From Agrococcus lahaulensis DSM 17612 (lineage in GTDB: Bacteria > Actinomycetota > Actinomycetes > Actinomycetales > Microbacteriaceae), in NCBI RefSeq assembly GCF_000425105.1, contig NZ_AULD01000005.1:248001-312000 (forward strand): DNA of 64,000 nucleotides. Direction: 5' to 3'. Shown piece after piece: positions 1-64,000 of this stretch (position 1 is its first letter; every line of letters starts with the position of its first letter). The notes beneath the pieces were generated by a model. The model did no database searches, was not told the origin of the DNA, and was given only the letters and a program-made list of their open reading frames with translations. Made by a program: the position numbers and the translations under genes.

Positions 1-1686
1 CGCGCGCGAGGAACTGCTGCTGCGAGAGGATCGGCCGCGGGTCGTCGAGGGTCGCCTCGATGACCGAGACGACGTCGAGCGGATGCGTCGGGCTGGCCTC
101 ATCGAGCAGGTCGATCGCGGCGAGCGCAAACGGCGAGAGCGGCTGGTTGAGCGCGAAGTTCGGCTGCAGATCGACCGTGAGGCGGACGCGCGGGGGCGCG
201 TCGGGATCGCGGGGATCGGGGTGCTGCTCGACGATGCCCGCAGTCCGGAGCGTGCGGTAGATCGCGAGCGCGCGCCGCTTGAGCTCGAGCTGCTTCGCGC
301 GCGGCTCGTGCGACGACTCGATGAGCTCCCGCACCGCGGTGAACGCGTCGCCGCCGCGACCGATGATGTTGAGCAGCATCGAGTGGCTGATGCGCAACTG
401 TGGCTGCAGCGGCTCGGGCTCGGCCTCGATGAGCTTCTCGAACGAGGGCTTGCCCCACGAGACGAAGCCATCGGGCGCCTTCTTCCGCACCAGCTTGCGC
501 CGCTGCTTCGGGTCGTCGCCGGCCTTCGCGAGCATCTTCGCGTTCTCGGCCTCGTGCTCGGGCGCCTGCGCGACGACGGTGCCGGCGGTGTCGTAGCCGG
601 CGCGGCCCGCGCGACCCGCGATCTGGTGGAACTCGCGCGCGGTGAGGTGACGCATCCGGGTGCCGTCGAACTTCGTCAGCCCCGTGAGGAGCACCGTGCG
701 GATGGGCACGTTGATGCCGACGCCGAGCGTGTCGGTGCCGCAGATGACGCGCAGCAGGCCCTGCTGCGCGAGCTGCTCGACGAGCCGCCGGTACTTCGGC
801 AGCAGCCCCGCGTGGTGCACGCCGATGCCCTGGCGGACGAGCCGCGAGAGCGTCTGGCCGAAGCGGGTCGTGAAGCGGAAGTCGCCGATCGCGCGAGCGA
901 TCTCGTCGCGCTGCTCCCGCGTAGTGATCTTCGCCGACGTGAGCGCCTGCGCGCGCTCGAGGGCGGCCGCCTGCGAGAAGTGGACGATGTAGACCGGGGA
1001 GCGCTGGGTCGCCAGCAGCTCTTCGATCGTCTCGTGCACGGGCGTCATCGCGTACTCGTAGGTGAGCGGCACGGGCCGCTCGACGCCCGTGACCTGCGCG
1101 GTCTCGCGGCCGGTGCGGCGGCTGAGGTCGTCGGCGATGCGGGTGACGTCGCCGAGCGTCGCCGACATGAGGATGAACTGCGCTTGCGGGAGGGTCAGCA
1201 GCGGCACCTGCCACGCCCAGCCGCGCTGCGGGTCGGCGTAGAAGTGGAACTCGTCCATCACGACCTGGCCGACGTCGGTCTGCTCGCCGTTGCGCAGGGC
1301 CACGTTCGCGAGGATCTCGGCGGTGCAGCAGATGATCGGGGCGTCGGCGTTGACCGAGGAATCGCCGGTGACCATGCCCACGTTCTCGGCGCCGAAGACG
1401 TCGACGAGCTGGAAGAACTTCTCGCTCACGAGCGCCTTGATCGGCGCGGTGTAGAAGGTTCGCTTGCCCTGCGCGAGGGCGGCGAAGTGCGCGCCAACCG
1501 CCACGAGCGACTTCCCCGTGCCCGTCGGGGTCGAGAGGATGACGTTCGAGCCGCTCACGACCTCGATGAGCGCCTCCTCCTGCGCCGGGTAGAGCGGCAG
1601 CCCGCGCTCGGCCGACCACGCGGCGAACGCGTCGAAGGCGGCGTCGGGGTCCCAGGGCGAGGGGGCGAGGTCGAGGAGGGGCATCG
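1..1686 (-). CDS. DEAD/DEAH-box helicase, DUF3516 type (3' end outside window)
   Basis: Superfamily 2 nucleic-acid helicase, cytoplasmic; 562 codons are visible and the reading frame leaves the window at its left edge, so the C-terminal part is missing. Walker A reads TPTGTGKS at residues 52-59, motif II is DEFH (144-147) in place of DEAD, and motif III MSAT lies at 173-176. The N-terminal segment (LYPAQEEALIEVV) is typical of the actinobacterial helicases that end in DUF3516; that C-terminal assignment is from family knowledge since the domain is not in view. ATG at 1686 is the first in-frame start; no clear ribosome-binding site. Substrate unknown; RNA remodelling or DNA repair are both possible. 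Confidence 0.9.
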
Positions 1687-1719
1687 CCTCGAGTCTGTCG
1701 CACTCGCCGCAGGGCCGCT

Positions 1720-2049
1720 TCAGACTTCGGCGAGCGCCTGCGAGATGAGCCGGTTGATCGACACCCTCTCCTCTGCGGCCCGCATGGCCACCTTCTTGTG
1801 GAGCGACGGCGAGATGCGCACACTGAGCTTCCCCGAGTACACCCTGTCGACGAGCGGCACCGGCACTTCTTCCCCTCGCTCGCGCAGGTCAGCGACGACC
1901 GACTCGATCAGCGCCTCCAAGCCCCGCAGGGCCTCCGGCGCCTCGTCCGCGACCCATGACAGCGACGGGAACTCCGCCGCGGTGGCGACGAAGGCTCCGT
2001 CCTCCTCCGACCACACCGTGCGGTAGCCGTAGTGCAGGCTGCTGCTCAT
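1720..2049 (-). CDS. hicB: HicB-family antitoxin
   Basis: 109 residues. The N-terminal part (YRTVWSEEDGAFVATAAEFP) has the partially degraded RNase H-like HicB fold signature, and the C-terminal part (KLSVRISPSLHKKVAMRAAEERVSINRLISQALAEV) is a ribbon-helix-helix DNA-binding domain. Expected to bind and neutralise the HicA RNase encoded just upstream and to repress the shared promoter. Its ATG overlaps the hicA stop codon in the four bases ATGA (2046-2049), which implies translational coupling. Assignment rests on both domains plus the hicA neighbour. Confidence 0.88.
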   Translation of the reverse strand: MSSSLHYGYRTVWSEEDGAFVATAAEFPSLSWVADEAPEALRGLEALIESVVADLRERGEEVPVPLVDRVYSGKLSVRISPSLHKKVAMRAAEERVSINRLISQALAEV

Positions 2050-2264
2050 CGCTCCTCCTCAAGCTTCTCGATGGCGGCGAGCACTTGCCGCACCTGGTAC
2101 GGCACCGCGGCACCGTCGCGATCCTGGATGTTGACGCGGGGGTCACCCGGCCAAGGCGTCGCGAACACGAGATGCGAGCCGCCGCTCTGCCGCGGCTCCC
2201 CGAAGTAGTGCTCGCACACCGCTCGCAAGTCCGAGAAGCGCACGTTCGTCGGGGCGTTGCGCAT
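2046..2264 (-). CDS. hicA: HicA-family mRNA interferase toxin
   Basis: 72 residues, the usual HicA size. A double-stranded-RNA-binding-like fold is expected; the catalytic histidine sits in the family motif GGSHLVF (His31). HicA enzymes cleave mRNA and tmRNA independently of a fixed codon position. The C-terminal YQVRQVLAAIEKLEEER matches the last strand and helix of the family. ATG at 2264 is chosen because it gives family length; a longer in-frame extension exists but has no similarity. Transcribed toxin first, antitoxin second, as in classical hicAB loci. Confidence 0.87.
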   Translation of the reverse strand: MRNAPTNVRFSDLRAVCEHYFGEPRQSGGSHLVFATPWPGDPRVNIQDRDGAAVPYQVRQVLAAIEKLEEER

Positions 2265-2385
2265 GGCATCGAGTCGTTTTCTCGAGCTTCCCCACGGCGG
2301 TGATGGTAGCACTATTGCCACTACTTGTGGATGGCGGAGCCCCCAAGTGCGTCGGCTTGAGGGCATCAACCATCTGCGGAAACGA

Positions 2386-2436
2386 TGTGCACGCTCTCGC
2401 GGCTCGGCGGGCGCGCGAGTCGCAGCACCGTGCACA
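2386..2436. repeat. 51-bp imperfect palindrome, copy 1
   Basis: Starts with TGTGCAC and ends with GTGCACA; arms of about 20 bases can pair with a few mismatches around a short GC-rich centre. A second copy of exactly the same length starts 84 bases downstream. Lies in the gap between hicA and the dehydrogenase gene. Confidence 0.7.
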
Positions 2437-2469
2437 CCGTCGCCCCGAGCGCGACAGCTCCCGGAGAGA

Positions 2470-2520
2470 TGTGCACGCTCTTGCGGCACAGGGCCGGCGC
2501 CAGCCGCAACACCGTGCACA
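2470..2520. repeat. 51-bp imperfect palindrome, copy 2
   Basis: Left arm TGTGCACGCTCTTGCGGC pairs with the right arm at 16 of 18 positions. The right end (2515-2520) falls where the -35 element of the downstream leaderless promoter would be, so regulator binding or cruciform formation here could control that gene. Confidence 0.72.
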
Positions 2521-2537
2521 CGGATGTGACCGCTCGG

Positions 2538-2543
2538 TAGACT
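2538..2543 (+). promoter_or_regulatory. -10 box of leaderless promoter
   Basis: TAGACT lies five bases before the GTG at 2549 and 17 bases after TGCACA (2515-2520). The geometry implies transcription starting at or next to the start codon. Confidence 0.6.
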
Positions 2544-2548
2544 GGCCT

Positions 2549-4039
2549 GTGCTCCCCCACCAATCGGCTCCCTCCGGCGCGCCCGCAGACGCCGTCGAGA
2601 CGCTCTCGGCCGACGACGTCGCCACCACGCTCCGCGTACTCGAGACGCTCCACCGCATGGACCGCGACGACCCCCACTACGTCGCCGTCCGGCAGGCCAC
2701 CGCGAACATGTTCAAGGAGGTCAAGCTCGCGAGCCGCAAGGCGAAGCACGCGCGCATCCAGGCCGCAGACCGCGCGGTCGTCGCGAAGACCGCCACCGGC
2801 GCGCCCGACCGCATCGACGACGAGACGCGCGGCATCCCGCTCGAGACCCGTAGCGCATCCCCGACCGCCGGCACCCTCATCCGCGCCCGCGGCTGCTACA
2901 TCTGCAAGCAGCAGTACACGGTCGTCGACGCGTTCTACCACCAGCTCTGCCCTGATTGCGCGGCGATGAGCCACGCGAAGCGCGACGCCCGCACCGACCT
3001 CACCGGCAAGCGCGCGCTGCTCACGGGCGGCCGCGCGAAGATCGGCATGCACATCGCGCTGCGGCTGCTGCGCGACGGCGCGCACACGACGATCACGACG
3101 CGGTTCCCGCGGGATGCGGTGCGCCGGTTCTCGGCGATGCCCGACTCGGGCGAGTGGCTCGGCAGGCTCAAGGTGGTCGGCATCGACCTCCGCGACCCGG
3201 CGCAGGTCATCGGGCTCGCCGAGGAGGTCGCGGCCGCCGGTCCGCTCGACATCCTGATCAACAACGCGGCCCAGACGGTGCGCCGCTCGGCGGGCGCCTA
3301 CGCGCCGCTCGTCGAGGCGGAGCTCGCGCCGCTGCCGGACGGCCCGCGTCCCGAGCTCGTGACGTTCGGGCACACGAACGACGCGCATCCGCTCGCCCTC
3401 GCCGCGTCGGTCGCGAGTCACCCGATCCTCGCGAGCGCCGCCGTCACCGCCGACGAGCTCTCGCAGCAGGCGATGGCCGCGGGCTCGTCGTCGCTCGAGC
3501 GGCTCGCTGCCGGCACCGCGATCGACGCGGGCGGCCTGCTTCCCGACGAGGCGCACGTCAACTCGTGGACCCAGCACGTCGACCAGGTCGAGCCGCTCGA
3601 GATGCTCGAGGTGCAGCTCGCCAACATGACGGCGCCGTTCCTGCTCGTCTCGCGGCTGCGCGCATCCCTCGCCGCGTCGACCGCGCGCCGCACCTACATC
3701 GTCAACGTCTCGGCGATGGAGGGCGTCTTCGGCCGCGGCTACAAGGGCCCCGGCCACCCGCACACGAACATGGCGAAGGCCGCGCTCAACATGCTCACTC
3801 GCACGAGCGCGCGCGAGATGTTCGAGAGCGACGGCATCCTCATGACCGCGGTCGACACCGGCTGGATCACCGACGAGCGGCCGCACTTCACGAAGGTGCG
3901 GCTCGCCGAGGAGGGCTTCCACGCCCCGCTCGACCTCGTCGACGGCGCCGCGCGCGTCTACGACCCGATCGTGCGCGGCGAGGCGGGCGAGGACCTCTTC
4001 GGCGTCTTCCTCAAGGACTACGCGCCGGGATCGTGGTGA
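2549..4039 (+). CDS. SDR-family protein with N-terminal zinc ribbon, atypical active site
   Basis: 496 residues. After a helical N-terminal region come two CxxC pairs (116-119 and 134-137) forming a probable zinc ribbon, then a Rossmann fold with TGGRAKIG (159-166) and NNAA, as in NAD(P)-binding short-chain dehydrogenases. The region that should hold YxxxK reads HTNMAK, so Lys410 is present but the Tyr position is Thr406; catalysis may differ or be absent. GTG at 2549 is chosen because a -10 box precedes it by five bases and upstream codons run through the palindromes. Substrate unknown. The small gene downstream begins two bases after the stop, suggesting cotranscription. Confidence 0.85.
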   Translation: MLPHQSAPSGAPADAVETLSADDVATTLRVLETLHRMDRDDPHYVAVRQATANMFKEVKLASRKAKHARIQAADRAVVAKTATGAPDRIDDETRGIPLETRSASPTAGTLIRARGCYICKQQYTVVDAFYHQLCPDCAAMSHAKRDARTDLTGKRALLTGGRAKIGMHIALRLLRDGAHTTITTRFPRDAVRRFSAMPDSGEWLGRLKVVGIDLRDPAQVIGLAEEVAAAGPLDILINNAAQTVRRSAGAYAPLVEAELAPLPDGPRPELVTFGHTNDAHPLALAASVASHPILASAAVTADELSQQAMAAGSSSLERLAAGTAIDAGGLLPDEAHVNSWTQHVDQVEPLEMLEVQLANMTAPFLLVSRLRASLAASTARRTYIVNVSAMEGVFGRGYKGPGHPHTNMAKAALNMLTRTSAREMFESDGILMTAVDTGWITDERPHFTKVRLAEEGFHAPLDLVDGAARVYDPIVRGEAGEDLFGVFLKDYAPGSW

Positions 4040-4040
4040 G

Positions 4041-4289
4041 GTGTCGATGACGCCCGGCGAGCTGCGCGCGCTGCCGCTCCGCACGCGCGTCGTCGTGCGC
4101 TACCGGCTGCACGGCGACACTCACACGGCGACGGATGCGCTCGGCGAGCTCGTGCACGTCGGCGACACCACGTGCACGGTCGCGACCCGTCGCGGCGAGG
4201 TGGTCATCGCGATCGCCGACATCGTCGCCGCGAAGACGGTGCCTCCGCCGCCCGAGCGGCGCCCGCGTCGCCCTCCGCTGGTCGAGTAG
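4041..4289 (+). CDS. Small SH3-like domain protein
   Basis: 82 residues. The core (RVVVRYRL, then TDALGELVHVGDTTCTVATRRGEVVIAIADIVAAKTVP) resembles the N-terminal SH3-like beta barrel found before GNAT domains in Rv0428c-type acetyltransferases, but no acetyltransferase domain follows. GTG start directly after the dehydrogenase stop. The last codons and the TAG stop (LVE-stop) are supplied by a palindromic repeat that begins inside the gene, so the natural C-terminus may have been replaced. Function unknown. Confidence 0.72.
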   Translation: MSMTPGELRALPLRTRVVVRYRLHGDTHTATDALGELVHVGDTTCTVATRRGEVVIAIADIVAAKTVPPPPERRPRRPPLVE

Positions 4290-4397
4290 CCGGGCGCAGC
4301 CCGGCGTATCGAGACCGACTGCCGCCTCCGTCTCGATACACCCGCTGCGCGGGCTACTCGACGAGCGGGAGATGCGCGGGCTACTCGACGAGCGGGG
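4277..4397. repeat. REP-like palindromic repeat cluster (3 copies)
   Basis: A forward copy (TGGTCGAGTAGCC ... CGTATCGAGAC, 4277-4316), an inverted copy (about 4330-4368) and a partial inverted copy (about 4371-4397). Each has a GC-rich palindromic core between the ends GTCGAGTAG and TATCGAGAC. The forward copy holds the stop codon of the preceding gene. Related copies occur inside 31522-31565 and at 54103-54285. Confidence 0.85.
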
Positions 4398-4473
4398 CCG
4401 CGCACACCGGATCTCAGGCTCGCCTGGCTAGCGTGTCCCCCACCAGCGCAAGCCGCGAGCAAGGAGAGCCGCC

Positions 4474-4902
4474 ATGGCCGAGAACCAGGACCCGACCGCG
4501 ACGCCCGCCCGCAGCGTGCCCGCGACCACGACCGACGCAGGCACGCAGGCCTCCTCGACCGGCCGGGCCACCGCATCCGCCGAGCCGAAGGAGGTGCGGC
4601 TCGACCCGACCCTCGACGGCCACCAGCGGCAGGGCATCTCGGGCGCGACGTGGGTCGCCCTCATCCTCGGCACGGTCATCCTCGTGCTGCTGCTCATCTT
4701 CATCCTGCAGAACAACGAGCCGGCGGACTTCGCGTTCCTCGGCCTCGACTTCAGCCTGCCGCTCGGCGTCGCGATGCTCTTCGCCGCGATCGCGGGCGTG
4801 CTCATCACGGCGCTGCTCGGCTCGGTGCGCCTGTTCAAGGTGAGCCGCCGCGTGCGGAAGCTCGAGAAGGAGCGCGAGCAGATCAAGCAGGCGCTGCGCT
4901 GA
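4474..4902 (+). CDS. LapA-domain (DUF1049) membrane protein
   Basis: 142 residues. A Thr/Ala-rich disordered N-terminus (1-50) is followed by two hydrophobic segments (about 60-82 and 92-116) separated by FILQNNEPADFAFLGLDFSLPLG, the hallmark of LapA/DUF1049 proteins, and a charged coiled tail (RRVRKLEKEREQIKQALR). Predicted inner-membrane protein; in other bacteria the family is linked to lipopolysaccharide assembly, which cannot be its role in an actinobacterium. ATG is preceded by AAGGAGAG at good spacing. Stands alone between repeats and the aminopeptidase. Confidence 0.85.
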   Translation: MAENQDPTATPARSVPATTTDAGTQASSTGRATASAEPKEVRLDPTLDGHQRQGISGATWVALILGTVILVLLLIFILQNNEPADFAFLGLDFSLPLGVAMLFAAIAGVLITALLGSVRLFKVSRRVRKLEKEREQIKQALR

Positions 4903-4985
4903 CCCTCGACCGCGCCGGGCGCCGCTGACTCAGCCCACCGGCACGGTGCGGTAGCCCTCCGCCGGCCGGGCCCGCGGCAGAGATA

Positions 4986-5028
4986 GGGCGAGTCGCTCTG
5001 GAGCGCTGGGCATTCGAGCGACTCGCCC
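4986..5028. terminator. 13-bp perfect inverted repeat
   Basis: GGGCGAGTCGCTC (4986-4998) pairs perfectly with GAGCGACTCGCCC (5016-5028) around a 17-base loop. No T tract follows, as usual for GC-rich actinobacterial terminators. It lies between the LapA-type gene and the aminopeptidase; a regulatory hairpin or operator is the alternative. Confidence 0.5.
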
Positions 5029-5104
5029 ACTACCTGCAGCTGGCGGAGTCGGCGGCCCCTCGGCTGCCCGCGGCTAGGCTCGGAGCACCCGACCTGGAGG
5101 TTCC

Positions 5105-6391
5105 GTGCCCGTCGCTCCCGTCGCCCACGCCGAGGATCTCGCCGACTTCGTCGACGCATCCCCCTCGAGCTTCCACGCCGCCGCCGAGGTCGCCCGCCGC
5201 CTGCAGGAGGCCGGCTTCACGAGCCTCGACGAGACGGATGCGTGGCCCGAGACCGCTGGCAAGCACCTCGTGGTGCGCGACGGTGCCGTCATCGCCTGGG
5301 TCGTGCCCCAGGGGGCGTCGGCCACGACGCCGGTGCGGGTCTTCGGCGCGCACAGCGACTCCCCCGGCTTCAAGCTCAAGCCGCAGCCGACGACCGGCCG
5401 GCTCGGCTGGCTGCAGGCGGGGGTCGAGGTCTACGGCGGACCGCTCATCAACTCGTGGCTCGACCGCGAGCTGCGCCTCTCCGGTCGGCTCGTGCTCGAC
5501 GACGGCAGCGAGGCGCTCGCCGACTCCGGGCCGCTCCTGCGCCTGCCGCAGCTCGCCATCCACCTCGACCGCGGCGCGAACGACGGGCTGACGCTCGACA
5601 AGCAGGCGCACACGCAGCCGGTGTGGGGACTCGGCGCGCCCGAGTCGGCCGACCTGCTCGCCGAGCTCGCCGCATCCGCCGGCATCGACGCGAGCCGCAT
5701 CCGCGGCTACGACCTCACGACCGCCGATGCCGCCCGCGGTGCCCTCTTCGGCAAGGACGACGTCTTCTTCGCCGCCGGGCGGCTCGACGACCTCGCGAGC
5801 GTGCATGCCGGCGTTGCGGCACTCGCGAAGGCGGCCGACGGCTTCGACGGCGACCACATCCCGATGCTCGCGGTCTTCGACCACGAGGAGATCGGCTCGG
5901 CGACCCGCTCGGGCGCGGCCGGCCCCTTCCTCGAGGACGTGCTCGAGCGCATCGGCCTCGCCCTCGGCGCCGACCGGGGCGAGCGCATGCGCGCGCTCGC
6001 GTCGTCGTGGTGCGTCTCGAGCGACGTCGGCCACTCGGTGCATCCGAACTTCGCCGAGAAGCACGACCCGGTCGTGCAGCCGCTGCTCGGCTCGGGACCG
6101 ATCCTCAAGATCAACGCCAACCAGCGCTATGCGACTGACGGCACCGGTGCCGCCGCGTGGCACGGCTGGTGCGAGGCGGCGGGCGTCTCGAGCCAGGCGT
6201 TCGTCTCGAACAACACCGTGCCGTGCGGCTCGACGATCGGGCCGATCACCGCGACGCGGCTCGGCATCCGCACGGTCGACGTCGGCATCCCGATCCTGTC
6301 GATGCACTCGGCGCGCGAGCTCGCGGGCGTGAGCGACCTCTTCGACCTCGCGCGCGTCGCCGAGGCGTTCTTCACCGGCACCGAGATCTGA
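5105..6391 (+). CDS. apeB: M18 family aminopeptidase
   Basis: 428 residues, normal length. Zinc metallo-exopeptidase that removes N-terminal acidic or neutral residues from peptides; cytoplasmic, dodecameric in known members. Zinc ligand motifs visible are HSDSPG (83-88), the FDHEEIGS block near residue 258 and SVHPNFAEKHD near 312, in the order expected for M18. GTG start with TGGAGG six bases upstream. The glycosyltransferase gene begins 11 bases after its stop, so the two may be cotranscribed although no functional link is evident. Confidence 0.93.
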   Translation: MPVAPVAHAEDLADFVDASPSSFHAAAEVARRLQEAGFTSLDETDAWPETAGKHLVVRDGAVIAWVVPQGASATTPVRVFGAHSDSPGFKLKPQPTTGRLGWLQAGVEVYGGPLINSWLDRELRLSGRLVLDDGSEALADSGPLLRLPQLAIHLDRGANDGLTLDKQAHTQPVWGLGAPESADLLAELAASAGIDASRIRGYDLTTADAARGALFGKDDVFFAAGRLDDLASVHAGVAALAKAADGFDGDHIPMLAVFDHEEIGSATRSGAAGPFLEDVLERIGLALGADRGERMRALASSWCVSSDVGHSVHPNFAEKHDPVVQPLLGSGPILKINANQRYATDGTGAAAWHGWCEAAGVSSQAFVSNNTVPCGSTIGPITATRLGIRTVDVGIPILSMHSARELAGVSDLFDLARVAEAFFTGTEI

Positions 6392-6402
6392 GCCGAGCGC
6401 CG

Positions 6403-7395
6403 GTGAGCCAGCGGACGGGCGTCGACTACATCCTGCCGCTGCGCTGGGATGCCGCGACCTCCCGCCGCGAGCGCGCCGAGCTGACCGCCTACCTCGAGCG
6501 GCTGCGAGACTGGGCCGACGTCGTGGTGGTCGACGGCTCCGCCGAGCCGACGTTCAGCGAGCACCACGAGGCGTGGGCGCCGCTCGTGCGCCACATCCGC
6601 CCCGACCGGACGACGCCGAACGGCAAGGTCGCGGGCGTGCTCACCGGGATCGACGCGACCGAGCAGCCGCGCATCGTGATCGCCGACGACGACGTGCGCT
6701 ACACCGAGGCGGCACTGGCGGATGCGGTCGGTCGCCTCACGCGCGCGGGCATCGTCGCGCCGCAGAACCACTTCCGGCCGCTCCCCTGGCACGCGCGCTG
6801 GGATACTGCCCGCTCGCTCATCAACCGGGCGCTCGGCGCCGACTACCCCGGCACGCTCGTCGTGCGTCGCGAGTTCGCCGCCGACGGCTACCGCGGCGAC
6901 GTGCTGTTCGAGAACCTCGAGCTGCTGCGGACTGTCGAGGCGCGCGGCGGCCGCGTCGAGTGGGCGAGGGACCTCTTCGTCGAGCGCCGCCCGCCGACGC
7001 CCGCGCACTTCCGCTCGCAGCGCATCCGTCAGGCCTACGACTCGTTCGCGCAGCCGGCGCGGCTCGCGGCCGAGCTCACGCTGCTGCCGGCACTGCTCCT
7101 GCAGGCGCGCCGCCCGCTCGGCTACCTGCTGTGGGCTGCGGCCGCGATCGCCGTCGCCGAGCGCGGCAGCCGCGTCGATGGCGGCCGGCGGATCTACCCG
7201 ACCACCGCCGCGCTGTGGGCGCCCGCGTGGGTCGCGGAGCGCGCGGTCACCGCGTGGCTCGCGGTCGGGTGGCGAGCGCTCGGCGGCGTGCCCTACGCGG
7301 GCGGGCGGCTCCGCCACGCAGCGTCCTCCGCGCGTCGACTGCGTCGGGCCGCCTCCGTCGAGCGCGCGCCGCTCGAGCGGCGCGCGCTCCGCTGA
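6403..7395 (+). CDS. Glycosyltransferase, family 2-like
   Basis: 330 residues. GT-A fold features: an N-terminal alternating strand/helix region with VVVDGSAEP, and the metal/nucleotide-sugar motif IADDDVRYT around residue 90. The C-terminal third has hydrophobic stretches (LAAELTLLPALLLQARRPLGYLLWAAAAIAVA, then WAPAWVAERAVTAWLAVGW) that probably sit on the membrane. Donor and acceptor are unknown; a role in cell-envelope glycan or glycolipid synthesis is inferred only from fold and membrane association. GTG at 6403 lies 11 bases after the aminopeptidase stop. Confidence 0.78.
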   Translation: MSQRTGVDYILPLRWDAATSRRERAELTAYLERLRDWADVVVVDGSAEPTFSEHHEAWAPLVRHIRPDRTTPNGKVAGVLTGIDATEQPRIVIADDDVRYTEAALADAVGRLTRAGIVAPQNHFRPLPWHARWDTARSLINRALGADYPGTLVVRREFAADGYRGDVLFENLELLRTVEARGGRVEWARDLFVERRPPTPAHFRSQRIRQAYDSFAQPARLAAELTLLPALLLQARRPLGYLLWAAAAIAVAERGSRVDGGRRIYPTTAALWAPAWVAERAVTAWLAVGWRALGGVPYAGGRLRHAASSARRLRRAASVERAPLERRALR

Positions 7396-7411
7396 GGCTC
7401 GCCGAGCCGGC

Positions 7412-7696
7412 TCACGCGAGCGAGAGGAAGAGCTTCTCGAGCTCGTCGACGCGCTCGCCGCCCTCGGGCTCGTCGGCGAGGCACTCCTTGAGCGCGCCGG
7501 CGACGACGAGGAAGCCGGCGCGGTCGACCGCCTTCGAGACGGCGGAGAGCTGCTGCACGATGTCGCGGCAGTGCGCGTCGTCCTCGACGGCCGCGATCAC
7601 GGCGGCGAGCTGCCCGTGGGCGCGACGCAGCCGGTTGACGACCTTGCGCTTCGCCTCGGGATCGTGCATGGCGGGGATGTCGGGCGTCGTGCTCAT
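7412..7696 (-). CDS. CsoR-family regulator, probably persulfide-sensing (CstR-like)
   Basis: 94 residues, all-helical DUF156 repressor. Two cysteines lie at the conserved positions (Cys43 in AHCRDIV, Cys72 in ALKEC), but the position four before Cys72, histidine in copper-sensing CsoR, is alanine. A two-Cys arrangement without the His is typical of CstR, which responds to sulfane sulfur by forming a di- or trisulfide. The divergent genes encode a persulfide dioxygenase/rhodanese and thioredoxin, matching that role. Two CsoR-type operators lie in the 93-bp gap. ATG at 7696 with an AGGAGGT site upstream. Confidence 0.86.
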   Translation of the reverse strand: MSTTPDIPAMHDPEAKRKVVNRLRRAHGQLAAVIAAVEDDAHCRDIVQQLSAVSKAVDRAGFLVVAGALKECLADEPEGGERVDELEKLFLSLA

Positions 7697-7710
7697 CGGT
7701 ACCTCCTGGG

Positions 7711-7762
7711 TTGACAGCAACGATACCCCCTGGGGTATAGTTTCGATACCCCCCGGGGTATC
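7711..7762 (+). promoter_or_regulatory. Promoter with two CsoR/CstR-type operators
   Basis: TTGACA (7711-7716) and TATAGT (7736-7741) form a sigma70-type promoter with a 19-base spacer for the Cys-rich/persulfide genes. Two palindromes of the CsoR-family class, ATACCCCCTGGGGTAT (7723-7738) and GATACCCCCCGGGGTATC (7745-7762), lie over and just after the -10 box. Repressor occupancy would block the promoter and probably also the repressor gene. Confidence 0.85.
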
Positions 7763-7789
7763 CGGGACCAAGAGCGCCAGGAGGGCGAG

Positions 7790-7975
7790 ATGTGCAGAGC
7801 GACGACCTGCCGCGTGTGCGGCAAGACCACCTGGGCGGGCTGCGGCCAGCACGTGCAGGAGGTGCGCCGCGGCGTGCCTGCCGGGCAGTGGTGCAACGGC
7901 AAGCACTCCGAGAGCGAGATCGCCGAAGCGCGCGGCGCCCGACCCGGATTCCTCGCCCGCCTGTTCGGGCGCTGA
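7790..7975 (+). CDS. Small Cys-rich protein A of the persulfide operon
   Basis: 61 residues with Cys at 2, 7, 10, 18 and 35. The core TCRVCGKTTWAGCGQHV resembles a single zinc knuckle (CxxCGKxTWxGCGxH); Cys7, Cys10, Cys18 and His21 could form a metal or persulfide site. The tail is basic and ends GFLARLFGR. ATG at 7790 preceded by GGAGGGCGAG. First gene of the operon behind two CsoR-type operators, and paralogous to the next gene. No described function known to me; a zinc-bound or persulfide-carrier role is only inferred from the Cys pattern and context. Confidence 0.8.
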   Translation: MCRATTCRVCGKTTWAGCGQHVQEVRRGVPAGQWCNGKHSESEIAEARGARPGFLARLFGR

Positions 7976-8001
7976 CCCACGACCGAGAAGAGGACACGAC
8001 C

Positions 8002-8115
8002 ATGTGCGCACGCATCACTTGCGACCGCTGCGGCAAGCCGACGTGGGCCGGCTGCGGCCAGCACGTCGAGGAGGCCCTCGCGGGCGTCCCGGTCGCCGAC
8101 CGCTGCCGCTGCTGA
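8002..8115 (+). CDS. Small Cys-rich protein B (paralogue of A)
   Basis: 37 residues with Cys at 2, 7, 10, 18, 35 and 37. It shares TC..CGK.TWAGCGQHVEE with the gene upstream, so the pair arose by tandem duplication; this copy has lost the basic tail and gained a CRC terminus. GAGGACACG precedes the ATG. Located between protein A and the persulfide dioxygenase/rhodanese, 25 bases before the latter. Function unknown; too short for most gene callers, but conservation between the two copies at protein level supports translation. Confidence 0.78.
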   Translation: MCARITCDRCGKPTWAGCGQHVEEALAGVPVADRCRC

Positions 8116-8140
8116 CGTCGAGCGAGAGGAAGGGACCACC

Positions 8141-9556
8141 ATGCTCCTGGAGCGCTTCTACGACGAGGACCTCGCGCAGGCGAGCTACGTCATCGGCTGC
8201 CAGGCGACCGGGGAGGCGATCGTCGTCGACCCCCGCCGCGATGTCGAGGCCTACCTCGACTTCGCCACGAGCCGGGGCCTGCGCATCGCGCACGTGACCG
8301 AGACCCACATCCACGCGGACTACCTCTCGGGCACGCGCGAGCTCGCGGCGCGCACGGGCGCCCGCATGCACGTCTCCGACGAGGGTGGCCCCGACTGGAC
8401 CTACGGCGAGCGCTTCGACGACGCCGACCGAATGCTCGACGGCGACACGATCGCGGTCGGCAACATCACCCTGCGGGCCCTCCACACCCCCGGCCACACG
8501 CCCGAGCACCTCTCCTTCCTCGTCACCGACGGCGCGCAGGCCGACGAGCCCGGCTTCATGCTCACGGGCGACTTCGTCTTCGTCGGCGACGTCGGGCGGC
8601 CCGATCTGCTCGACGAGGCTGCCGGCGGCGTCGACACCCGATTCGAGGGCGCGAAGCAGCTCTTCGCGAGCCTGCGCGATCGCTTCCTGACCCTGCCCGA
8701 CTACGTGCAGGTGCTGCCCGCGCACGGCGCCGGCAGCGCGTGCGGCAAGGCGCTCGGCGCGATCCCGACCACGACCGTCGGCTACGAGCGCGCCTTCGCG
8801 TGGTGGGCGCCGCATCTCGCGGCCGACGACGAGCAGGGCTTCGTCGACGAGCTGCTCTCCGGCCAACCCGACGCGCACGCCTACTTCGCGCGCATGAAGT
8901 CGCAGAACCGCTCCGGCCCCGCGCTCCTCGGCGAGCTCGCCCCGCTGCCCGAGCGCTCGATCGAGTCGGTGCGCGAGCTGCTCGTGGCCGACGCGACGAT
9001 CCTCGTCGACACCCGCGACCAGCACGCCGTGCACGCCGGCACCGTTGAGGGCGCACTGAACATCCCCGGCGCCGACAAGGCAGCCAGCTACGGCGCCTGG
9101 GTCTACGACCCCGAGGCCGAGTCGCGACCGCTCGTGCTGCTCGCCGACGACGAGGGCGAGGCGGGGCGGATGCGCGACCACCTCGTGCGGGTCGGGATCG
9201 ACGCCGTCGAGGGCTACGTGTGCTCGCTCGACCGACTGCCCCTCGTGCAGCCGCGGCTGCTGCCGCCGGAGGAGCTCGACGGCCTCGCCGACGCGCAGCT
9301 CGTCGACGTGCGCGGCCGGTCCGAGCACGACGCCGGCCACATCCCGGGCTCCCGCCACCTCAGCGGCGGCCGCGCCCTCTGGCACCTCGACGAGCTGCCG
9401 CGGGGCGGCACGGTCGTCACCTACTGCCAGAGCGGTGTGCGCAACAGCGTCGTCGCGAGCGCGCTGCGGCGCGCAGGCGTCGACGTCGTCGAGCTCGACG
9501 GCTCGTACGCGGGCTGGCTGCGCTCGAGCGCGGGCGAGCCGGTCACCGCCACGTGA
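8141..9556 (+). CDS. MBL-fold persulfide dioxygenase/rhodanese fusion
   Basis: 471 residues. N-terminal metallo-beta-lactamase domain with THIHADYLSG (55-64), HTPGHTPEH and GDFVFVGDVGRPDL, the ETHE1-like iron-binding set that oxidises glutathione, bacillithiol, mycothiol or CoA persulfide to sulfite. Two rhodanese domains follow: the first (about 310-385) has no Cys in its loop and looks inactive; the second ends in YCQSGVRNS (Cys near 429), an active sulfurtransferase loop. This order (dioxygenase, pseudo-rhodanese, rhodanese) is that of CstB. It acts in sulfide detoxification. Good site GAGAGGAAGGG before ATG 8141. Confidence 0.9.
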   Translation: MLLERFYDEDLAQASYVIGCQATGEAIVVDPRRDVEAYLDFATSRGLRIAHVTETHIHADYLSGTRELAARTGARMHVSDEGGPDWTYGERFDDADRMLDGDTIAVGNITLRALHTPGHTPEHLSFLVTDGAQADEPGFMLTGDFVFVGDVGRPDLLDEAAGGVDTRFEGAKQLFASLRDRFLTLPDYVQVLPAHGAGSACGKALGAIPTTTVGYERAFAWWAPHLAADDEQGFVDELLSGQPDAHAYFARMKSQNRSGPALLGELAPLPERSIESVRELLVADATILVDTRDQHAVHAGTVEGALNIPGADKAASYGAWVYDPEAESRPLVLLADDEGEAGRMRDHLVRVGIDAVEGYVCSLDRLPLVQPRLLPPEELDGLADAQLVDVRGRSEHDAGHIPGSRHLSGGRALWHLDELPRGGTVVTYCQSGVRNSVVASALRRAGVDVVELDGSYAGWLRSSAGEPVTAT

Positions 9557-9617
9557 GCGCACCGCTCGTTCCCCTCACCCACAGCCCACACCGACCCGCG
9601 ACCGGAAGGATCGGACC

Positions 9618-9995
9618 ATGACCACCCGAGACATCACCATCGACACCTTCGAGCCGACCGTCGCGGCGGACGGCATCGTGCTGCTCGACTTCTGGGCCGC
9701 GTGGTGCGGACCGTGCCGCATGTTCGCCCCCACGTTCGAGCGCGCGTCCGAGCAGCACCCCGACATCGTCTTCGGCAAGGTCGACACCGAGGATCAGCAG
9801 CAGCTCGCCGCGGCCTTCGGCATCACCTCGATCCCGACCCTGATGGCGTTCCGCGACGGCATCCGGGTGTTCTCGCAGCCCGGCGCGCTGCCCCCGGAGC
9901 AGCTCGAGCAGCTCATCGCGGGCGTGCGCGGCCTCGACATGGACGACGTGCGGCGGCAGCTCGCCGAGCAGGACTCCGGCAGCCCCTCGGCATGA
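9618..9995 (+). CDS. trxA: Thioredoxin
   Basis: 125 residues with the active site WCGPC at 29-33 and the cis-proline segment SIPTLMAF. Reduces disulfides and probably persulfides formed by the enzymes upstream; CstB-type operons often carry a thioredoxin. GGAAGGA lies at good spacing before ATG 9618. The stop overlaps the start of the next gene in ATGA. A short C-terminal extension after residue 105 (LDMDDVRRQLAEQDSG) goes beyond the usual thioredoxin fold. Confidence 0.93.
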   Translation: MTTRDITIDTFEPTVAADGIVLLDFWAAWCGPCRMFAPTFERASEQHPDIVFGKVDTEDQQQLAAAFGITSIPTLMAFRDGIRVFSQPGALPPEQLEQLIAGVRGLDMDDVRRQLAEQDSGSPSA

Positions 9996-10240
9996 GCGCG
10001 CGCGGTCGCCCTATCCGCTGCGCATCCGGCACGCCGGAGCGGGTGACCCAGGCCGGCATCGGCCTGCTGCTCGCGGCCTTCGCGCTCGACAGCCTCGACC
10101 AGCCGCTGCTCGCGATCACAACGGCGCTCGGTGGAGCGCTGCTCATCGTCGGTGCGATCCGCGGCTGGTGCCCCGGCGGGCTGCTGGCCCAGCGCGTCGC
10201 AGCGGCGCCCCGAGAGGAGCAGCAGCCGGTCGAGCGCTGA
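9992..10240 (+). CDS. DUF2892/YgaP-like small membrane protein
   Basis: 82 residues with two hydrophobic segments (about 20-36 and 39-57) and a Cys-containing turn GAIRGWCPGGLL, as in the transmembrane part of YgaP-type rhodanese proteins. Stand-alone versions occur in sulfide/persulfide operons and are thought to help move or anchor sulfur species at the membrane. Its ATG overlaps the thioredoxin stop, so it is the last translated unit of the CstR-like operon. Confidence 0.82.
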   Translation: MSARGRPIRCASGTPERVTQAGIGLLLAAFALDSLDQPLLAITTALGGALLIVGAIRGWCPGGLLAQRVAAAPREEQQPVER

Positions 10241-10365
10241 GCGAGCCAGGCGCCAGGCACGTCCAGGGACGAGCGCGCCGCGCGCCGTAGACTGGATGCG
10301 GTGTGCCGGGAAGCCTGGTCGGCGTGCCGCCGGGCGCGTGGCTCGGTGGCGTCGAGAGGAGCCCC

Positions 10366-11625
10366 GTGGAGCCCACCCGCACCCCGACCGGCGCGCGACG
10401 CGCGCGCCTCGCGCAAGCGCTGCGACTCGAGACGACGAGCGGCGTGCTGCTGCTCGTCGCCGCTGCCGCCGCACTCATCTGGGCGAACTCGCCCTGGCGC
10501 GAGTCGTACGCATCCCTCATGGAGCTGCGCCTCGGCCCCGAGGCGCTGCACCTCGACCTGAGCGTCGCCGCGTGGGCCGCGGATGGGCTGCTCGCGGTGT
10601 TCTTCTACGTCGTCGGCGTCGAGCTCAAGCACGAGATCGTCGCGGGGAGCCTCCGCGATCCGAAGCGCGCGGCCGTGCCGGTGCTCGCCGCGGTCGGCGG
10701 CATGGCGCTGCCGGCCGCCGTCTACGTCGGCATCGTGCTGGTGGCGGGCGACCCGGCGGCGCTCAGCGGCTGGGCGATCCCCGCCGCGACCGACATCGCG
10801 TTCGCCCTCGCGGTGCTCGCGATCTTCGGCCGCGGGCTCCCGATCGGCCTGCGCACCTTCCTGCTCACGCTCGCGGTGGTCGACGACCTGCTCGCGATCG
10901 TCGTGATCGCCGTCTTCTACACCGCGACCGTGCAGCTGTTCGCGCTGCTCGGCGCCGCCCTCGCGGTCACTGCCTTCGCGCTGCTCGTCCGCAGCCGCTT
11001 CGACTCGCCGTGGGTGCTGATCCCCATCGCGCTCGTCGCGTGGTGGCTCATGCACGAGTCCGGCGTGCACGCGACGATCGCGGGGGTGCTGCTCGGCGCG
11101 ACCGTGCCGGCGGATCGCCTCTACGGCGAGCGCGAGCCTCGTACCCATCAGCACGAGGCCGCGGTGCGGCCGTGGTCGACGGCGATCGCATTGCCCGTCT
11201 TCGCCTTCTGCTCCGCCGGCGTCTCGGTCGCCGACGGCGGCGGCTTCGCGGAGCTCGCGGCGCAGCCGGTGCTGCTCGCCGTCGCCGCTGGCCTCGTGCT
11301 CGGCAAGCTGCTCGGCGTGCTCGGCGTGACGGCGATCGCGACCCGCTTCACCGGGCTGCGGCTGCCCGACGGCATCGGGATCCGCGACCTCGTGCCCGTC
11401 GCCCTGCTCACCGGCATCGGGTTCACCGTCTCGCTGCTCATCACCGAGCTGTCGTTCGACGACGCCGCCCGCACCGATGCGGCGAAGCTCGCCGTGCTCG
11501 TCGGCTCGGGCATCGCGGCGCTGCTCGCCGCGCCCCTCCTGCGCTGGGACGCGCGCCGCGCGCGCAGCGCCGACGAGAACCGCGACGGCGTGCGCGATTC
11601 GGCTCAGCCTCGCATCGGTGACTGA
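10366..11625 (+). CDS. nhaA: Na+/H+ antiporter NhaA
   Basis: 419 residues, multi-spanning inner-membrane antiporter that exports Na+ or Li+ in exchange for protons. Family signatures visible are IWANSPWRESY, VFFYVVGVELKHE, IPAATDIAFALAVLA and the essential adjacent aspartates in VVDDLLAIVVIAVFY (about 173-174). GTG at 10366 is preferred because GAGAGGAG precedes it. An in-frame GTG at 10303 downstream of a TAGACT box is an alternative start adding 21 residues. The C-terminal tail after about 390 is charged and divergent. Confidence 0.93.
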   Translation: MEPTRTPTGARRARLAQALRLETTSGVLLLVAAAAALIWANSPWRESYASLMELRLGPEALHLDLSVAAWAADGLLAVFFYVVGVELKHEIVAGSLRDPKRAAVPVLAAVGGMALPAAVYVGIVLVAGDPAALSGWAIPAATDIAFALAVLAIFGRGLPIGLRTFLLTLAVVDDLLAIVVIAVFYTATVQLFALLGAALAVTAFALLVRSRFDSPWVLIPIALVAWWLMHESGVHATIAGVLLGATVPADRLYGEREPRTHQHEAAVRPWSTAIALPVFAFCSAGVSVADGGGFAELAAQPVLLAVAAGLVLGKLLGVLGVTAIATRFTGLRLPDGIGIRDLVPVALLTGIGFTVSLLITELSFDDAARTDAAKLAVLVGSGIAALLAAPLLRWDARRARSADENRDGVRDSAQPRIGD

Positions 11626-11902
11626 CCCCGGGGTCGCGGCTCCTGGGCATCGACGCCCGCCCCAGGCTTCTCCCGAGGATCCCGTCTAGGGTCGCGGTTG
11701 ATCGAACTGCCGAGCGGTTCGCGTGCGGATCGTCTCGGGTCGGGGCTGTCGACGACTTCGCGATGGTCCCGCGTCGGCCGCGAACCGGTGCCCGGCGTGC
11801 GACCATGCGACCCGGCAGCGGGCGAAGAGCAGAACCGATCGGCGACGGCGCAGCGCGTGCATCCCCCGGAGCCGGTCGCCATCACGAACGAAGAGGAGCC
11901 CT

Positions 11903-13009
11903 ATGGAAGCGACGCGATCTGCAGCGACGAGCGACGAGTGGAGCTTCGAGGCGCCGCCGTTCGGCGCCCGTGGCCCCGTGAGCGAGCAGCTCCTCGCCGC
12001 GTTCCGCCGACCCGCCGCCGACGCCGACGAGACGCTCGCCGGACTGCCGGTCGCGCTCGCCGACGCGATCGCGGCCACGGACGACATCGCTCGCGACGAC
12101 GACCTGCAGCTGTCGCTCCTGCTCCTGCACGGCCTGCACTACGGCTCCGTCGTCGATGCCGACGAGGAGTGGGAGTGGCACCCGTCGACCGTTGCGGCCC
12201 GGGTCGCCATCGAGCGCGCCTTCGAGCACGAGCTCCGCGAGCGAGTGGGAAGCGTCGCGGTGCCGTCCGCCGACGCCGAGGCGGTCGCGGCCGCGCTCTT
12301 CAAGCTGACGAAGCCGACGCCCGGACCGAGCGTCGCGCGATTCGTCGCGAAGCAGGCGACCGACGAGCAGGCGCGCGAGTACGTGGTGCTGCGCTCCGTG
12401 TACACGCTCAAGGAGGCCGACGCGCAGACGTGGAGCATCCCGCGGCTGAGCGGACGGGCCAAGGCCGCCCTCGTCGAGATCCAGGCGGACGAGTACGGCG
12501 GCGGGCGCCCGGAGCGGATGCACTCGGCGATCTTCGCGAGGACGATGCGCGAGCTGGGTCTCGACGACCGCTACGGCGCGTACCTCGACGCCGTGCCCGC
12601 CATCACGATCGCCTCCTTCAACATGATGAGCATGTTCGGGCTGAACCGGCGCCTGCGGGGCGCGAGCGCCGGGCACTACGCCGCCTACGAGATGACCTCG
12701 TCCCTCCCCAACCGCATGCTCGGCGACGGGTTCCGGCGCCTAGGCTACGGCGAGGAGGTCACCGACTACTTCGACGAGCACGTCGAGGCGGATGCGGTGC
12801 ACGAGCAGATCGCGGGCCGCGACCTGGCAGGCGGGCTGGCCGAGCACGAGCCGTCGCTCGTGCCCGACATCATGTTCGGCGCCGTCGCGTCGATGATGAT
12901 CGACGGCTGGGCGGCGGAGCGGACCCTCGATGCATGGACGGCCGGTCGCTCCGCGCTGCGGGAAGCGGTCGACCTGGGTCGCAGCGCGCAGCTCGAAGAG
13001 GTGTCGTGA
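11903..13009 (+). CDS. Iron-containing redox enzyme (haem-oxygenase-like fold)
   Basis: 368 residues, member of the haem-oxygenase-like diiron group (Pfam Haem_oxygenas_2). Visible family blocks are LLLHGLHYGSVVDADEEWEW, VEIQADEYGGGRPERMHSAIFARTMRELGLD and SSLPNRMLGDGFRRLGYGEEVTDYFDEHVEADAVHE, which supply Glu/His ligands for a non-haem iron centre. Oxidative C-C or C-H chemistry is typical of the fold, but the substrate cannot be read. ATG 11903 has AAGAGGAG upstream. The CDGSH gene starts inside its stop (TGATG), so the two are translationally coupled and may be redox partners. Confidence 0.87.
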   Translation: MEATRSAATSDEWSFEAPPFGARGPVSEQLLAAFRRPAADADETLAGLPVALADAIAATDDIARDDDLQLSLLLLHGLHYGSVVDADEEWEWHPSTVAARVAIERAFEHELRERVGSVAVPSADAEAVAAALFKLTKPTPGPSVARFVAKQATDEQAREYVVLRSVYTLKEADAQTWSIPRLSGRAKAALVEIQADEYGGGRPERMHSAIFARTMRELGLDDRYGAYLDAVPAITIASFNMMSMFGLNRRLRGASAGHYAAYEMTSSLPNRMLGDGFRRLGYGEEVTDYFDEHVEADAVHEQIAGRDLAGGLAEHEPSLVPDIMFGAVASMMIDGWAAERTLDAWTAGRSALREAVDLGRSAQLEEVS

Positions 13010-13236
13010 TGCACGCATCGGAGATCGTCGCCTGCGTCGACGGGCCGCTGCTCGTGCGCGGGGACTTCGAGCTGGTCTCGTCGACCGGCGAGCCGGTCGA
13101 GCGCACGCGACGCACCGTGGCGCTGTGCCGATGCGGGGCTTCGGCGATCAAGCCCTTCTGCGACGGCACGCACAAGCTCGTCGGCTTCCGCACCGAGCCG
13201 CCGCGGGAGCCCGACGCCGTCGAGGGCTCGCAGTAG
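13009..13236 (+). CDS. CDGSH iron-sulfur domain protein
   Basis: 75 residues, a single CDGSH domain. The cluster-binding motif CRCGASAIKPFCDGTH (40-55) gives the three-Cys, one-His ligand set for a labile [2Fe-2S] cluster. Such proteins act as redox or cluster-transfer partners. The start overlaps the stop of the haem-oxygenase-like enzyme (TGATG at 13007-13011); this pairing is common in Actinobacteria and suggests electron or iron delivery to that enzyme, which is inference. Confidence 0.9.
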   Translation: MHASEIVACVDGPLLVRGDFELVSSTGEPVERTRRTVALCRCGASAIKPFCDGTHKLVGFRTEPPREPDAVEGSQ

Positions 13237-13421
13237 CGGTCAGACGGCAGCGCGTTCTTCACGCCGTCCCAGACGATGCTGACGGCGATCACCTCGGGGC
13301 TCGCGCTGGGCTGGCGAGCGCTCGGCGGGATGCGCCATTGCGTCCTATTGGTACGCATCGGCTCTCATCGACTTTGGAGAGGCGAATCGTTCGCGCGTTG
13401 AGTGCGCCGCCGCGCCGCAGC

Positions 13422-14099
13422 TCAACGAGCCGTCGCAGTCTCCTGCCGCCGCACGATCTCGGTGATCCACGTGGGCGCGAACGGCGACGTGCAGTTCGGC
13501 GGCGTCGGGTAGTCCTTCAGCACCCCGAGCCGCTCGCCGATCGCGAGCGCCCGCGCGCGGTGCTCGGGATGCGCGATGCCGATCTGCGCGAGCGTCGTGT
13601 TCATCTCCCACTGCAGCCGTTCGGGCGCATCCCGCATCTCCGCCTCGATCGTGTCGAGCAGGGCGGGGAGGTCGAGCCCCTCCGGGCGCTTGACGACCCG
13701 GTCGCTCGTCAGCGCCCATCCCGCGCTCGCGACCACGGCATCCGCGTCGTCGAGCCAGGCGAGGCGCAGAGCGTCGGCCTCCGGGTGCTTCTTCACGACG
13801 TAGTTCACGAGCCAGTCGTGCACCTTCGGGGCGCGCGCCTCGCGCAGCATGGCGTCGAGCGCGTCGCGCGAGAACGATTTCGGGCGGCAGATGAGGAGCG
13901 CGAGCAGCCGCGCGGCGGTGTCATCCGTCGCCCACAGCTCGAGGGCGAGCTCGTGCTGCGTCTTCAGCCGCTTCGCGATCGCGCGCAGCTTGCCGAGGTT
14001 GACGCCGTGGTCGTCGCCGTGGCGCTCGTTGACCTCGCGCATGCGCGGGTCGTCGAGGGCGGCGAGCTCGGCGAGCAGCGCCTCGGCGGTGTCGCTCAC
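13422..14099 (-). CDS. DNA alkylation repair protein, AlkD-like HEAT repeat
   Basis: 225 residues, built of helical HEAT-like repeats. Family blocks include GVNLGKLRAIAKRLKTQHELALELW, HDWLVNYVVKKHPE and LDDADAVVASAGWALTSDRVV. AlkD-type proteins remove bulky or positively charged alkylated bases without base flipping. GTG 14099 is chosen because GGGAGG lies upstream; a longer in-frame extension has no similarity. Convergent with the CDGSH gene. Some members of this broader family lack glycosylase activity, so the activity is probable rather than certain. Confidence 0.82.
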   Translation of the reverse strand: MSDTAEALLAELAALDDPRMREVNERHGDDHGVNLGKLRAIAKRLKTQHELALELWATDDTAARLLALLICRPKSFSRDALDAMLREARAPKVHDWLVNYVVKKHPEADALRLAWLDDADAVVASAGWALTSDRVVKRPEGLDLPALLDTIEAEMRDAPERLQWEMNTTLAQIGIAHPEHRARALAIGERLGVLKDYPTPPNCTSPFAPTWITEIVRRQETATAR

Positions 14100-14234
14100 G
14101 TCGCCTCCCGGGGTCCCGCCACAGCGTAGCCCCGTCACGCTTCGCAGGCGATCCCCCGGCGCCGAGGGGAATCCTCCCTCGACCATCCCGGATCGCCTGC
14201 AGAACGAAGTGCGCCGCGGCGGTGGCGTCTGCGC

Positions 14235-15242
14235 TCAGCGGTTGCGCTCGGACTGGTGCGACGCGCCGGGGCCGCCGACCTCCTCGGGGAGCTCGTCGAT
14301 CGGGACGATGACGATGTCCTGGATCTTCCAGTCGAGGTCGATGCAGCCGTCGCGCGCGTCCATGAGCTGCTGCATCGTCGGGTGCATGCCGTGCCGTGGC
14401 ACGACGAACGACTCGACGTGGAAGACGTGGCCCTGGTCGCGCACGCGCGAGCCGGCCTGCGCCACCCACGGCAGGCCGCGCAGGTACTCGTCGATCTCCG
14501 CGGCGTCGGGATGCGGCTCGCCCTCGTCGAAGGTCGTCGCACGGGTGTCCATGAGGTCGGTGATCGCCGCCTTCATGTTCTTCACCCCGTCCGAGAGGAC
14601 GCTCGCCGAGATGAACAAGGCGGCCGCAGAGTCGGCCCACCAGAGGCCGAGCCCGATGCCGGCGACCCCGACGATCGAGCCGGCCGCGGTCATCCAGTCG
14701 GCCTTGTTCATGTCGGCGTCGGCGTAGAGCACCTTGTCGTGCAGCTCCTCCGCGAGCTGCATCTTCACCTTGCCGAACCAGATCGGCAGCGGGATGGTGA
14801 GCGCCATCACGCCCATCATGAGCCAGCCGAGCCAGAGCTGCTGGCCGAAGATCACGACGGTGCCGATCGGCGGGTGCTCGGCCATGACGAGCCCCGAGAC
14901 CGAGTCGTAGATGAGGAATCCGCCCATGGCGAAGAGCGCGACACCGGCGACGAGGTGCGCGACGCCGACCGAGCGGTGGAAGCCGTAGGGGTAGGCCTTC
15001 GTCGGCGTCTTGTTGACGAGCCGCACCGCGAGCAGGAACGCGAACGGCGGGGCGAGCGAGAGGAGGTCTTCGATCCACGCGGCCTTCATGGCCTGCGAAC
15101 CGCCCATCACGAGCCCAACGGCGGTGATGGCGACGGCGAGGAAGCCGATCGTCGCCCACTCGATGCGGATGGCACGCTGGAGCGCCCGCTGCTGCCGCTC
15201 GGGCAGCTCCGTGCGTCCGAAGCGATCGGTGCGAGCCTTCAT
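14235..15242 (-). CDS. Cation diffusion facilitator-type transporter, atypical metal site
   Basis: 335 residues with six predicted membrane helices and a cytoplasmic C-terminal domain rich in His/Asp (FHVESFVVPRHGMHPTMQQLMDARDG). This is the CDF layout, exporting divalent metals against protons. The canonical site-A motifs are altered: the helix 2 region reads WIEDLLSLAPP and the helix 5 HxxxD motif reads MNKAD, with Met in place of His. Its ATG overlaps the stop of the lipoprotein gene (ATGA, 15239-15242). Metal identity cannot be predicted. Confidence 0.85.
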   Translation of the reverse strand: MKARTDRFGRTELPERQQRALQRAIRIEWATIGFLAVAITAVGLVMGGSQAMKAAWIEDLLSLAPPFAFLLAVRLVNKTPTKAYPYGFHRSVGVAHLVAGVALFAMGGFLIYDSVSGLVMAEHPPIGTVVIFGQQLWLGWLMMGVMALTIPLPIWFGKVKMQLAEELHDKVLYADADMNKADWMTAAGSIVGVAGIGLGLWWADSAAALFISASVLSDGVKNMKAAITDLMDTRATTFDEGEPHPDAAEIDEYLRGLPWVAQAGSRVRDQGHVFHVESFVVPRHGMHPTMQQLMDARDGCIDLDWKIQDIVIVPIDELPEEVGGPGASHQSERNR

Positions 15243-15718
15243 GCGCCGGTCTCCTCGTGCAGGAACGTCTCGAGCTCGACGAGGAAGGCGTTCTCTCCCA
15301 TCGGCACGATCATGACGTGCTTCTCAGTGCGACCGTCGGCGGTCTGCTCCTCGACGTAGGGCCGCGTCGTCGAGTCGCGCTCCGCCCACGGGGTGTCGTG
15401 CAGGAAGCCGCCGATCACGAGATCGAGCTCGCCCTGCTCGAGCGCGTGGAGCAGCTCCGCTTCGCTGCCGGTCGTCCACGCGATGTCGGCGTCGAGCCGC
15501 TCGGCGAACTTCTCGACGAGCGCGGGCTCCGAGCCGGTCGGCTCATCGACGTCGTCGAGCTCGACGTAGGGGCGGTGCTCGGTGGCGCCGACGCGCAGCA
15601 CGTCCCCGCGCACCCGCTCGAGCGTGCCCTCCGGGTCGTTGGGGAACTGCATGCCGCAGCCGGTCAGAGCAACCGCCGCGACCATCGCGCTCGCGAGCGC
15701 CAACCGCATCCTCACCAT
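15239..15718 (-). CDS. Small lipoprotein, solute-binding-protein-like
   Basis: 159 residues. Signal peptide with lipobox LTGC (about residues 18-21), then a fragment resembling the first lobe of a family-3 extracellular solute-binding protein: VLRVGATEHRPYVELD, LVEKFAERLDADIAWTTGSEAELLHALEQGELDLVIGGF. It is about half the usual length and lacks the second lobe, so it may be a truncated or specialised sensor. TAGTGT lies seven bases before the ATG, suggesting a leaderless transcript. Coupled to the CDF gene, which hints at metal capture or sensing at the membrane; inference. Confidence 0.78.
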   Translation of the reverse strand: MVRMRLALASAMVAAVALTGCGMQFPNDPEGTLERVRGDVLRVGATEHRPYVELDDVDEPTGSEPALVEKFAERLDADIAWTTGSEAELLHALEQGELDLVIGGFLHDTPWAERDSTTRPYVEEQTADGRTEKHVMIVPMGENAFLVELETFLHEETGA

Positions 15719-15769
15719 GGTCCGGACACTAGCCCCGCCACCGTAGAGCGCGCTGGAGCCGAGGCGCTC

Positions 15770-16339
15770 CTAGCGCTTGCCGCGCAGCAGCGCCCGCACT
15801 CCGGCGAGCGCGCCGAGCCCCACGAGCACCCACGGGCCCGCCACCAGGATCGGGTCGATCCACTGGTGGTTGACGTCCGCGCGCTTCCGGCCGACGCGCG
15901 CCGTGAGGCCGTGCCGCAGCTCGCTCACGACGCCGGTCTGGGTGATGGGGTTGTCGGGCCGCAGGGTCGCGAGCGAGCGCAGGTGGGCGCCCCACGCATC
16001 CACCCGGTCTCCGGCGATGAGGAGGAGCCAGTGGGCGGCGCGACCCTCGCTGAAGCGGTCGTAGGCGAAGCGCCGGATCGCGCCCGAGACGCCGTGCAGC
16101 GGCGCCGCGGTGCCGAACACCGGCGGGAGCATGCCGTGCTCGATCGAGCGCTCGCGCGGCTGGTCGCCTTCGGGCTGCCGATCGGGGAAGTCCCAGTGCG
16201 CGCCCGTGCCGTTCAGATCGAAGCGCTCGCGCGGCACCGACGGCCGGTCGGCGGGGTCGAGGTCGACGCCCCAGCCGGGGATGCGTGCGCGCAGCTCCTC
16301 GCGCGTCGCCGGCTCGGGCTTGTTCGCGGTGTAGGGCAT
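15770..16339 (-). CDS. Conserved hypothetical protein with C-terminal membrane segment
   Basis: 189 residues. The N-terminal part is polar with DFPDRQPEGDQPRERSIEHGMLPPVFGTAAPLHGVSGAIRR; one hydrophobic helix lies near the end (PWVLVGLGALAGVRALL). No enzymatic motif recognised. It starts 16 bases downstream of the zinc alcohol dehydrogenase stop on the same strand, so the two are probably cotranscribed. ATG 16339 preceded by GGAGAG. Confidence 0.8.
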   Translation of the reverse strand: MPYTANKPEPATREELRARIPGWGVDLDPADRPSVPRERFDLNGTGAHWDFPDRQPEGDQPRERSIEHGMLPPVFGTAAPLHGVSGAIRRFAYDRFSEGRAAHWLLLIAGDRVDAWGAHLRSLATLRPDNPITQTGVVSELRHGLTARVGRKRADVNHQWIDPILVAGPWVLVGLGALAGVRALLRGKR

Positions 16340-16355
16340 GGTCGCTCTCCTGCTC

Positions 16356-17504
16356 TCAGTGCTCGCCGACGACCACGAGCGGCTTGATGCAGTCGTCGAG
16401 CTTCGACGAGAAGATGTGGTAGCCCTCGGCGATGTGCTCGAGGGGGATGCGGTGGGTCACGATGTCGCTCGGCTTCAGGTGGCCCGCCTGGATGTGCTCG
16501 AACAGCCTCGGCCACTGCCGCTTCATCGGCGCCTGGTTCATGCGCAGCGTCAGGCCCTTGTTCATCGCATCGCCGAACTTCACGGCGCTGAAGATCGGGC
16601 CGTAGGCGCCCATGACCGAGACGGTCGCGCCCTTCCGCACCGAGTCGATCGCCCAGTTCAGCGCGATCGGCGAGCCGCCCTGCAGCTTGAGCTTCGCGGC
16701 GGTGACGTGCTGGAGGAAGTTGCCGTCGGCCTCCGCTCCCACCGCGTCGATCGCGACGTCGGCGCCGAACCAGTCGGTGATCCTCTTGAGGTGCACGACG
16801 ATGTCGTCGTACTCGGTGAAGTTGTAGGTCTCGGCGTGCGCGAACGTGCGGGCCTTCTCGAGCCGGTAGTCGAGGTGGTCGATGACGATGACGCGACCGG
16901 CGCCCATGAACCACGCCGACTTCGCGGCGTAGAGCCCGACGGGGCCGGCGCCGAACACCACCACGGTGTCGCCCTCGGTGATGTCGCCCAGCTGGGCTCC
17001 GAAGTAGCCGGTGGAGAGCGCATCCGTCAGCATCACGGCATCCTCGTCGTCCATCCACTCCGGGATGATCGTCGGGCCGACGTCGGCGAACGGCACGCGT
17101 ACGAACTCGGCCTGGCCGCCATCGTAGCCGCCCGTGGTGTGCGAGTAGCCGTAGAGCGCGCCGACCGCCGTGGCGTTCGGGTTGACGTTGTGGCAGTTCG
17201 AGTAGAGCCCCCGCGTGCAGTAGAAGCACGAGCCGCAGTAGATGTTCGCTGGCACCATCACGCGGTCGCCGACCTTGAGGCTCTGCACCGACGGGCCGAC
17301 CTCGTCGACGACGCCGATGAACTCGTGCCCGAAGGTCGTCCCGACCCGGGTGTCGGGCATCATGCCGTGGTACAGGTGCAGGTCGGAGCCGCAGATCGCG
17401 CCGAGCTGCACGCGGATGATCGCGTCGTTCGGGTGCTCGATCCTCGGCTTGGGCTTCTCCTCGACCCGCACCTTGTAGGGCCCGCGGTAGACCATCGCTC
17501 GCAT
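16356..17504 (-). CDS. Zinc-dependent alcohol dehydrogenase
   Basis: 382 residues, medium-chain dehydrogenase/reductase. Catalytic zinc ligands are Cys38, His60 and Glu61 (GHEFIG); the structural zinc lobe has Cys90, 93, 96 and 104. The nucleotide-binding loop GAGPVG is near residue 176. The insert pattern (YGYSHTTGGYDGGQAEFVRVPFADV) resembles the glutathione-independent formaldehyde/alcohol dehydrogenase-like branch; the true substrate is not evident. ATG 17504 has GGAGGC upstream. First gene of a two-gene unit with the hypothetical membrane protein. Confidence 0.92.
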   Translation of the reverse strand: MRAMVYRGPYKVRVEEKPKPRIEHPNDAIIRVQLGAICGSDLHLYHGMMPDTRVGTTFGHEFIGVVDEVGPSVQSLKVGDRVMVPANIYCGSCFYCTRGLYSNCHNVNPNATAVGALYGYSHTTGGYDGGQAEFVRVPFADVGPTIIPEWMDDEDAVMLTDALSTGYFGAQLGDITEGDTVVVFGAGPVGLYAAKSAWFMGAGRVIVIDHLDYRLEKARTFAHAETYNFTEYDDIVVHLKRITDWFGADVAIDAVGAEADGNFLQHVTAAKLKLQGGSPIALNWAIDSVRKGATVSVMGAYGPIFSAVKFGDAMNKGLTLRMNQAPMKRQWPRLFEHIQAGHLKPSDIVTHRIPLEHIAEGYHIFSSKLDDCIKPLVVVGEH

Positions 17505-17585
17505 CGGCTCGCCTCCTGGTGGATTGGTGAGCCAGCGTCGCAGGGGCGCGCACGCCGCTTCAAGGCGTGGCGGCTGGGAATCCCC

Positions 17586-18137
17586 TCATCGCTCGGTCGT
17601 CGATGGGCGGATGCGTCGGCGCGGCCCGGACGAGGCAGGCACGAGGCGCGCGGCGCGGTCCTCCTCGCTCATCCGCGCGAGCACGCGCACGTCAGCGCCG
17701 TCCGGGAAGTAGTCGCGCCGGCGTCGCTCGAGCCCGTGGATGTACCACCACGGCGGCACGAACGCCCCCTTCGAGCGGTTGTGCCCGCGGCACAGCGCTT
17801 GCCCGTTGCTCACGACCGTCGGGCCGCCCTTCGACCACGGCATGATGTGGTCCGCATCCGTCGCCGGTGACGAGCATCGGCCCCAAGTAAAGAACAGCGG
17901 CGCCTCGCAGCGCCCGCCGGCGCGAGCCATGACCGTGGCCCGCGCGGCGAACTTGAAGCTGCGCCACGGGTCGCGCTTCGTCGAGCCGGGGCCACGACCG
18001 AGCATCGGGAATCGCAGCACGACGACGAGCGCCAGCATCGGGATGAGCCACCACAGGTGAGGCGCGAGCACCGCGAGCGCTCCTTGTGCCATGAGCGCAG
18101 CGAGGTCCATGGCGCCATCATGGCTGACATCACCCAC
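17586..18137 (-). CDS. HNH endonuclease with N-terminal membrane helix
   Basis: 183 residues. An N-terminal hydrophobic helix (about 27-46, LWWLIPMLALVVVLRF) precedes a soluble HNH domain: RAGGRCE, DADHIMPWSKGGPTVVSN and LCRGHNRSKG, carrying the Asp-His, Asn and His of the beta-beta-alpha-metal fold. A membrane-tethered HNH protein is unusual; target and cleavage activity are unknown. GTG 18137 is used since GGGAGCG lies upstream; an internal ATG at 18110 would still include the helix. Confidence 0.82.
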   Translation of the reverse strand: MGDVSHDGAMDLAALMAQGALAVLAPHLWWLIPMLALVVVLRFPMLGRGPGSTKRDPWRSFKFAARATVMARAGGRCEAPLFFTWGRCSSPATDADHIMPWSKGGPTVVSNGQALCRGHNRSKGAFVPPWWYIHGLERRRRDYFPDGADVRVLARMSEEDRAARLVPASSGPRRRIRPSTTER

Positions 18138-18175
18138 ATCGGTCGCTCCCGCGCCGCATCAGGCGCGCGGCGCGG

Positions 18176-19693
18176 TCAGCCCTCCCCGCCGAGCCGCCCC
18201 GTCATCCGCCCGTGCATCTGCGTCGAGGCCGCGTTGAGCCCCTGCAGCTCGACCGTCTTGCCGAGCCGCGCGTACTTCGTCTCGATCGCGTCGAGCGCGG
18301 CGACGGTCGACGCGTCCCAGATGTGCGAGCGCGAGAGGTCGACGACGACCCGCTCCGGGTCATCGACGTAGGAGAACTGCGTCGTGAGGTCGTTGGAGGA
18401 GGCGAAGAACAGCTCGCCCTCCACCGTGTAGTGCGCCGACGCATCCGTCGCCGTCCGGGTCACCGTCGCGAAGTGCGCCACCCGGCGGGCGAAGAGCACC
18501 ATCGCCGTCACGACGCCGACGATGACGCCGATCGCGAGGTTGTGCGTCGCCACGACGACCGCGACGGTGACGACCATCACGAGCGTCTCCGACTTCGGCA
18601 GGCGCCTCAGCGTCGCGGGGCGGATGCTGTGCCAGTCGAAGGTGCCGACCGACACCATGACCATGACCGCGACGAGCGCCGCCATCGGGATGAGGCCGAC
18701 GATGTCGCCGAGCGCGACGATGAGGATGAGCAGGAAGACGCCGGCGAGGAAGGTCGAGACCCGCGAGCGGGCGCCCGATGCCTTCACGTTGATCATCGTC
18801 TGGCCGATCATCGCGCAGCCGCCCATGCCGCCGAACATGCCGGAGGCGATGTTGGCGACGCCCTGGCCCCAGGACTCGCGCGTCTTGTCGGAGCGGGTGT
18901 CGGTGACGTCGTCGACGAGCTTCGCCGTCATGAGCGACTCCATGAGGCCGACGAGCGCCATCGCGAGCGCGGTCGGGCCGATGATGCCGAGGGTCTCGAG
19001 GGTGAGCGGCACCTGCGGGATGAAGAGCTCGGGCAGGCTGCGCGGCAGCTCGCCCTGGTCGGCGACGTTCGGCACCGACCAGCCGAAGACGAGCACGGCC
19101 GCGGTGAGCAGCACGATCGCGACGAGCGGCGCCGGCACGACCCTCTGCAGCTTCGGCAGCAGCACGAGGATGAGGATGCCGACCCCGACGAGCGGGTAGA
19201 CGAGCCACGGCACGTCGATGAGGTGCGGGATCTGCGCGATGAAGATGAGGATCGCGAGCGCGTTGACGAAGCCCACCATCACGCTGCGCGGGATGAAGCG
19301 CATGAGCTTCGCGACGCCGAGCACGCCGAGCACGATCTGCAGCGCGCCGGCGAGCAGCACGGTGGCGATGAAGTAGTCGAAGCCGTGCTCGCGCATGATC
19401 GGCGCGATGACGAGCGCGATGGCGCCGGTCGCGGCGCTGATCATCGCGGGCCGGCCGCCGACGAAGGCGATCGTGACGGCCATGATGAAGCTCGAGAAGA
19501 GGCCGACGCGCGGGTCGACGCCCGCGATGATCGAGAAGGAGATCGCCTCGGGGATGAGCGCGAGCGCGACGACGAGGCCGGCGAGCGCCTCGCGCGTGAG
19601 CAGCTTCGGGTTCTTCAGCACGGTGGCGACGGATGGGTCGTCGCGGTAGCGCTCGCGGGTGACGGGGGCGGTGGTGGTCACGGGATGCTCCAT
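18176..19693 (-). CDS. SulP-family inorganic anion transporter
   Basis: 505 residues. Membrane domain with the SulP signatures EALAGLVVALALIPEAISFSIIAGVDPRVGLFSS and GGRPAMISAATGAIALV, followed by a cytoplasmic STAS domain (about 400-500; ERVVVDLSRSHIWDASTVAALD). Carries sulfate, bicarbonate or another oxyanion by symport or exchange; the substrate is not readable from sequence. Divergent from a MerR-type regulator with a matching palindrome in the 147-bp gap, so it is the probable target of that regulator. Confidence 0.92.
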   Translation of the reverse strand: MEHPVTTTAPVTRERYRDDPSVATVLKNPKLLTREALAGLVVALALIPEAISFSIIAGVDPRVGLFSSFIMAVTIAFVGGRPAMISAATGAIALVIAPIMREHGFDYFIATVLLAGALQIVLGVLGVAKLMRFIPRSVMVGFVNALAILIFIAQIPHLIDVPWLVYPLVGVGILILVLLPKLQRVVPAPLVAIVLLTAAVLVFGWSVPNVADQGELPRSLPELFIPQVPLTLETLGIIGPTALAMALVGLMESLMTAKLVDDVTDTRSDKTRESWGQGVANIASGMFGGMGGCAMIGQTMINVKASGARSRVSTFLAGVFLLILIVALGDIVGLIPMAALVAVMVMVSVGTFDWHSIRPATLRRLPKSETLVMVVTVAVVVATHNLAIGVIVGVVTAMVLFARRVAHFATVTRTATDASAHYTVEGELFFASSNDLTTQFSYVDDPERVVVDLSRSHIWDASTVAALDAIETKYARLGKTVELQGLNAASTQMHGRMTGRLGGEG

Positions 19694-19797
19694 GGGACGG
19701 CGCGGGCGTGCCGCGGCGGATGTGGGGCGCAGCGGCGCGCGGCGCTCCGTCGCCGGATGGACGAGGATGGGAGCGCGGGTCGAGAGCTCGACCGGGC

Positions 19798-19825
19798 AAC
19801 TCTACCGTAACGTGAGGGTAGAGTT
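19798..19825. promoter_or_regulatory. MerR-type operator
   Basis: AACTCTACC (19798-19806) and GGTAGAGTT (19817-19825) form a perfect 9-bp inverted repeat with a 10-base centre. This is the layout of MerR-family operators that sit inside a promoter with an overlong spacer. Located between SulP and the MerR gene. Confidence 0.75.
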
Positions 19826-19840
19826 GAAGAGGGAAATCAG

Positions 19841-20212
19841 ATGACAGCCGACGGAACGATGCACATCGGTGAGCTCGCCGAGCGCACCGGCCTCTCGCTG
19901 CGCTCGCTGCGCCACTGGGACGAGCTCGGGCTCGTGCACGCGTCGGGCCGCACCGAGGGCGGCTTCCGGCTCTACTCCGAGGCCGACGAGCAGCGGGTGC
20001 GGCTCATCATGAGCATGAAGCCCTTCGGCTTCACGCTCGAGGAGCTCGCCGAGCTCGCCGACGCGATCGAGGCGGCGCCGGCGAATCCGCTCAGCGCACT
20101 GCCCGACGAGCGCGCGACGTGGTTCCGCGACGAGATGCAGCGCCGCCGCGACAAGCTCGCCCGGCAGCTGGCGGACGCCGACGGGCTGCTGGCACGCATC
20201 CAGCCCTCGTAG
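19841..20212 (+). CDS. MerR-family transcriptional regulator
   Basis: 123 residues. N-terminal winged helix (MHIGELAERTGLSLRSLRHWDELGLV... GGFRLYSEADEQRVRLI) followed by a dimerisation helix (MQRRRDKLARQLADADGLLARI). No Cys metal site, so it is not a metal sensor; the short C-terminal part leaves the ligand unknown. Probably controls itself and the divergent SulP transporter through the palindrome at 19798-19825. ATG preceded by GAAGAGGG. Confidence 0.9.
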   Translation: MTADGTMHIGELAERTGLSLRSLRHWDELGLVHASGRTEGGFRLYSEADEQRVRLIMSMKPFGFTLEELAELADAIEAAPANPLSALPDERATWFRDEMQRRRDKLARQLADADGLLARIQPS

Positions 20213-20218
20213 GAGCGC

Positions 20219-20425
20219 TCACTCCCCCGCGCGGCCGCGCGCGAAGTGCTTCCGGATGCGGTCGGCCTGCTCGGGCGTGAGGTGCCACTCGGTGCCGATC
20301 TCGTGGCCCTCGAACGGGCCGCCGCCATCGGCGGGATTGCGCAGGAAGCCGCGGATCTGCTTGCCCTTGCGGTCCATGCCGAGCTCGCGCGACAGCTCCA
20401 CGGGGGTGATCGTCGACTCGTCCAT
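20219..20425 (-). CDS. Small conserved hypothetical protein
   Basis: 68 residues: TITPVELSRELGMDRKGKQIRGFLRNP, then FEGHEIGTEWHLTPEQADRIRKHF. The spacing looks like a small helix-turn-helix plus a second helical element, as in Lsr2-like or Arg-binding cores, but I do not recognise the family. ATG 20425 is preceded six bases upstream by TAGCCT, so the transcript is probably leaderless. Converges with the MerR gene only six bases away. Confidence 0.78.
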   Translation of the reverse strand: MDESTITPVELSRELGMDRKGKQIRGFLRNPADGGGPFEGHEIGTEWHLTPEQADRIRKHFARGRAGE

Positions 20426-20457
20426 GGGCCGAGGCTATCGGCAGGGACCGCGACGCG

Positions 20458-20496
20458 GACGAGCCGCCCGGCGCCGTGCGGCGCGGGCGGCTCGTC
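20458..20496. terminator. Intrinsic terminator of the alanine dehydrogenase operon
   Basis: GACGAGCCGCCCG (20458-20470) pairs perfectly with CGGGCGGCTCGTC (20484-20496). Sits just past the stop of the alanine dehydrogenase gene (minus strand) and upstream of the small gene at 20219-20425. Confidence 0.65.
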
Positions 20497-20516
20497 GAAC
20501 GGGCGGATGCGTCGGA

Positions 20517-21638
20517 CTACGCGTGCGCGAGCGACCGGTCGTCGGCACCGCCAGCCGGCAGATCCGGGAAGGCCTCGGCGACACCCGCGTGCACGATGCG
20601 CCCGGCGCGCGTGTTGACCCCCGCGGCGAGCATGCGATCGGCGGCGATCGCCGCCTCCGCACCCCGCTGCGCGATGCGCCGGATGTACGGCAGCGTCGCG
20701 TTCGAGAGCGCGCGCGTCGCGGTCTGCGGCACGGCGCCCGGCATGTTCGCGACGCAGTAGTGACGGATGCCGTCGACCTCGAAGGTCGGGTCGGCGTACG
20801 TCGTCGCGCGCGACGTCTCGAACGCGCCGCCCTGGTCGATCGCGACGTCGATGAGCAGCGCCGTCGGCTTCAGCAGCCCGAGCTGCGCGCGCGAGACGAC
20901 CTTCGGCGCCGCGCGGCCCGGCACGAGCACCGCGCCGATCACGACGTCGGCCTGCTCGAGCTCGGCCTCGAGCGTCGCGACGTCCGACATCAGCACGCGG
21001 GCGCGGCCGTGCAGCAGCGCGTCGAGCTGACGGATGCGCGTGGGCGACATCTCGAGCACCGTCACCTCGGCCTGCATGCCGAGGGCGAGCTGCGCGGCCT
21101 GCGTGCCGACGGCGCCGCCGCCGATGATGAGCACGCGCGCCGGCGCGACGCCCGGGGCACCGCCGAGCAGCACGCCCGGGCCGCCCGCGGGCCGCATGAG
21201 GTGCGCAGCGGCCGCGTGCGCCGCGAGGCTGCCGGCGATCTCGCTCATGGGCGCGAGCAGCGGCAGGCTGCCGCCGTCGCTCACGGTCTCGTACGCGATG
21301 CCGAGCGTGCCCGACTCGAGCAGCGCCTCGGTGAGCGGCCGGTCGGCCGCGAGGTGCAGGTAGGTGAAGAGCGCGAGGTCGTCGCGCAGGAAGCCGTACT
21401 CCTCCGCGATCGGCTCCTTCACCTTCACGAGCAGCTCCACCCGCGTCCACGCCTCCTCGCGCGACACGAGCTCGGCACCTCCGGCGAGGTACTGCTCGTC
21501 GGGGAACCCCGCGAGCTCGCCCGCGCCGCGCTCGACGAGCACCTCGTGGCCCGACCGCACGAGGTCCTCGGCGCCCGCAGGCGTGAGCCCGACCCGCGCC
21601 TCGCCGGGCTTGATCTCCTTGACGACTGCGATCCGCAT
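20517..21638 (-). CDS. ald: Alanine dehydrogenase
   Basis: 373 residues, full length. NAD-dependent oxidative deamination of L-alanine to pyruvate and ammonia, or the reverse. Signatures: KEIKPGEARVGLTPAGAEDLV at the N-terminus, KVKEP, YLHLAADRPLT, the nucleotide loop IIGGGAVGTQAAQLALGM and DVAIDQGGAFETS. Third gene of an operon with a class III aminotransferase and an aldehyde dehydrogenase; it can recycle the alanine formed by a pyruvate-dependent transaminase. ATG 21638 is preferred; an in-frame ATG at 21656 overlapping the upstream stop region is an alternative. Confidence 0.95.
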   Translation of the reverse strand: MRIAVVKEIKPGEARVGLTPAGAEDLVRSGHEVLVERGAGELAGFPDEQYLAGGAELVSREEAWTRVELLVKVKEPIAEEYGFLRDDLALFTYLHLAADRPLTEALLESGTLGIAYETVSDGGSLPLLAPMSEIAGSLAAHAAAAHLMRPAGGPGVLLGGAPGVAPARVLIIGGGAVGTQAAQLALGMQAEVTVLEMSPTRIRQLDALLHGRARVLMSDVATLEAELEQADVVIGAVLVPGRAAPKVVSRAQLGLLKPTALLIDVAIDQGGAFETSRATTYADPTFEVDGIRHYCVANMPGAVPQTATRALSNATLPYIRRIAQRGAEAAIAADRMLAAGVNTRAGRIVHAGVAEAFPDLPAGGADDRSLAHA

Positions 21639-21657
21639 CCGCCTGTCCTCTCTCATC

Positions 21658-23136
21658 TCAGCTGCTCGCGCGTCGCGCGATGTTGTAGAAGCGCACCGAC
21701 TGGTACTCCTCGAGGCCCTCGGCGCTGCCCTCGCGGCCGAGGCCGGACTGCTTGACGCCGCCGAACGGCGCGGCCGCGTTCGACGGCACGCCCTGGTTGA
21801 TGCCGACGATGCCGCTCTCGAGCCGATCCGCGACGTCGAGCGCGCGGTCGAGGCTCTCGGTGAAGACGTACGCCGCGAGCCCGAACTCGGTGTCGTTCGC
21901 CCGCTCGAGCGCCTCCGCCTCGGTCGAGAACCGCTGGATCGCGGCGATCGGGCCGAAGATCTCCTCGCGGGCGAGGTCGCCGTCGGCCGGCACCCGGTCG
22001 AGCACCGTCGGCGCGAAGAAGCGGCCGTCGCCGAGCGCCTCACCGCCCGCGAGCAGCGTCGCCCCGCGCTCGACCGCGTCGCTCGTGAAGGCGCCCATCT
22101 GCTCGACGGCGCGGGTGTCGATGAGCGGGCCGAGCACGGTGCCGGCGCCGAGCCCGCCGCCGACCTTCACCTGGCGGAACCGCTCGGCGAGCCCCTCGAC
22201 GAACGCGTCGGCGATGCCCTCTTGCACGAAGAAGCGGTTCGCGCCGATGCACGACTGGCCGCCGTTGCGCAGCTTCGCCGCGAACGCCCCGTCGATCGCG
22301 CGCTCGAGGTCGGCGTCGTCGAAGACGAGGAACGGCGCGTTGCCGCCGAGCTCCATCGACGAGCGCAGCACATTGTCGGACGCGAGGCGCATGAGCGTGC
22401 GGCCGACCTCCGTCGAGCCGGTGAACGAGACCTTCCGCACGCGCGGGTCGCGGAGCACCGCCTCGCTGAAGCGCGACGAGCTTGAGGTCGTGACGACCTG
22501 CACGAGGTCGGCGGGCACGCCCGCCTGCACCGCGAGCTGCACGGCGAAGATCGTCGTGAGCGGCGTCGCGGTCGCGGGCTTCACGACCGCGGCGCAACCG
22601 GCCGCGAGCGCGGGCGCGATCTTGCGCGTCGCCATCGCGAGCGGGAAGTTCCACGGCGTGATGAGCACCGAGAGCCCGACGGGCGCGCGCCGCGTGAGGA
22701 TGCTCGCGCCGCCGTCGGGCGCGTCGCGGAACCCGCCCGCCGGCCGCACGGCCTCCTCGGCGTACCAGCGCACGAAGTCGGAGCCGTACTTCACCTCGCC
22801 GCGCGCCTCCGCGAGCGGCTTGCCCATCTCGCGCGAGATGAGATGCGCGAGCTCCTCGGTGCGCTCGACGAGCAGCGCGTGCCACGCGTGCAGCACGTTC
22901 GCGCGCTCCCGCGGGGTCGTGCGCGCCCAGGCCCGACCCGCCGCATCCGCCGCCTCGACGACCCGCAGGGCGCCGTCGACGTCGATGTCGGCGATGTGGG
23001 CGATGCGCTCGCCGGTGGCGGGGTCGTCGACCCCGATGCCCTCGGCGGGCAGGTCGAGGCCCCCGATCACCGCGTCGGCGGTGGCGACGGCGGATGCGTC
23101 GTGCGCGATGAGCGCGTCGGTCGCGATGGCGCTCAT
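21658..23136 (-). CDS. NAD(P)-dependent aldehyde dehydrogenase, succinate-semialdehyde dehydrogenase-like
   Basis: 492 residues. Catalytic Cys in GGQSCIGANR (near 295), general-base Glu in MELGGNAPF (near 262) and nucleotide loop FTGSTEVG. The sequence around the Cys and the C-terminal AAPFGGVKQSGLGREGSAEGLEEYQ are those of the GabD branch, which oxidises succinate semialdehyde or similar omega-semialdehydes. Its ATG overlaps the aminotransferase stop, so the semialdehyde made by that enzyme is its likely substrate. Exact chain length of the substrate is inferred. Confidence 0.93.
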   Translation of the reverse strand: MSAIATDALIAHDASAVATADAVIGGLDLPAEGIGVDDPATGERIAHIADIDVDGALRVVEAADAAGRAWARTTPRERANVLHAWHALLVERTEELAHLISREMGKPLAEARGEVKYGSDFVRWYAEEAVRPAGGFRDAPDGGASILTRRAPVGLSVLITPWNFPLAMATRKIAPALAAGCAAVVKPATATPLTTIFAVQLAVQAGVPADLVQVVTTSSSSRFSEAVLRDPRVRKVSFTGSTEVGRTLMRLASDNVLRSSMELGGNAPFLVFDDADLERAIDGAFAAKLRNGGQSCIGANRFFVQEGIADAFVEGLAERFRQVKVGGGLGAGTVLGPLIDTRAVEQMGAFTSDAVERGATLLAGGEALGDGRFFAPTVLDRVPADGDLAREEIFGPIAAIQRFSTEAEALERANDTEFGLAAYVFTESLDRALDVADRLESGIVGINQGVPSNAAAPFGGVKQSGLGREGSAEGLEEYQSVRFYNIARRASS

Positions 23137-24431
23137 CGGCCGGCCTCCTCGACGATCGCCTGCTCGATCGCGGCGACGTAGTCGACGACCTCGCGGTCGC
23201 TGACGATGAACGGCGGGCTCAGCTGCAGCGTGTTGCCGCGCAGCGGGCGGGTGATCACGCCGAGCTCGACCGCCCGGTCGGCGACGCGCTCGTTGCCGAT
23301 CCGCTCGTCGAGCGAGATGCCGCCGAGGAAGCCCGCGACGCGCACGTCGACGACGGCCTCCTGGCGCTCGCGCAGGGCCTCGAGCTCGCGCCGCAGCACG
23401 TCCTCGAGCTCGCGCACGCGCGGCACGAGCCCGTCGCGCTCGAGGATGTCGAGGTTCGCGAGCGCGACGGCTGCCGCGGTCGCGTGGCCGGCGTAGGTGG
23501 CGCCGTGCCGGAAGACGGGCGTGTCGGGCGCGTCGACGTAGAACGGCTCCCACAGCCGCGGCGCGACGAGCACGCCGCCGAGCGGCGCGTAGCCCGAGGT
23601 GACGCCCTTCGCGAAGGTCACGAGGTCGGGCTCGATGCCGAAGCGCTGAGCGGCGAACATCTCACCCGTCCGGCCGAAGCCGGTGATGACCTCGTCGAGC
23701 ACGAGCAGGATGTCGTGCTCGCGCGCGAGGCGCTGCAGGCCCTCGAGGTAGCCCGGCTCGGGCGGGTTGACGCCACCGGTGCCCTGCACGGGCTCGGCGA
23801 CGACCGCGGCGATCCGGTCGGCGCCGAGGCGCTCGATGGTCTCCTCGACCTGCGCGAGGTCGTCGAAGGAGACGCGCGCGGTCTCGGGCACGAGCGACTC
23901 GGTGCCGTAGCCCTCGCGGTTGAAGGGCAGGCCAGCGATGCTCGTGCCGTAGGCGTGAAGGCCGTGGTACGCGTGCTCGCGGCTCAGGATGATCTGCTTC
24001 GTCGGGCGGCCCTGCTGCTGCCAGTGGCGACGGGCGAGCTTGCACGCGACGTCGATCGCGTCGGAGCCGCCCGAGTTGAGGATGACCTTCGCGCGCTCCA
24101 TCGGCGCGAGGGCGGCGAGCCGCTCGCCGAGCTCGAGCGCCTTGTCGTTCGAGTAGCGGGCGAAGATGTGGTACGTCTCGAGCCGCTGCATCTGCTCGAA
24201 CGCGGCACGCGCGAGCTCGGGGTGGGCGTGGCCGACGTTCGCGTGCCAGAGGCCCGCGGTGCCGTCGAAGAGCCGCTGCCCCTCGGTCGTGAAGACGTAC
24301 GAGCCCTCGCCGCGATCGATGACGAGCTGGCGGCCGAGGATCGAGGGCATGTGCGCCTGCGCCGACCACAGCGCGGGCGCGTCGAGCACCCGGGCGGCGT
24401 CCGTGGCGGCGTGGGCATCGGTGAGCGTCAT
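23133..24431 (-). CDS. Class III (omega-amino acid:pyruvate-type) aminotransferase
   Basis: 432 residues, PLP enzyme. Features: NSGGSDAIDVACKLARRHW for phosphate binding, ILSREHAYHGLHAYGTSIAG, DEVITGFGRTG and the PLP lysine in FAKGVTSGYAPLGG (near 274). The family transfers amino groups from GABA, beta-alanine, taurine or similar to pyruvate. Followed in overlap by a semialdehyde dehydrogenase and then alanine dehydrogenase, which together give amine to acid oxidation with recycling of alanine. ATG 24431 with AAGGAG upstream; a longer in-frame start exists at 24503 but lies before that site. Confidence 0.92.
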   Translation of the reverse strand: MTLTDAHAATDAARVLDAPALWSAQAHMPSILGRQLVIDRGEGSYVFTTEGQRLFDGTAGLWHANVGHAHPELARAAFEQMQRLETYHIFARYSNDKALELGERLAALAPMERAKVILNSGGSDAIDVACKLARRHWQQQGRPTKQIILSREHAYHGLHAYGTSIAGLPFNREGYGTESLVPETARVSFDDLAQVEETIERLGADRIAAVVAEPVQGTGGVNPPEPGYLEGLQRLAREHDILLVLDEVITGFGRTGEMFAAQRFGIEPDLVTFAKGVTSGYAPLGGVLVAPRLWEPFYVDAPDTPVFRHGATYAGHATAAAVALANLDILERDGLVPRVRELEDVLRRELEALRERQEAVVDVRVAGFLGGISLDERIGNERVADRAVELGVITRPLRGNTLQLSPPFIVSDREVVDYVAAIEQAIVEEAGR

Positions 24432-24539
24432 CGCATCTCCTTCTTCGCAGACGTAGGTCGCGCGCCTCGAGCGGGCGCGCACCTCCACGCTAAGCGGCAA
24501 CACCCGTCAGGTACAGCGACCCTTTCCGACGATCGATCG

Positions 24540-25436
24540 TCAGCTCTGCTGACGATCCGCGAGCGCGGCTGCGATCGCGTCGCGCACGACGCCGAACCAC
24601 GGATGCGCGCCGGCGCCCGAGCGGACGAGGAGCAGGATGTCGCGCTCCTCGTTCGCGGGCAGCAGCGGGCTCGGCTCGAGCGCGGAGCCCGCCTCGCGCA
24701 CGACGAGGTCCGGCAGGAACGCCGCCGCGAGCCCCGCCTCGACGAGCCGCAGGTGGAAGAGCAGGTCGGAGGACTCGTGCGCGACGAGCGGCTCGAGCCC
24801 GAGCTCGCGGCAGACGCGCAGCGCCCACTCGGTCGACGGCGCCTCCCGGCGCTCCATGACCCACGGCATCCCCCGCATCTCCTGGAACGACGCGTTCGCG
24901 AACCGCTCGGGCAGGTAGCCGCGCACGGGGTCGCGACCGATCACGGAGGCCTCGATCGCGCCCGTCGGGCTCAGCTGCGTGCCGGGGAAGGTGTCGGTCA
25001 CGACGGCGTCGACCTGCCGCGAGACGAGGCGCAGCACCGCCTCCTCCGGGTCGGCGCGACGCAGGCGCACCTCGAGGCCGGGGTGCTCCTCGGCGAGCCG
25101 CTGGAGCGCGGTCGGCATGACGATGCGGCCGATCGACGTGTAGACCGCGACGGTGATGACGCCGCGCGGCTGCTCTCGGGCGGCGGCGAGCTCGGCCTCG
25201 GCGTGCTCGAGCGCGGCGAGCACCGCCTCGATGTTCTGCACGAGCTCACGGCCGACCGGCGTCAGCCGCGCGGTGCGGCCCACGCGCTCGAGCAGCACGG
25301 CGCCCGTCTCGCGCTCGAGCAGCGAGAGCTGCTGCGAGATCGCGGAGTGGCTGTAGGAGAGCTCGCGCGCCGCCGCCGTGATGCTGCCGTGCAGGGCCAC
25401 GGCCCGCAGCATCAGCAGTCGCGTGAGGTCGAGCAC
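24540..25436 (-). CDS. LysR-family transcriptional regulator
   Basis: 298 residues. N-terminal winged helix (MLDLTRLLMLRAVALHGSITAAARELSYSHSAISQQLSLLE) and a C-terminal effector-binding domain. Begins with GTG six bases after TAGGCT, a leaderless arrangement. It sits directly upstream of, and in the same direction as, the aminotransferase operon (109-bp gap), so it probably regulates it, although LysR regulators are more often divergent from their targets. Confidence 0.92.
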   Translation of the reverse strand: MLDLTRLLMLRAVALHGSITAAARELSYSHSAISQQLSLLERETGAVLLERVGRTARLTPVGRELVQNIEAVLAALEHAEAELAAAREQPRGVITVAVYTSIGRIVMPTALQRLAEEHPGLEVRLRRADPEEAVLRLVSRQVDAVVTDTFPGTQLSPTGAIEASVIGRDPVRGYLPERFANASFQEMRGMPWVMERREAPSTEWALRVCRELGLEPLVAHESSDLLFHLRLVEAGLAAAFLPDLVVREAGSALEPSPLLPANEERDILLLVRSGAGAHPWFGVVRDAIAAALADRQQS

Positions 25437-25479
25437 GGTCGAAGCCTATGCCGGGCGCTCGGTCGAGCGGCCCCGCGCC

Positions 25480-26253
25480 TCAGGGCGCCGCGAAGTACGC
25501 CTCGGCGAAGGGGCGCTCGAGCAGGCCGACGCTGCTCGACGGGCCCTCGAGCCCCTCGAAGTGCGCGCGCATCGCGGCCTCGGCGGCGTCGGGATCGCCA
25601 AGGCGGAGCGCCTCGAGGATCGCGCGGTGCGCCTCGAGGTTCCAGTCCGCGGTCGTGCCGCGCCGCACCGACGCGGTGCCCGTGAGAAGCGCGATCTTGT
25701 TCATCGGGTTGAGCATGAGCGCGAGCGCCGGCTGGTGCGTCGCGTGCAGGATGCCCGCGTGGAAGGCCGCGTGCGCGCGGTGCGCGGCGAGCTCATCGCC
25801 GGCCTCGATCGCATCGAGGAGGGCGCGCTCGTGGCGCGCGAGCGCATCCCAGTCCTCCTCCGTGCCCGCCGTCGCCGCGAGGCGCACGAGCATGGTCTCG
25901 ATCGCGATGCGGGCGTCCATGACGTCGGCGACCGTCACGGGCGAGCGCGAGAGCAGCGCCACCATCGCGTCGGCGAGCGCGCCGTCGCTCGGCTCGGTGA
26001 CCATCGTGCCCCGGCCCTGCCGCACCGTGAGCAGGCCGCGGGCGACGAGCGCGCGGACGGCGTCGCGCAGCACGGTGCGGCTGACGCCGAGCGCGGCGCT
26101 CAGCTCCGGCTCCGTCGGAAGCAGCGTGCCGGGCGGCAGCTCGCCGCTCAGGATCTGCGCCTCGAGCACGGCGCGGACGCGGTCGCTCTTGAGGTCGCCG
26201 ACGGCGCCCGAGGCGTCCGACCACGTCGCGCGCACCGCTTCGCTCACCGTCAT
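25480..26253 (-). CDS. FadR-subfamily GntR regulator
   Basis: 257 residues. GntR winged helix (SDRVRAVLEAQILSGELPPGTLLPTEPELSAALGVSRTVLRDAVRALVARGLLTVRQGRGTMV) followed by an all-helical FCD domain with ARIAIE, HRAHAAFHAGILHATHQP and EAHRAILEALRLGDPDAAEAAMRAHF, including the His/Asp residues that bind metal and acid ligands. ATG 26253 has GGGAGG upstream. It lies between the amino-acid operon and the MFS gene, whose divergent control region at about 27770-27790 is a plausible target. Confidence 0.92.
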   Translation of the reverse strand: MTVSEAVRATWSDASGAVGDLKSDRVRAVLEAQILSGELPPGTLLPTEPELSAALGVSRTVLRDAVRALVARGLLTVRQGRGTMVTEPSDGALADAMVALLSRSPVTVADVMDARIAIETMLVRLAATAGTEEDWDALARHERALLDAIEAGDELAAHRAHAAFHAGILHATHQPALALMLNPMNKIALLTGTASVRRGTTADWNLEAHRAILEALRLGDPDAAEAAMRAHFEGLEGPSSSVGLLERPFAEAYFAAP

Positions 26254-26334
26254 GGATTGCCTCCCGACCACTGGATCGATCGTAGTGACGAGTGCCGCCG
26301 CTGCGCCGTGGATCGGCGGCGCAGCGGCGGCGGC

Positions 26335-26368
26335 AGCGCAGTGTCGGTCACAGCGCAGTGTCGGTCAC
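26335..26368. repeat. Two perfect 17-bp tandem repeats
   Basis: AGCGCAGTGTCGGTCAC occurs twice without gap (26335-26351, 26352-26368), ending a few bases before the MFS stop codon, between the MFS and GntR genes. Downstream of a stop, so an operator or transcript-end element; no coding role. Confidence 0.75.
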
Positions 26369-26371
26369 AGC

Positions 26372-27715
26372 TCAGGCCGCGATCGTCTCCTCCTGGCGCG
26401 AGAGCACGCGGCCGGCGATGAGGGCGCCGATCACGCACAGGCCCATGATGATGCCGAGCAGCACCGGGATCACCACGACGGCGCTGCCGACGGCGAGGGC
26501 GAACGCCGCCGCGATCGACGGGACGAAGCCGCCGATGAGGCCGCCGATGTTGTACGAGACCGCGACGCCGGAGTAGCGGTAGCGAGCGCTGAAGAGCTCG
26601 GAGAGCATCGTGCCGAGCGGGCCGTAGGGGATGCCGAGCGCGCCGATGCCGATCGCGACGCCGGCGATCACGAGCACCTCGATGCCCGAGCCGAGCATGA
26701 AGGCGATCGGGATGACGAGCACCGCCGCGGCCGCGCCGCCGAGGGCGACCGTCTTCCACGCGCCGATGCGGTCGCCGAGGCGGGCGCCGATGTAGATGCC
26801 GATCGCCTCGAGCACCGCGCCGACCATCGTCGCGACGAGCAGCTTCCACGGCTCCATGCCGAGCTCGCCGGTGCCGAAGTTCACCGCATACGTCGTCATG
26901 AGGAAGAAGCCGCCCGAGGCGAACAGCACCGTCGCGACCACGATGAGCACGCGGCCGCCCGCGTGGCGGAAGACCTCGATGAGCGGCAGCTTCGTGACCT
27001 TCTGCTGCTCGGCGCGCTGCACCTGCACGACGTCGGTGAACACCGGCGACTCCTCGACCTTGAGGCGCATGTAGAGCGCGATCGCGAGGAAGACGAACGA
27101 GAGGAGGAAGGGGATGCGCCAGCCCCACGAGAGGAGCTGGTCGTCGGGCAGGAGCGTGACGAGCGACACGATGCCCGAGGAGAGGAGGGTGCCTGCGGGC
27201 GAGCCGTACTGCGGCATCGCGCCGTAGAAGGCGCGCTGCTTGGCGGGCGCGTGCTCGACCGCGAGCAGCACCGCACCGCTCCACTCGCCGCCGAGCGAGA
27301 GGCCCTGGATGAAGCGCAGCGTCGTGAGCAGGATGGGTGCCGCGAAGCCGATCGCGTCGAAGGTCGGCAGCAGGCCGATGATGCCGGTCGAGAGGCCGAT
27401 GACGAGCAGCGTGACGATGAGCGTCTTCTTCCGCCCGATCCGGTCGCCCAGGTGGCCGAAGATGATCGCGCCGACCGGGCGGGCGACGAAGCCGATGCCG
27501 AAGGTCAGGAGCGACAGCACGGTGCCGACCGCGGGATCGAAGCTCGGGAAGAAGAGCTCGTCGAAGACGAGCGCGGCGAAGAGGCCGTAGATGAAGTAGT
27601 CGTACCACTCCATCGCCGTGCCCATGAAGGAGGTCGTCGCGACCCTCCGCAGGCGCTTGATGTCCTGTGCCTCGCGGCTCGTCTGCCGCTCGGTGGCTGC
27701 TGGCGTGGTTGCCAT
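26372..27715 (-). CDS. MFS transporter, metabolite:H+ symporter type
   Basis: 447 residues with 12 predicted membrane helices. The MHS (sugar-transporter-like) signatures are MGTAMEWYDYFIYG, GHLGDRIGRKKTL and RFIQGLSLGGEWSGAVLLAVEHAP. Members import small organic acids, betaines or amino-acid-like compounds with protons. Divergent from the amidohydrolase/SDR pair and adjacent to a FadR-type regulator, so it probably brings in the substrate of that pathway. ATG 27715 is chosen over the upstream GTG at 27760 because the latter only adds a Pro-rich stretch. Confidence 0.92.
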   Translation of the reverse strand: MATTPAATERQTSREAQDIKRLRRVATTSFMGTAMEWYDYFIYGLFAALVFDELFFPSFDPAVGTVLSLLTFGIGFVARPVGAIIFGHLGDRIGRKKTLIVTLLVIGLSTGIIGLLPTFDAIGFAAPILLTTLRFIQGLSLGGEWSGAVLLAVEHAPAKQRAFYGAMPQYGSPAGTLLSSGIVSLVTLLPDDQLLSWGWRIPFLLSFVFLAIALYMRLKVEESPVFTDVVQVQRAEQQKVTKLPLIEVFRHAGGRVLIVVATVLFASGGFFLMTTYAVNFGTGELGMEPWKLLVATMVGAVLEAIGIYIGARLGDRIGAWKTVALGGAAAAVLVIPIAFMLGSGIEVLVIAGVAIGIGALGIPYGPLGTMLSELFSARYRYSGVAVSYNIGGLIGGFVPSIAAAFALAVGSAVVVIPVLLGIIMGLCVIGALIAGRVLSRQEETIAA

Positions 27716-27769
27716 GGCTGTGCTCCGTCCAAGGGGAACCGGCGGCGGCGTCGATGCCACTCGCCATCG

Positions 27770-27790
27770 TTAGGTCATACATACTATGTT
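27770..27790. promoter_or_regulatory. AT-rich divergent control element, candidate GntR operator
   Basis: The only AT-rich stretch in the 152-bp gap between the MFS and amidohydrolase genes. CATACATACTATG (27776-27788) has CATA/TATG ends around a short centre, compatible with a GntR-type half-site pair and with a -10 element for either direction. No regulator assignment can be proven here. Confidence 0.4.
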
Positions 27791-27867
27791 TGAGATCGAC
27801 ACGGATCGCAAGCATCGGCTTCCGAGGTGCCCGGCGATCCGACGACGACGATGTCGGAGGAGCTGCC

Positions 27868-29505
27868 ATGAAGGTCGACCTGATCGTGCGCAACGCGCGC
27901 ATCGACACCCGCGACGAGCGCCGGCCGAGCGCGAGCGCGCTCGCCGTGCTGCACGGCCGCGTCGTGGCGCTCGACGAGGAGGTCGAGGGCCTGACGGCGC
28001 GCGAGACGCTCGACGCGAAGGGCCTCGCCCTCCTGCCGGGCTTCAACGACGTGCACGCCCACTCGGTCTGGTTCGGCACGACGCTCATGGAGGCCGACCT
28101 CTCGGGCGTCGCGTCGCTCGACGACATCTACGACCGCATCGAGGCGCAGGCGGCCGGCACGAAGCCCGGCGAGTGGGTCGTCGGCGCGGGCTACAACCCC
28201 GTGCTGCTGCAGGGCGCGGTGCCGGATCGGGATGCCCTCGACCGCGCGAGCGGCGGCCGTCCCGTCTGGATCAAGCACGCATCCGGCCACTCGGGCCAGG
28301 CGAGCAGCGCGGGCTTGGCCGCGGCGGGCGTCGCCGACCGCGACGTGCCGGAGCTCGACGGCGGCAAGATCGTGGTCGGCCGCGATGGCCGCCCGACCGG
28401 TGTGCTCGAGGAGCGCGCCATGGCGCTCGTGCAGGAGATCCTGCTCCCCTACCCGCTCGCCTCGCTCGAGCAAGCGCTCGAGCTCGCGACCGCGCAGTAC
28501 GCGCGCGAGGGGATCACGAGCGTGACGGATGCGGGGGTCGCCGGGGGCTGGATCGGTCACGCCCCAGCCGAGCTCGCGGCGTACCAGGCCGCGCGCGATG
28601 CGGGTCGCCTGCGCACGCGCATGCAGGTCATGCCGGTGATGGACGCGCTGCACGAGCTGCCCGGGCACGACGACGAGCCGGCGCGGCGCGGCTTCGGCGC
28701 CGGGATGCGCACGGGCTGGGGCGACGAGTGGCTGCAGCTCGGCCCGGTCAAGGTCTTCACCGACGGCTCGATCCTCGGCCGCACCGCGCACATGCGCGAG
28801 GAGTACGAGCACTGCCCCGGCTACCACGGCTACCTGCAGGACGATCCCGAGGCGATGCGCACCCGCATCCGCGAGACGGCGGCCGCCGGCTGGGCGCTCG
28901 CGCTGCACGCGGTCGGCGATGCGGCGCTCGACTTCGCCCTCGACGCGATCGAGGAGGCGACTCGCGCGAACGGCTGGCCGCCCGTGCCGAACCGCGTCGA
29001 GCACGGCATGGTCGTGCGCCCCGACCAGCTCGAGCGGCTCGCGCGGCTCGGCGTCGCGTGCGTCGTGCAGCCGAGCTTCATCACCGCCTTCGGCGAGGGC
29101 ATCCGCGGCCCGGTCGGCAAGCGGCGCGGCGAGATGTCGATCCGCGCGCGCAGCCAGCTCGACGCCGGCATCCCGCTCGCCTTCTCCTCCGACCGGCCGG
29201 TCGCGCCGGGGGCGCCGCTGCTCGGCATCCAGTCGTTCGTGCGCCGCATCAGCGAGGAGGGGCTCGTCTACGGCGAGCACGAGCGCATCTCGGTCGACGA
29301 GGCCGTGCACGCGGCGACGGTCGGCTCGAGCGAGGTCACCGGCCAGCAGGCGCAGAAGGGCCGGCTCGCGCCCGGCCAGCTCGCCGATATGGTCCTCCTC
29401 GAGGCGCACCCGCGCGAGGTCGACTCGGCCGAGATCGGCGCGATCCCCGTGCGCGCGACGATCGCGGGCGGGCGCTTCACGCACCGCGACGCCGACGTGG
29501 CCTGA
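27868..29505 (+). CDS. Amidohydrolase family protein, YtcJ-like
   Basis: 545 residues. TIM-barrel metal-dependent hydrolase: the first metal motif reads HAHS (in LLPGFNDVHAHS, near residue 60), later histidines appear in WIKHASGHSGQ and ALHAVGDAALDFALDAIE, and the barrel ends with SSDRPV. YtcJ-type enzymes hydrolyse amide or imine bonds of diverse small molecules; the substrate is unknown. CGGAGGA precedes ATG 27868. Followed by an SDR with a 26-bp gap; the two probably act in one degradative route fed by the divergent MFS transporter. Confidence 0.88.
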   Translation: MKVDLIVRNARIDTRDERRPSASALAVLHGRVVALDEEVEGLTARETLDAKGLALLPGFNDVHAHSVWFGTTLMEADLSGVASLDDIYDRIEAQAAGTKPGEWVVGAGYNPVLLQGAVPDRDALDRASGGRPVWIKHASGHSGQASSAGLAAAGVADRDVPELDGGKIVVGRDGRPTGVLEERAMALVQEILLPYPLASLEQALELATAQYAREGITSVTDAGVAGGWIGHAPAELAAYQAARDAGRLRTRMQVMPVMDALHELPGHDDEPARRGFGAGMRTGWGDEWLQLGPVKVFTDGSILGRTAHMREEYEHCPGYHGYLQDDPEAMRTRIRETAAAGWALALHAVGDAALDFALDAIEEATRANGWPPVPNRVEHGMVVRPDQLERLARLGVACVVQPSFITAFGEGIRGPVGKRRGEMSIRARSQLDAGIPLAFSSDRPVAPGAPLLGIQSFVRRISEEGLVYGEHERISVDEAVHAATVGSSEVTGQQAQKGRLAPGQLADMVLLEAHPREVDSAEIGAIPVRATIAGGRFTHRDADVA

Positions 29506-29531
29506 CGCTCTCGACCGTGGGAAGGCATCCG

Positions 29532-30290
29532 ATGACCACTCCAGACGACACCGGCGCGCGCGTCGCGCTCGTGACCGGCGGCACCTCGGGCTTCGGCGTC
29601 GAGATCGCCGCGAGGCTGCGGGCCGACGGCATGCGCGTCGCCGTCACCGGCCGCCGGGCGCCTGCCGGCGAGGCGGCCGAGCGGCTGGGCGATGCGCTCT
29701 TCGTCGCGGGCGACCTCACCGAGCCGGGCGCGCCCGACCGGATCGTGGCGGAGGTGGTGGATGCCTTCGGCCGGCTCGACGTGCTCGTCAACAACGCGGG
29801 CAGGCGGCACGCGGGCCTGATCGTCGACAACCCGGTCGAGGAGCTCGTCGACGTGTTCGCCCTCAACACGATCGCCGCCATGGCGATGACGGCGGCGGCC
29901 GCGCGGGCGATGATCCCGACCGGCGGCGGCGCGATCATCAACATGCTGTCGCGCCTCGCGTCATCGGGCGTGCCGACGCTCACGACCTACACGGCGTCGA
30001 AGGGGGCCCTCGCCGCCTACACGCAGGGCGCCGCCGTCGAGCTCGCGCCCCACAACATCCGCGTGAACGCCGTCGCGCCGGGCATGGCGCGCACGCCGCT
30101 CATCGAGGACTGGCTCGCCGACCAGCCCGACCCCGATCGCGCGCTCGCCGACACGCTGCGCGACATCCCGCTCGGCCGGCTCGCGACGCCCGAGGACGTC
30201 GCGGCCGCCGTCGCGTACCTCGCCTCGCCGGAGGCCGCGTACGTCACGGGCGCGAGCATCGCGGTCGACGGCGGCTACACGGCGCGGTAG
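29532..30290 (+). CDS. Short-chain dehydrogenase/reductase, classical
   Basis: 252 residues, complete classical SDR. Cofactor motif TGGTSGFG near residue 16, NNAG, catalytic Ser in NMLSRLASSG and Tyr/Lys in YTASK; the C-terminal ASIAVDGGYTAR is the usual FabG-like ending. Located 26 bases after the amidohydrolase, so probably the next catabolic step (alcohol/ketone conversion). Substrate not identifiable. Confidence 0.92.
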   Translation: MTTPDDTGARVALVTGGTSGFGVEIAARLRADGMRVAVTGRRAPAGEAAERLGDALFVAGDLTEPGAPDRIVAEVVDAFGRLDVLVNNAGRRHAGLIVDNPVEELVDVFALNTIAAMAMTAAAARAMIPTGGGAIINMLSRLASSGVPTLTTYTASKGALAAYTQGAAVELAPHNIRVNAVAPGMARTPLIEDWLADQPDPDRALADTLRDIPLGRLATPEDVAAAVAYLASPEAAYVTGASIAVDGGYTAR

Positions 30291-30360
30291 CGCGCCTGCG
30301 GCTCCGGCGGCGCGGGCGGTCGCGCGCAGCCGCGGCTCGCCATCCGGCTACGTTGAGCCC

Positions 30361-32091
30361 ATGGCCACGATGATCCCCGGCGCACTCCGCCCCGGCACCC
30401 CGCCCGGCGAGGCGAAGGTCTTCGAGGCGCTCCGCGACCACCCCGGCACGGCCGACTGGATCGTCTGGCACGGCCTGCCCATCCGCCACCACGAGACGCA
30501 GGTCGAGGGCGAGGCCGACTTCGTCATCGTGATCCCCGGCGAGGGGATGCTCGTGGTCGAGGTGAAGTCGCACGAGCGCGTCGAGGTCGGTGACGACGGC
30601 CTCTGGAGGCTCGGGAGCCAGGAGCCCACGTCGCGCTCGCCCTACGACCAGGCGATCGAGAACGCGAGGAGCCTGCGCTCGTGGATCCTGCGGCGCGCCT
30701 ACGACCCGCGGTACCCGATCTGGCACGCGGTGTGGTTCCCGAACCGCGGCGGCGAGCTCGTCAAGCAGCTCGAGGCGCGCATCGACGTCACGCCCGACGC
30801 GACGCTCACGCGCCCCGACCTGCAGTTCGACCGGCTGGTGACGAGCCTCATCAAGGCGCTGCGGGCGGGCGAGCGCGAGCTGCGCGCGCGAGGCGTGCGC
30901 TACGAGGAGGGGCGGCCGACCCAGGCTGACCTCGCCGAGGCCCGCGACCTGCTGACGCCGCCCGTGACGTGGCAGCAGGCGAGCGCCGACGCGCGAGCCG
31001 CTCGCGAGCGCGACCTGCGCGAGGCGACCGAGCGGCAGGAGGAGGCGCTGCAGTACTTCGCGCACTACCCGCGGCTCGTCGTCGAGGGCCCCGCCGGCAC
31101 CGGGAAGACGAACATCGCAGTGCGCGCGGCGCTGCAAGCCGCCAACCGGGAGGAGCGCGTGCTGCTGACGTGCTTCAACAGGAAGCTCGAGGCCGAGCTG
31201 CGGCACCGGTTGCGCGATCGCGAGGAGGTCACGGTCGCGCGCGTCCACCACCTCATGCTCGCCATCACCGGCATCACTCCCCCACCCGACGCCGATGACG
31301 CCTGGTGGAACGGCGCCCTGCCCGACGCCACCCTGGCGATCACCCGCGCATCCGGCTTCGCGCCGCCCTACTCGTGCCTCGTCGCCGACGAGGCGCAGGA
31401 CCTCGCGCGCGACTCGACGCTCGACGTGCTCGACAGCCTGCTCGAGGGCGGCCTCGCCGGCAGCCGGGTCATCGTCGCCGGCGACTTCGACGGGCAGGAC
31501 ATCTACCGCCCACGCCACGCTCGCTCGTCGAGTAGCCCGGCGGAGCCGGGCGTATCGAGACGAGAGACGCTCCTCGCCCGCCTCTCCGACGCCGGCCGCA
31601 TGGCCGTGACCCGCAACGTGCGCCAGCGCCCCGAGCTCGCCGCCTTCGTCGAGGAGCTGCTCGGCGACGACGTCTACGAGCAGTACGATCGCGCCGAGCT
31701 CGGCGTCGAGTGCGGCCAGATCCTGCGGTTCGACTCCGCCGAGCAGCAGCAGGCGCAGCTGCAGCAGGTGCTGCGAGCCCTGTGGGAGGAGGGCTGGGAG
31801 CCGCGCGACATCCTCGTGCTCTCCCCTCGCCGCGCGTCGGCGGCCCGTCACGCGACGGGCTCGGTGGCGGATGCGCTGGCCCCCGACGACGCCGACGGTC
31901 CCGGCATCCGGTGGGGCACGGTGCACCTCTTCAAGGGGCTCGAGGCGCCGGTCGTCGTGCTCACCGACGTGGACGGTGCCACGCCAGGCTGGCGCGACCT
32001 GCTCTACGTCGGTGCCACGCGGGCGACCGAGCGGCTCGTCGTGCTCACGTCGCTCGACGAGATCGCAGACCGCGCGCCGCTCCCGCACTGA
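30361..32091 (+). CDS. NERD-domain, UvrD-like superfamily 1 helicase
   Basis: 576 residues. N-terminal NERD nuclease-related domain (about 15-130; EADFVIVIPGEGMLVVEVKSHERVEV contains the D..ExK-like core). Then a superfamily 1 helicase core: Walker A GPAGTGKT (243-250), motif II ADEAQDL (342-348) and C-terminal TVHLFKGLEAPVVVLTDVDG and YVGATRATERLVVL. Probable DNA repair or defence-type nuclease-helicase. About residues 388-403 are encoded by an inserted palindromic repeat read in a frame that avoids its stop. TACGTT six bases before the ATG suggests a leaderless transcript. Confidence 0.9.
   Translation: MATMIPGALRPGTPPGEAKVFEALRDHPGTADWIVWHGLPIRHHETQVEGEADFVIVIPGEGMLVVEVKSHERVEVGDDGLWRLGSQEPTSRSPYDQAIENARSLRSWILRRAYDPRYPIWHAVWFPNRGGELVKQLEARIDVTPDATLTRPDLQFDRLVTSLIKALRAGERELRARGVRYEEGRPTQADLAEARDLLTPPVTWQQASADARAARERDLREATERQEEALQYFAHYPRLVVEGPAGTGKTNIAVRAALQAANREERVLLTCFNRKLEAELRHRLRDREEVTVARVHHLMLAITGITPPPDADDAWWNGALPDATLAITRASGFAPPYSCLVADEAQDLARDSTLDVLDSLLEGGLAGSRVIVAGDFDGQDIYRPRHARSSSSPAEPGVSRRETLLARLSDAGRMAVTRNVRQRPELAAFVEELLGDDVYEQYDRAELGVECGQILRFDSAEQQQAQLQQVLRALWEEGWEPRDILVLSPRRASAARHATGSVADALAPDDADGPGIRWGTVHLFKGLEAPVVVLTDVDGATPGWRDLLYVGATRATERLVVLTSLDEIADRAPLPH
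31522..31565. repeat. REP-like palindromic repeat inside the NERD-helicase gene
   Basis: CGCTCGTCGAGTAGCCCGG ... CCGGGCGTATCGAGACGAG, the same unit as at 4277-4397 and 54103-54285. The coding frame reads it as Ser/Pro-rich linker (SSSSPAEPGVSRRE); the TAG inside the unit is out of frame. It lies between helicase motif II and the C-terminal RecA lobe. Confidence 0.88.
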
Positions 32092-32130
32092 CCCTCGCGC
32101 GCCGGGAAGGCCGGGTCTACCGTCCGGAGC

Positions 32131-32514
32131 ATGACGAGGAGGATCATCACGACGAGCGACGCCCCCGGCTCCGCACTCTTCGCTCAGGGCGTCCGCGTCG
32201 GCTCCACGATCTACGTGTCCGGGATGGTCGGCATCGACCCGCAGACGGGCCAGCTCGCGGGAGCGTTGATCCAGAGCCAGACCACGCAGGCCCTGCACAA
32301 CTGTGCATCGGTCCTCCAGGCCGCGGGCTGCACGCTGGACGACGTCGCGATGGTGACCGTGCTGCTCGCGCATCCGGACGACTTCGCCGGCATGAACGAG
32401 GCCTACGCGGCCGTGTTCGCTACCGACCCGCCCGCTCGCGCGGTCGCCCGGCTCGGTCCGGAGCTGCCCGGCGTGCTCGTGTCGATCGCGCTGACTGCGC
32501 ACGTCGGCCGCTGA
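32131..32514 (+). CDS. RidA/YjgF-family protein
   Basis: 127 residues, RidA fold. Signatures: GSTIYVSGMVGIDPQTGQL, ASVLQAAGCTLDDVAMVTVLLAHPDDFAGMNEAYAAVF and ARAVARLGPELPGVLVSIALTAHV; the Arg that hydrolyses reactive enamines/imines is present. Trimeric cytosolic deaminase in known members. TACCGT seven bases before ATG 32131 suggests a leaderless transcript. Not clearly linked to its neighbours. Confidence 0.88.
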   Translation: MTRRIITTSDAPGSALFAQGVRVGSTIYVSGMVGIDPQTGQLAGALIQSQTTQALHNCASVLQAAGCTLDDVAMVTVLLAHPDDFAGMNEAYAAVFATDPPARAVARLGPELPGVLVSIALTAHVGR

Positions 32515-32553
32515 CCAGCACGACCGCGAGCGCTCGCGATCCTGTCCGCCAGT

Positions 32554-33327
32554 TCAGGCGTCACTCGCTCCCGTGTCCCGAGACCCTGGATAGCCGTCGA
32601 GGAAGCGCCGGTACATCACCTGATTGGGGAAGGCGTCTCGGACCTGGGTGCCGAGCAGATGCGCGAGCTCGGGTGCTGGCTCGCCGATGAAACCCCACCT
32701 GTCCTTGCCCTCGTCCCAAGGCATCTCCGACGGGAACCACGAATCGACTCGGTACGCGCCGCGCACGATGCCGTAGGCGATGCCCAGTGCGTACGCCGCC
32801 CGGTCGCGGACCCATCCGGCGATCTTCCAGTGACCGCGCGTCGCGTCGTAGATCTCCCTCTCGTTCATGTCGGCGCGCCAGCCGTTCTGGATCTTGAGCA
32901 TGATCACCGGCTCAGGGATCGGCGGGCACGGCTTGGCCTGGTGCCGCGCGACGACAGCGGGCAGTGTGGCGAGGCCGTGCTGGCCCGAGTGATGACCGCG
33001 AACGAGGTTCGTGAGCGGGTGATGGTCGGCGTGGAAGGCGTCGATGACTGCCTGCTCGACGATGAACGCCGTGTGCTCGTCCTCGATGCCGGTGCGGAGG
33101 AACAGCAGGTCGACCGGCTGGCCGCTGGCCTCGATCTCGTTGATCGTCCGGATCTTGGCCCGCTCGGAGGCGAGGTCGGCGCCCGCTTCCCGAACGTGGG
33201 CGTTGATGCGGTCGCCGATGCCCTTGCCGACGTAGAAGACCTTGCCGTCGCGCGGATCGCGGAGCGCGTAGACGTAGTAGCGCAAGACGTCCGCGACCTC
33301 ACCCGGAATGCGAGCGTCGGCCGCCAT
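32554..33327 (-). CDS. GIY-YIG domain protein, LEM-3-like
   Basis: 257 residues. The N-terminal YYVYALRDPRDGKVFYVGKGIGDRINAHV is a GIY-YIG nuclease core with the YVY and YVG strands, Lys and Arg. A later helix carries Glu (EDEHTAFIVEQAVIDAF), in the position of the metal-binding Glu. The C-terminal half is helical and aromatic-rich with no assigned domain. Similar stand-alone proteins are annotated LEM-3-like GIY-YIG; the biological target is unknown. TAGCAT six bases before ATG 33327 suggests a leaderless transcript. Confidence 0.87.
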   Translation of the reverse strand: MAADARIPGEVADVLRYYVYALRDPRDGKVFYVGKGIGDRINAHVREAGADLASERAKIRTINEIEASGQPVDLLFLRTGIEDEHTAFIVEQAVIDAFHADHHPLTNLVRGHHSGQHGLATLPAVVARHQAKPCPPIPEPVIMLKIQNGWRADMNEREIYDATRGHWKIAGWVRDRAAYALGIAYGIVRGAYRVDSWFPSEMPWDEGKDRWGFIGEPAPELAHLLGTQVRDAFPNQVMYRRFLDGYPGSRDTGASDA

Positions 33328-33461
33328 GCTCGAATGCTACTGAGCGGCTGACGCTCCACTGCCGTGTCCGGCGGCGCCAGCATGTCGCGCATCCGCTCTG
33401 TTACCGACCGTGACGGGCCACCCGTGCGCTCCCAGCTCCGCGCTCCTACGTTGAGAGCACA

Positions 33462-33545
33462 CCATCCAGAGCGGCTGAGAGACCTGGCTCGACGACGCCG
33501 CAGCAACCCGTGATCGCGCGGGTGCTTCGGCCAGGACCGATGGAT
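33462..33545 (+). promoter_or_regulatory. SAM-I (S-box) riboswitch aptamer
   Basis: S-box consensus blocks occur in order: P1 CCATCC, AGAGCGGCTGAGAGACC, TGGCTCGACGACGCCGC, AGCAACC, P3 CCCG/CGGG, GGTGCTTCGGCCAGGACC and P1' GATGG. GCGGC/GCCGC forms P2. Binds S-adenosylmethionine; controls the MFS transporter and monooxygenase genes that start 92 bases later, repressing them when SAM is plentiful. A GC hairpin (CCGGCCGAGGCCGG, about 33562-33575) follows and may be the expression platform. Confidence 0.88.
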
Positions 33546-33636
33546 CTCCCGCATCGAGACCGGCCGAGGCCGGCATCGACCGAGCCCGCTGCGCGTGCCC
33601 GGATGCGGCTCCCTTGGGCTACGAGAGGACCACCGC

Positions 33637-35034
33637 ATGACCAGCATCGACCGGAGCGCGCAACGACGGCGCGTGCTCGCCTCCTCCTTCGTCGGCACCA
33701 CGATCGAGTGGTACGACTTCTACCTCTACGGCACCGCATCCGCCCTCATCTTCAGCACGCAGTTCTTCCCCGAGGGCAGCGCGCTCGCCGGCACGATCGC
33801 GTCGTTCGCGACGCTCGCGGTCGGCATCGTGGTGCGACCGCTCGGCGGCATCATCGCCGGACACCTCGGCGACCGCATCGGGCGCAAGTCGCTGCTCGTC
33901 GCCTCGCTGCTGCTCATGGGCGTCGCGACGACGATCATCGGCCTGCTGCCGAACTTCGCGGCGATCGGCTGGTGGGCGGTCGTCGGGCTCATCGTGCTGC
34001 GCGTCCTGCAGGGCCTCTCGGCGGGCGCCGAGTGGGGTGGATCGGCGCTGCTGAGCGTCGAGCACTCGCCAGCCCGGCACCGCGGGCTCTTCGGCTCGTT
34101 CACGCAGCTCGGCTCCTCGGCGGGCATGCTGCTCGCGACCGGCGCCTTCTTCATCGTGCAGCAGGTGCTGAGCGCCGAGCAGTTCAGCGACTTCGGCTGG
34201 CGCATCCCGTTCCTCGTCTCGGCGGCGCTCGTCGCGTTCGGGCTGTGGATCCGGCTCGGCGTCGAGGATGCACCCGAGTTCGAGGAGCACCGCTCGACCG
34301 GCGTCACACGCGCGCCGGTCGCCGAGCTGCTGCGCAACCACCGGCGCCCGCTGCTCATCACGATCGGCCTGCGTCTCGGCCAGAACGCCGTCTACTTCCT
34401 CATCACCGTCTACATGCTCAGCTACCTCTCGAGCGAGCGCGGTGACACGACGTCGGGCGTCACCGCCGTCATGATCGCCTCGGCGCTCGGGCTCGTCGCG
34501 ACGCCGCTGTGGAGCTGGCTCTCCGACCGAGTGGGCCGCCGTCGCGTCTCGATCTTCGGCTACGCATCGATCGGCGTCTTCGGCTGGGCGCTGTTCGCGT
34601 TCCTCGACGCCGGCCCGCTCGCGCTGCTGCCGCTCGTCGTCGTCATCGGCGTCAACATCACCCACGACTCCGTCTACGGCCCGCAGGCCGCGTGGTTCGC
34701 CGAGCAGTTCCCGGTGCACGTGCGCTACTCGGGCGTGAGCCTCGGCTACCAGATCGGCTCCGTGCTCGGCGGCGGCCTCATGCCGATGATCGCCGCGCTG
34801 CTGTTCTCCGCCGGCGGCAACGAGCCGTGGCTCATCGCCGGCTACCTGTCGGTGCTCGCGGCGCTCTCGATCGTGGCTGCCCTCTTCGCCGCCGACCCCG
34901 CGCGCGACCGCCCCGGCACCGACCTGGGCGACCTGCATAGCGCGACCGAGCGCATCCGCTCTCAATCCGACCCTGAGACCACCCTGACCGAGGCCGAGCC
35001 CGCGCTCACCGCCACCGAGAGGACCGCACGATGA
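33637..35034 (+). CDS. MFS transporter (MHS type) under SAM riboswitch
   Basis: 465 residues, 12 predicted helices. Signatures: FVGTTIEWYDFYLYGTASALIF, GHLGDRIGRKSLL and RVLQGLSAGAEWGGSALLSVEHSP. The riboswitch upstream and the flavin monooxygenase downstream (4-base overlap) indicate import of an organosulfur compound or a methionine precursor; the substrate is inferred, not visible. GAGAGGA precedes ATG 33637. The tail after about 425 is polar and low in complexity. Confidence 0.9.
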   Translation: MTSIDRSAQRRRVLASSFVGTTIEWYDFYLYGTASALIFSTQFFPEGSALAGTIASFATLAVGIVVRPLGGIIAGHLGDRIGRKSLLVASLLLMGVATTIIGLLPNFAAIGWWAVVGLIVLRVLQGLSAGAEWGGSALLSVEHSPARHRGLFGSFTQLGSSAGMLLATGAFFIVQQVLSAEQFSDFGWRIPFLVSAALVAFGLWIRLGVEDAPEFEEHRSTGVTRAPVAELLRNHRRPLLITIGLRLGQNAVYFLITVYMLSYLSSERGDTTSGVTAVMIASALGLVATPLWSWLSDRVGRRRVSIFGYASIGVFGWALFAFLDAGPLALLPLVVVIGVNITHDSVYGPQAAWFAEQFPVHVRYSGVSLGYQIGSVLGGGLMPMIAALLFSAGGNEPWLIAGYLSVLAALSIVAALFAADPARDRPGTDLGDLHSATERIRSQSDPETTLTEAEPALTATERTAR

Positions 35035-36440
35035 CCCGCCCCCTGCTGCTGAGCGCCTTCGAGATGCTCGTGCCCAACCACCAGTCGCCAGGCCTCTGGC
35101 GGCACCCCGAGTCGCAGGCGCGCGACTTCGACACGCTCGGCTACTGGACCGAGCTCGCGAAGACGCTCGAGCGCGGCGGCTTCTCGGCGCTGTTCCTCGC
35201 CGACATCCCGGGCGTCTACGACGTCTACGGCGACGGCATCGAGGCGACCGCACGCGGCGGCGTGCAGTTCCCGGTGCTCGACCCGCTCGTCGCGGTGCCG
35301 GCGATGGCGGCTGTCACCGAGCGGCTCGGCTTCGGCGTCACGGCGTCGGTCACCTACGAGTCGCCCTACCTGCTCGCGCGCACGCTCACGACACTCGACC
35401 ACTTCACCGGCGGCCGCATCGCGTGGAACATCGTGACCTCCTACCAGGACTCCGCCGCGCGCAACCTCGGCTACGACAAGCAGCTGCCGCACGACGTGCG
35501 CTACGACCGCGCCGACGAGTACATGCAGGTCATGTACAAGCTCTTCGAGGGCTCGTTCGAGCCGGATGCGGTGGTCGCCGACAAGGAATCGGGGGTCTGG
35601 GTCGACCCCGACCGCGTGCACCCGATCGGGCACGAGGGCGAGTGGTTCAAGGTGCCGGGCTACGCGCTCGCGCACCCGGGGCCGCAGGGCACGCCCTACC
35701 TCTTCCAGGCAGGCGCGTCGAGCCGCGGACAGGCGTTCTCGCTCGACCACGCGGAGGCGATCTTCTTCTCGGGGTCGACGCCGCAGCTCGTGCGGCGCTG
35801 GGTCGACGGCGTGCGCGACGGGCTCGTCGAACGGGGACGGTCGGCGGATGCGGTGAAGATCCTGACGATCGCGACCGTGATCGTCGCCGAGACCGACGAG
35901 GAGGCGCAGGCGCGGCTCGAGGAGTACCGGCAGCACGTCGACATCGAGGGCGCGCTCGCGCTCTTCGGTGGCTGGACCGGCGTCGACCTCTCCGGGCTCG
36001 ACCCGGATGCGACGCTCGAGCACGTGCAGACGGAGGCGAACCACTCGGCACTCGCGTCGTTCACGACCCTCTCGACCGGCCGCAAGTGGACGGTGCGCGA
36101 CCTCGCCGAGTTCGTCGCGATCGGCGGCCGCGGCCCGGTCATCGTCGGCTCCCCCACCACGGTCGTCGACGAGCTCGAGCGCTGGCGCGAGGAGTCGGGC
36201 GTCGACGGCTTCAACATCACGGCGGCGGTGCGGCCGGCGGACATCGAGCGCTTCGTCGATCTCGTGACTCCGGAGCTGCGGCGACGCGGGCTGCTGCCCG
36301 AAGCGGGCGATGAGTCGCAGGGGCTCACGCTGCGCGAGCAACTAGCCGGCGCTCATGCTCAACTCCCGCCGGATCACGTCGGTTCGAGCTTACGACGCGA
36401 GGGAGCACGCGCTAGCACCATTGCCCCTCGACGCAGTTGA
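35031..36440 (+). CDS. LLM-class flavin-dependent monooxygenase (NtaA/SnaA/DszA branch)
   Basis: 469 residues. Bacterial luciferase-like TIM barrel using reduced FMN and O2. NtaA/DszA-branch signatures: LLSAFEMLVPNHQSPGLWRHPES, YWTELAKTLERGGFSALFLADIPGVYDVYG, TASVTYESPYLLARTLTTLDHFTGGRIAWNIVTS and PYLFQAGASSRGQAFS. Likely oxidises an organosulfur compound (sulfonate, sulfone or thioether) to release sulfur, which fits control by the SAM riboswitch. Start overlaps the MFS stop (ATGA). The last ~33 codons are lower in GC than the rest and abut the restriction island, so the native C-terminus may be altered. Confidence 0.9.
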   Translation: MTRPLLLSAFEMLVPNHQSPGLWRHPESQARDFDTLGYWTELAKTLERGGFSALFLADIPGVYDVYGDGIEATARGGVQFPVLDPLVAVPAMAAVTERLGFGVTASVTYESPYLLARTLTTLDHFTGGRIAWNIVTSYQDSAARNLGYDKQLPHDVRYDRADEYMQVMYKLFEGSFEPDAVVADKESGVWVDPDRVHPIGHEGEWFKVPGYALAHPGPQGTPYLFQAGASSRGQAFSLDHAEAIFFSGSTPQLVRRWVDGVRDGLVERGRSADAVKILTIATVIVAETDEEAQARLEEYRQHVDIEGALALFGGWTGVDLSGLDPDATLEHVQTEANHSALASFTTLSTGRKWTVRDLAEFVAIGGRGPVIVGSPTTVVDELERWREESGVDGFNITAAVRPADIERFVDLVTPELRRRGLLPEAGDESQGLTLREQLAGAHAQLPPDHVGSSLRREGARASTIAPRRS

Positions 36441-36573
36441 AGCACCGCATGGCTGCACGCGATGTGGCGGACAAGTCGAGACATTCAGAGATCTGCGACA
36501 CGTCGAGACAGCTGCGCTCCTCCCGAGCCTTGGCGCAGCCTTGTGGGCGCTCAGCAGTACGGTGGAGACCAGC

Positions 36574-37800
36574 ATGCAACACAACCCAGCCCTTGCCTCG
36601 CCATCGATTCGTCCCCGCCCGGACAACGACGCTGGCAACGAGCCGCCACTGCGGGCTCTGAGCTTCTTCTCCGGTGCGATGGGCCTCGATCAAGGTCTGG
36701 AGATCGCCGGCTTGCACACGCTTCTGGCTTGCGAGAACGACCGCGCGAGCAGGGCAACGATTGCCGCTAACCGGCCGGACATCCCGATTCTCGAAGACAT
36801 CAACAAGTACTCCGCGTCGGACGTGCGGGCCGCAGCGGGATTGACCTCGGACGAGCCCATCGATGTGGTTGCAGGAGGGCCACCCTGTCAAGCGTTCAGC
36901 ACCGCGGGCGCTCGGCGCGGATTTAGCGACGATCGAGGCAACGTATTCCTGAAGTTCATTTCTTTGGCCGCTGAGCTGGATCCAGAATTTGTAGTAATCG
37001 AGAACGTCCGCGGATTGCTTTCGATGCCCGCTGCTAACGCCGGCAGTGCGGGAGATCGCTACAATCACCGGTTCGGCGCAATCGAATTGGTGTCGGATCG
37101 ACTTCGTGACGCAGGCTACGAGGTGACTTTCAATTTGTACAACGCGGCTAACTTCGGAGTTCCGCAGGTGCGTGAGCGAGTCGTGCTGGTCGCCGCACGA
37201 GGTCGCCGCTTGCCCTACCTCATGCCGACTCACAGCAACGACCCTGCATTCGGTCTCGCGCCGTGGCAGACGCTTCGCGAGGCGATTTCCGACCTAAGAG
37301 GGCGGCCTCATCAGCACGAGGAGTTCCCCGAGAAGCGTCTCAGGTTCTTTCGACTCCTGGAGGAGGGCCAGTACTGGCGACACCTCCCTGCTGAGTTGCA
37401 TGCCGAAGCAATGGGGAAGAGTCTTATGCTGGGTGGCGGAAAGACAGGCTTTTACCGACGCCTTGCATGGGACAAGCCGTCACCGACATTGGTTACGAGT
37501 CCCACGATGCCGGCGACCGACCTCGGACATCCGGAGGACTTGCGACCCCTTAGCGTCGAAGAGTATCGACGTATTCAGCAGTTCCCAGACTCTTGGCATA
37601 TTGAGGGCAAGATCCGCGATAAATATCGTCAGCTCGGCAACGCTGTGCCGGTAGGGCTTGGACAAGCTATCGGCGACCTCATCGTTCGCGCCCGGCGAGG
37701 CGAGTATATGGATCCTCCAGCGGGCTTCCCCTTCTCGCGCTACAAACTAACGTCGGATCGCGACTTGCTGGCGAACTCCTCACCCGCGGCGCGAACATAG
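36574..37800 (+). CDS. C5-cytosine DNA methyltransferase
   Basis: 408 residues. Motif I SFFSGAMGLDQGLE, motif IV GGPPCQAFS (catalytic Cys near 105), motif VI ENVRG (near 144), motif VIII PQVRERVVLVAARG, the target-recognition region, and motif X YRQLGNAVPVGLG (near 355). Transfers a methyl group from SAM to C5 of cytosine within a short site; the partner nuclease looks SinI/AvaII-like, which suggests GGWCC, an inference. ATG 36574 has GGTGGAG upstream; a longer frame from 36355 overlaps the monooxygenase. Its 3' end overlaps the convergent nuclease gene by 61 bases. Confidence 0.93.
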   Translation: MQHNPALASPSIRPRPDNDAGNEPPLRALSFFSGAMGLDQGLEIAGLHTLLACENDRASRATIAANRPDIPILEDINKYSASDVRAAAGLTSDEPIDVVAGGPPCQAFSTAGARRGFSDDRGNVFLKFISLAAELDPEFVVIENVRGLLSMPAANAGSAGDRYNHRFGAIELVSDRLRDAGYEVTFNLYNAANFGVPQVRERVVLVAARGRRLPYLMPTHSNDPAFGLAPWQTLREAISDLRGRPHQHEEFPEKRLRFFRLLEEGQYWRHLPAELHAEAMGKSLMLGGGKTGFYRRLAWDKPSPTLVTSPTMPATDLGHPEDLRPLSVEEYRRIQQFPDSWHIEGKIRDKYRQLGNAVPVGLGQAIGDLIVRARRGEYMDPPAGFPFSRYKLTSDRDLLANSSPAART

Positions 37801-38459
37801 GCTCGGAAACCTTCCTCCGACAGCGTGCCGGCAGCCTCGATGGGGAACGAGGCCCAGTTGGTGCTGCCGTTCTTGGCATGGAAGCGCCACCACTTCGAGA
37901 TATCGGTTCCCTTGCGGATCGCAGAACTGGATGAATTTTCAGTATTGTTGCGGCTTTTGACCTGTAGGGCGTGCCACTCTGCGCGCCCGTCAGGGGTGTG
38001 CTTGATGAAGTCGACCGCTCGAACCGAGCTGCCAGAGCACCAGACCCATCCCAGCGGCTCAAGCTCTTGAGCGATGTAGCGCTCAAGCAGTTCGCCGGAG
38101 AGGTTCTCTGCGACCATCGCGAGGCGGTGTGACTCCACAGCGCGCCGCAGCTCCGTGGGGGCGAATCCATAGAAGGTCTCGAGGATGTCGTCCATCAAAG
38201 GATCCTCGGCGGTGCCCGGCTGCGCGGGTGCGAGCACTGCGCGCCCCGCTCGGAACTTGTTGCCGAGATTGACGACGTATCCGACTGAGCCCGGCTTCGG
38301 AGCCATCGCACCTCTACCCACCGTAGGCATCAAACCGGGCGAGTAGTCGAGGAAGTCCAACACAACTTCAAACTTGGAGCGCAGGACACCGTCGAACTTG
38401 AGGCGCTGAAGCGCTTGCTCGATTGTGCTCGGGGACAGGGATGACAGCACGCTCACCAT
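37740..38459 (-). CDS. Type II restriction endonuclease, SinI/AvaII-like
   Basis: 239 residues. SSVRAVDFIKHTPDGRAEWHALQVKSRNN holds a PD-(D/E)xK-type core (Asp, then Gln-Val-Lys), followed by ENSSSSAIRKGTDISKWWRFHAKNGSTNWASFP, which matches my recollection of the SinI family cutting GGWCC. Pairing with a C5 methyltransferase supports a type II system. ATG 38459 is chosen because GTGGAG lies upstream. A promoter is visible at 38525-38553. Transcribed towards the methyltransferase and overlapping its end, so expression of the two may interfere. Confidence 0.82.
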   Translation of the reverse strand: MVSVLSSLSPSTIEQALQRLKFDGVLRSKFEVVLDFLDYSPGLMPTVGRGAMAPKPGSVGYVVNLGNKFRAGRAVLAPAQPGTAEDPLMDDILETFYGFAPTELRRAVESHRLAMVAENLSGELLERYIAQELEPLGWVWCSGSSVRAVDFIKHTPDGRAEWHALQVKSRNNTENSSSSAIRKGTDISKWWRFHAKNGSTNWASFPIEAAGTLSEEGFRAYVRAAGEEFASKSRSDVSL

Positions 38460-38524
38460 CGGCGCTCCACTATTTCGATGCGCCTTGGCGCGAGTCCGCG
38501 AAGAGGAATCTCTCGCTGCCTCGC

Positions 38525-38553
38525 AGACTACGTGAGCCTGAGTCACTAATCAA
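38525..38553 (-). promoter_or_regulatory. Promoter of the restriction endonuclease gene
   Basis: On the minus strand TTGATT (38553-38548), a 17-base spacer and TAGTCT (38530-38525) form a good sigma70-type promoter about 65-95 bases before the start at 38459. It lies in the gap after the EVE-DUF3883 gene, so the nuclease can be made separately from it. Confidence 0.65.
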
Positions 38554-38633
38554 GCGGGTCAGCAGTGCTCGGTCGCGGCCCGGCGTGGATCTCGTGCAGT
38601 CCGGCCAAGACTTCGAGGGCCGCCGTGCTGCAA

Positions 38634-39596
38634 CTACGAGGCGTCCGAGCCGCTGGGCAGTTCGTACTCGAGCTGAAGGTTGCGGAGGTGCCGATCTTCG
38701 GGGTACCAGTCTTGCCAGCGCCTGAGCTCTCCCCCGTAGCAGACATACTGCTGATCATCGTCTCTCACGAACTGTATGGCGTCCACAACGACGAGATCGG
38801 TGTAAGGGTAGACCCGAGCGTTTTGCACTTCATTCGTTGTGAGCAGTACGGTTCCAACCCTCGGAAGCGAGGATCCCTTCACCTCGACGCGCCGGATCTT
38901 GCTGGCCAGCGTCAACTCGAGGTCGTACGGCTTACCCAGCTCAGTGACATCTCTCGCTCCACGCCGCTCATACCACTGACGCGCTGCCGCCACCGAGTAC
39001 CGCTCGATCGCAAGACGAAGCTGAGTGTCGGACAAGAACCGCGGCCCGCCTCTCGCTGCGGTCGTTGGAACGCGTGGCAACGCCTGGCCGGTATCGATGT
39101 CGAATACTACAGGCAGCTCGAGCCCCACGAGCGCAAGGATCTCGAAGAGCTCCACAGGAAACTTGGTGAAATACGCCTGGTGGGCTCGCAATGGTCGGTA
39201 CGGCGAGAAGTTGAATGGGAAGTACTTGTAGTTGTCGTAGGCCGATTCAAGGACCGTCTGGGCGCGCATCAACTGCGCCTCAACTTCACGAACGTCCGTC
39301 AGCGAAATGATTCGCTCGAACGCCTCGAATTCGGCTAGCGGTACGACCCAACACTCCTGAGCCCGGCCGGCCCAAACCCTGGTGCCGACACTGGCCCCCT
39401 CCAGGACGACTGACGTCCCGATGAAGCCTTCCCCGCTGCGCCAATGCAGCACCACGTCGCCCGGCATCACGAACTGCAGCAACTGGTGTGACCAGTTCTT
39501 CGATTTTGGGGCGAACAGCTCCTCCCCCTGCAGCGGTCGGCTTAGCTTCTCCATCCAATATCTTTGCGCTGGATAGTTCTTCCACCATGCATGCAT
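38634..39596 (-). CDS. EVE-like domain fused to DUF3883 nuclease-like domain
   Basis: 320 residues. N-terminal region (1-120: HAWWKNYPAQRYW, GEELFAPKSKNWSHQLLQFVMPGDVVLHWRSGEGFIGTSVV) looks like an EVE/YTH-superfamily modified-base reader. C-terminal region (about 190-275: AIERYSVAAARQWYERRG, PYDLEL 223-228, RVEVKGSS 236-243, LLTTNEVQNARVYPYTDLVVV) matches DUF3883, a PD-(D/E)xK-like fold with Asp225, Glu238 and Lys240. The combination suggests a nuclease that reads modified DNA. Starts leaderless six bases after TATGCT (39608-39603). Upstream of the endonuclease on the same strand. Confidence 0.8.
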   Translation of the reverse strand: MHAWWKNYPAQRYWMEKLSRPLQGEELFAPKSKNWSHQLLQFVMPGDVVLHWRSGEGFIGTSVVLEGASVGTRVWAGRAQECWVVPLAEFEAFERIISLTDVREVEAQLMRAQTVLESAYDNYKYFPFNFSPYRPLRAHQAYFTKFPVELFEILALVGLELPVVFDIDTGQALPRVPTTAARGGPRFLSDTQLRLAIERYSVAAARQWYERRGARDVTELGKPYDLELTLASKIRRVEVKGSSLPRVGTVLLTTNEVQNARVYPYTDLVVVDAIQFVRDDDQQYVCYGGELRRWQDWYPEDRHLRNLQLEYELPSGSDAS

Positions 39597-39602
39597 AGCG
39601 GC

Positions 39603-39608
39603 AGCATA
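39603..39608 (-). promoter_or_regulatory. -10 box before the EVE-DUF3883 gene
   Basis: TATGCT on the minus strand, six bases before ATG 39596. It implies a leaderless transcript starting at the gene, at the right-hand edge of the island. Confidence 0.5.
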
Positions 39609-39740
39609 GAGGCGCCGCGCGACTCCGGACGCGCGCATCCTCTCGGTCTGCGCGTCACACTCCGTCACATCCCGCCGCGCTATCTGACAGCGTGAGACCA
39701 TGGAAGGCGACCCTCCGCATCCGCACCGGGAGCCTCCCCC

Positions 39741-40727
39741 ATGATCACGATCGACCACGTCAGCCGGCGCTTCGGCGACGGCCCCGACGCCGTCGTCGCG
39801 CTCGACGACGTCTCCATCGAGGTGCAGCGCGGCGAGATCTTCGGCGTCGTCGGGCAGTCGGGCGCCGGCAAGTCGACGCTGCTGCGCACCGTCAACGCGC
39901 TCGAGCGGCCCGATTCCGGCACCGTGACCGTCGACGGCACCGTCATCACCGGGCTCGAGGGCGCTGCCCTGCGGCAAGCCCGCCACAAGATCGGGATGGT
40001 CTTCCAGCACTTCAACCTCGTCGGCAACCGCACGGTCGCGCAGAACGTCGAGTTCGCGCTCGAGGCGGTCGGCGTCAAGGGCGACGAGCGCCGCCGCCGG
40101 GCGCTCGAGATGCTCGACCTCGTCGGCCTCGCCCACCGCGCGAACGACCGCCCCGCGCAGCTCTCCGGCGGCCAGCGCCAGCGCGTCGGCATCGCCCGCG
40201 CGCTCGCCTCGCAGCCCGACGTGCTGCTGAGCGACGAGGCGACGAGCGCGCTCGACCCCGAGACGACCCGGCAGATCCTCGACCTCATCAAGCGCCTCTC
40301 GGGCGAGCTCGGCCTCACCGTGCTCCTCATCACCCACGAGATGGACGTCGTCAAGCGCATCTGCGACTCCGCCGCCCTCATGGAGCAGGGCCGCGTCGTC
40401 GAGCAGGGCGCGCTCGAGCAGCTCATCCGCACGCCCGGCTCGCGCGTCGCCGCCGAGCTCTTCCCGGTCGGCGAGGCGCACTACACGCCCGGCCACCGCA
40501 TCATCGACGTCACCTACACGGGCCTCAGCGCCGACCGGCCGGTCATCGCGCAGCTCTCGCGCGACTTCGGCCTCGACGTGTCGATCCTCGGCGCCGCACT
40601 CGAGACGATCCGCGGCCACCAGGCCGGCCGCACGCGCCTCGCCGTGCCCGGTGACGCATCCGTCGCCCTCAAGGTGATCGACCGGCTCACGTCGCAGGGC
40701 GTGACCGCGTGGGAGGTGCACCCGTGA
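39741..40727 (+). CDS. metN: Methionine ABC transporter ATP-binding protein
   Basis: 328 residues. ABC ATPase with Walker A GQSGAGKST, signature LSGGQRQRVGIARAL, Walker B DVLLSDEATSALDPE, and a C-terminal NIL domain (about 250-328) that binds methionine and inhibits transport. Powers import of D/L-methionine with MetI and MetQ. GGGAGCC lies before ATG 39741. Probably once part of the SAM-riboswitch unit at 33462 but now separated by the island; no second riboswitch is seen in the 130 bases before it. Confidence 0.95.
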   Translation: MITIDHVSRRFGDGPDAVVALDDVSIEVQRGEIFGVVGQSGAGKSTLLRTVNALERPDSGTVTVDGTVITGLEGAALRQARHKIGMVFQHFNLVGNRTVAQNVEFALEAVGVKGDERRRRALEMLDLVGLAHRANDRPAQLSGGQRQRVGIARALASQPDVLLSDEATSALDPETTRQILDLIKRLSGELGLTVLLITHEMDVVKRICDSAALMEQGRVVEQGALEQLIRTPGSRVAAELFPVGEAHYTPGHRIIDVTYTGLSADRPVIAQLSRDFGLDVSILGAALETIRGHQAGRTRLAVPGDASVALKVIDRLTSQGVTAWEVHP

Positions 40728-41536
40728 TCGACCCCGCCGCGCCGGAGTTCTGGCCGCAGCTCTTCGCCGTGCTCCTCGAGGGCACGTGGGAGACGCTCTA
40801 CATGACGGCGATCGCGATGGCGATCACGTTCGTCGTCGGGCTGCCGCTCGGCATCGTGCTCGTCGGCACCGAGCCCGGGCGCTTCCTCGAGGCGCCGCTC
40901 GGCCGGCGCTGGCTCGGCCGCGCGATCAACGCGGTGCTGGGCTTCGTCGTCAACCTCGGCCGCTCGGTGCCGTTCATCGTGCTGATGATCGCGCTCATCC
41001 CGGTGACGCGCTGGCTGCTCGGCTCGTTCATCGGCACCGGCCCCGCGATCGTGCCGCTCACGCTCGTCGCGATCCCATTCTTCGTGCGCGTCGTCGAGAT
41101 CGCCGTGCGCGAGGTCGACCCGGGCCTGTTCGAGGCGGCCGAGTCGCTCGGCGCCTCCCGCTGGCTCGTCGTGCGGCGCGTGCTGCTGCCGCAGGCGTGG
41201 CCCGCGATCGCGCTCGGCACCGCCACGACGGTCACCTCGATCATCAACTTCTCGGCGATGGTCGGCGTGGTCGGCGGCGGCGGCCTCGGCAACGTCGCCC
41301 TCACCTACGGCATGCAGCGCTACAGCGCCCTCCACATCGTCTTCGTCGTCATCATCCTGTTCGTCATCGTGCAGGTCGTGCAGTGGCTGCTCACTCGGCT
41401 CGCACGACGCCTCAGCGGCGCCACCCCCGCCGCCGGCCGCACCGCCCGACGGACCGAGCGCGCCGCGCTCGACCTCGACGACGCATCCATCGTCTCCGCG
41501 CCCGCCCGCGGCGACGCCGACTCCCCCACCCGTTAG
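40724..41536 (+). CDS. metI: Methionine ABC transporter permease
   Basis: 270 residues, five predicted membrane helices, with the coupling motif EAAESLGASRWLVVRRVLLPQAWPAI. Forms the membrane channel for MetN/MetQ. GTG at 40724 overlaps the metN stop (GTGA). The C-terminal about 40 residues are polar and longer than in enterobacterial MetI. Confidence 0.94.
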   Translation: MIDPAAPEFWPQLFAVLLEGTWETLYMTAIAMAITFVVGLPLGIVLVGTEPGRFLEAPLGRRWLGRAINAVLGFVVNLGRSVPFIVLMIALIPVTRWLLGSFIGTGPAIVPLTLVAIPFFVRVVEIAVREVDPGLFEAAESLGASRWLVVRRVLLPQAWPAIALGTATTVTSIINFSAMVGVVGGGGLGNVALTYGMQRYSALHIVFVVIILFVIVQVVQWLLTRLARRLSGATPAAGRTARRTERAALDLDDASIVSAPARGDADSPTR

Positions 41537-41545
41537 GAACCACCC

Positions 41546-42370
41546 ATGGCCAACCGCCGCTCCCTCATCACCGCCCTCGCCGCGGGCGCGACCGTCGTCG
41601 CGCTCACCGCCTGCACCTCCGGCGCCGCCGACACCGCCGCGCCCGAGGACGGCTCGCTCGGCGCCGTGCGCGTCGGCGCGCTCCCCGTGCCGGCCGGCGA
41701 CATCCTCAACTGGGTGGACGAGAATCTCGCGGATGCCGAGGGTCTCGACATCGAGTACGTCGAGTTCACCGACTACAACACTCCGAACCCCGCCCTCACC
41801 GACGGCTCGACCGAGGCGAACCTCTTCCAGAACGCGACGTTCATGGAGACCTACAACTCGCAGGCGGGCGGCTCGCTCGTCTCCGTCGGCGAGGTCTACC
41901 TCCCGGCCGCCGCCTTCTACTCCGACTCGATCACGTCGATCGACGAGCTCGGCGAGGGCGCGACGATCGCCATCCCGAACGACCCGACGAACGAGGCGCG
42001 CGCGCTCGAGATCCTCGCGGCCGAGGGGCTCATCGAGATCGCCGAGGGTGCGACGAACCTCGACGGCATCACCGCGAACCCGTCGAACTTCCGCTTCACC
42101 GAGGTCGAGAACGCGACGCTGCCGCTCGCGATCCCCGACAACGATGCCGTCTTCGTCACCGCCTCGTTCGCCCTGCCGGCCGGCCTCACGCAGGACCAGG
42201 CGATCCTGACCGAGGGCGACGACTCGGAGTACTTCAACATCCTCGCGACGACGCCCGAGCTCGAGAGCGACCCGCGCATCGCGAAGCTCTACGAGCTGCT
42301 CACGACCGAGGAGACGCAGCAGTACATGCTCGACACGTGGGGCGGCCTGATCGTCCCGGTCGCGCGCTGA
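41546..42370 (+). CDS. metQ: Methionine-binding lipoprotein
   Basis: 274 residues of the NlpA/MetQ family. Signal peptide with lipobox LTAC (about residues 20-23), then AVRVGALPVPAGDILNWVDENLADAEGLDIEYVEFTDYNTPNPALTDGSTEANLFQN, the typical N-terminal lobe. Delivers methionine to MetI at the outer face of the membrane. Nine bases after metI; followed by a strong terminator. Confidence 0.94.
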   Translation: MANRRSLITALAAGATVVALTACTSGAADTAAPEDGSLGAVRVGALPVPAGDILNWVDENLADAEGLDIEYVEFTDYNTPNPALTDGSTEANLFQNATFMETYNSQAGGSLVSVGEVYLPAAAFYSDSITSIDELGEGATIAIPNDPTNEARALEILAAEGLIEIAEGATNLDGITANPSNFRFTEVENATLPLAIPDNDAVFVTASFALPAGLTQDQAILTEGDDSEYFNILATTPELESDPRIAKLYELLTTEETQQYMLDTWGGLIVPVAR

Positions 42371-42387
42371 TCGACCGGTCTCCCCTC

Positions 42388-42420
42388 ACCGCGCCGCGTG
42401 CTCTGAGCACGCGGCGCGGT
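42388..42420 (+). terminator. Terminator of metNIQ
   Basis: ACCGCGCCGCGTGCT (42388-42402) pairs perfectly over 15 bp with AGCACGCGGCGCGGT (42406-42420), three-base loop CTG. It starts 18 bases after the metQ stop; no T tract. Confidence 0.85.
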
Positions 42421-42530
42421 CGTCGTCTCCGGAATCGTTCGCGTGTCAGTGGTCGCCCTTAGTCTTCGCGCAACGAGGTCGGGAGTGGATGTGGGTGGCC
42501 CCATCTACCCTCCTCGCAAGGGAGGCAGCG

Positions 42531-44225
42531 ATGTCGAGCACCGAGCGGGCAGGAGCGGCGGTCGAGGCCGCTCGCGCGCTGCTCGCGGACGCCCCGTCCT
42601 TCCCCACCGCGCCGCGCGATGACGTCATCGAGGTGCTCGGCAGGGTCGCCGAGCTCTCACGCATCGTCGACACGCTGCAGGTGCGGCTGGCGCACGAGGT
42701 CGAGGAGCGCTCGCAGGGCCCGACCGACGAGCCGCTGTCGCTGGTGCTCGGCGCGCGGCACCCCAAGGAGGCGATCGGCAGGGCCTTCGGCATCCGGCCG
42801 GGTCGCGCGCTCGACCTGCTCGTCATGGCTCGGGCGGTCTCGCCGTCGCTCGGGCTCACCGGCGCCACCATCCCCGCGAAGTACCCCGCGGTCGCGGCCG
42901 GGCTGACCGAGGGCGAGCTGTCGTTCGCGCAAGCGCACGCGATCCTCTCGACGCTCGAGCCGGCCGCAGCCCGTGCGGATCTCGAGCAGCTCGCGCTCGC
43001 CGAGCAGAAGCTCGTCCAGCACGCGACCGACCCCGCCATGCCGCTGCCGCCGGAGCAGCTCACGGTGCTCGCCCGCCGCTGCGTCGCGCTGCTCGATCCC
43101 GACGGGATGCTCCCGAACGACGAGAAGCAACGGGCGCTGCGGTCGCTGCGCATGCGGCAGCAGCCCGACGGGTCGTGGGTAACGATCATCCGCTCCCCTG
43201 CCGAGGATGGCTCGAAGCTCAAGGCGATGACGGATGCGTTCAGCGGCCCGCGCGTGAAGGTCGCCTTCCACGACGACCGCTGCGCGAAGGGCGGCTGCGA
43301 CGGCACCGACTGCGACGCCGAGGGCTCGCTCGACGACCGCACCCGCGAGCAGAAGGCGCACGACGCGCTCATCGCCGCCGTCACCGCGTACGCCGCCTCC
43401 GCCGACGCGCCGCTCGCCGGCGGCGAGCCACCCGTGCTCACCTTCGTCGGCACCGTCGAGGCCTACAGCGCGCACGTGCAGGGCCTCACCAGCACCGACT
43501 GCACGCTCACGATCGAGCACACCGGCAGCCTCATCCCCATCCAGGGCATCGACCAGCTGCTCTGCTTCGCCGACACCCACCAACTCATCGTCGACGAGGA
43601 CGGGCACCCGCTGTGGCTGGGTCGCGTGAAGCGGCTCTTCACGCGGGCGCAGAAGCGCGCGCTCGCCAAGCGCGACAAGGGCTGCCGCGTTCCCGGTTGC
43701 GGCATGCCGGTCGCCTGGTGCGAGACGCACCACATCGTCCCCTGGCAGCTCGGCGGCAAGACCGACATCGACAACGGCATTCTCGTCTGCAGTTACCATC
43801 ACCACGAGATCCACGCGGGCCGATTGCGGGTCGAGAAGGCCGGACCACGGCCAGGCCAATGGCGCATCGTCGCCGAGCTCCAGCCCGCGCGCACCCGCAC
43901 CGCCGTCCTCTCGTTCGCGGGTCTGCAGACACCGTCCGAGAGCCCGCGGAGCCTCGCTGCCGCCGCGCCGGCATCGCTCGCGGTGAAGCTGCCCGACTTC
44001 CCCGCGCGCAGCGGCGAGCCGCGCAGCGCGATCCCCGCCGAGCCCGTTGCCCAGGACCCGGTCGGACAGGTCGAGCGATCCATCCGCCCACCGCGGCGGC
44101 ACCGGCGGCCGAGCATCGTGACCGAGCGGCACCTCCGCGCACTGCTCGAGCGGCACGGCCGTGCTCGAGAGCACAGCGCCCGCGCCGATGCGCTGCCGAG
44201 ACCGGGCATCGTGCTCCGCCGCTGA
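42531..44225 (+). CDS. DUF222/13E12-type HNH endonuclease
   Basis: 564 residues. N-terminal helical DUF222 region (about 20-350; SFAQAHAILSTLEP, ARRCVALLDPDGM) and a C-terminal HNH domain, CRVPGCGMPVAWCETHHIVPWQLGGKTDIDN ... CSYHHHEIHAG. Such 13E12-repeat proteins are multicopy in many actinobacterial genomes and often linked to REP elements; their substrate is unknown. GGGAGG precedes ATG 42531. A proline/arginine-rich disordered tail follows the HNH domain (about 450-564). Confidence 0.9.
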   Translation: MSSTERAGAAVEAARALLADAPSFPTAPRDDVIEVLGRVAELSRIVDTLQVRLAHEVEERSQGPTDEPLSLVLGARHPKEAIGRAFGIRPGRALDLLVMARAVSPSLGLTGATIPAKYPAVAAGLTEGELSFAQAHAILSTLEPAAARADLEQLALAEQKLVQHATDPAMPLPPEQLTVLARRCVALLDPDGMLPNDEKQRALRSLRMRQQPDGSWVTIIRSPAEDGSKLKAMTDAFSGPRVKVAFHDDRCAKGGCDGTDCDAEGSLDDRTREQKAHDALIAAVTAYAASADAPLAGGEPPVLTFVGTVEAYSAHVQGLTSTDCTLTIEHTGSLIPIQGIDQLLCFADTHQLIVDEDGHPLWLGRVKRLFTRAQKRALAKRDKGCRVPGCGMPVAWCETHHIVPWQLGGKTDIDNGILVCSYHHHEIHAGRLRVEKAGPRPGQWRIVAELQPARTRTAVLSFAGLQTPSESPRSLAAAAPASLAVKLPDFPARSGEPRSAIPAEPVAQDPVGQVERSIRPPRRHRRPSIVTERHLRALLERHGRAREHSARADALPRPGIVLRR

Positions 44226-44311
44226 TCGGTATCGCTGATCGAACGGCTGCGCGCACGGCGCGCGCACCGCGCATCCCTCTCCTTGCAGCGCGTGAGGGGC
44301 ATGCTTGAGGG

Positions 44312-45535
44312 ATGCACTCCCCTCGTGACGCCAGTCGGCACCCGTCTGCGTCCGCGTCGTCGGCCGCCCGAGTCGCGGCGCACGAGGGGAAGGCAGCGGG
44401 GATGCGGCAGCTCGCCGCCTCGGTGCCGATCCGCACGGCCGCGAGCGGTGCGCAGATCGCGATCCCGATCCTCGTCGTGTCGATCACGGGCGACATCGCG
44501 CTCGGCGCCGCTCTCGCGGCGCTCGCGCTCGTGCCGAGCATCATCGCGGCGCCGCTCGTGGGTGCGATCCTCGACCGCGTGCACCGGCCGCGGCCGCTCA
44601 TGATGGGGGCGGCCGCCGGCACCGCGGTCGCCTACGGATTGACGGCCGCGCTCGATCCGCTGCCGGTGTGGCTCGTCGCGATCGCGCTCGTGCTGAGCGG
44701 GCTGCTCAACCCGTTCGGCTTCGGCGGGCTCTCGAGCTTCGTCGCTCCGGCCGGCACCGACGCGCGCCGCGCCTACGCGCTCGATGCCCTCAGCTACAAC
44801 CTCTCGGGCGTCGCGGGCCCCGCGCTCGTCGCGCTGCTCGCGCCGACGCTCGGTCCGCGCTGGGCGCTCGCCTCGATGGCCGCCATCGCGCTCGTCTCGC
44901 TCGCCGCCTACCCGCTGCTGCGCATCGAACGGCGCGAGGCCGAGCGCAAGGGCCTGTGGCGCTCGATCGGCGCGGGCCTCGTCGCCCTCTCGACGCACCG
45001 GCCGCTCGCGACGATCACCGTCTCCGGCACGCTCGTCGAGTTCGGTCGCGGGATCATGCCCATCGCCGCGATCGGCATCGCGCTGCTCGCGACGGGCGAT
45101 GCCGCCGCGAGCGCCTTCATCGTCACCGCCTTCGCGATCGGCGCGCTCATCGGGGCCATGGTCGAACCCATCCGGCGCACGAACGCATCCGCACAGGCGA
45201 CGATGCTCGTCGGCTTCGCCCTGACGGGTCTGGCGACGCTCGCCGCCGCGCTCGACCTCGGCTTCTGGTGGACGATCGTGCTGGTCGGCCTCTCTGGCGC
45301 GTTCAGCGCCGCGCCGACCGCGGCGATGCTGACCCTCCGGCGCCTCGAGAGCCCCGACGACGTCGTCGCGCAGGTCTTCACGGTCGGCTCCGCGCTGCGC
45401 ACGACGGCGAGCGCGGCCGGTACGGCCGTCGCCGGCCTCCTCGCCGGGCTCGATCCGCTGCTGCTGCTCGCCGCCTCGGGGGCCGTCTGGCTGGTGGGGG
45501 CGCTCACGATGCTCGCGTTCCCGCGCTCACGCTGA
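44312..45535 (+). CDS. MFS transporter, drug-exporter-like
   Basis: 407 residues with about 12 hydrophobic segments. The first loop has GAILDRVHRPRPLMMGAAAG (MFS motif A variant); NPFGFGGLSSFVAP and ALSYNLSGVAGPALVALL resemble the MFS_3 exporters of Actinobacteria. The N-terminal about 30 residues are polar. CATGCT six bases before ATG 44312 suggests a leaderless transcript. Substrate unknown. Confidence 0.88.
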   Translation: MHSPRDASRHPSASASSAARVAAHEGKAAGMRQLAASVPIRTAASGAQIAIPILVVSITGDIALGAALAALALVPSIIAAPLVGAILDRVHRPRPLMMGAAAGTAVAYGLTAALDPLPVWLVAIALVLSGLLNPFGFGGLSSFVAPAGTDARRAYALDALSYNLSGVAGPALVALLAPTLGPRWALASMAAIALVSLAAYPLLRIERREAERKGLWRSIGAGLVALSTHRPLATITVSGTLVEFGRGIMPIAAIGIALLATGDAAASAFIVTAFAIGALIGAMVEPIRRTNASAQATMLVGFALTGLATLAAALDLGFWWTIVLVGLSGAFSAAPTAAMLTLRRLESPDDVVAQVFTVGSALRTTASAAGTAVAGLLAGLDPLLLLAASGAVWLVGALTMLAFPRSR

Positions 45536-45553
45536 CACGCGGCGCCGCGCGAC

Positions 45554-45931
45554 TCAGGCCGCGGGGACCTCGGCGACGGCGGGCGGCGCGTCGGTCGCAG
45601 CCGCCGCTGCGCCGCGGCCCGCGGGCGCGTCGTCGGCGGGCGACCACGGCGCGACGCTCGCGGTCTCGTGGAAGCGCGTGAACGCATCCGCCGTCACCCC
45701 TTGGCGCTCGAAGTCTGCCGCGAGGGTCGCCCAGCACTCGAGCTCGGGCAGGGCTCGCCGCAGGGTCCAGTCGTGCCATAGGACGAGGCGCAGCATCGGC
45801 GAGATGACCGCCGCGCCCTCACGTCGCGGGAAGGCGAGCAGCGCCTGAGTCCAGGCCTCGGCGTCCGCGCGGCGCCATCCAGCCCACACGCTCGGCTCGG
45901 GCACCGTCAGTGCCCGGTCGTCCTGCAGCAT
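45554..45931 (-). CDS. Hypothetical protein
   Basis: 125 residues. A Trp-rich helical N-terminal half (EPSVWAGWRRADAEAWTQALLAFP, MLRLVLWHDWTLRRALPELECWATLAADF) and an Ala/Pro-rich C-terminus. No family recognised. ATG 45931 has GGGAGAAG upstream; convergent with the MFS gene (18-bp gap). Confidence 0.72.
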   Translation of the reverse strand: MLQDDRALTVPEPSVWAGWRRADAEAWTQALLAFPRREGAAVISPMLRLVLWHDWTLRRALPELECWATLAADFERQGVTADAFTRFHETASVAPWSPADDAPAGRGAAAAATDAPPAVAEVPAA

Positions 45932-46052
45932 CCGTCTTCTCCCTCGGGGCGCGAAGTGCACCATGGGTGACAGTACGGCCTACCGGTGCCGACACTCAAC
46001 CGAAACTGAGGATTTCCGTGCCTGTCGGCGAGAAGAACGCGGGAAAGCGGTG

Positions 46053-46250
46053 CTAGGCGAGCCCAGCCTCGCGATTCGTGCGCGGCGGCGAAGGCGCATC
46101 CGCCTCTGCGGGAGCCGGCGCGAGCTCGGGGTTCCGACGCGCGACGATGCGGCGCAGCACGGCGACCCCGATCACGACCACGATGGGGAAGGCGACGGCG
46201 ATGCCCACCGCCAGCAGCACGGCAGGGTTGAGGAGCTCACTGAGCGGCAT
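46053..46250 (-). CDS. Small single-pass membrane protein
   Basis: 65 residues: one hydrophobic helix (PAVLLAVGIAVAFPIVVVIGVAVLRRIV, residues about 9-36) and a polar cytoplasmic tail rich in Ala/Pro. Overlaps the end of the upstream small gene by 14 bases, so the two are probably coupled. Function unknown. Confidence 0.7.
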   Translation of the reverse strand: MPLSELLNPAVLLAVGIAVAFPIVVVIGVAVLRRIVARRNPELAPAPAEADAPSPPRTNREAGLA

Positions 46251-46515
46251 GATCGCGCGCCCGCTTCCAGGCGCCGTCGACGAGCGTGAGCTCGATCGAT
46301 TCGCCGTGCTCGGTGGCGTCCGCGAGGTGCATGCGATTCATGCCCGCTCCTGCGATGGGGAGTGCGATCTCTTGGTGCGACGGGGAGGAGAGGGCCGCGG
46401 ATCTGCGATGACCGGCGGGGGATGCGTTCAGCTCGGCGAGGATCTCGTCGGTGTCGGCACCCGTGGAGGCGACGTTCTTGACTGACTCGATGGTGATGCG
46501 TCGAGCGTACTCCAC
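46237..46515 (-). CDS. Small hypothetical protein
   Basis: 92 residues from GTG 46515, six-base region after TATGTA suggesting a leaderless start; an in-frame upstream GTG would add about 14 residues. Strong GC bias at third positions supports coding. Sequence ITIESVKNVASTGADTDEILAEL and IELTLVDGAWKRARDHAAQ; no family recognised. Coupled to the small membrane protein. Confidence 0.55.
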   Translation of the reverse strand: MEYARRITIESVKNVASTGADTDEILAELNASPAGHRRSAALSSPSHQEIALPIAGAGMNRMHLADATEHGESIELTLVDGAWKRARDHAAQ

Positions 46516-46643
46516 TGGGGTACATAGGTGAGCGATAGGTTTCCTCACCTCCTCGCCCTCCCCCGCGCGACGGAGGCCGGCCACCGCTAGCTCCCCTCCC
46601 GACGGCTGAGGCGTGCTCCCAGCGGCCGTCCTAGGCTCGACGC

Positions 46644-47930
46644 ATGCCCGTGCGCAAGGCCCCCAACGCGAGCTCGACGCGAGCCGACGCCACCCTCGCC
46701 GGAGTGCTCGCCGCCATCGGCTGCCTCATGGTGGCGCTCACCGACATGACCGGCCTCCAGTTCGCGGACATCCCCATCTGGGCGCCGCTCCTCGCGGCCC
46801 TGCTGCTGCCCCTGCCCCTCGTGTGGCGGCGGCGCTTCCCCGTGCCGGCCGCCATCGCGCAGATCGTCATCTACGTCGCCGCGGGCGAGTCGGGCGCGAT
46901 CGAGCTCTATGCCTCGCAGGTCGCCCTGTTCATGGGCTTCTACTCGATCGGCGCGTGGGATCCCGACCGCCGGCGCGCGTTCTGGTCGCGCGTCGTGATC
47001 TCGCTGCTCATGGCCGCATGGCTCGCCGCGTCGGCGGTGCGCGGCTTCTTCGACCCCGAGACGGGTGAGCGCGGGGTCTCGGCGTACTTCGCGCTGCTCA
47101 TGATCCAGGTGGTCGTCAACGCCGCGTACTTCGGCGGCGGCTGGATCTTCGGCGACCGCGCCTGGCGCTCGGCCATCGAGCAGGAGCGGCTCGCCGCCGC
47201 GCACGCCGAGATCGAGGCGCAGCAGCAGCAGCTCGCCGACCAGGCCGTCTCGCTCGAGCGCCTGCGCATCGCGCGCGAGCTGCACGACGTCGTCGCCCAC
47301 CACGTCTCGGCGATGGGCGTGCAGGCCGGCGCCGCGAGGCGCGTGCTCGCGACCGACCAGGAGAAGGCGGCGGATGCGCTCCGGCACGTCGAGGCGTCGG
47401 CGCGGGAGGCGATCACCGAGCTGCGCTCGCTCGTCGTCACGCTGCGCTCCGAGGACGACGGCGCCGCCGCTGCACCCGACCTCGACGCGCTGCCCGACCT
47501 CGTCGAGGCGGCGCGCACGAGCGGCCAGCGGGTGACGCTCGCGACGATCGGCGAGCCGCGCCGCGTGACCCCCATGGTGGGGCTCACGGCCTTCCGCGTC
47601 GTGCAGGAGGCGCTCACGAACGCCCGCAAGCACGCCGGCCCCGTCGCCGAGGTCGACGTGCGCGTGCGCTACCTGCCCGACGAGCTCGAGGTCGAGATCG
47701 CCGACGACGGCCACGGCAGCGGTGCGGGCCAGCACGGCGCCGGTGCGGGCGTGCTCGGCATGCGTGAGCGCGTCGCCGCGCTCGGCGGCTCGCTCGAGGT
47801 GGGGCCGCGCTCGAGGGGCGGCTGGCTCGTGCGGGCGCGCATCCCCGCGCACGGCGGGGCGGCACGGCCGACCGACGCCGCGACCGATCCCGCCGACGCG
47901 GCACCCGCAGCGCCGACGACCACGGTCTGA
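46644..47930 (+). CDS. Sensor histidine kinase (HisKA_3 type)
   Basis: 428 residues. Four to five N-terminal membrane helices, a coiled linker (ERLAAAHAEIEAQQQQLADQAVSLE), dimerisation/phosphoacceptor region with His214 in ERLRIARELHDVVAHHVS, and an HATPase domain with ALTNARKHAG and ADDGHGSGAGQHGAGAGVLGMRERV. Narrow- to no-periplasmic sensor, typical of membrane-stress kinases. TAGGCT six bases before the ATG. Its NarL-type partner at 49716 is on the same strand, but a minus-strand gene lies between them. Confidence 0.93.
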   Translation: MPVRKAPNASSTRADATLAGVLAAIGCLMVALTDMTGLQFADIPIWAPLLAALLLPLPLVWRRRFPVPAAIAQIVIYVAAGESGAIELYASQVALFMGFYSIGAWDPDRRRAFWSRVVISLLMAAWLAASAVRGFFDPETGERGVSAYFALLMIQVVVNAAYFGGGWIFGDRAWRSAIEQERLAAAHAEIEAQQQQLADQAVSLERLRIARELHDVVAHHVSAMGVQAGAARRVLATDQEKAADALRHVEASAREAITELRSLVVTLRSEDDGAAAAPDLDALPDLVEAARTSGQRVTLATIGEPRRVTPMVGLTAFRVVQEALTNARKHAGPVAEVDVRVRYLPDELEVEIADDGHGSGAGQHGAGAGVLGMRERVAALGGSLEVGPRSRGGWLVRARIPAHGGAARPTDAATDPADAAPAAPTTTV

Positions 47931-47937
47931 CGAGCGG

Positions 47938-49644
47938 TCAGGGGCAGCGCGTGTAGCTCGCCGCCGCCGGGCTGAGCGTCGGCAGCCCGCCGAGCACGAG
48001 CACGGCATCGGGCTCGGCCCTGATGAGCGCGCTGCGCGTCGCGGCCGGCATGCAGCCGTGCCGCGAGAGCAGGAGCGGAGCGCCGACCGCGCCAGCCGCG
48101 GCGGCTCCCGCGAGCGCGTCGGGGAAGCCCGTGCCGCTCGCGAGGTAGGCGGTCTCGACGACGCCGAACTCGCGCGCGAGCTGCGCCGCCGTCGCGAAGC
48201 GGTCGGCGCCCGCGTAGCGGTCGACGTCGATGCGCGCACTCGTGAGGCCCGAGGCGATGCCCGCCGAGACCGAGGTCTCGTCGCCGACGACCCCGACCCA
48301 TCCGACCCCGAGCCGCTCGAGCGCCGCCGCTGTGCCTGCGTCGAGTGCACCGCTGCCGCCGTTGACGAGCAGCACCGGGCCGTCTCGGCGCGCGGCGACG
48401 GGACCCGCCGCGAGCGCGTCGGGGAACTTGAGGCCTGTCGCGATGAGGGCGTCGGACGCGGATCCGAACGCGTGCTCGGCGATGAGCCGGCTCGTGTGGA
48501 AGCGGTCGGTGCCGCCGAGACGGAGGGTTTCGGGGGCCGTGGGGAGCTCCCGCACGGCCGTCTCGACCGCCGCCGACACCGAGGGCTCGGCGCCGACGAT
48601 CACGACCTCCGCCGGTCGCAACCGTTGGATCTCGTCGAGCACGATCCGGGGCGCGCTGCCGCGCGGCGTGAGGAGCACCGGGCCGCCCTCGGCCGCCGCG
48701 GCTGGACCTGCGGCGAGGCCGTCGGGGAAGCTCTCGCCGCTCGCGAGGTAGACGACGTCCGCGCGGGAGGGGAACGCCCGACGCGAGATCTCGACCGCGG
48801 TCGAGTAGCGGTCGGCGCCCGCGATGCGCTGCGCCGTCGGCAACGGCTCGGTCGGGTCGCCGAACCAGTCGGTCCAGATGCGCCAGGTGTTGCGGTTGCG
48901 GTAGGCGGAGCACGCGTCGCCCTCGCCGTAGAGGTTCGCGAGCGCCGCAGCGTTCGGCTGGTACGGCGTGTAGTTGTACAGGCCCGCGGTCGCCTGATTG
49001 CGGATGAGCACAGGACTCGACCCGCACGCGGCGTTCGGGTGGAAGCGCACCTGGTTCACGACGCCGGCCCTGTGGTTCCAGCGCTCAGGGTGCGCCGCGT
49101 ACCGCTGGAACTGCCGCGCGCCGTAGTACACCTGGTAGAAGAAGCCGCCGACGGTGGGGTCGCACGGCGCGGTGTCAGGGCAGCCGAATCCGGTCGCCTT
49201 CATGTAGTGCACCGCGGTCGGCGCAGCTCGGGTGACGAGCGACTGCTCCTTCTGCAGCAGCACGAGCAGGTAGCGCTGAGAGATGTCGCACGCCTCGCCG
49301 ACGCGGGCGATGATGCTGGCCGCGGACTCGCTCGCCCTGCCCGGCACCGCGTCGCAGTAGGCGTCAGCGGGCATGGTGGGCGTGCGCTGCGCGTAGGTGT
49401 CGAGGCACGTGTAGCCCGCGGTGCATCCGCGGTGCTTCGAGTCGATGAACGCCTGCACCTCGGCGGCGCTCATCGCGAGCCCGTCGTAGAAGCGCTCGTC
49501 GGAGATGATGAGCCCCGGGTCGAAGTCGGCCGCGACCGCGGCGCTGGCGCTGCCCTCCGGACCGGGCGACGGGACGACCGTCAGCAGGCCGCCGACGAGC
49601 GCGGCGACGAGGCCGGCCACGAGCGTCCGTGATCTTGCGCGCAT
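47938..49644 (-). CDS. Secreted cell-wall-binding repeat 2 protein
   Basis: 568 residues. Signal peptide (1 to about 37), a domain of about 240 residues with YGARQFQRYAAHPERWNHRAGVVNQVRFHPNAACG and YNYTPYQPNAAALANLYGEGDACSAYRNRNTWRIWTDWF, then three cell-wall-binding repeat 2 units beginning QRIAGADRYSTAVEIS, LRLGGTDRFHTSRLI and DRYAGADRFATAAQLA. The repeats anchor proteins to wall polymers; the middle region recurs in actinobacterial wall proteins, perhaps as a glycan-active or hydrolase-like module. ATG 49644 has TGGAGG upstream. Separates a kinase from its response regulator. Confidence 0.9.
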   Translation of the reverse strand: MRARSRTLVAGLVAALVGGLLTVVPSPGPEGSASAAVAADFDPGLIISDERFYDGLAMSAAEVQAFIDSKHRGCTAGYTCLDTYAQRTPTMPADAYCDAVPGRASESAASIIARVGEACDISQRYLLVLLQKEQSLVTRAAPTAVHYMKATGFGCPDTAPCDPTVGGFFYQVYYGARQFQRYAAHPERWNHRAGVVNQVRFHPNAACGSSPVLIRNQATAGLYNYTPYQPNAAALANLYGEGDACSAYRNRNTWRIWTDWFGDPTEPLPTAQRIAGADRYSTAVEISRRAFPSRADVVYLASGESFPDGLAAGPAAAAEGGPVLLTPRGSAPRIVLDEIQRLRPAEVVIVGAEPSVSAAVETAVRELPTAPETLRLGGTDRFHTSRLIAEHAFGSASDALIATGLKFPDALAAGPVAARRDGPVLLVNGGSGALDAGTAAALERLGVGWVGVVGDETSVSAGIASGLTSARIDVDRYAGADRFATAAQLAREFGVVETAYLASGTGFPDALAGAAAAGAVGAPLLLSRHGCMPAATRSALIRAEPDAVLVLGGLPTLSPAAASYTRCP

Positions 49645-49715
49645 CCGTCGTCCTCCATCGGGCAGCGGGGTCGTGGTCAGCATACGGGTGCGGATCGCGC
49701 CGGTAGCGTTGAGGG

Positions 49716-50438
49716 GTGACGCGCATCCTGCTGGTGGACGATCAGGCGCTCGTGCGCGGGGGCTTCGAGACGATCCTCTCGTCGGAGCCGGGCTTCGAGG
49801 TCGTCGGGCAGGCGAAGGACGGCGCCGAGGGCGTGCGGCTCGCCGCCGAGCTCCAGCCCGACGTCATCTGCATGGACGTGCAGATGCCGGTCATGGACGG
49901 CCTCGAGGCGACCCGCGCGATCTGCGCGAGCGACTCGCACGCCGCCGTGCTCATGCTCACGACCTTCGACCGCGAGGACTTCCTCTTCGAGGCGCTCTCG
50001 GCGGGCGCCTCCGGGTTCCTGCTCAAGACCGCCGAGCCCGAGCAGCTCATCGACGCGGTGCACGCGCTCGCGCGCGGCGACGCGCTGCTCTCCCCCGAGG
50101 TGACGCGGCGCGTGATCGAGCGGTTCGCGGCGACCAGGGTTCCGGTGGCGGATGCGTCGGGCCGCGGTGCCGAGGCCGGCCCGGCCGGTCACGGGGCCGG
50201 GAGCGCGACCGAGGTCGACGCATCCGGCGCGCTCACCCCGCTCACCGACCGGGAGCGCGAGACGCTGCTGCTGCTCGCGCGCGGCCGCTCGAACGCCGAG
50301 ATCGCGAAGGAGCTCTTCGTCGGCGAGGCGACCGTGAAGACGCATGTGTCGAACGTGCTGCTGAAGCTCGGCATCCGCGACCGCATCCACGCCGTCATCT
50401 GGGCGTACGAGCACGGGGTGATCGCGCCCCGTGGCTGA
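49716..50438 (+). CDS. NarL/LuxR-family response regulator
   Basis: 240 residues. Receiver domain with Asp8, Asp9, phosphoacceptor Asp54 (CMDVQMPVMDG) and Lys in LLKTAEP; C-terminal LuxR helix-turn-helix (LTDRERETLLLLARGRSNAEIAKELFVGEATVKTHVSNVLLKLGIRDR). A Gly/Ala-rich linker of about 35 residues (about 145-175) is longer than usual. GTG six bases after TAGCGT suggests a leaderless transcript. Cognate partner is almost certainly the kinase at 46644-47930. Confidence 0.94.
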   Translation: MTRILLVDDQALVRGGFETILSSEPGFEVVGQAKDGAEGVRLAAELQPDVICMDVQMPVMDGLEATRAICASDSHAAVLMLTTFDREDFLFEALSAGASGFLLKTAEPEQLIDAVHALARGDALLSPEVTRRVIERFAATRVPVADASGRGAEAGPAGHGAGSATEVDASGALTPLTDRERETLLLLARGRSNAEIAKELFVGEATVKTHVSNVLLKLGIRDRIHAVIWAYEHGVIAPRG

Positions 50439-50448
50439 CTGAGCCGGC

Positions 50449-50793
50449 TCAGGGGCGCGCGAGGAGTCCCGCGATCTGGTCGAGCGCGCCGGGCGCGAGC
50501 CGGTAGTACGCCCACGTGCCGCGCTTCGAGCGGGTGAGGAAGCCGGCGTCGACGAGCACCTTGAGGTGGTGCGAGACGGTCGGTTGCGAGAGGCCGAGCG
50601 GCTCGGTGAGGTCGCACACGCACGCCTCGCCGTCGGCGTGCGCCGAGACCATCGACAGCAGGCGCAGCCGCGCGGGGTCGGCGAGCGCCTTGAGCGCGCG
50701 CGAGAGCGTCGCCGCGGCGTCGGCGTCCATCACCTCGCGGGTGACGGGCGAGCAGCACGCCTGCAGGTCGGTGATCGGGAGGACGGTCGTCAC
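50449..50793 (-). CDS. arsR: ArsR-family arsenic-responsive repressor
   Basis: 114 residues. Winged helix with ALKALADPARLRLLSMVSAHADGEACVCDLTEPLGLSQPTVSHHLKVLVDAGFLTRSKRGTWAYYRL. Metalloid ligands: an N-terminal Cys pair (Cys13-Cys14) plus the Cys58/Cys60 of ACVCDL, the arrangement of Corynebacterium ArsR1. Represses the divergent ars genes; inducer is arsenite or antimonite. GTG 50793 assumed; ATG 50811 would add six residues. Convergent with the response regulator. Confidence 0.9.
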   Translation of the reverse strand: MTTVLPITDLQACCSPVTREVMDADAAATLSRALKALADPARLRLLSMVSAHADGEACVCDLTEPLGLSQPTVSHHLKVLVDAGFLTRSKRGTWAYYRLAPGALDQIAGLLARP

Positions 50794-50818
50794 GCATCCA
50801 TCGTGGCACATGCATTGA

Positions 50819-50864
50819 CATCCGTCGATGGATGCGACCACAATGCATCGACGATCATCGATGG
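50819..50864. promoter_or_regulatory. ArsR operator region
   Basis: CATCC-GTCGAT-GGATG (50819-50834) is a perfect 5-bp inverted repeat with a 6-bp centre. A second ATCGA-rich element (50846-50864, CATCGACGATCATCGATGG) follows, just before the ribosome-binding site of the peptide gene. Both are related to ATCGAT-type ArsR boxes and lie between the divergent start codons. Confidence 0.6.
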
Positions 50865-50877
50865 AAGGAGGTGTGCG

Positions 50878-50943
50878 ATGGACTCCGAGACGCTGTGCGG
50901 CGAGCTGGGCTGCCCGCCCGAGCTCGACCAGGACTGCTGCTGA
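50878..50943 (+). CDS. 21-residue Cys-rich peptide in the ars leader
   Basis: ATG 50878 with the strong site AAGGAGG nine bases upstream; TGA at 50941. 21 residues, acidic, with Cys at 7, 12, 20 and 21 (ends DQDCC). First translated unit after the ArsR operators, followed by an 11-bp hairpin and arsC. It could be a metalloid-binding peptide or a leader whose translation controls the hairpin. No homologue known to me. Confidence 0.65.
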   Translation: MDSETLCGELGCPPELDQDCC

Positions 50944-50954
50944 GCCGACCGACC

Positions 50955-50983
50955 GGCCGCTCCTGCGTGCACCAGGAGCGGCC
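50955..50983 (+). terminator. Hairpin between the Cys-rich peptide and arsC
   Basis: GGCCGCTCCTG (50955-50965) pairs perfectly with CAGGAGCGGCC (50973-50983), loop CGTGCAC. It starts 12 bases after the peptide stop, so a ribosome finishing the peptide could influence it; may act as attenuator or RNA-stability element. Confidence 0.6.
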
Positions 50984-51003
50984 CCTGCTCGAGAATGGAA
51001 CCC

Positions 51004-51414
51004 ATGACCGATCCGAAGCCCACCGTCCTGTTCGTCTGCGTCCACAACGCCGGCCGCTCCCAGATGGCCGCGGGCTACCTGCAGCACCTCGCGGGCGGCC
51101 GCGTCGAGGTGCGCTCCGCCGGTTCCGCGCCGAAGGACGCGATCAACCCGGTCGCCGTCGAGGCGATGCGCGAGGAGGGCATCGACATAGCCGCGAACCG
51201 GCCGAAGGTGCTGACGACGGATGCGGTGCGCGAGTCCGACGTCGTCATCACGATGGGCTGCGGCGACGCGTGCCCGATCTTCCCCGGCAAGCGCTACGAG
51301 GACTGGGAGCTCGACGACCCCGCCGGGCAGGCGCTCGAGGCGGTGCGCCCGATCCGCGACGACATCAAGCGGCGCGTCGAGGCGCTGCTCGCGGAGCTCG
51401 CGCCCTCAGCCTGA
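51004..51414 (+). CDS. arsC: Arsenate reductase, mycothiol/thioredoxin-type
   Basis: 136 residues, low-molecular-weight phosphatase fold. The CX5R loop is CVHNAGRS (Cys12-Arg18); further cysteines at 86 and 90 (MGCGDAC) and the Asp in DDPAGQ complete the site. The ITMGCGDACPIFPGKRYEDWELDDPAGQ block is that of actinobacterial ArsC1-type enzymes that use mycothiol and mycoredoxin. Reduces arsenate to arsenite. No arsenite exporter is seen next to it. An ATG at 50995 would add three residues. Overlaps the convergent DUF72 gene by 9 bases. Confidence 0.92.
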   Translation: MTDPKPTVLFVCVHNAGRSQMAAGYLQHLAGGRVEVRSAGSAPKDAINPVAVEAMREEGIDIAANRPKVLTTDAVRESDVVITMGCGDACPIFPGKRYEDWELDDPAGQALEAVRPIRDDIKRRVEALLAELAPSA

Positions 51415-52281
51415 CTCGGGCCAGCGCTCGACCCGGCTCGCGAGCGCCACGGCGTCGTGCGGCGCATGGCCGTGGATGTCGTTGTCGAAGTAGGCGTACA
51501 CGTCGCGCGGCCGGCCGTCGGGCGTCGCCGCACCGCTCGTCCAGCAGCGGATGCGCTCGGCCCAGTCGTCGAGCTCGTCGGGCGTGTAGCCGCTCGCGTA
51601 GAGCTCGCGCGACCCGTGCAGGCGGATGTAGACGAAGCCGCTCGTCACCTCGCCGAACGCGGGCCAGCGCCCTGCGGTGTCGGCGACCGCGAGCGCCACG
51701 TCGTGCCGTCGCAGCAGCTCGGCCGCCTCAGGGGTCTCGAACGAGCGCGCCCGGGGCTCGAGCACGTGCCGGAGGGGCGCATCCGTCACGTCCTCGAGCC
51801 ACGCGCGGCCGACCATCCGCTCGTCGTGGCGCCGCGCGATCTCGAGCGCCTCGGTCGTCGAGCGCGGCAGGCCGGCGAAGAACGCCTCGAGCACCTCGGC
51901 GTCGAGCTCCTGCCGCTCGGGCAGCTGCCACAGGATCGGGCCGAGCTTCGCGCCGAGCGCGAGCACGCCGGAGGCGAAGAAGTTGGCCATCGCGGTCTCG
52001 GCGCTCCGCAGCCGCAGCATGTGGGTGATGAAGCGCGGCCCCTTGACCGCGAAGACGAAGCCCTCCGGCACCGCGTCGCGCCAGCGCTCGTAGCTCGCCG
52101 GCCGCTGCAGCGAGTAGAACGAGCCGTTGAGCTCGACGCTCGACATGCGCTCGCCCACGTACTCGAGCTCGCGCCGCTGCACGAGGCCCTTCGGGTAGAA
52201 GTCGCCGCGCCAGCTCGCGTAGCGCCAGCCCGAGATGCCGACGCGCGCTCGCCCGGCGGGGGCGCTCGGCGTCGGATCCAT
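51406..52281 (-). CDS. DUF72 family protein
   Basis: 291 residues, TIM-barrel DUF72. Signatures: VGISGWRYASWRGDFYPKGL, RMSSVELNGSFYSLQRPASYERWRDAVPEGFVFAVKGPRFITHMLRL, GPILWQLPE and VYAYFDNDIHGHAPHDAVAL. Biochemical function is unknown across the family. Overlaps the end of arsC by 9 bases. Not obviously linked to arsenic. Confidence 0.92.
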   Translation of the reverse strand: MDPTPSAPAGRARVGISGWRYASWRGDFYPKGLVQRRELEYVGERMSSVELNGSFYSLQRPASYERWRDAVPEGFVFAVKGPRFITHMLRLRSAETAMANFFASGVLALGAKLGPILWQLPERQELDAEVLEAFFAGLPRSTTEALEIARRHDERMVGRAWLEDVTDAPLRHVLEPRARSFETPEAAELLRRHDVALAVADTAGRWPAFGEVTSGFVYIRLHGSRELYASGYTPDELDDWAERIRCWTSGAATPDGRPRDVYAYFDNDIHGHAPHDAVALASRVERWPESG

Positions 52282-52326
52282 GCCGCCACTCTCGCACCCG
52301 CACGTCCGGTCGGTCTGAGCGCCCTC

Positions 52327-52371
52327 TTGACACGGCGGATGCGTCGGCGCACCATGTAAGCAGTTGCTTAC
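52327..52371 (+). promoter_or_regulatory. Promoter/operator of the ArsR-SRPBCC operon
   Basis: TTGACA at 52327-52332 and, 23 bases on, the palindrome GTAAGCA-GT-TGCTTAC (52356-52371), a perfect 7-bp inverted repeat. The palindrome lies where the -10 and start site should be and is a good candidate for autoregulation by the ArsR-type protein encoded next. Confidence 0.68.
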
Positions 52372-52388
52372 GCAGAGGAGGTGGCCGG

Positions 52389-52784
52389 GTGCCGATCGCC
52401 ACTGATCCGCTCAGCCGCATCTTCTTCGCGCTCGCCGACCCGACGCGGCGGGCCATGCTCGAGCGGCTCGCCGCCGGGCCGCAGACCGTCGGCGAGCTCG
52501 CCGCGCCGTTCGCCGTGAGCCGCCCCGCGATCTCGCAGCACCTCGGGGTGCTCGAGGAGGCGGGGCTCATCGAGCGCACGCGGCAGGGCCAGTGGCGCTC
52601 GTGCGCGCTGCGCCCCGAGGGGCTCGACGACGCCGAGGCGTGGGTCGCCGAGCACCGCGCCGCGTGGCAGTCGCGGTTCGACCGCCTCGACGAGGCGCTC
52701 GCCGGGCTCACCGGCGGTGCCGACGGCACCCGCCGCACGACGCGCGGCGGCGCGGCCGACCGCCCCGACGCATCCGAAGCCTGA
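52389..52784 (+). CDS. ArsR-family regulator (SRPBCC-linked type)
   Basis: 131 residues. Winged helix DPLSRIFFALADPTRRAMLERLAAGPQTVGELAAPFAVSRPAISQHLGVLEEAGLIERTRQGQWRSCAL; no Cys at all, so no metal sensing. This subgroup typically precedes an AHSA1/SRPBCC gene and represses its own operon. GTG 52389 with GAGGAGGTGG upstream. The C-terminal tail after residue 110 is disordered. Confidence 0.92.
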   Translation: MPIATDPLSRIFFALADPTRRAMLERLAAGPQTVGELAAPFAVSRPAISQHLGVLEEAGLIERTRQGQWRSCALRPEGLDDAEAWVAEHRAAWQSRFDRLDEALAGLTGGADGTRRTTRGGAADRPDASEA

Positions 52785-52824
52785 GGCGGACGACCGTCCG
52801 CACCCACACCGCAAGGGAGCAGTG

Positions 52825-53295
52825 ATGGACACGAGGAAGCAGTTCACGATCACCCGCGAGTTCGCGGCACCGCGCGAGGCCGTGTGGCGCGCGTGGACCG
52901 ACCCCGCGATCGCCGCGCAGTGGTGGCACCCGCACGAGGTCGTCACGCCGCCCGAGTCGGTGCGCATCGACCTGCGGGTCGGCGGCACGTACGAGTACCT
53001 GATGGTCGCGCCCGACGGGAGCGAGTACCCGACCGGTGGGGAGTACCTCGAGGTCGACGAGCCGTCGCGGCTGCGCTTCTCGTGGGCCGACCCCGGCGAC
53101 ACGGTCGACGAGGCGATGCTCATCACGGTCGACCTCGTCGAGCTCGATGGCGGCCGATGCGAGATGACCTTCCACCTGCAGGGCGTCGACGAGGACCGCG
53201 TGAGCTCGGAGAGCGTCTCGCAGGGCTGGGCCGAGGCCTTCGAGGAGCTCGACGACGCGCTCGCGAGCGCCGCGGGGTCAGCGGTGCCGCGATGA
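52825..53295 (+). CDS. SRPBCC (AHSA1-like) domain protein
   Basis: 156 residues, helix-grip fold. Signatures: TITREFAAPREAVWRAWTDPAIAAQWWHPHEVVTPPESVRIDLRVGGTYEYLMVAPDG and LRFSWADP ... MTFHLQGVDED, ending SQGWAEAFEELDDAL. Such proteins bind hydrophobic ligands; the ligand is unknown. AAGGGAG precedes ATG 52825. Second gene of the ArsR operon; its stop overlaps the next start (ATGA). Confidence 0.9.
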   Translation: MDTRKQFTITREFAAPREAVWRAWTDPAIAAQWWHPHEVVTPPESVRIDLRVGGTYEYLMVAPDGSEYPTGGEYLEVDEPSRLRFSWADPGDTVDEAMLITVDLVELDGGRCEMTFHLQGVDEDRVSSESVSQGWAEAFEELDDALASAAGSAVPR

Positions 53296-54116
53296 CGCTC
53301 GAGCCCATCGCCGAGGGCGTGCTCGTGCACGAGAGCGCGTGCATCCAGAGCCGGTCGACCGTCGTGCTCGGCGCAACCGGCGCGCTCGTCGTCGACCCCG
53401 GCATCACGCGCGCCGAGCTCGCCGCGATCGCGGCCGCGCTGCGCGAGCTCGAGCAGCCCGCGGTCGCCGCGTTCGCGACCCATCCCGATTGGGACCACAC
53501 GCTCTGGCACGCCGAGCTCGGCGATGCGCCGCGCTACGGCACGGCGGCGTGCGTGGCGGCGATGGCCCAGCTGCGCGGGGGACCCGACTGGCAGGAGGAG
53601 CTCGCGCCGTGGCTGCCGCCGGAGTTCGCGGGCGACATCCCGATGGAGCTGCTCGGCCTCATCACCGCGGTGCCGGATGCGTCGACGCACGTCCCGTGGG
53701 ACGGGCCGGCAGTGCGGATCCTCGAGCACCGCGCGCACGCTGCGGGCCACGCGGCGCTCTTCGTCGAGGAGCGCGGTGTGCTCGTCGCCGGCGACATGGT
53801 CTCCGACGTGCTCGTGCCGTTCGTCGACCTCGGCGGGCCGGACCCGATCGAGGACTACCTCGCGGGCCTCGACGTGCTCGAGGGCGTCGCGGATGCGGTC
53901 GACGTCATCGTGCCTGGCCACGGCTCGACCGGCGACCAGGCGGAGCTCCGCGCCCGCATCGCGCTCGACCGCGCATACGTGACGGCGCTGCGCGACGGGC
54001 GCGAGCCCGACGACCCGCGCATCGGCCCGTCGGCGCCGCTCGAATGGATGACGGATGTCCACCGCGCGCAGACCGACGCCCTCGCGGCGCTCCGCGCCTC
54101 ACCGCTCGTCGAGTAG
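53292..54116 (+). CDS. MBL-fold metallo-hydrolase
   Basis: 274 residues. Metal motif HPDWDH (64-69), later HAAGHAALFVEERGVLVAGDMVSDVLVP and IVPGHGSTGD supply the remaining ligands. Hydrolase of unknown substrate, perhaps acting on the ligand of the SRPBCC protein; inference from coupling. The last codons (SPLVE) and TAG stop come from a palindromic repeat, the same event as at the gene ending at 4289. Confidence 0.88.
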   Translation: MTLEPIAEGVLVHESACIQSRSTVVLGATGALVVDPGITRAELAAIAAALRELEQPAVAAFATHPDWDHTLWHAELGDAPRYGTAACVAAMAQLRGGPDWQEELAPWLPPEFAGDIPMELLGLITAVPDASTHVPWDGPAVRILEHRAHAAGHAALFVEERGVLVAGDMVSDVLVPFVDLGGPDPIEDYLAGLDVLEGVADAVDVIVPGHGSTGDQAELRARIALDRAYVTALRDGREPDDPRIGPSAPLEWMTDVHRAQTDALAALRASPLVE

Positions 54117-54285
54117 CGCGCGCAACGCCCTCCCACCCGCTCGTCGAGTAGCGCGCGCAGCGCGCTCCCACCCGCTCGTCGAGTAGCGCGCGGAGCGCGC
54201 GTATCGAGACGGAGCAGATCGGTCTCGATACGCCGCCTTCGGCGGCCACTCGACCAGCGGTGGGGTGCGCAGCTCGACCAGCGGG
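54103..54285. repeat. REP-like palindromic repeat cluster (5 copies)
   Basis: Three direct copies of CGCTCGTCGAGTAGCGCGCG begin at 54103, 54138 and 54173 (35-base period); the third continues to CGTATCGAGAC. An inverted full copy follows (about 54221-54260, GGTCTCGATACG ... CACTCGACCAGCGG) and an inverted end fragment (about 54268-54285). They fill most of the 276-bp gap between the MBL gene and the ABC exporter and supply the MBL stop codon. Confidence 0.88.
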
Positions 54286-54380
54286 AGGAGAAGGACGGGG
54301 GACACCGCACAGCCCGCTCCCCCGCTCGGCGGAGCACGAAGTCCAGCCGTCGGGGGGAGGTGCGGCGCCGAGCGGCTTCT

Positions 54381-54386
54381 TAGATT
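54381..54386 (+). promoter_or_regulatory. -10 box of the ABC exporter operon
   Basis: TAGATT exactly six bases before ATG 54393, with no ribosome-binding site between. One of the clearest leaderless starts in the window. Confidence 0.6.
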
Positions 54387-54392
54387 CGAAGC

Positions 54393-55274
54393 ATGCTCTC
54401 CATCCGCTCCATCTCCCGCTCGTTCAAGGGGCACCAGGCGCTCAAGGACGTCACCTTCGACGTGCGCGACGGCCTGATGACCGGCTTCGTCGGCGCCAAC
54501 GGCGCCGGCAAGACGACCGCCATGCGCATCATCCTCGGCGTGCTCTCGCCCGACGCCGGCGAGGTGCTCGTCGACGGCCGCCCCGTCACCGCCGACGACC
54601 GCGCCCAGTTCGGCTACATGCCCGAGGAGCGCGGCCTGTACCCCAAGATGAAGGTGCACGAGCAGCTCGTCTACCTCGGTCGCCTCCACGGGGTCTCCTC
54701 GGCCCGCGCCGCCGCTCGTGCCGACGAGCTGCTCGAGCAGCTCGGCCTCACCGAGCGCCGCGACGACAAGCTCGAGTCGCTCAGCCTCGGCAACCAGCAG
54801 CGGGCGCAGATCGCCGCCGCGCTCGTGCACGAGCCCACGGCGCTCGTGCTCGACGAGCCCTTCTCCGGGCTCGACCCCATGGCGGTCGAGACGACGCTCG
54901 GCGTGCTGCGCGACGTCGCCCGCACCGGCGCCCCCGTGCTCTTCTCGAGCCACCAGCTCGACCTCGTCGAGCGCCTGTGCGACTCGCTCGTCATCCTCGC
55001 GCACGGCCAGGTGCGCGCCGCCGGCACGCGCGAGCAGATCCGCGCGGCCCACACGCGCCCCGAGTGGCTGCTCGAGACCGACGACGCCGGCTTCGTGCGC
55101 GGCATCCCCGGCATCGAGGTCATCGACTTCGACGGCGGGCACGTGCGCTTCGCCGCCGACTCCGACGCGCACGCCGACCGCGTGCTCCGCGAGGCGCTCG
55201 AGCGCGGCACCGTCCGCAGCTTCGCCCCCTCCATCCGCCCGCTGACCGAGATCTTCCAGGAGGTCGTCCGATGA
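54393..55274 (+). CDS. ABC transporter ATP-binding protein (ABC-2 exporter)
   Basis: 293 residues. Walker A GANGAGKTT, signature LSLGNQQRAQIAAAL, Walker B ALVLDEPFSGLDP, and a C-terminal DUF4162 segment (about 215-293). Partner of the NatB-like permease that follows with a 4-base overlap. Such pairs export Na+, lipids or drugs; substrate unknown. Confidence 0.93.
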   Translation: MLSIRSISRSFKGHQALKDVTFDVRDGLMTGFVGANGAGKTTAMRIILGVLSPDAGEVLVDGRPVTADDRAQFGYMPEERGLYPKMKVHEQLVYLGRLHGVSSARAAARADELLEQLGLTERRDDKLESLSLGNQQRAQIAAALVHEPTALVLDEPFSGLDPMAVETTLGVLRDVARTGAPVLFSSHQLDLVERLCDSLVILAHGQVRAAGTREQIRAAHTRPEWLLETDDAGFVRGIPGIEVIDFDGGHVRFAADSDAHADRVLREALERGTVRSFAPSIRPLTEIFQEVVR

Positions 55275-56419
55275 CCACCACCGCCCCGAGCCGACCGGGC
55301 CCCTCGGGCCGCGCCGACGCATCCGTCGCCAACGACCGCGGGCGCACGCGCTTCGCGCAGGCGGCGGGCATCGTCGCCCAGCGCGAGATCATGATGCAGC
55401 TGCGCTCGAAGGCCTTCATCATCTCGACGCTCATCACGCTCGCGCTCGTGTTCGGCGCGGTGCTCTTCTCGTCGTTCGGCCCGGCGCTGTTCGACGAGGA
55501 CACCGAGGTCGCCACCACGTCCGAGATCGCGCCGACGCTCGAGGCCATCGACGGCCTCGCGGTCGTGCCGACGGACGACGCGGATGCGGTGCGCGACGCC
55601 GTGCGCGACGGCTCGGTCGACGCGGGCGTCATCGCGGGCGACGGCCCGTCGGGCCTCACCGTCGTGGGCGACCGCGAGGCCGACAGCGGCCTCATCCAGC
55701 TGCTGAGCGTCACGCCCGACGTCGAGCTGCTCGACCCGAACGCGCCCGACCCGTTGCTCACGTACTTCATCGGCCTCGCGTTCGGCCTCGTGTTCTTCAT
55801 GTCGGCGATGACGTTCGGCCAGACGATCGCGCAGTCGGTCGTCGAGGAGAAGCAGTCGCGCATCGTCGAGATCATGCTCGCGACCGTGCCGGCTCGCGCG
55901 ATCCTCGCAGGCAAGGTGATCGGCAACTCGGTGCTCGCGTTCGGGCAGATCGCGCTCATCGCGGCCGTCACGCTCATCGGCGGCGCGCTCACCGGCTCGC
56001 AGCTGCTGCTCGACGGCCTCGGCATGCCGATCGTCTGGTTCGTGGTGCTCTTCACCGTCGGCTTCATCATGCTCGCGGCGCTCTACGCGGCGGCGGCGGC
56101 GCTCGTCTCGCGCGCCGAGGACCTCGGCTCGGCCACGAGCCCGCTCATCTTCCTCGTGATGATCCCGTACTTCCTCGTGATCGTCTTCAACAACAACCCG
56201 CTCGCGCTGCAGATCATGTCGTACGTGCCGTTCTCGGCGCCGGTGGCCGTGCCGATGCGCGTCTACCTGCAGACGACCGAGTGGTGGGAGCCCTACCTCT
56301 CGCTCGGCGTGCTCGTGCTCTTCACGGTGCTCGTGATCGGGGTCGCCGCGCGCATCTACGAGCGGTCGCTGCTGAAGACCGGCTCGATGGTGAAGTGGCG
56401 GGACGCCCTCAAGGCGTAG
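55271..56419 (+). CDS. ABC-2 type permease, NatB-like
   Basis: 382 residues. A cytoplasmic N-terminus, one helix (about 48-68), a large extracellular domain (about 70-175), then five to six helices with FGQTIAQSVVEEKQSRIVEIMLATVPARAILAGKVIGNSVLAFGQ, the ABC-2/NatB core signature. Forms the exporter with the preceding ATPase. ATG overlaps the upstream stop. Confidence 0.93.
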   Translation: MTTTAPSRPGPSGRADASVANDRGRTRFAQAAGIVAQREIMMQLRSKAFIISTLITLALVFGAVLFSSFGPALFDEDTEVATTSEIAPTLEAIDGLAVVPTDDADAVRDAVRDGSVDAGVIAGDGPSGLTVVGDREADSGLIQLLSVTPDVELLDPNAPDPLLTYFIGLAFGLVFFMSAMTFGQTIAQSVVEEKQSRIVEIMLATVPARAILAGKVIGNSVLAFGQIALIAAVTLIGGALTGSQLLLDGLGMPIVWFVVLFTVGFIMLAALYAAAAALVSRAEDLGSATSPLIFLVMIPYFLVIVFNNNPLALQIMSYVPFSAPVAVPMRVYLQTTEWWEPYLSLGVLVLFTVLVIGVAARIYERSLLKTGSMVKWRDALKA

Positions 56420-56439
56420 GCCTCCCCACGCACGACAGC

Positions 56440-56473
56440 GCAAGCCCGCACGCGACCCCGCGTGCGGGCTTGC
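56440..56473. terminator. Strong terminator after the ABC exporter
   Basis: GCAAGCCCGCACGCG (56440-56454) pairs perfectly over 15 bp with CGCGTGCGGGCTTGC (56459-56473), four-base loop. Starts 20 bases after the permease stop and precedes the erm leader by about 30 bases. Confidence 0.85.
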
Positions 56474-56494
56474 GTCGTGCCCGGGACAGGTGTT

Positions 56495-56500
56495 TAGAGT
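56495..56500 (+). promoter_or_regulatory. -10 box of the erm leader
   Basis: TAGAGT six bases before ATG 56507 of the leader peptide, implying that the transcript begins at or near that ATG. Confidence 0.55.
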
Positions 56501-56506
56501 GGCCAC

Positions 56507-56545
56507 ATGGGCATGATCTCCAGCATCCGGATGCGCCGCCGCTGA
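56507..56545 (+). CDS. Leader peptide of the erm gene
   Basis: 12 residues, MGMISSIRMRRR, stop at 56543-56545. Arg8-Met9-Arg10-Arg11-Arg12 contains the Arg-X-Arg arrest motif by which macrolides or ketolides stall ribosomes on ErmD/ErmB-type leaders. Leaderless start behind TAGAGT. Overlaps the first alternative hairpin that controls the methyltransferase gene 105 bases downstream. Confidence 0.72.
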   Translation: MGMISSIRMRRR

Positions 56546-56647
56546 CGGCGAGCTGCTCCGGATCCCGCTGAACACTCGCAGCTCGCCGCTCTCCGACCGC
56601 CGGTGCGGCTCGTTCAGGCTGCCCGGCTCCCGCAGAGTGGAGCACTC
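56525..56647 (+). promoter_or_regulatory. Attenuation hairpins of the erm gene
   Basis: Helix A: ATCCGG (56525-56530, inside the leader codons) with CCGGAT (56558-56563). Helix B: CGGCGAGCTG (56546-56555) with CAGCTCGCCG (56579-56588), perfect 10 bp. A and B interlock and exclude each other. A third small hairpin (GAGTG 56635-56639 with CACTC 56643-56647) covers the ribosome-binding site GTGGAG of erm. A ribosome stalled on the Arg codons would block helix B. Confidence 0.6.
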
Positions 56648-56650
56648 CCC

Positions 56651-57463
56651 ATGTCCCGACGGACACCGTCGCGCGCGACCTCGCGCGCACCCCTGCACGT
56701 CCCCGGCCGGCACGAGCTCGGCCAGAGCTTCCTCGTCGACCGCCGCGCGGTGGCCGACGTCGTCGACCGGGTCGCGGCGACGCGCGGCCCGATCCTCGAG
56801 ATCGGCGCGGGCGATGGCGCGCTGACGCTGCCGCTCGCGCGCCTCGGTCGCCCCATCCGCGCGCTCGAGCTCGACGCGCGCCGCGCCGCCCGGCTCGACG
56901 CCCGCACGCCCGGCCACGTGCGCGTCGAGCACGCCGACGCCCTCGCGCACCGCTTCGACGCGCATCCGCACGTCGTCGTCTCGAACCTGCCGTTCCACAT
57001 CACGACCGCGCTGCTGCGGCGGCTGCTCGCGGCGCCGGGGTGGACGGATGCGGTGCTCATCGCGCAGTGGGAGGTCGCCCGGCGCCGTGCTGGCGTGGGC
57101 GGCGCGACGCAGCTCACCGCCCAGGCGGCCCCGTGGTTCGAGTTCTCGCTCGGCCGGCGCATCCCGCGCTCGGCGTTCCGGCCGATGCCGCAGGTCGACG
57201 CCGGGCTCTTCGCGGTGCAGCGCCGTGCCGAACCCCTCGTCCACCCCGCCGATCGCCGGCAGTACGCCGCGATGGTCGCGCGCGTCTTCGCGAGCCCCGG
57301 GGCCGGTCTCGCCGCGAACCTCCCCGCGGCGGGCGTCCTGCCGCGCGCGGCCGCGAAGCGCTGGCTGCGGGAGCGTTCCCGCGCCGGCGCCCTGCCTCGA
57401 GATCTCAAGCCGGAGGACTGGGCCGAGCTGTGGCTCGCCCACCGCCGGATCCTCGAACCGTGA
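56651..57463 (+). CDS. erm: 23S rRNA adenine-N6 methyltransferase, Erm family
   Basis: 270 residues. Erm N-terminus VPGRHELGQSFLVD (18-31), SAM motif I EIGAGDGALT (50-59) and catalytic motif IV NLPFHIT (112-118). Methylates A2058 of 23S rRNA and gives macrolide-lincosamide-streptogramin B resistance. ATG 56651 has GTGGAG upstream, which lies in a hairpin; GTG 56603 would add 16 residues in place of the controlled start. The basic C-terminal half resembles actinobacterial Erm(X/E)-type enzymes. Inducible through the leader peptide upstream. Confidence 0.92.
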   Translation: MSRRTPSRATSRAPLHVPGRHELGQSFLVDRRAVADVVDRVAATRGPILEIGAGDGALTLPLARLGRPIRALELDARRAARLDARTPGHVRVEHADALAHRFDAHPHVVVSNLPFHITTALLRRLLAAPGWTDAVLIAQWEVARRRAGVGGATQLTAQAAPWFEFSLGRRIPRSAFRPMPQVDAGLFAVQRRAEPLVHPADRRQYAAMVARVFASPGAGLAANLPAAGVLPRAAAKRWLRERSRAGALPRDLKPEDWAELWLAHRRILEP

Positions 57464-57470
57464 CTCGTGC

Positions 57471-57514
57471 TTGACAGCCCGCCGGTTCGGTGGTTCATTG
57501 GTCGAGTAATGAAC
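57471..57514 (+). promoter_or_regulatory. Promoter with GntR/YtrA-type operator
   Basis: TTGACA (57471-57476) followed by the inverted repeat GTTCATT (57493-57499) / AATGAAC (57508-57514), perfect over 7 bp with an 8-base centre. The repeat lies at the -10/start region of the regulator-ABC operon and is a good candidate for autorepression. Confidence 0.72.
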
Positions 57515-57561
57515 CCATGGAGTGCGATGCGCAGCGCTCTCCCGACCACTAGGAGGCAGGC

Positions 57562-57921
57562 GTGCTCGATGACAGCAAGCCGCTCTTCGTCGCGGTAGCG
57601 GAGCAGATTGAGGACGGCATCCTCGACGGCAGCTACCCGGAGGACGCGGCGGTGCCCTCGACCAACGAGCTCGCCGCCTTCCTCCGCATCAACCCCGCGA
57701 CCGCCGGCAAGGGCCTCGGCCTCCTCGTCGACGCGGGTGTGCTCATCAAGAGGAGAGGGATCGGCATGTTCGTCGCCCCCGGCGCCCGAGCGGCGCTCCG
57801 CGAGCGCCGGAAGCTCGCATTCGAAGACCAGTTCATCGCACCCCTGCTTCGCGAGGCAGCAGCCCTGGGCATCGGCCCGGAGGAGCTCGCGAACATGATC
57901 ACGAAGGAAGTCGCACGATGA
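57562..57921 (+). CDS. YtrA-family GntR regulator
   Basis: 119 residues. GntR winged helix (KPLFVAVAEQIEDGILDGSYPEDAAVPSTNELAAFLRINPATAGKGLGLLVDAGVLIKRRGIGMFVAPGA) and a short helical dimerisation tail, the YtrA pattern. Such repressors are released by cell-wall-active or ribosome antibiotics and control ABC transporters. GTG 57562 with AGGAGG upstream; stop overlaps the ATPase start. Lies right after erm. Confidence 0.92.
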   Translation: MLDDSKPLFVAVAEQIEDGILDGSYPEDAAVPSTNELAAFLRINPATAGKGLGLLVDAGVLIKRRGIGMFVAPGARAALRERRKLAFEDQFIAPLLREAAALGIGPEELANMITKEVAR

Positions 57922-58817
57922 CCGCCATCGTCACCACCGACCTCGCCAAGCGCTACGCCGAGGTCAACGCCCTCGACGGCGTGACGCTCGCCCTCGAGGA
58001 GCACCGCATCCACGGCCTCCTCGGCCGCAACGGCGCCGGCAAGACCACGCTCATGAAGCTGCTCACCGGCCAGGTGTTCGCCTCGAGCGGCTCGATGGAG
58101 GTGCTCGGCGGCAACCCGGTCGAGAACGTCGACGTGCTCTCGCAGACGGCGTTCATCCAGGAGAGCCAGAAGTACCCCGACACCTTCCGGCCGATCGACG
58201 TGCTCCGCATCGCGGCGGGCGCCTACCCCAAGTGGGACCAGGCCTACGCCGACCGGCTCGTCGAGCGGTTCCAGCTGCCGACGAAGCGCCTCATCAAGAA
58301 GCTCTCGCGCGGCCAGCTCTCGGGCATCGGCATCGTCGTCGGGCTCGCGTCGCGAGCGCCGCTGACGTTCTTCGACGAGCCCTACCTCGGCCTCGACGCC
58401 GTCGCGCGCCGCATGTTCTACGACGAGCTGCTGCACGACTTCGCCGAGCACCCGCGCACGGTCGTGCTCTCGACGCACCACATCGACGAGGTCGCGAACC
58501 TGCTCGAGCACGTCGTGATCCTCGACCAGGGCAAGGTGCTCCTCGACGCCGACACCGACGAGCTGCACGACGCGGCGCTCACCGTCTCGGGCCGAGCGGA
58601 CGACGTGGATGCGTTCCTCGCCGGCCGCGAGCCGCTCGAGCACACCCGGCTCGGCTCCCTCGCGACCGCGACGCTCGCCGCGCGCGACGGCGACGAGCGC
58701 GCCGCGCGCGAGGCGGGTCTCGACATCTCGCCCGTCTCCCTCCAGGCGCTGTTCGTGCACCTCACGACCGCCAACGCATCCGCCACCGACCCCGCGACCC
58801 CGGTCGCGACTGCTTGA
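57918..58817 (+). CDS. ABC transporter ATP-binding protein (YtrB-like)
   Basis: 299 residues. Walker A GRNGAGKTT, signature LSRGQLSGIGIVVGLA, Walker B LTFFDEPYLGLD, H-loop STHHIDE. Pairs with the permease that follows. The signature LSRGQ and LIKKLSRGQLSG are typical of the YtrB/YtrE group of antibiotic-response exporters. Start overlaps the regulator stop (ATGA). Confidence 0.93.
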   Translation: MTAIVTTDLAKRYAEVNALDGVTLALEEHRIHGLLGRNGAGKTTLMKLLTGQVFASSGSMEVLGGNPVENVDVLSQTAFIQESQKYPDTFRPIDVLRIAAGAYPKWDQAYADRLVERFQLPTKRLIKKLSRGQLSGIGIVVGLASRAPLTFFDEPYLGLDAVARRMFYDELLHDFAEHPRTVVLSTHHIDEVANLLEHVVILDQGKVLLDADTDELHDAALTVSGRADDVDAFLAGREPLEHTRLGSLATATLAARDGDERAAREAGLDISPVSLQALFVHLTTANASATDPATPVATA

Positions 58818-58828
58818 GAGGAGTGACC

Positions 58829-59569
58829 GTGCGCATCCGCAACGTCATCCAGCTCCACACCGTCAACCGCATGCAGGCCTTCGGCTGGCCGCTGCTGATC
58901 ATGCTCGTGTCGCTCGCGATCGTGCTCGTGATCGGCGGACTCGTGATCAACGTCGCGACCTCCCAGGGCGCGGAGTCGCTCACCGAGGCCCGGCAGGGCA
59001 TGAACACCGGCATGATGTTCAACGGCGCGATCTTCGCGCTGCTCGGGCCGCTCATCGGCTTCGGCTTCACCGCGATGGGGCAGTACTTCCCGCTCGCGCT
59101 CGGCCTGGGCCTCACGCGGCGCGAGTTCGCCACCGGCACCGTGCTCGTGTTCGTCTTCAACGCCGCCTTCTACGCCGTCATCGTCACGGTCGGCAAGGTC
59201 ATCGAGGTCGCGACCGGCGGCTACGGGCTCGGCGTGCGCTTCTTCGACGTCGTCTACACCGGCGTCGGCGAGTGGTGGCAGACACTCATCCAGACCTTCA
59301 TCCTCATCCTGGGCGTCGCGCTCGTCGGTGCGGCGATCACCACCGCCTTCCACCGCTGGGGCCAGCCGTTCCTCTGGGTCTTCTGGATCGCGCTCGCCGT
59401 CGTCGTCGTCGGGGTCCTCGCCGGTGCGCTGCTCTCGGAGGGCTTCCGCCGCCTCGTCGTCGACGTCGCCGCGATGGGCTGGGTGCCATGGATGGTCGTG
59501 GCCGCCGGCATCGGTGCCATCGGCGGCGCGATCTGGCTCGCGCTCGTGCGACGGGCGCAGGCTCGGTAG
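58829..59569 (+). CDS. ABC transporter permease of the Ytr-like operon
   Basis: 246 residues with six predicted helices, beginning VRIRNVIQLHTVNRMQAFGWPLLIMLVSLAIVLVIGGL. No ATPase motif. Third gene of the GntR-ATPase-permease operon. GTG 58829 preceded by GAGAGGAG. Followed by a strong bidirectional terminator. Confidence 0.88.
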   Translation: MRIRNVIQLHTVNRMQAFGWPLLIMLVSLAIVLVIGGLVINVATSQGAESLTEARQGMNTGMMFNGAIFALLGPLIGFGFTAMGQYFPLALGLGLTRREFATGTVLVFVFNAAFYAVIVTVGKVIEVATGGYGLGVRFFDVVYTGVGEWWQTLIQTFILILGVALVGAAITTAFHRWGQPFLWVFWIALAVVVVGVLAGALLSEGFRRLVVDVAAMGWVPWMVVAAGIGAIGGAIWLALVRRAQAR

Positions 59570-59591
59570 CAGCAGCCTCGGGGCGCAGCGA

Positions 59592-59635
59592 GAGGGCCCG
59601 CCCGCGAGTCGACTCCGACTCGTGGGCGGGCCCTC
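59592..59635. terminator. Bidirectional terminator
   Basis: GAGGGCCCGCCCGCGAGTCG (59592-59611) pairs with CGACTCGTGGGCGGGCCCTC (59616-59635) at 19 of 20 positions, four-base loop. Lies between the convergent permease gene and the small gene at 59645. Confidence 0.85.
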
Positions 59636-59644
59636 TTCGCGACT

Positions 59645-59827
59645 TCAGCCGAGCGGGTCCGCCTGCTGCGGGAGGCCGCCGGGCGGCTGCTCGCCGGCAT
59701 CGAGGTGCCGCGTCGTGCCGGGCACATCGGCGTCGCCCTTCGGCTCGATCCCCTCGCCCACCGGAGGGATGGCGTGGGCCTCCTCCGGGATCGCGGTCAT
59801 CGAGCCCGTCTGGGGCGCGTCCGTCAT
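59645..59827 (-). CDS. Small hypothetical protein
   Basis: 60 residues, polar and low in complexity: TDAPQTGSMTAIPEEAHAIPPVGEGIEPKGDADVPGTTRHLDAG, ending QQADPLG. ATG 59827 with AAGGAGTTCC upstream. No family recognised; resembles in character the two small acidic proteins flanking the photolyase gene. Confidence 0.68.
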   Translation of the reverse strand: MTDAPQTGSMTAIPEEAHAIPPVGEGIEPKGDADVPGTTRHLDAGEQPPGGLPQQADPLG

Positions 59828-59951
59828 CTGGAACTCCTTCCAGCTGCGCGGGCGGCACCGGCTGGCGCCGCTGGTTCCGCATCCGACAGTCTCGTACCCC
59901 AACCTGGTGGGCGACTGTGGAGCGCTCCAGAGGTTCCGCCGACTCCGTCCG

Positions 59952-60233
59952 TCAGGGCTGCGCGACCGCGCCGTCGTCGCTCGCGCCGTCCTGCACCACC
60001 TGGCCGGCGCCGCCGAGCTCCGGCCCCGTCGCGCCCTCGGCGGGAGCGCCGGAACCCGCGAGCGGGTCGTCGCTCCCGCCACTCACCGGGCGCTCGGCGC
60101 CGGTGGGCGAGCTCCCGTCGAGCGCCTCGTCGAGCGCGTCCTGCGACTCGGCCGCGACCTGCTGCTCCCCGCCGTCGTGCTCCGCGCCGGTCGTGCCGCC
60201 GGGCTGCAGTCCGTCATCCGTCGCATCCGTCAT
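59952..60233 (-). CDS. Small acidic low-complexity protein
   Basis: 93 residues, rich in Gly, Asp, Glu and Ala (DDGLQPGGTTGAEHDGGEQQ, ESQDALDEALDGSS, PEGDP-like repeats) and predicted disordered. ATG 60233 with GGGAGATCCC upstream. Downstream of the photolyase gene on the same strand. Function unknown. Confidence 0.65.
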   Translation of the reverse strand: MTDATDDGLQPGGTTGAEHDGGEQQVAAESQDALDEALDGSSPTGAERPVSGGSDDPLAGSGAPAEGATGPELGGAGQVVQDGASDDGAVAQP

Positions 60234-60352
60234 CGGGATCTCCCTCGCTCCGAGCGGGCGACGCCGGGCGGCACCGCTGCCTCCGCTCCCACGAGTCTCG
60301 CCCTCGCACCTGGGCCGCGACTGTGCGGGCGGCGCGCGCTGCCGCTCGCGCG

Positions 60353-61702
60353 TCACCCCGAGACGGCCGCGAGTCGGTCGAGCGCCTCGCGCCGCTCGGC
60401 GGCGTGGTCGACGATGCGCTCCGGGTAGCCGTGCGCGAGGCCGTCCGGCACCTTCCACGGCTCGTGCACCGCGGCACCGGGGATGTGGCGCAGCTCCGGC
60501 ACCCAGCGGCGCACGTAGTCGCCGTCCGGGTCGTAGCGCTGGCCCTGCAACACGGGGTTGAAGACGCGGAAGTACGGCGCCGCGTCGGTGCCCGTACCGG
60601 CCGTCCACTGCCAGCCGTGGCTGTTCGAGGCGAGGTCGCCGTCGGCGAGGTGCTCGAGGAAGAAGCGCGCGCCGTAGGGCCACCACACGTGCAGGTCCTT
60701 CGTCAGGAAGCTCGCGGTCACCATCCGCACCCGGTTGTGCATCCATCCCTCGGCGAGCAGCTGCCGCATGCCGGCGTCGACGAACGGGAAGCCCGTGCGC
60801 CCCGCGCACCACGCCCCGAAGAGCGGGCCCGGCTCGTCGTAGGCGATGCCGCGCAGCTGCGCGCCGAGGTCGCGCCAGGCGGAGCCCGGATGGTGGAGCA
60901 GCACGTCGGCGTAGAACTCGCGCCAGGCGAGCTCGGCCTGGAAGCGCTTGAGGGAGCGCTGCGCCGCCCTGCTGCGGCGCGGCGCGACCGCGTCGAGGTC
61001 GGCGAGCAGCGTGCGCGGGTGCACGGTGCCGAGCTTGAGCGCGATCGAGAGCCGCGAGGTGCCGTCGAGGTCGGGCCGGTCGCGCGCGGCGTCGTAGTCG
61101 TCGATCGGCCCGTCGAGGAACGTCGCCCAGCGCTCGAGCGCGCCCTCCTCGCTCGCCCACGAGAGCTCGGCGCTCGTCTCGGGCGGCTCGGGCAGCGGCT
61201 CCCCCTCGACGTGCCGCACCCAGCTCGGGCTCGGCCGCTCGGCGGGCGCGCGCCAGCCGTGCTCGAGCCACGCCCGGGAGAAGGGCGTGAACACGCGGAA
61301 CGGCGAGCCGTCGCCCTTCCGCACCCGCCCGGGCGACACGGCGTAGGGCGATCCGGTCGCGACGAGCGGCACGTCGAGCGCCGCCTCGACGCGCGCGTCG
61401 CGCCGCCGCCCGTACGGGGTCGACTCGCTCGAGACGTGCACCGCATCCGCCCCTGCCTCGCGCACGAGGGAGGGGATGACCTCCTCGGGCCGCCCGGATC
61501 GCACCACGAGCGCGCCGTCGGTCGCCTCGAGCAGCGCGCGGAGCGCCGTGCGGAGCGCCGCGGCGCGGGCGGCGCCCGCGCCCGCGAACGCCGGGTCGGC
61601 GACGAAGACCGGCAGCACCTCGCCCGCGGCGGCCGCGGCGACGAGCGCGGGGTGGTCGCGCACGCGCAGGTCGCGGCGGAACCAGACGACCTGGGCGGCC
61701 AT
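60353..61702 (-). CDS. phr: Deoxyribodipyrimidine photolyase
   Basis: 449 residues. N-terminal photolyase alpha/beta domain (VVWFRRDLRVRDHPALVAAAAAGEVLPVFV) that holds the antenna, and C-terminal FAD domain with WREFYADVLLHHPG, GFPFVDAGMRQLLAEGWMHNRVRMVTASFLTKDLHVWWPYGARFF and DLASNSHGWQWTAGTGTDAAPYFRVFNP. Uses blue light to split cyclobutane pyrimidine dimers. Flanked on both sides by small acidic genes on the same strand. Confidence 0.94.
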   Translation of the reverse strand: MAAQVVWFRRDLRVRDHPALVAAAAAGEVLPVFVADPAFAGAGAARAAALRTALRALLEATDGALVVRSGRPEEVIPSLVREAGADAVHVSSESTPYGRRRDARVEAALDVPLVATGSPYAVSPGRVRKGDGSPFRVFTPFSRAWLEHGWRAPAERPSPSWVRHVEGEPLPEPPETSAELSWASEEGALERWATFLDGPIDDYDAARDRPDLDGTSRLSIALKLGTVHPRTLLADLDAVAPRRSRAAQRSLKRFQAELAWREFYADVLLHHPGSAWRDLGAQLRGIAYDEPGPLFGAWCAGRTGFPFVDAGMRQLLAEGWMHNRVRMVTASFLTKDLHVWWPYGARFFLEHLADGDLASNSHGWQWTAGTGTDAAPYFRVFNPVLQGQRYDPDGDYVRRWVPELRHIPGAAVHEPWKVPDGLAHGYPERIVDHAAERREALDRLAAVSG

Positions 61703-61711
61703 CGTCAGCGG

Positions 61712-61957
61712 CTACGAGTCGCTCGGCGTCAGCTCGCCGTCGTCGCTCTCGCGCTCCATGCCGCCGCGCTCGCCGCCCGCACCCTGCTCCTCGGCGGCGT
61801 CCTCCGCCGCCGTGCCGTGCATGGAGTCCGCGACCTGCGCCCGCCCGTGCGGCTCGTCGGCCTCGCCGGCCGGCCACTCGGCGGCGCCGAGGCTCGCGTC
61901 GCTCGCGGCGGGGTCGACGGCCTCGACGCCGTCTCCGGGTTGCGTGGTGTCGGGCAT
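61712..61957 (-). CDS. Small acidic low-complexity protein
   Basis: 81 residues, acidic and Gly/Ala rich: PDTTQPGDGVEAVDPAASDASLGAAEWPAGEADEPHGRAQ, ending ESDDGELTPSDS. ATG 61957 with CGGAGGAC upstream; its stop is 9 bases before the photolyase start. Probably cotranscribed with phr. Function unknown. Confidence 0.66.
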   Translation of the reverse strand: MPDTTQPGDGVEAVDPAASDASLGAAEWPAGEADEPHGRAQVADSMHGTAAEDAAEEQGAGGERGGMERESDDGELTPSDS

Positions 61958-62085
61958 CCGTCCTCCGATCCTCGAGCGGCGCCGCGGCGCCGCGTGTGTC
62001 GAGCAGTCTTCCCGCCGCGGCTGGGACGGCACTGGACGTCTCGCGCGGCGATGCTCGCGCATCCGGATACTGCGAGGATGGATGC

Positions 62086-63150
62086 GTGCAGATGCTCCAC
62101 GACGCTGACCTCCGCGGCTTCGCCTCCGACAACTACTCCGGCGTGCATCCCGAGGTGCTGGACGCGATCGCGGCAGCGAACGGCGGCCACCAGACCGCCT
62201 ACGGCGCCGATGCCTTCACCGCGCGCCTGCAGGAGGTCGTGCGCGAGCACTTCGGCGAGGCGGCCGAGGCGTTCCCCGTCTTCAACGGCACGGGCGCGAA
62301 CGTGCTCGCGCTGCAGGCGCTCCTGCCCCGCTGGGGCGCGGTCGTCTCGGCGAAGACGGCCCACATCAACGTCGACGAGGGCGGCGCGCCCGAGCGGGTC
62401 GGCGGCATCAAGCTGCTCACCGTGCCGACGCCCGATGGCAAGCTGACCCCCGAGCTCATCGACCTCGAGGCGTGGGGCTGGGGCGACGAGCACCGCGCGC
62501 AGCCGCTCGCGGTCTCGATCACGCAGTCGACCGAGCTCGGCACGCTCTACACGGCCGACGAGATCCGCGCGATCGCCGATCACGTGCACGCGCGCGGCAT
62601 GCTCCTGCACATGGACGGCGCCCGGCTCGCGAACGCCGCGGTCGCGCTCGACACGCCGCTGCGGGCGTTCACGACCGACGCGGGCGTCGACATCCTCTCG
62701 CTCGGCGGCACGAAGAACGGCGCGATGGGGGCCGAGGCGGTCGTCGTGCTCTCGGCGCGCGCGAGCGAGCAGCGCGTCGGCGAGGCGCTCGTCTACCTGC
62801 GCAAGCTCAACATGCAGCTCGCCTCGAAGATGCGCTTCATCTCGGCGCAGCTCGTCGCGCTCTACGACGGCGACCTGTGGCGGCGCAACGCCGAGCACGC
62901 GAACGCGATGGCCGCGCGGCTCCGCGCCGCGGTCGAGGACGTGCCGGGCGTCTCGTTCGCCTACCCGACGCAGTCGAACGGCGTCTTCGCCCGGCTGCCC
63001 GAGGGCGTCGCCGACCGGGTGCGCGAGCGCTTCTTCTTCTACGACTGGGACCGCGCCGCCCGCGAGGTGCGCTGGATGTGCACGTGGGACACGACCGAGG
63101 ACGACGTGGATGCGCTCGCTCGCGCCGTGCGGGAGGCCGCGGGCGCGTAA
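62086..63150 (+). CDS. ltaE: Low-specificity L-threonine aldolase
   Basis: 354 residues, PLP enzyme splitting L-threonine or allo-threonine to glycine and acetaldehyde. Signatures: FASDNYSGVHPEVLDAIAAANGGHQTAYGAD, NGTGANVLAL, MDGARLANAAVAL and the PLP lysine in SLGGTKNGAMGAEAVV. GTG 62086 used; ATG 62092 is an alternative two codons on. GATACT and GAGG lie upstream. Divergent from phr and the small acidic gene. Confidence 0.93.
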   Translation: MQMLHDADLRGFASDNYSGVHPEVLDAIAAANGGHQTAYGADAFTARLQEVVREHFGEAAEAFPVFNGTGANVLALQALLPRWGAVVSAKTAHINVDEGGAPERVGGIKLLTVPTPDGKLTPELIDLEAWGWGDEHRAQPLAVSITQSTELGTLYTADEIRAIADHVHARGMLLHMDGARLANAAVALDTPLRAFTTDAGVDILSLGGTKNGAMGAEAVVVLSARASEQRVGEALVYLRKLNMQLASKMRFISAQLVALYDGDLWRRNAEHANAMAARLRAAVEDVPGVSFAYPTQSNGVFARLPEGVADRVRERFFFYDWDRAAREVRWMCTWDTTEDDVDALARAVREAAGA

Positions 63151-63171
63151 GCGCACCGCGGGCAGACGGCT

Positions 63172-63203
63172 CGAGGCCCCGGCGGTGCTCCGCCGGGGCC
63201 TCG
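63172..63203. terminator. Bidirectional terminator
   Basis: CGAGGCCCCGGCGG (63172-63185) pairs perfectly over 14 bp with CCGCCGGGGCCTCG (63190-63203), loop TGCT. Between the convergent threonine aldolase and DUF3618 genes. Confidence 0.85.
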
Positions 63204-63219
63204 GTCCGTCGTCCGCGAC

Positions 63220-63861
63220 TCAGGAGCCGGACTGGCCCTGCACGCGGTCGCGCGCCTGCTCCGCGTCGGACTTCACGTCGCCCGCGGCGCCCTGCGCCTC
63301 GTCCTTGACGTGCTCCCCGGCGCTCTGCGCGGTCTCCTTGAGGTTCTGCGCCGCCTCCTGGGCGGGCTCCTTGAGGTTGTCGGCAGCCTCCTTGGCGACG
63401 TCCTTCGCGCCCTCCATGAGCGGCTCCGCGCCCTCCTTCACCTTCTGGGCGGCCTGCTTCTCCGGCTCGCTCGCGGGGATGAGGGAGGCGATGAGCGCGC
63501 CGACGCCGAAGGCGATGAGGCCGACGGCGAGGGGGTTACCCTTCGCCTTCCGCACGGCCATGTCGGCGCCGTGGCGGACGCTGTCGCCGGCGTTCGAGAC
63601 CGTGCCGCGCACGTTCTCGCCCATGTGGCCGACCGCTCCGCGGACGTCGTGGCCGGCCTGGCCGACGACGCCGTGGTCGCTGCTGTCATCAGAGCCGAAC
63701 AGTCGCTCCTTCACGGCGTTCACCTTGCCCTTCACTCGCTCGGTCTCCCGGCCGACGATGCCGCTCGGCGACACCTTCTCGGCCAGCGCGTCGACGTCCC
63801 CGCTCACGCTCTCGCGCGTGCGATCAATCCGCGCGCGGATCTCCTCGGGTGTCTCGGTCAT
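63220..63861 (-). CDS. DUF3618 envelope protein with LEA-like tail
   Basis: 213 residues. N-terminal DUF3618 (TPEEIRARIDRTRESVSGDVDALAEKVSP), one membrane helix (about 113-131, GNPLAVGLIAFGVGALIASLIP) and a C-terminal amphipathic repeat region (about 135-213) of KEAADNLKEP, QEAAQNLKET, GEHVKDEAQ type with heptad/11-mer character as in LEA-like stress proteins. AAGGAGGAG precedes ATG 63861. Start overlaps the stop of the holin-like gene upstream, the usual DUF1469-DUF3618 pair. Confidence 0.88.
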   Translation of the reverse strand: MTETPEEIRARIDRTRESVSGDVDALAEKVSPSGIVGRETERVKGKVNAVKERLFGSDDSSDHGVVGQAGHDVRGAVGHMGENVRGTVSNAGDSVRHGADMAVRKAKGNPLAVGLIAFGVGALIASLIPASEPEKQAAQKVKEGAEPLMEGAKDVAKEAADNLKEPAQEAAQNLKETAQSAGEHVKDEAQGAAGDVKSDAEQARDRVQGQSGS

Positions 63862-64000
63862 CGGTTCTCCTCCTTGGTGTGCAGTGCGTCTGGGATGTGC
63901 TTGACGGAGTCGACCGTCTCGGGCATGGGCTCGACCTCCTTGAGGGCCTTGCGACCCATGACGTAGAGGACCGCCGCGACGATCGCCCACAGGACGCCGA
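63858..64000 (-). CDS. Phage-holin-family (DUF1469) membrane protein, C-terminal part
   Basis: The last 47 codons are visible; the 5' part lies beyond the window. Sequence GVLWAIVAAVLYVMGRKALKEVEPMPETVDSVKHIPDALH has the end of a membrane helix and the GRKALKE block of the DUF1469/putative holin superfamily, found next to DUF3618 genes in Actinobacteria. Despite the name it is not phage-derived here. Stop overlaps the next start (ATGA). Confidence 0.75.
   Translation of the reverse strand, partial: GVLWAIVAAVLYVMGRKALKEVEPMPETVDSVKHIPDALHTKEENR

Follow-up and report, generated by a model that had tools for sequence, protein, structure and literature searches.

The 3.25-kb block at 36.4-39.65 kb of the window (the whole analysed stretch of 64,000 nucleotides of Agrococcus lahaulensis DSM 17612), located between the SAM-riboswitch MFS/monooxygenase pair and metNIQ, is best explained, with good confidence, as one filling of an integrase-free Agrococcus defence hotspot, holding a restriction-modification (R-M) pair of predicted GGWCC specificity and a separate, probably type IV protein with putative EVE and NOV_C domains. 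The fixed edge of this hotspot would be the metN leader, and its fillings would be exchanged, most likely via homologous recombination in the flanking genes. The features of the locus are as follows.

32554..33327, minus strand: GIY-YIG protein of the PD-T4-3 family (PADLOC PDLC04031, 1.7e-38; LEM-3_GIY-YIG, 3.8e-11)
33459..33546, plus strand: SAM riboswitch (RF00162, 52.4 bits, cut-off 44.4)
33595..35034, plus strand: MFS transporter, left flank (PF00083/PF07690)
35031..36440, plus strand: NtaA/DmoA-type FMN monooxygenase, left flank (TIGR03860, 2e-151)
36351..36400, no strand: left junction, where homology to G022, G016 and G020 stops at 36351, 36377 and 36394, respectively
36574..37800, plus strand: C5-cytosine methyltransferase (MTase), probable M of the R-M pair (PF00145, 1.8e-54)
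37740..38546, minus strand: SinI/AvaII-family type II endonuclease (REase) (PF09570, RE_SinI, 7.8e-52; PADLOC REase_II, 4.6e-57; PDB 6g3b, 1.3e-48)
38634..39596, minus strand: EVE - NOV_C/DUF3883 PD-(D/E)XK fusion, assigned from relatives and predicted fold (D225, E238, K240)
39652..39740, plus strand: conserved metN leader, whose start at 39652 is the right edge of the island
39653..39670, plus strand: direct repeat CGTCACNNNNCGTCACAT, a possible metN operator judged from its recurrence upstream of metN
39741..40727, plus strand: metN, right flank (NIL domain PF09383; best NCBIfam model TIGR02314, below cut-off)
40709..41536, plus strand: metI (PRK10782, 8.7e-46, below cut-off)
41546..42370, plus strand: metQ lipoprotein (PF03180, 9.1e-61)

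The GIY-YIG gene lies left of the riboswitch, beyond the interval treated in the earlier note, and PD-T4-3 corresponds to CMoRE, described in PMC12923530 as a type IV enzyme acting on 5hmC/5ghmC. A tRNA search of the window gave no match. At the left junction, the last codons of the monooxygenase gene are unlike those of its relatives, in three of which the stop comes earlier.

The base composition sets the block apart, with a GC content of 61.1% as compared to 71.9% for the window, and the window minimum of 61.0% was found for the segment starting at ~36350 when all 3.25-kb segments in 50-bp steps were considered (mean 71.9, SD 2.6). Third-position GC amounts to 0.67, 0.73 and 0.73 in the island's three reading frames, with the MTase and EVE genes taken as longest frames, and to 0.92-0.95 in the MFS, monooxygenase and NERD-helicase genes. 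This GC minimum and the Pfam matches bear out the earlier description of a low-GC, foreign-looking block with R-M genes, and the identities proposed from the letters alone for the MTase, SinI-type REase, MFS transporter, monooxygenase, metNIQ and riboswitch were all recovered. A GC dip upstream of metN is also present in the named Agrococcus loci. An extension of the hotspot to other genera was rejected, as such a dip is absent in 14 loci of Herbiconiux, Rathayibacter, Glaciihabitans, Arthrobacter and Pseudarthrobacter; the script took 22 of 25 loci, with L071, L072 and L086 omitted due to their start near metQ.

The first two genes of the block resemble SinI/AvaII R-M systems in Pfam family and in catalytic and GGWCC-contacting residues. 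For the MTase, ATG 36574 with GGTGGAG upstream was judged the best start, and this PF00145 gene directly adjoins the convergent REase gene, the two overlapping at their ends. In the REase, E155, D179 and Q195-V-K197 align with the AvaII catalytic E123, D147 and QVK (Q161/K163), and N148/N201/T202/N204 align with the base-contacting N116/N167/T168/N170; residue roles in AvaII follow PMC7337904 and its structure PDB 6G3B, except for Q161/K163, which were taken from the alignment alone. These matching residues point to a predicted GGWCC specificity in an actinobacterial host, where the MTase would mark GGWCC and the REase would cut unmarked sites. The window contains 65 GGWCC sites against the ~97 that a maximal-order Markov model predicts. 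Among 398 family genomes, the sole other SinI-type nuclease is that of G347, where a piece of the REase gene at the contig end adjoins an MTase that is 53% identical.

Comparison within the genus revealed rapid turnover at this site. From 24 genus genomes, 19 bear metN and 17 have a close metN (MetN at least 83% identical), and 15 of these 17 carry restriction or modification genes immediately in front of metN, which make up roughly a dozen combinations. The fillings comprise SinI-type R-M, McrBC, Mza, DISARM-like, Druantia-like, GmrSD and PLD-helicase type IV systems, among others, with Mza, DISARM and Druantia being PADLOC model names, mREase_IV scored in G004 alone (the Pfam architecture is shared by G011) and the PLD-helicase of G019 assigned by sequence cluster. 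The small cluster cl6 and cluster cl12 are presumed to be Vsr and NUDIX proteins, respectively, and the labels MetE-like, PutP-like and OmpR/GlnR-like are likewise presumptive. Ten of the 15 C5-MTase genes of metN-bearing genomes map 0.8-8.2 kb upstream of metN as compared to an expectation of ~0.05 (0.054 with a 10-kb target), and these ten fall into seven groups at <60% identity. GmrSD_N is not slot-specific, since only 3 of its 17 matches lie in the slot. Upstream of metN, G012 has no defence gene, G007 has only a 177-aa orphan, and no defence genes were seen by eye in the two divergent genomes G003 and G015 (MetN ~70%). The idea that C5 MTase and McrBC exclude each other was set aside, as the cases are too few: G020 has McrBC without PF00145, and G012 carries McrC with a partial PF00145 match elsewhere.

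The same flanks enclose four unrelated inserts, namely 3.3 kb in the window genome (G000), 2.9 kb with McrBC in G020, 10.8 kb with Mza models in G022 and 13.4 kb with a DruF model in G016, and the insert is wholly different even in G022, the nearest relative (97% over metNIQ). The three genes of the block are absent from the other 16 close metN loci, as the earlier note would expect of an island; searches at 22 loci of 18 genus genomes gave no match at E<=1e-3 to the REase or EVE protein, and the MTases found there are merely 26-34% identical to that of the window. On the right side, homology with the genus loci begins at 39652-39653 in six of 15 loci and at 39736-39739 in the other nine. Monooxygenase copies at least 84% identical occur in 7 of 24 genomes, and in four of these they precede metN at a distance of 2.9-13.3 kb, always with an insert; the others are 27 kb away in G012 (the match broken into two frames), 34.6 kb away in G004 and on another contig in G019. 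Hence, the assertion that these genes usually form one unit with metNIQ found no support. As no empty monooxygenase-metN site was seen among the 24 genus genomes, it is the turnover that argues for insertion. The island of the earlier note is real as a block, and what had been taken for a single island is one state of a slot whose contents change from genome to genome within the genus. Fast turnover between fixed core genes with no integrase found and defence enrichment are features shared with the integrase-free hotspots described by Oliveira et al. 2017 (PMC5635113), and a possible trace of recombination in a flanking gene may be a further one. The Agrococcus slot differs in that a cytosine methyltransferase or a member of a modification-dependent enzyme family is among the recognised cargo of all 15 filled loci, and in the GC dip upstream of metN, seen in Agrococcus only.

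The third gene, divergent from metN, required indirect evidence. The window protein has no Pfam match to EVE or NOV_C even at E<=10, nor a PADLOC or NCBIfam match, so that the direct profile search suggested in the earlier note was negative; this outcome is overruled by relatives, which account for the NOV_C half of the proposed EVE-DUF3883 fusion, and by the predicted fold, which points to the EVE half. Two of four aligned members match NOV_C (PF13020, best 9.6e-6), two of four match EVE weakly (best 0.14), and plasmid homologues carry a DUF3883 annotation. With an AlphaFold model of the window protein (pLDDT 77, pTM 0.57), the top Foldseek match was VcaM4I (2.3e-6), followed by the McrB EVE domain and THYN1-5mC, and a profile comparison with VcaM4I gave 0.002. 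As in VcaM4I, an EVE-HNH modification-dependent endonuclease (PMC7897488), the putative EVE fold is N-terminal, P30 aligns with pocket residue P24, and the invariant W75 and Y125 may be available for the pocket; the nuclease half is PD-(D/E)XK (NOV_C), whereas that of VcaM4I is HNH. The core architecture is that of the putative EVE-PD(D/E)XK type IV enzymes predicted by Bell et al. 2020 (PMC7641849), and none of the papers searched has both 'EVE domain' and 'DUF3883'. Scans of genome contigs with the EVE protein and of viral contigs with EVE alignment A1 gave no match.

From sequence conservation and the predicted fold, the EVE-NOV_C gene probably encodes a type IV enzyme that cuts modified DNA; the protein would take up a flipped-out modified cytosine in an aromatic pocket and cleave via the PD-(D/E)XK site. 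Coexistence with the MTase requires that it ignores GGW-5mC-C, which makes 5hmC, glucosylated hmC or another sequence context the likely target. A nuclease that reads 5mC would harm its own cell if encoded beside a C5 MTase. That the protein is not a DNA nuclease, acting instead as a regulatory reader of modified bases, targeting RNA or having an inactive nuclease fold, is unlikely, although it survives best among the alternatives: EVE proteins occur in varied contexts (PMC7641849) and the catalytic Lys is missing in one relative, L058 (K240 to N), but D225, E238 and V239 are invariant, K240 is retained in 9 of 10 aligned rows, weak Foldseek matches include the nucleases Hjc and HincII, and two papers regard DUF3883 as an REase domain, PMC3710099 calling it novel and PMC10609329 presuming it to be a type II REase group.

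Somewhat less likely, the three genes constitute one system, in which the EVE-NOV_C protein backs up the SinI R-M pair, for example when modified cytosine in phage DNA keeps the type II enzyme from acting. All three share the 3.25-kb block with similar GC and third-position GC, a C5 MTase lies ~1.3 kb from the DUF3883-only relative L061, and modified phage cytosine is described to evade R-M and to be attacked by modification-dependent enzymes (PMC12923530). Nevertheless, none of the six other full-length EVE-NOV_C relatives fetched lies near a SinI-type nuclease, and the 16 kb of the G347 SinI-type locus gave no EVE match. The absence of SinI R-M beside the six relatives suggests that EVE-NOV_C is probably an independent modification-dependent nuclease, and leaves the idea of a third component of the R-M system unsupported. 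A C5 R-M system coexisting with a methylation-dependent nuclease in one genome, with the R-M in a variable low-GC region, is known from the PcaRCI/PcaRCII conflict (PMC8989522). The promoter of the PcaRC nuclease holds a methylation site (PMC8989522), whereas 39597-39740 in the window contains no GGWCC, and hence a PcaRC-like model in which promoter methylation silences the EVE gene was discarded as unsupported; the single GGWCC of the island, at 39251, lies within the EVE gene.

Equally improbable is a decayed mobile element that lost its own integrase or transposase, even though the GC is low and genes near some EVE-NOV_C relatives elsewhere look, by eye or from recall, like recombinases or transposases. 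In agreement with the earlier remark that no mobility gene is visible, the metN contigs of the 19 metN-bearing genomes showed no PF00589 integrase up to 30 kb from this gene; the profile search covered PF00589 only, and its reach is limited on the short contigs of G005 (21 kb), G003 (19 kb), G015 (13 kb), G019 (39 kb) and G020 (42 kb). Candidate attachment-site repeats in the flanks were only 12-24-nt imperfect pairs, judged to be chance, and the four nearest genomes share edges with inserts that all differ. As a possible sign of exchange by recombination, metN contains a 72-88% identical tract amid 93-99% neighbours when compared to G016 and G020, and not to G022 (two of three comparisons), which may reflect a single event.

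It is considered very doubtful that the slot is dedicated to cytosine-methylation-based or methylation-targeting defence, with the metN-facing gene sharing a CGTCAC direct-repeat operator with the importer, which would explain a defence slot beside methionine/SAM supply. A search for the CGTCACNNNNCGTCACAT repeat gave 25 matches spread over 15 of 24 genomes, of which 13 immediately precede metN, as against none for the reversed control; 13 of 24 genomes have the exact repeat at metN, and in 13 of 17 loci the gene closest to metN is transcribed away from it, making a shared regulatory region physically possible. If true, such a dedication would couple the activity of restriction systems to methyl-donor nutrition. 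Native genes with a functional low GC and no exchange can practically be dismissed, since nothing beyond the genes' presence speaks for them, the EVE protein occurs in only 1 of 24 genus genomes and G022 has a wholly different insert.

Thus, a small, well-bounded slot accommodates SinI R-M, McrBC and Mza-, DISARM-, Druantia- and GmrSD-type systems in close species, and with four fillings between the same two flanks and no integrase found it offers a clean natural setting for studying how defence systems may be exchanged without mobile elements. It allows asking whether 5mC-making and 5mC-destroying systems exclude each other, and its EVE-PD-(D/E)XK protein is a candidate for testing as a modification-dependent nuclease.

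Directly upstream of metN, Agrococcus genomes carry a slot that is filled differently from one genome to another (G-numbers denote genomes of the comparison set, L-numbers fetched loci), and in the window this slot holds an island at 36.4-39.65 kb with the following layout.

33459-33546: SAM riboswitch (RF00162)
Left of the island, behind the riboswitch: MFS transporter and NtaA/DmoA-type monooxygenase
36574-37800, + strand: C5 methyltransferase
37740-38546, - strand: SinI-family endonuclease
38634-39596, - strand: putative EVE-NOV_C protein, the third island protein (NOV_C is PF13020, or DUF3883)
Right of the island: metNIQ

Of all 3.25-kb stretches in the window, the island has the lowest GC (61.1% vs 71.9% for the window). 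At third positions, GC is 0.67-0.73 in its three frames; the MFS, monooxygenase and NERD-helicase genes reach 0.92-0.95. The earlier note's observation of a low-GC block splitting the riboswitch-associated genes from metNIQ is sound; its interpretation held in part. At the left edge, between 36400 and 36440, the monooxygenase frame continues beyond the point at which three relatives stop and so gains a short new C-terminal tail.

A close metN (MetN at least 83% identical) was found in 17 genomes and one of about 70% in two more, with no match at E<=1e-130 in 5 of the 24 genomes. The stretch upstream of metN was read in all 17, and the slot is filled in 15 of them.

Contents of the slot upstream of metN
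Window genome: SinI R-M and EVE-NOV_C protein
G022: MzaB/C/E models, AIPR, Z1, DUF4420, C5 MTase
G016: DruF model, DEAD helicase, C5 MTase, HNH
G020: McrB/McrC
G014: DrmA, DrmB, C5 MTase (DISARM-like)
G006, G001: C5 MTase and two proteins of sequence clusters cl22 and cl10 (a pair at L044 9830-10768 and 11204-11863)
G005: C5 MTase and GmrSD_N
G002: C5 MTase, HNH, PD-Lambda-5_A-like protein
G017: broken C5 MTase and PD-Lambda-5_A-like protein
G018: C5 MTase with type II REase model (2.6e-173)
G004, G011, G019: PLD-helicase-DUF3427 protein (mREase_IV model, 7.2e-213, scored for G004; G019 assigned by sequence cluster) beside a protein that we take to be NUDIX-like; G019 also GmrSD_N, HEPN, AAA_15
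G008: GmrSD
G007: single 177-aa orphan
G012: no defence gene found upstream of metN

Ten of the filled slots contain a C5 methyltransferase and the other five an enzyme assignable by sequence to a family named modification-dependent. The names given to genes in the relatives' slots come from a scan that covered 30 proteins with Pfam and 20 of these also with PADLOC. The cl22 and cl10 proteins, found next to metN together with C5 methyltransferases in G006 and G001 (L044, L052), with cl10 also in G017 (L054), are candidates for unrecognised restriction enzymes. In L054 the C5 methyltransferase gene is split into two pieces, and hence slot fillings also decay.

Chance is unlikely to account for this clustering. 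Searching the 24 genus genomes with PF00145 gave 18 rows, corresponding to 17 genes after merging two adjacent G017 rows as one broken gene, and of the 15 genes in metN-bearing genomes ten are located upstream of metN at a distance of 0.8-8.2 kb, compared with an expectation of 0.054 (10-kb target, 2.8 Mb). These ten fall into seven groups at <60% identity and hence do not represent one inherited gene. The formal P of 1e-21 is too small because the genomes are related; counting groups only, it is 5.8e-15 (7/12) or 9.4e-13 (6/11). GmrSD_N is less focused at the slot (3/17).

Homology on the left ends near the monooxygenase end, at 36351 (G022), 36377 (G016) or 36394 (G020), and on the right resumes at 39652-39653 in six of 15 genus loci and at 39736-39739, by the metN start codon, in the other nine; inserts between these edges in the four nearest genomes measure 3.3, 2.9, 10.8 and 13.4 kb. 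The search for PF00589 integrases found none up to 30 kb from metN on its contig, some contigs being shorter than this reach; the closest one seen lies at about 33 kb, in G018. A tract of metN is only 72-88% identical to G016 and G020, with neighbours at 93-99%, and is absent against G022; the G016 metN leader is also divergent (81%). As judged from these sequences, the slot fits filling by homologous exchange via flanking genes, like the integrase-free hotspots described by Oliveira et al. 2017. GC drops upstream of metN in 14 of 16 profiled genus loci (weakly in G014), with no dip in G012 and one of merely 500 bases in G007, while 14 profiled loci of other genera lack it; downstream GC is 72-77% in seven of eight named loci and 66.7% in L066, over only 414 bases.

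The right edge (39653-39670) coincides with a direct repeat of 10-bp period, CGTCACNNNNCGTCACAT, which occurs 25 times in 15 of the 24 genomes (reversed control, 0). Thirteen genomes have it at metN, and the 12 remaining copies are spread over 11 genomes. By-eye labels place one copy (L120, 1501-1518) before an OmpR-type winged-helix regulator-like gene and another (L121, 1501-1518) between MetE-like and PutP-like genes. The repeat may serve a nutrient regulator as its operator.

The GIY-YIG protein encoded to the left of the SAM riboswitch (32554-33327, - strand) belongs to the PD-T4-3/CMoRE family; CMoRE is a type IV enzyme for 5hmC/5ghmC (PMC12923530). Its position may be a second variable slot, because the gene is present in G022 (98%) and unmatched in the G020 locus L042 and in the G016 locus L113, where 1 kb to the left of the MFS gene could be compared. 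A NERD-domain and UvrD-type helicase protein (30361-32091, + strand) adjoins this flank, with copies in G022 (98%), G012 (85%) and G020 (67%).

The comparison with relatives proposed in the earlier note came out in its favour: at E<=1e-3, the 22 loci from 18 genus genomes contain no match to the REase or the EVE gene, and their methyltransferases are 26-34% identical to that of the island. A similar SinI-type nuclease occurs in 2 of 398 family genomes, the window genome included. The PDB entry closest to the window nuclease is 6g3b (1.3e-48), a code contained in an AvaII paper (PMC7337904) that gives the specificity G^GWCC, residues E123 and D147, and base contacts N116, N167, T168 and N170. 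These align with E155, D179, N148, N201, T202 and N204, respectively, of the window nuclease, for which GGWCC is hence the likely specificity. The window contains 65 GGWCC sites vs about 97 expected.

The EVE-DUF3883 fusion proposed in the earlier note is supported indirectly, by relatives and predicted fold; direct profile searches with the window protein matched neither model. Relatives occur in 7 of 398 family genomes, the window genome included, with the window protein and three others matching at full length; an alignment-based search of the class found 15 of 394 genomes at E<=1e-12, five full length and ten with the C-terminal part only. NOV_C/DUF3883 matched two of four aligned full-length members (best 9.6e-6), EVE weakly two of four (best 0.14), and the C-terminal half has plasmid homologues annotated as DUF3883. 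Built from seven full-length sequences, an AlphaFold2 model (pLDDT 77, pTM 0.57) finds its best PDB match in the EVE-HNH modification-dependent nuclease VcaM4I (2.3e-6), followed by Atu2648, an archaeal McrB N-terminal domain, Rpa0253 and 5mC-DNA-bound THYN1, with YTH domains, Hjc resolvases and HincII among weaker matches. Across the ten alignment rows D225 and E238 do not vary, and nine of the rows also carry K240. DUF3883 is described as a novel REase domain (PMC3710099) and presumed to be a type II REase group (PMC10609329). Given these profile and fold matches, residues and descriptions, the modelled protein is best placed among the EVE-PD(D/E)XK enzymes, predicted to be type IV restriction enzymes (Bell et al. 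2020).

Whether this protein is a third defence component of the R-M system, as the earlier note suggested, can be weighed from its neighbours. A DUF3883-only relative (L061) has a C5 methyltransferase about 1.3 kb away, which speaks for such a tie; against it, none of the six other full-length relatives (L057, L058, L059, L106, L107, L108) has a SinI-type neighbour, and the protein occurs in one of 24 Agrococcus genomes. The EVE-NOV_C protein thus probably does not belong to the SinI R-M system. A 5mC-cutting nuclease would attack DNA marked by the adjoining methyltransferase; in one known case such a conflict is solved by promoter methylation (PMC8989522), whereas here the EVE-metN intergenic region contains no GGWCC site. 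On the simplest view, the EVE-NOV_C protein is predicted to act on something different from GGW-5mC-C.

Within the literature covered, which excludes subscription papers, none was found on a metN-side restriction slot in Agrococcus (judged by titles and starts of abstracts), on EVE linked with DUF3883, on NO VEIN as a nuclease or in restriction against phage, or on a defence hotspot with restriction at metN. The genus-wide slot matters more than the single island, and is a new, tidy example of an already known kind of hotspot.
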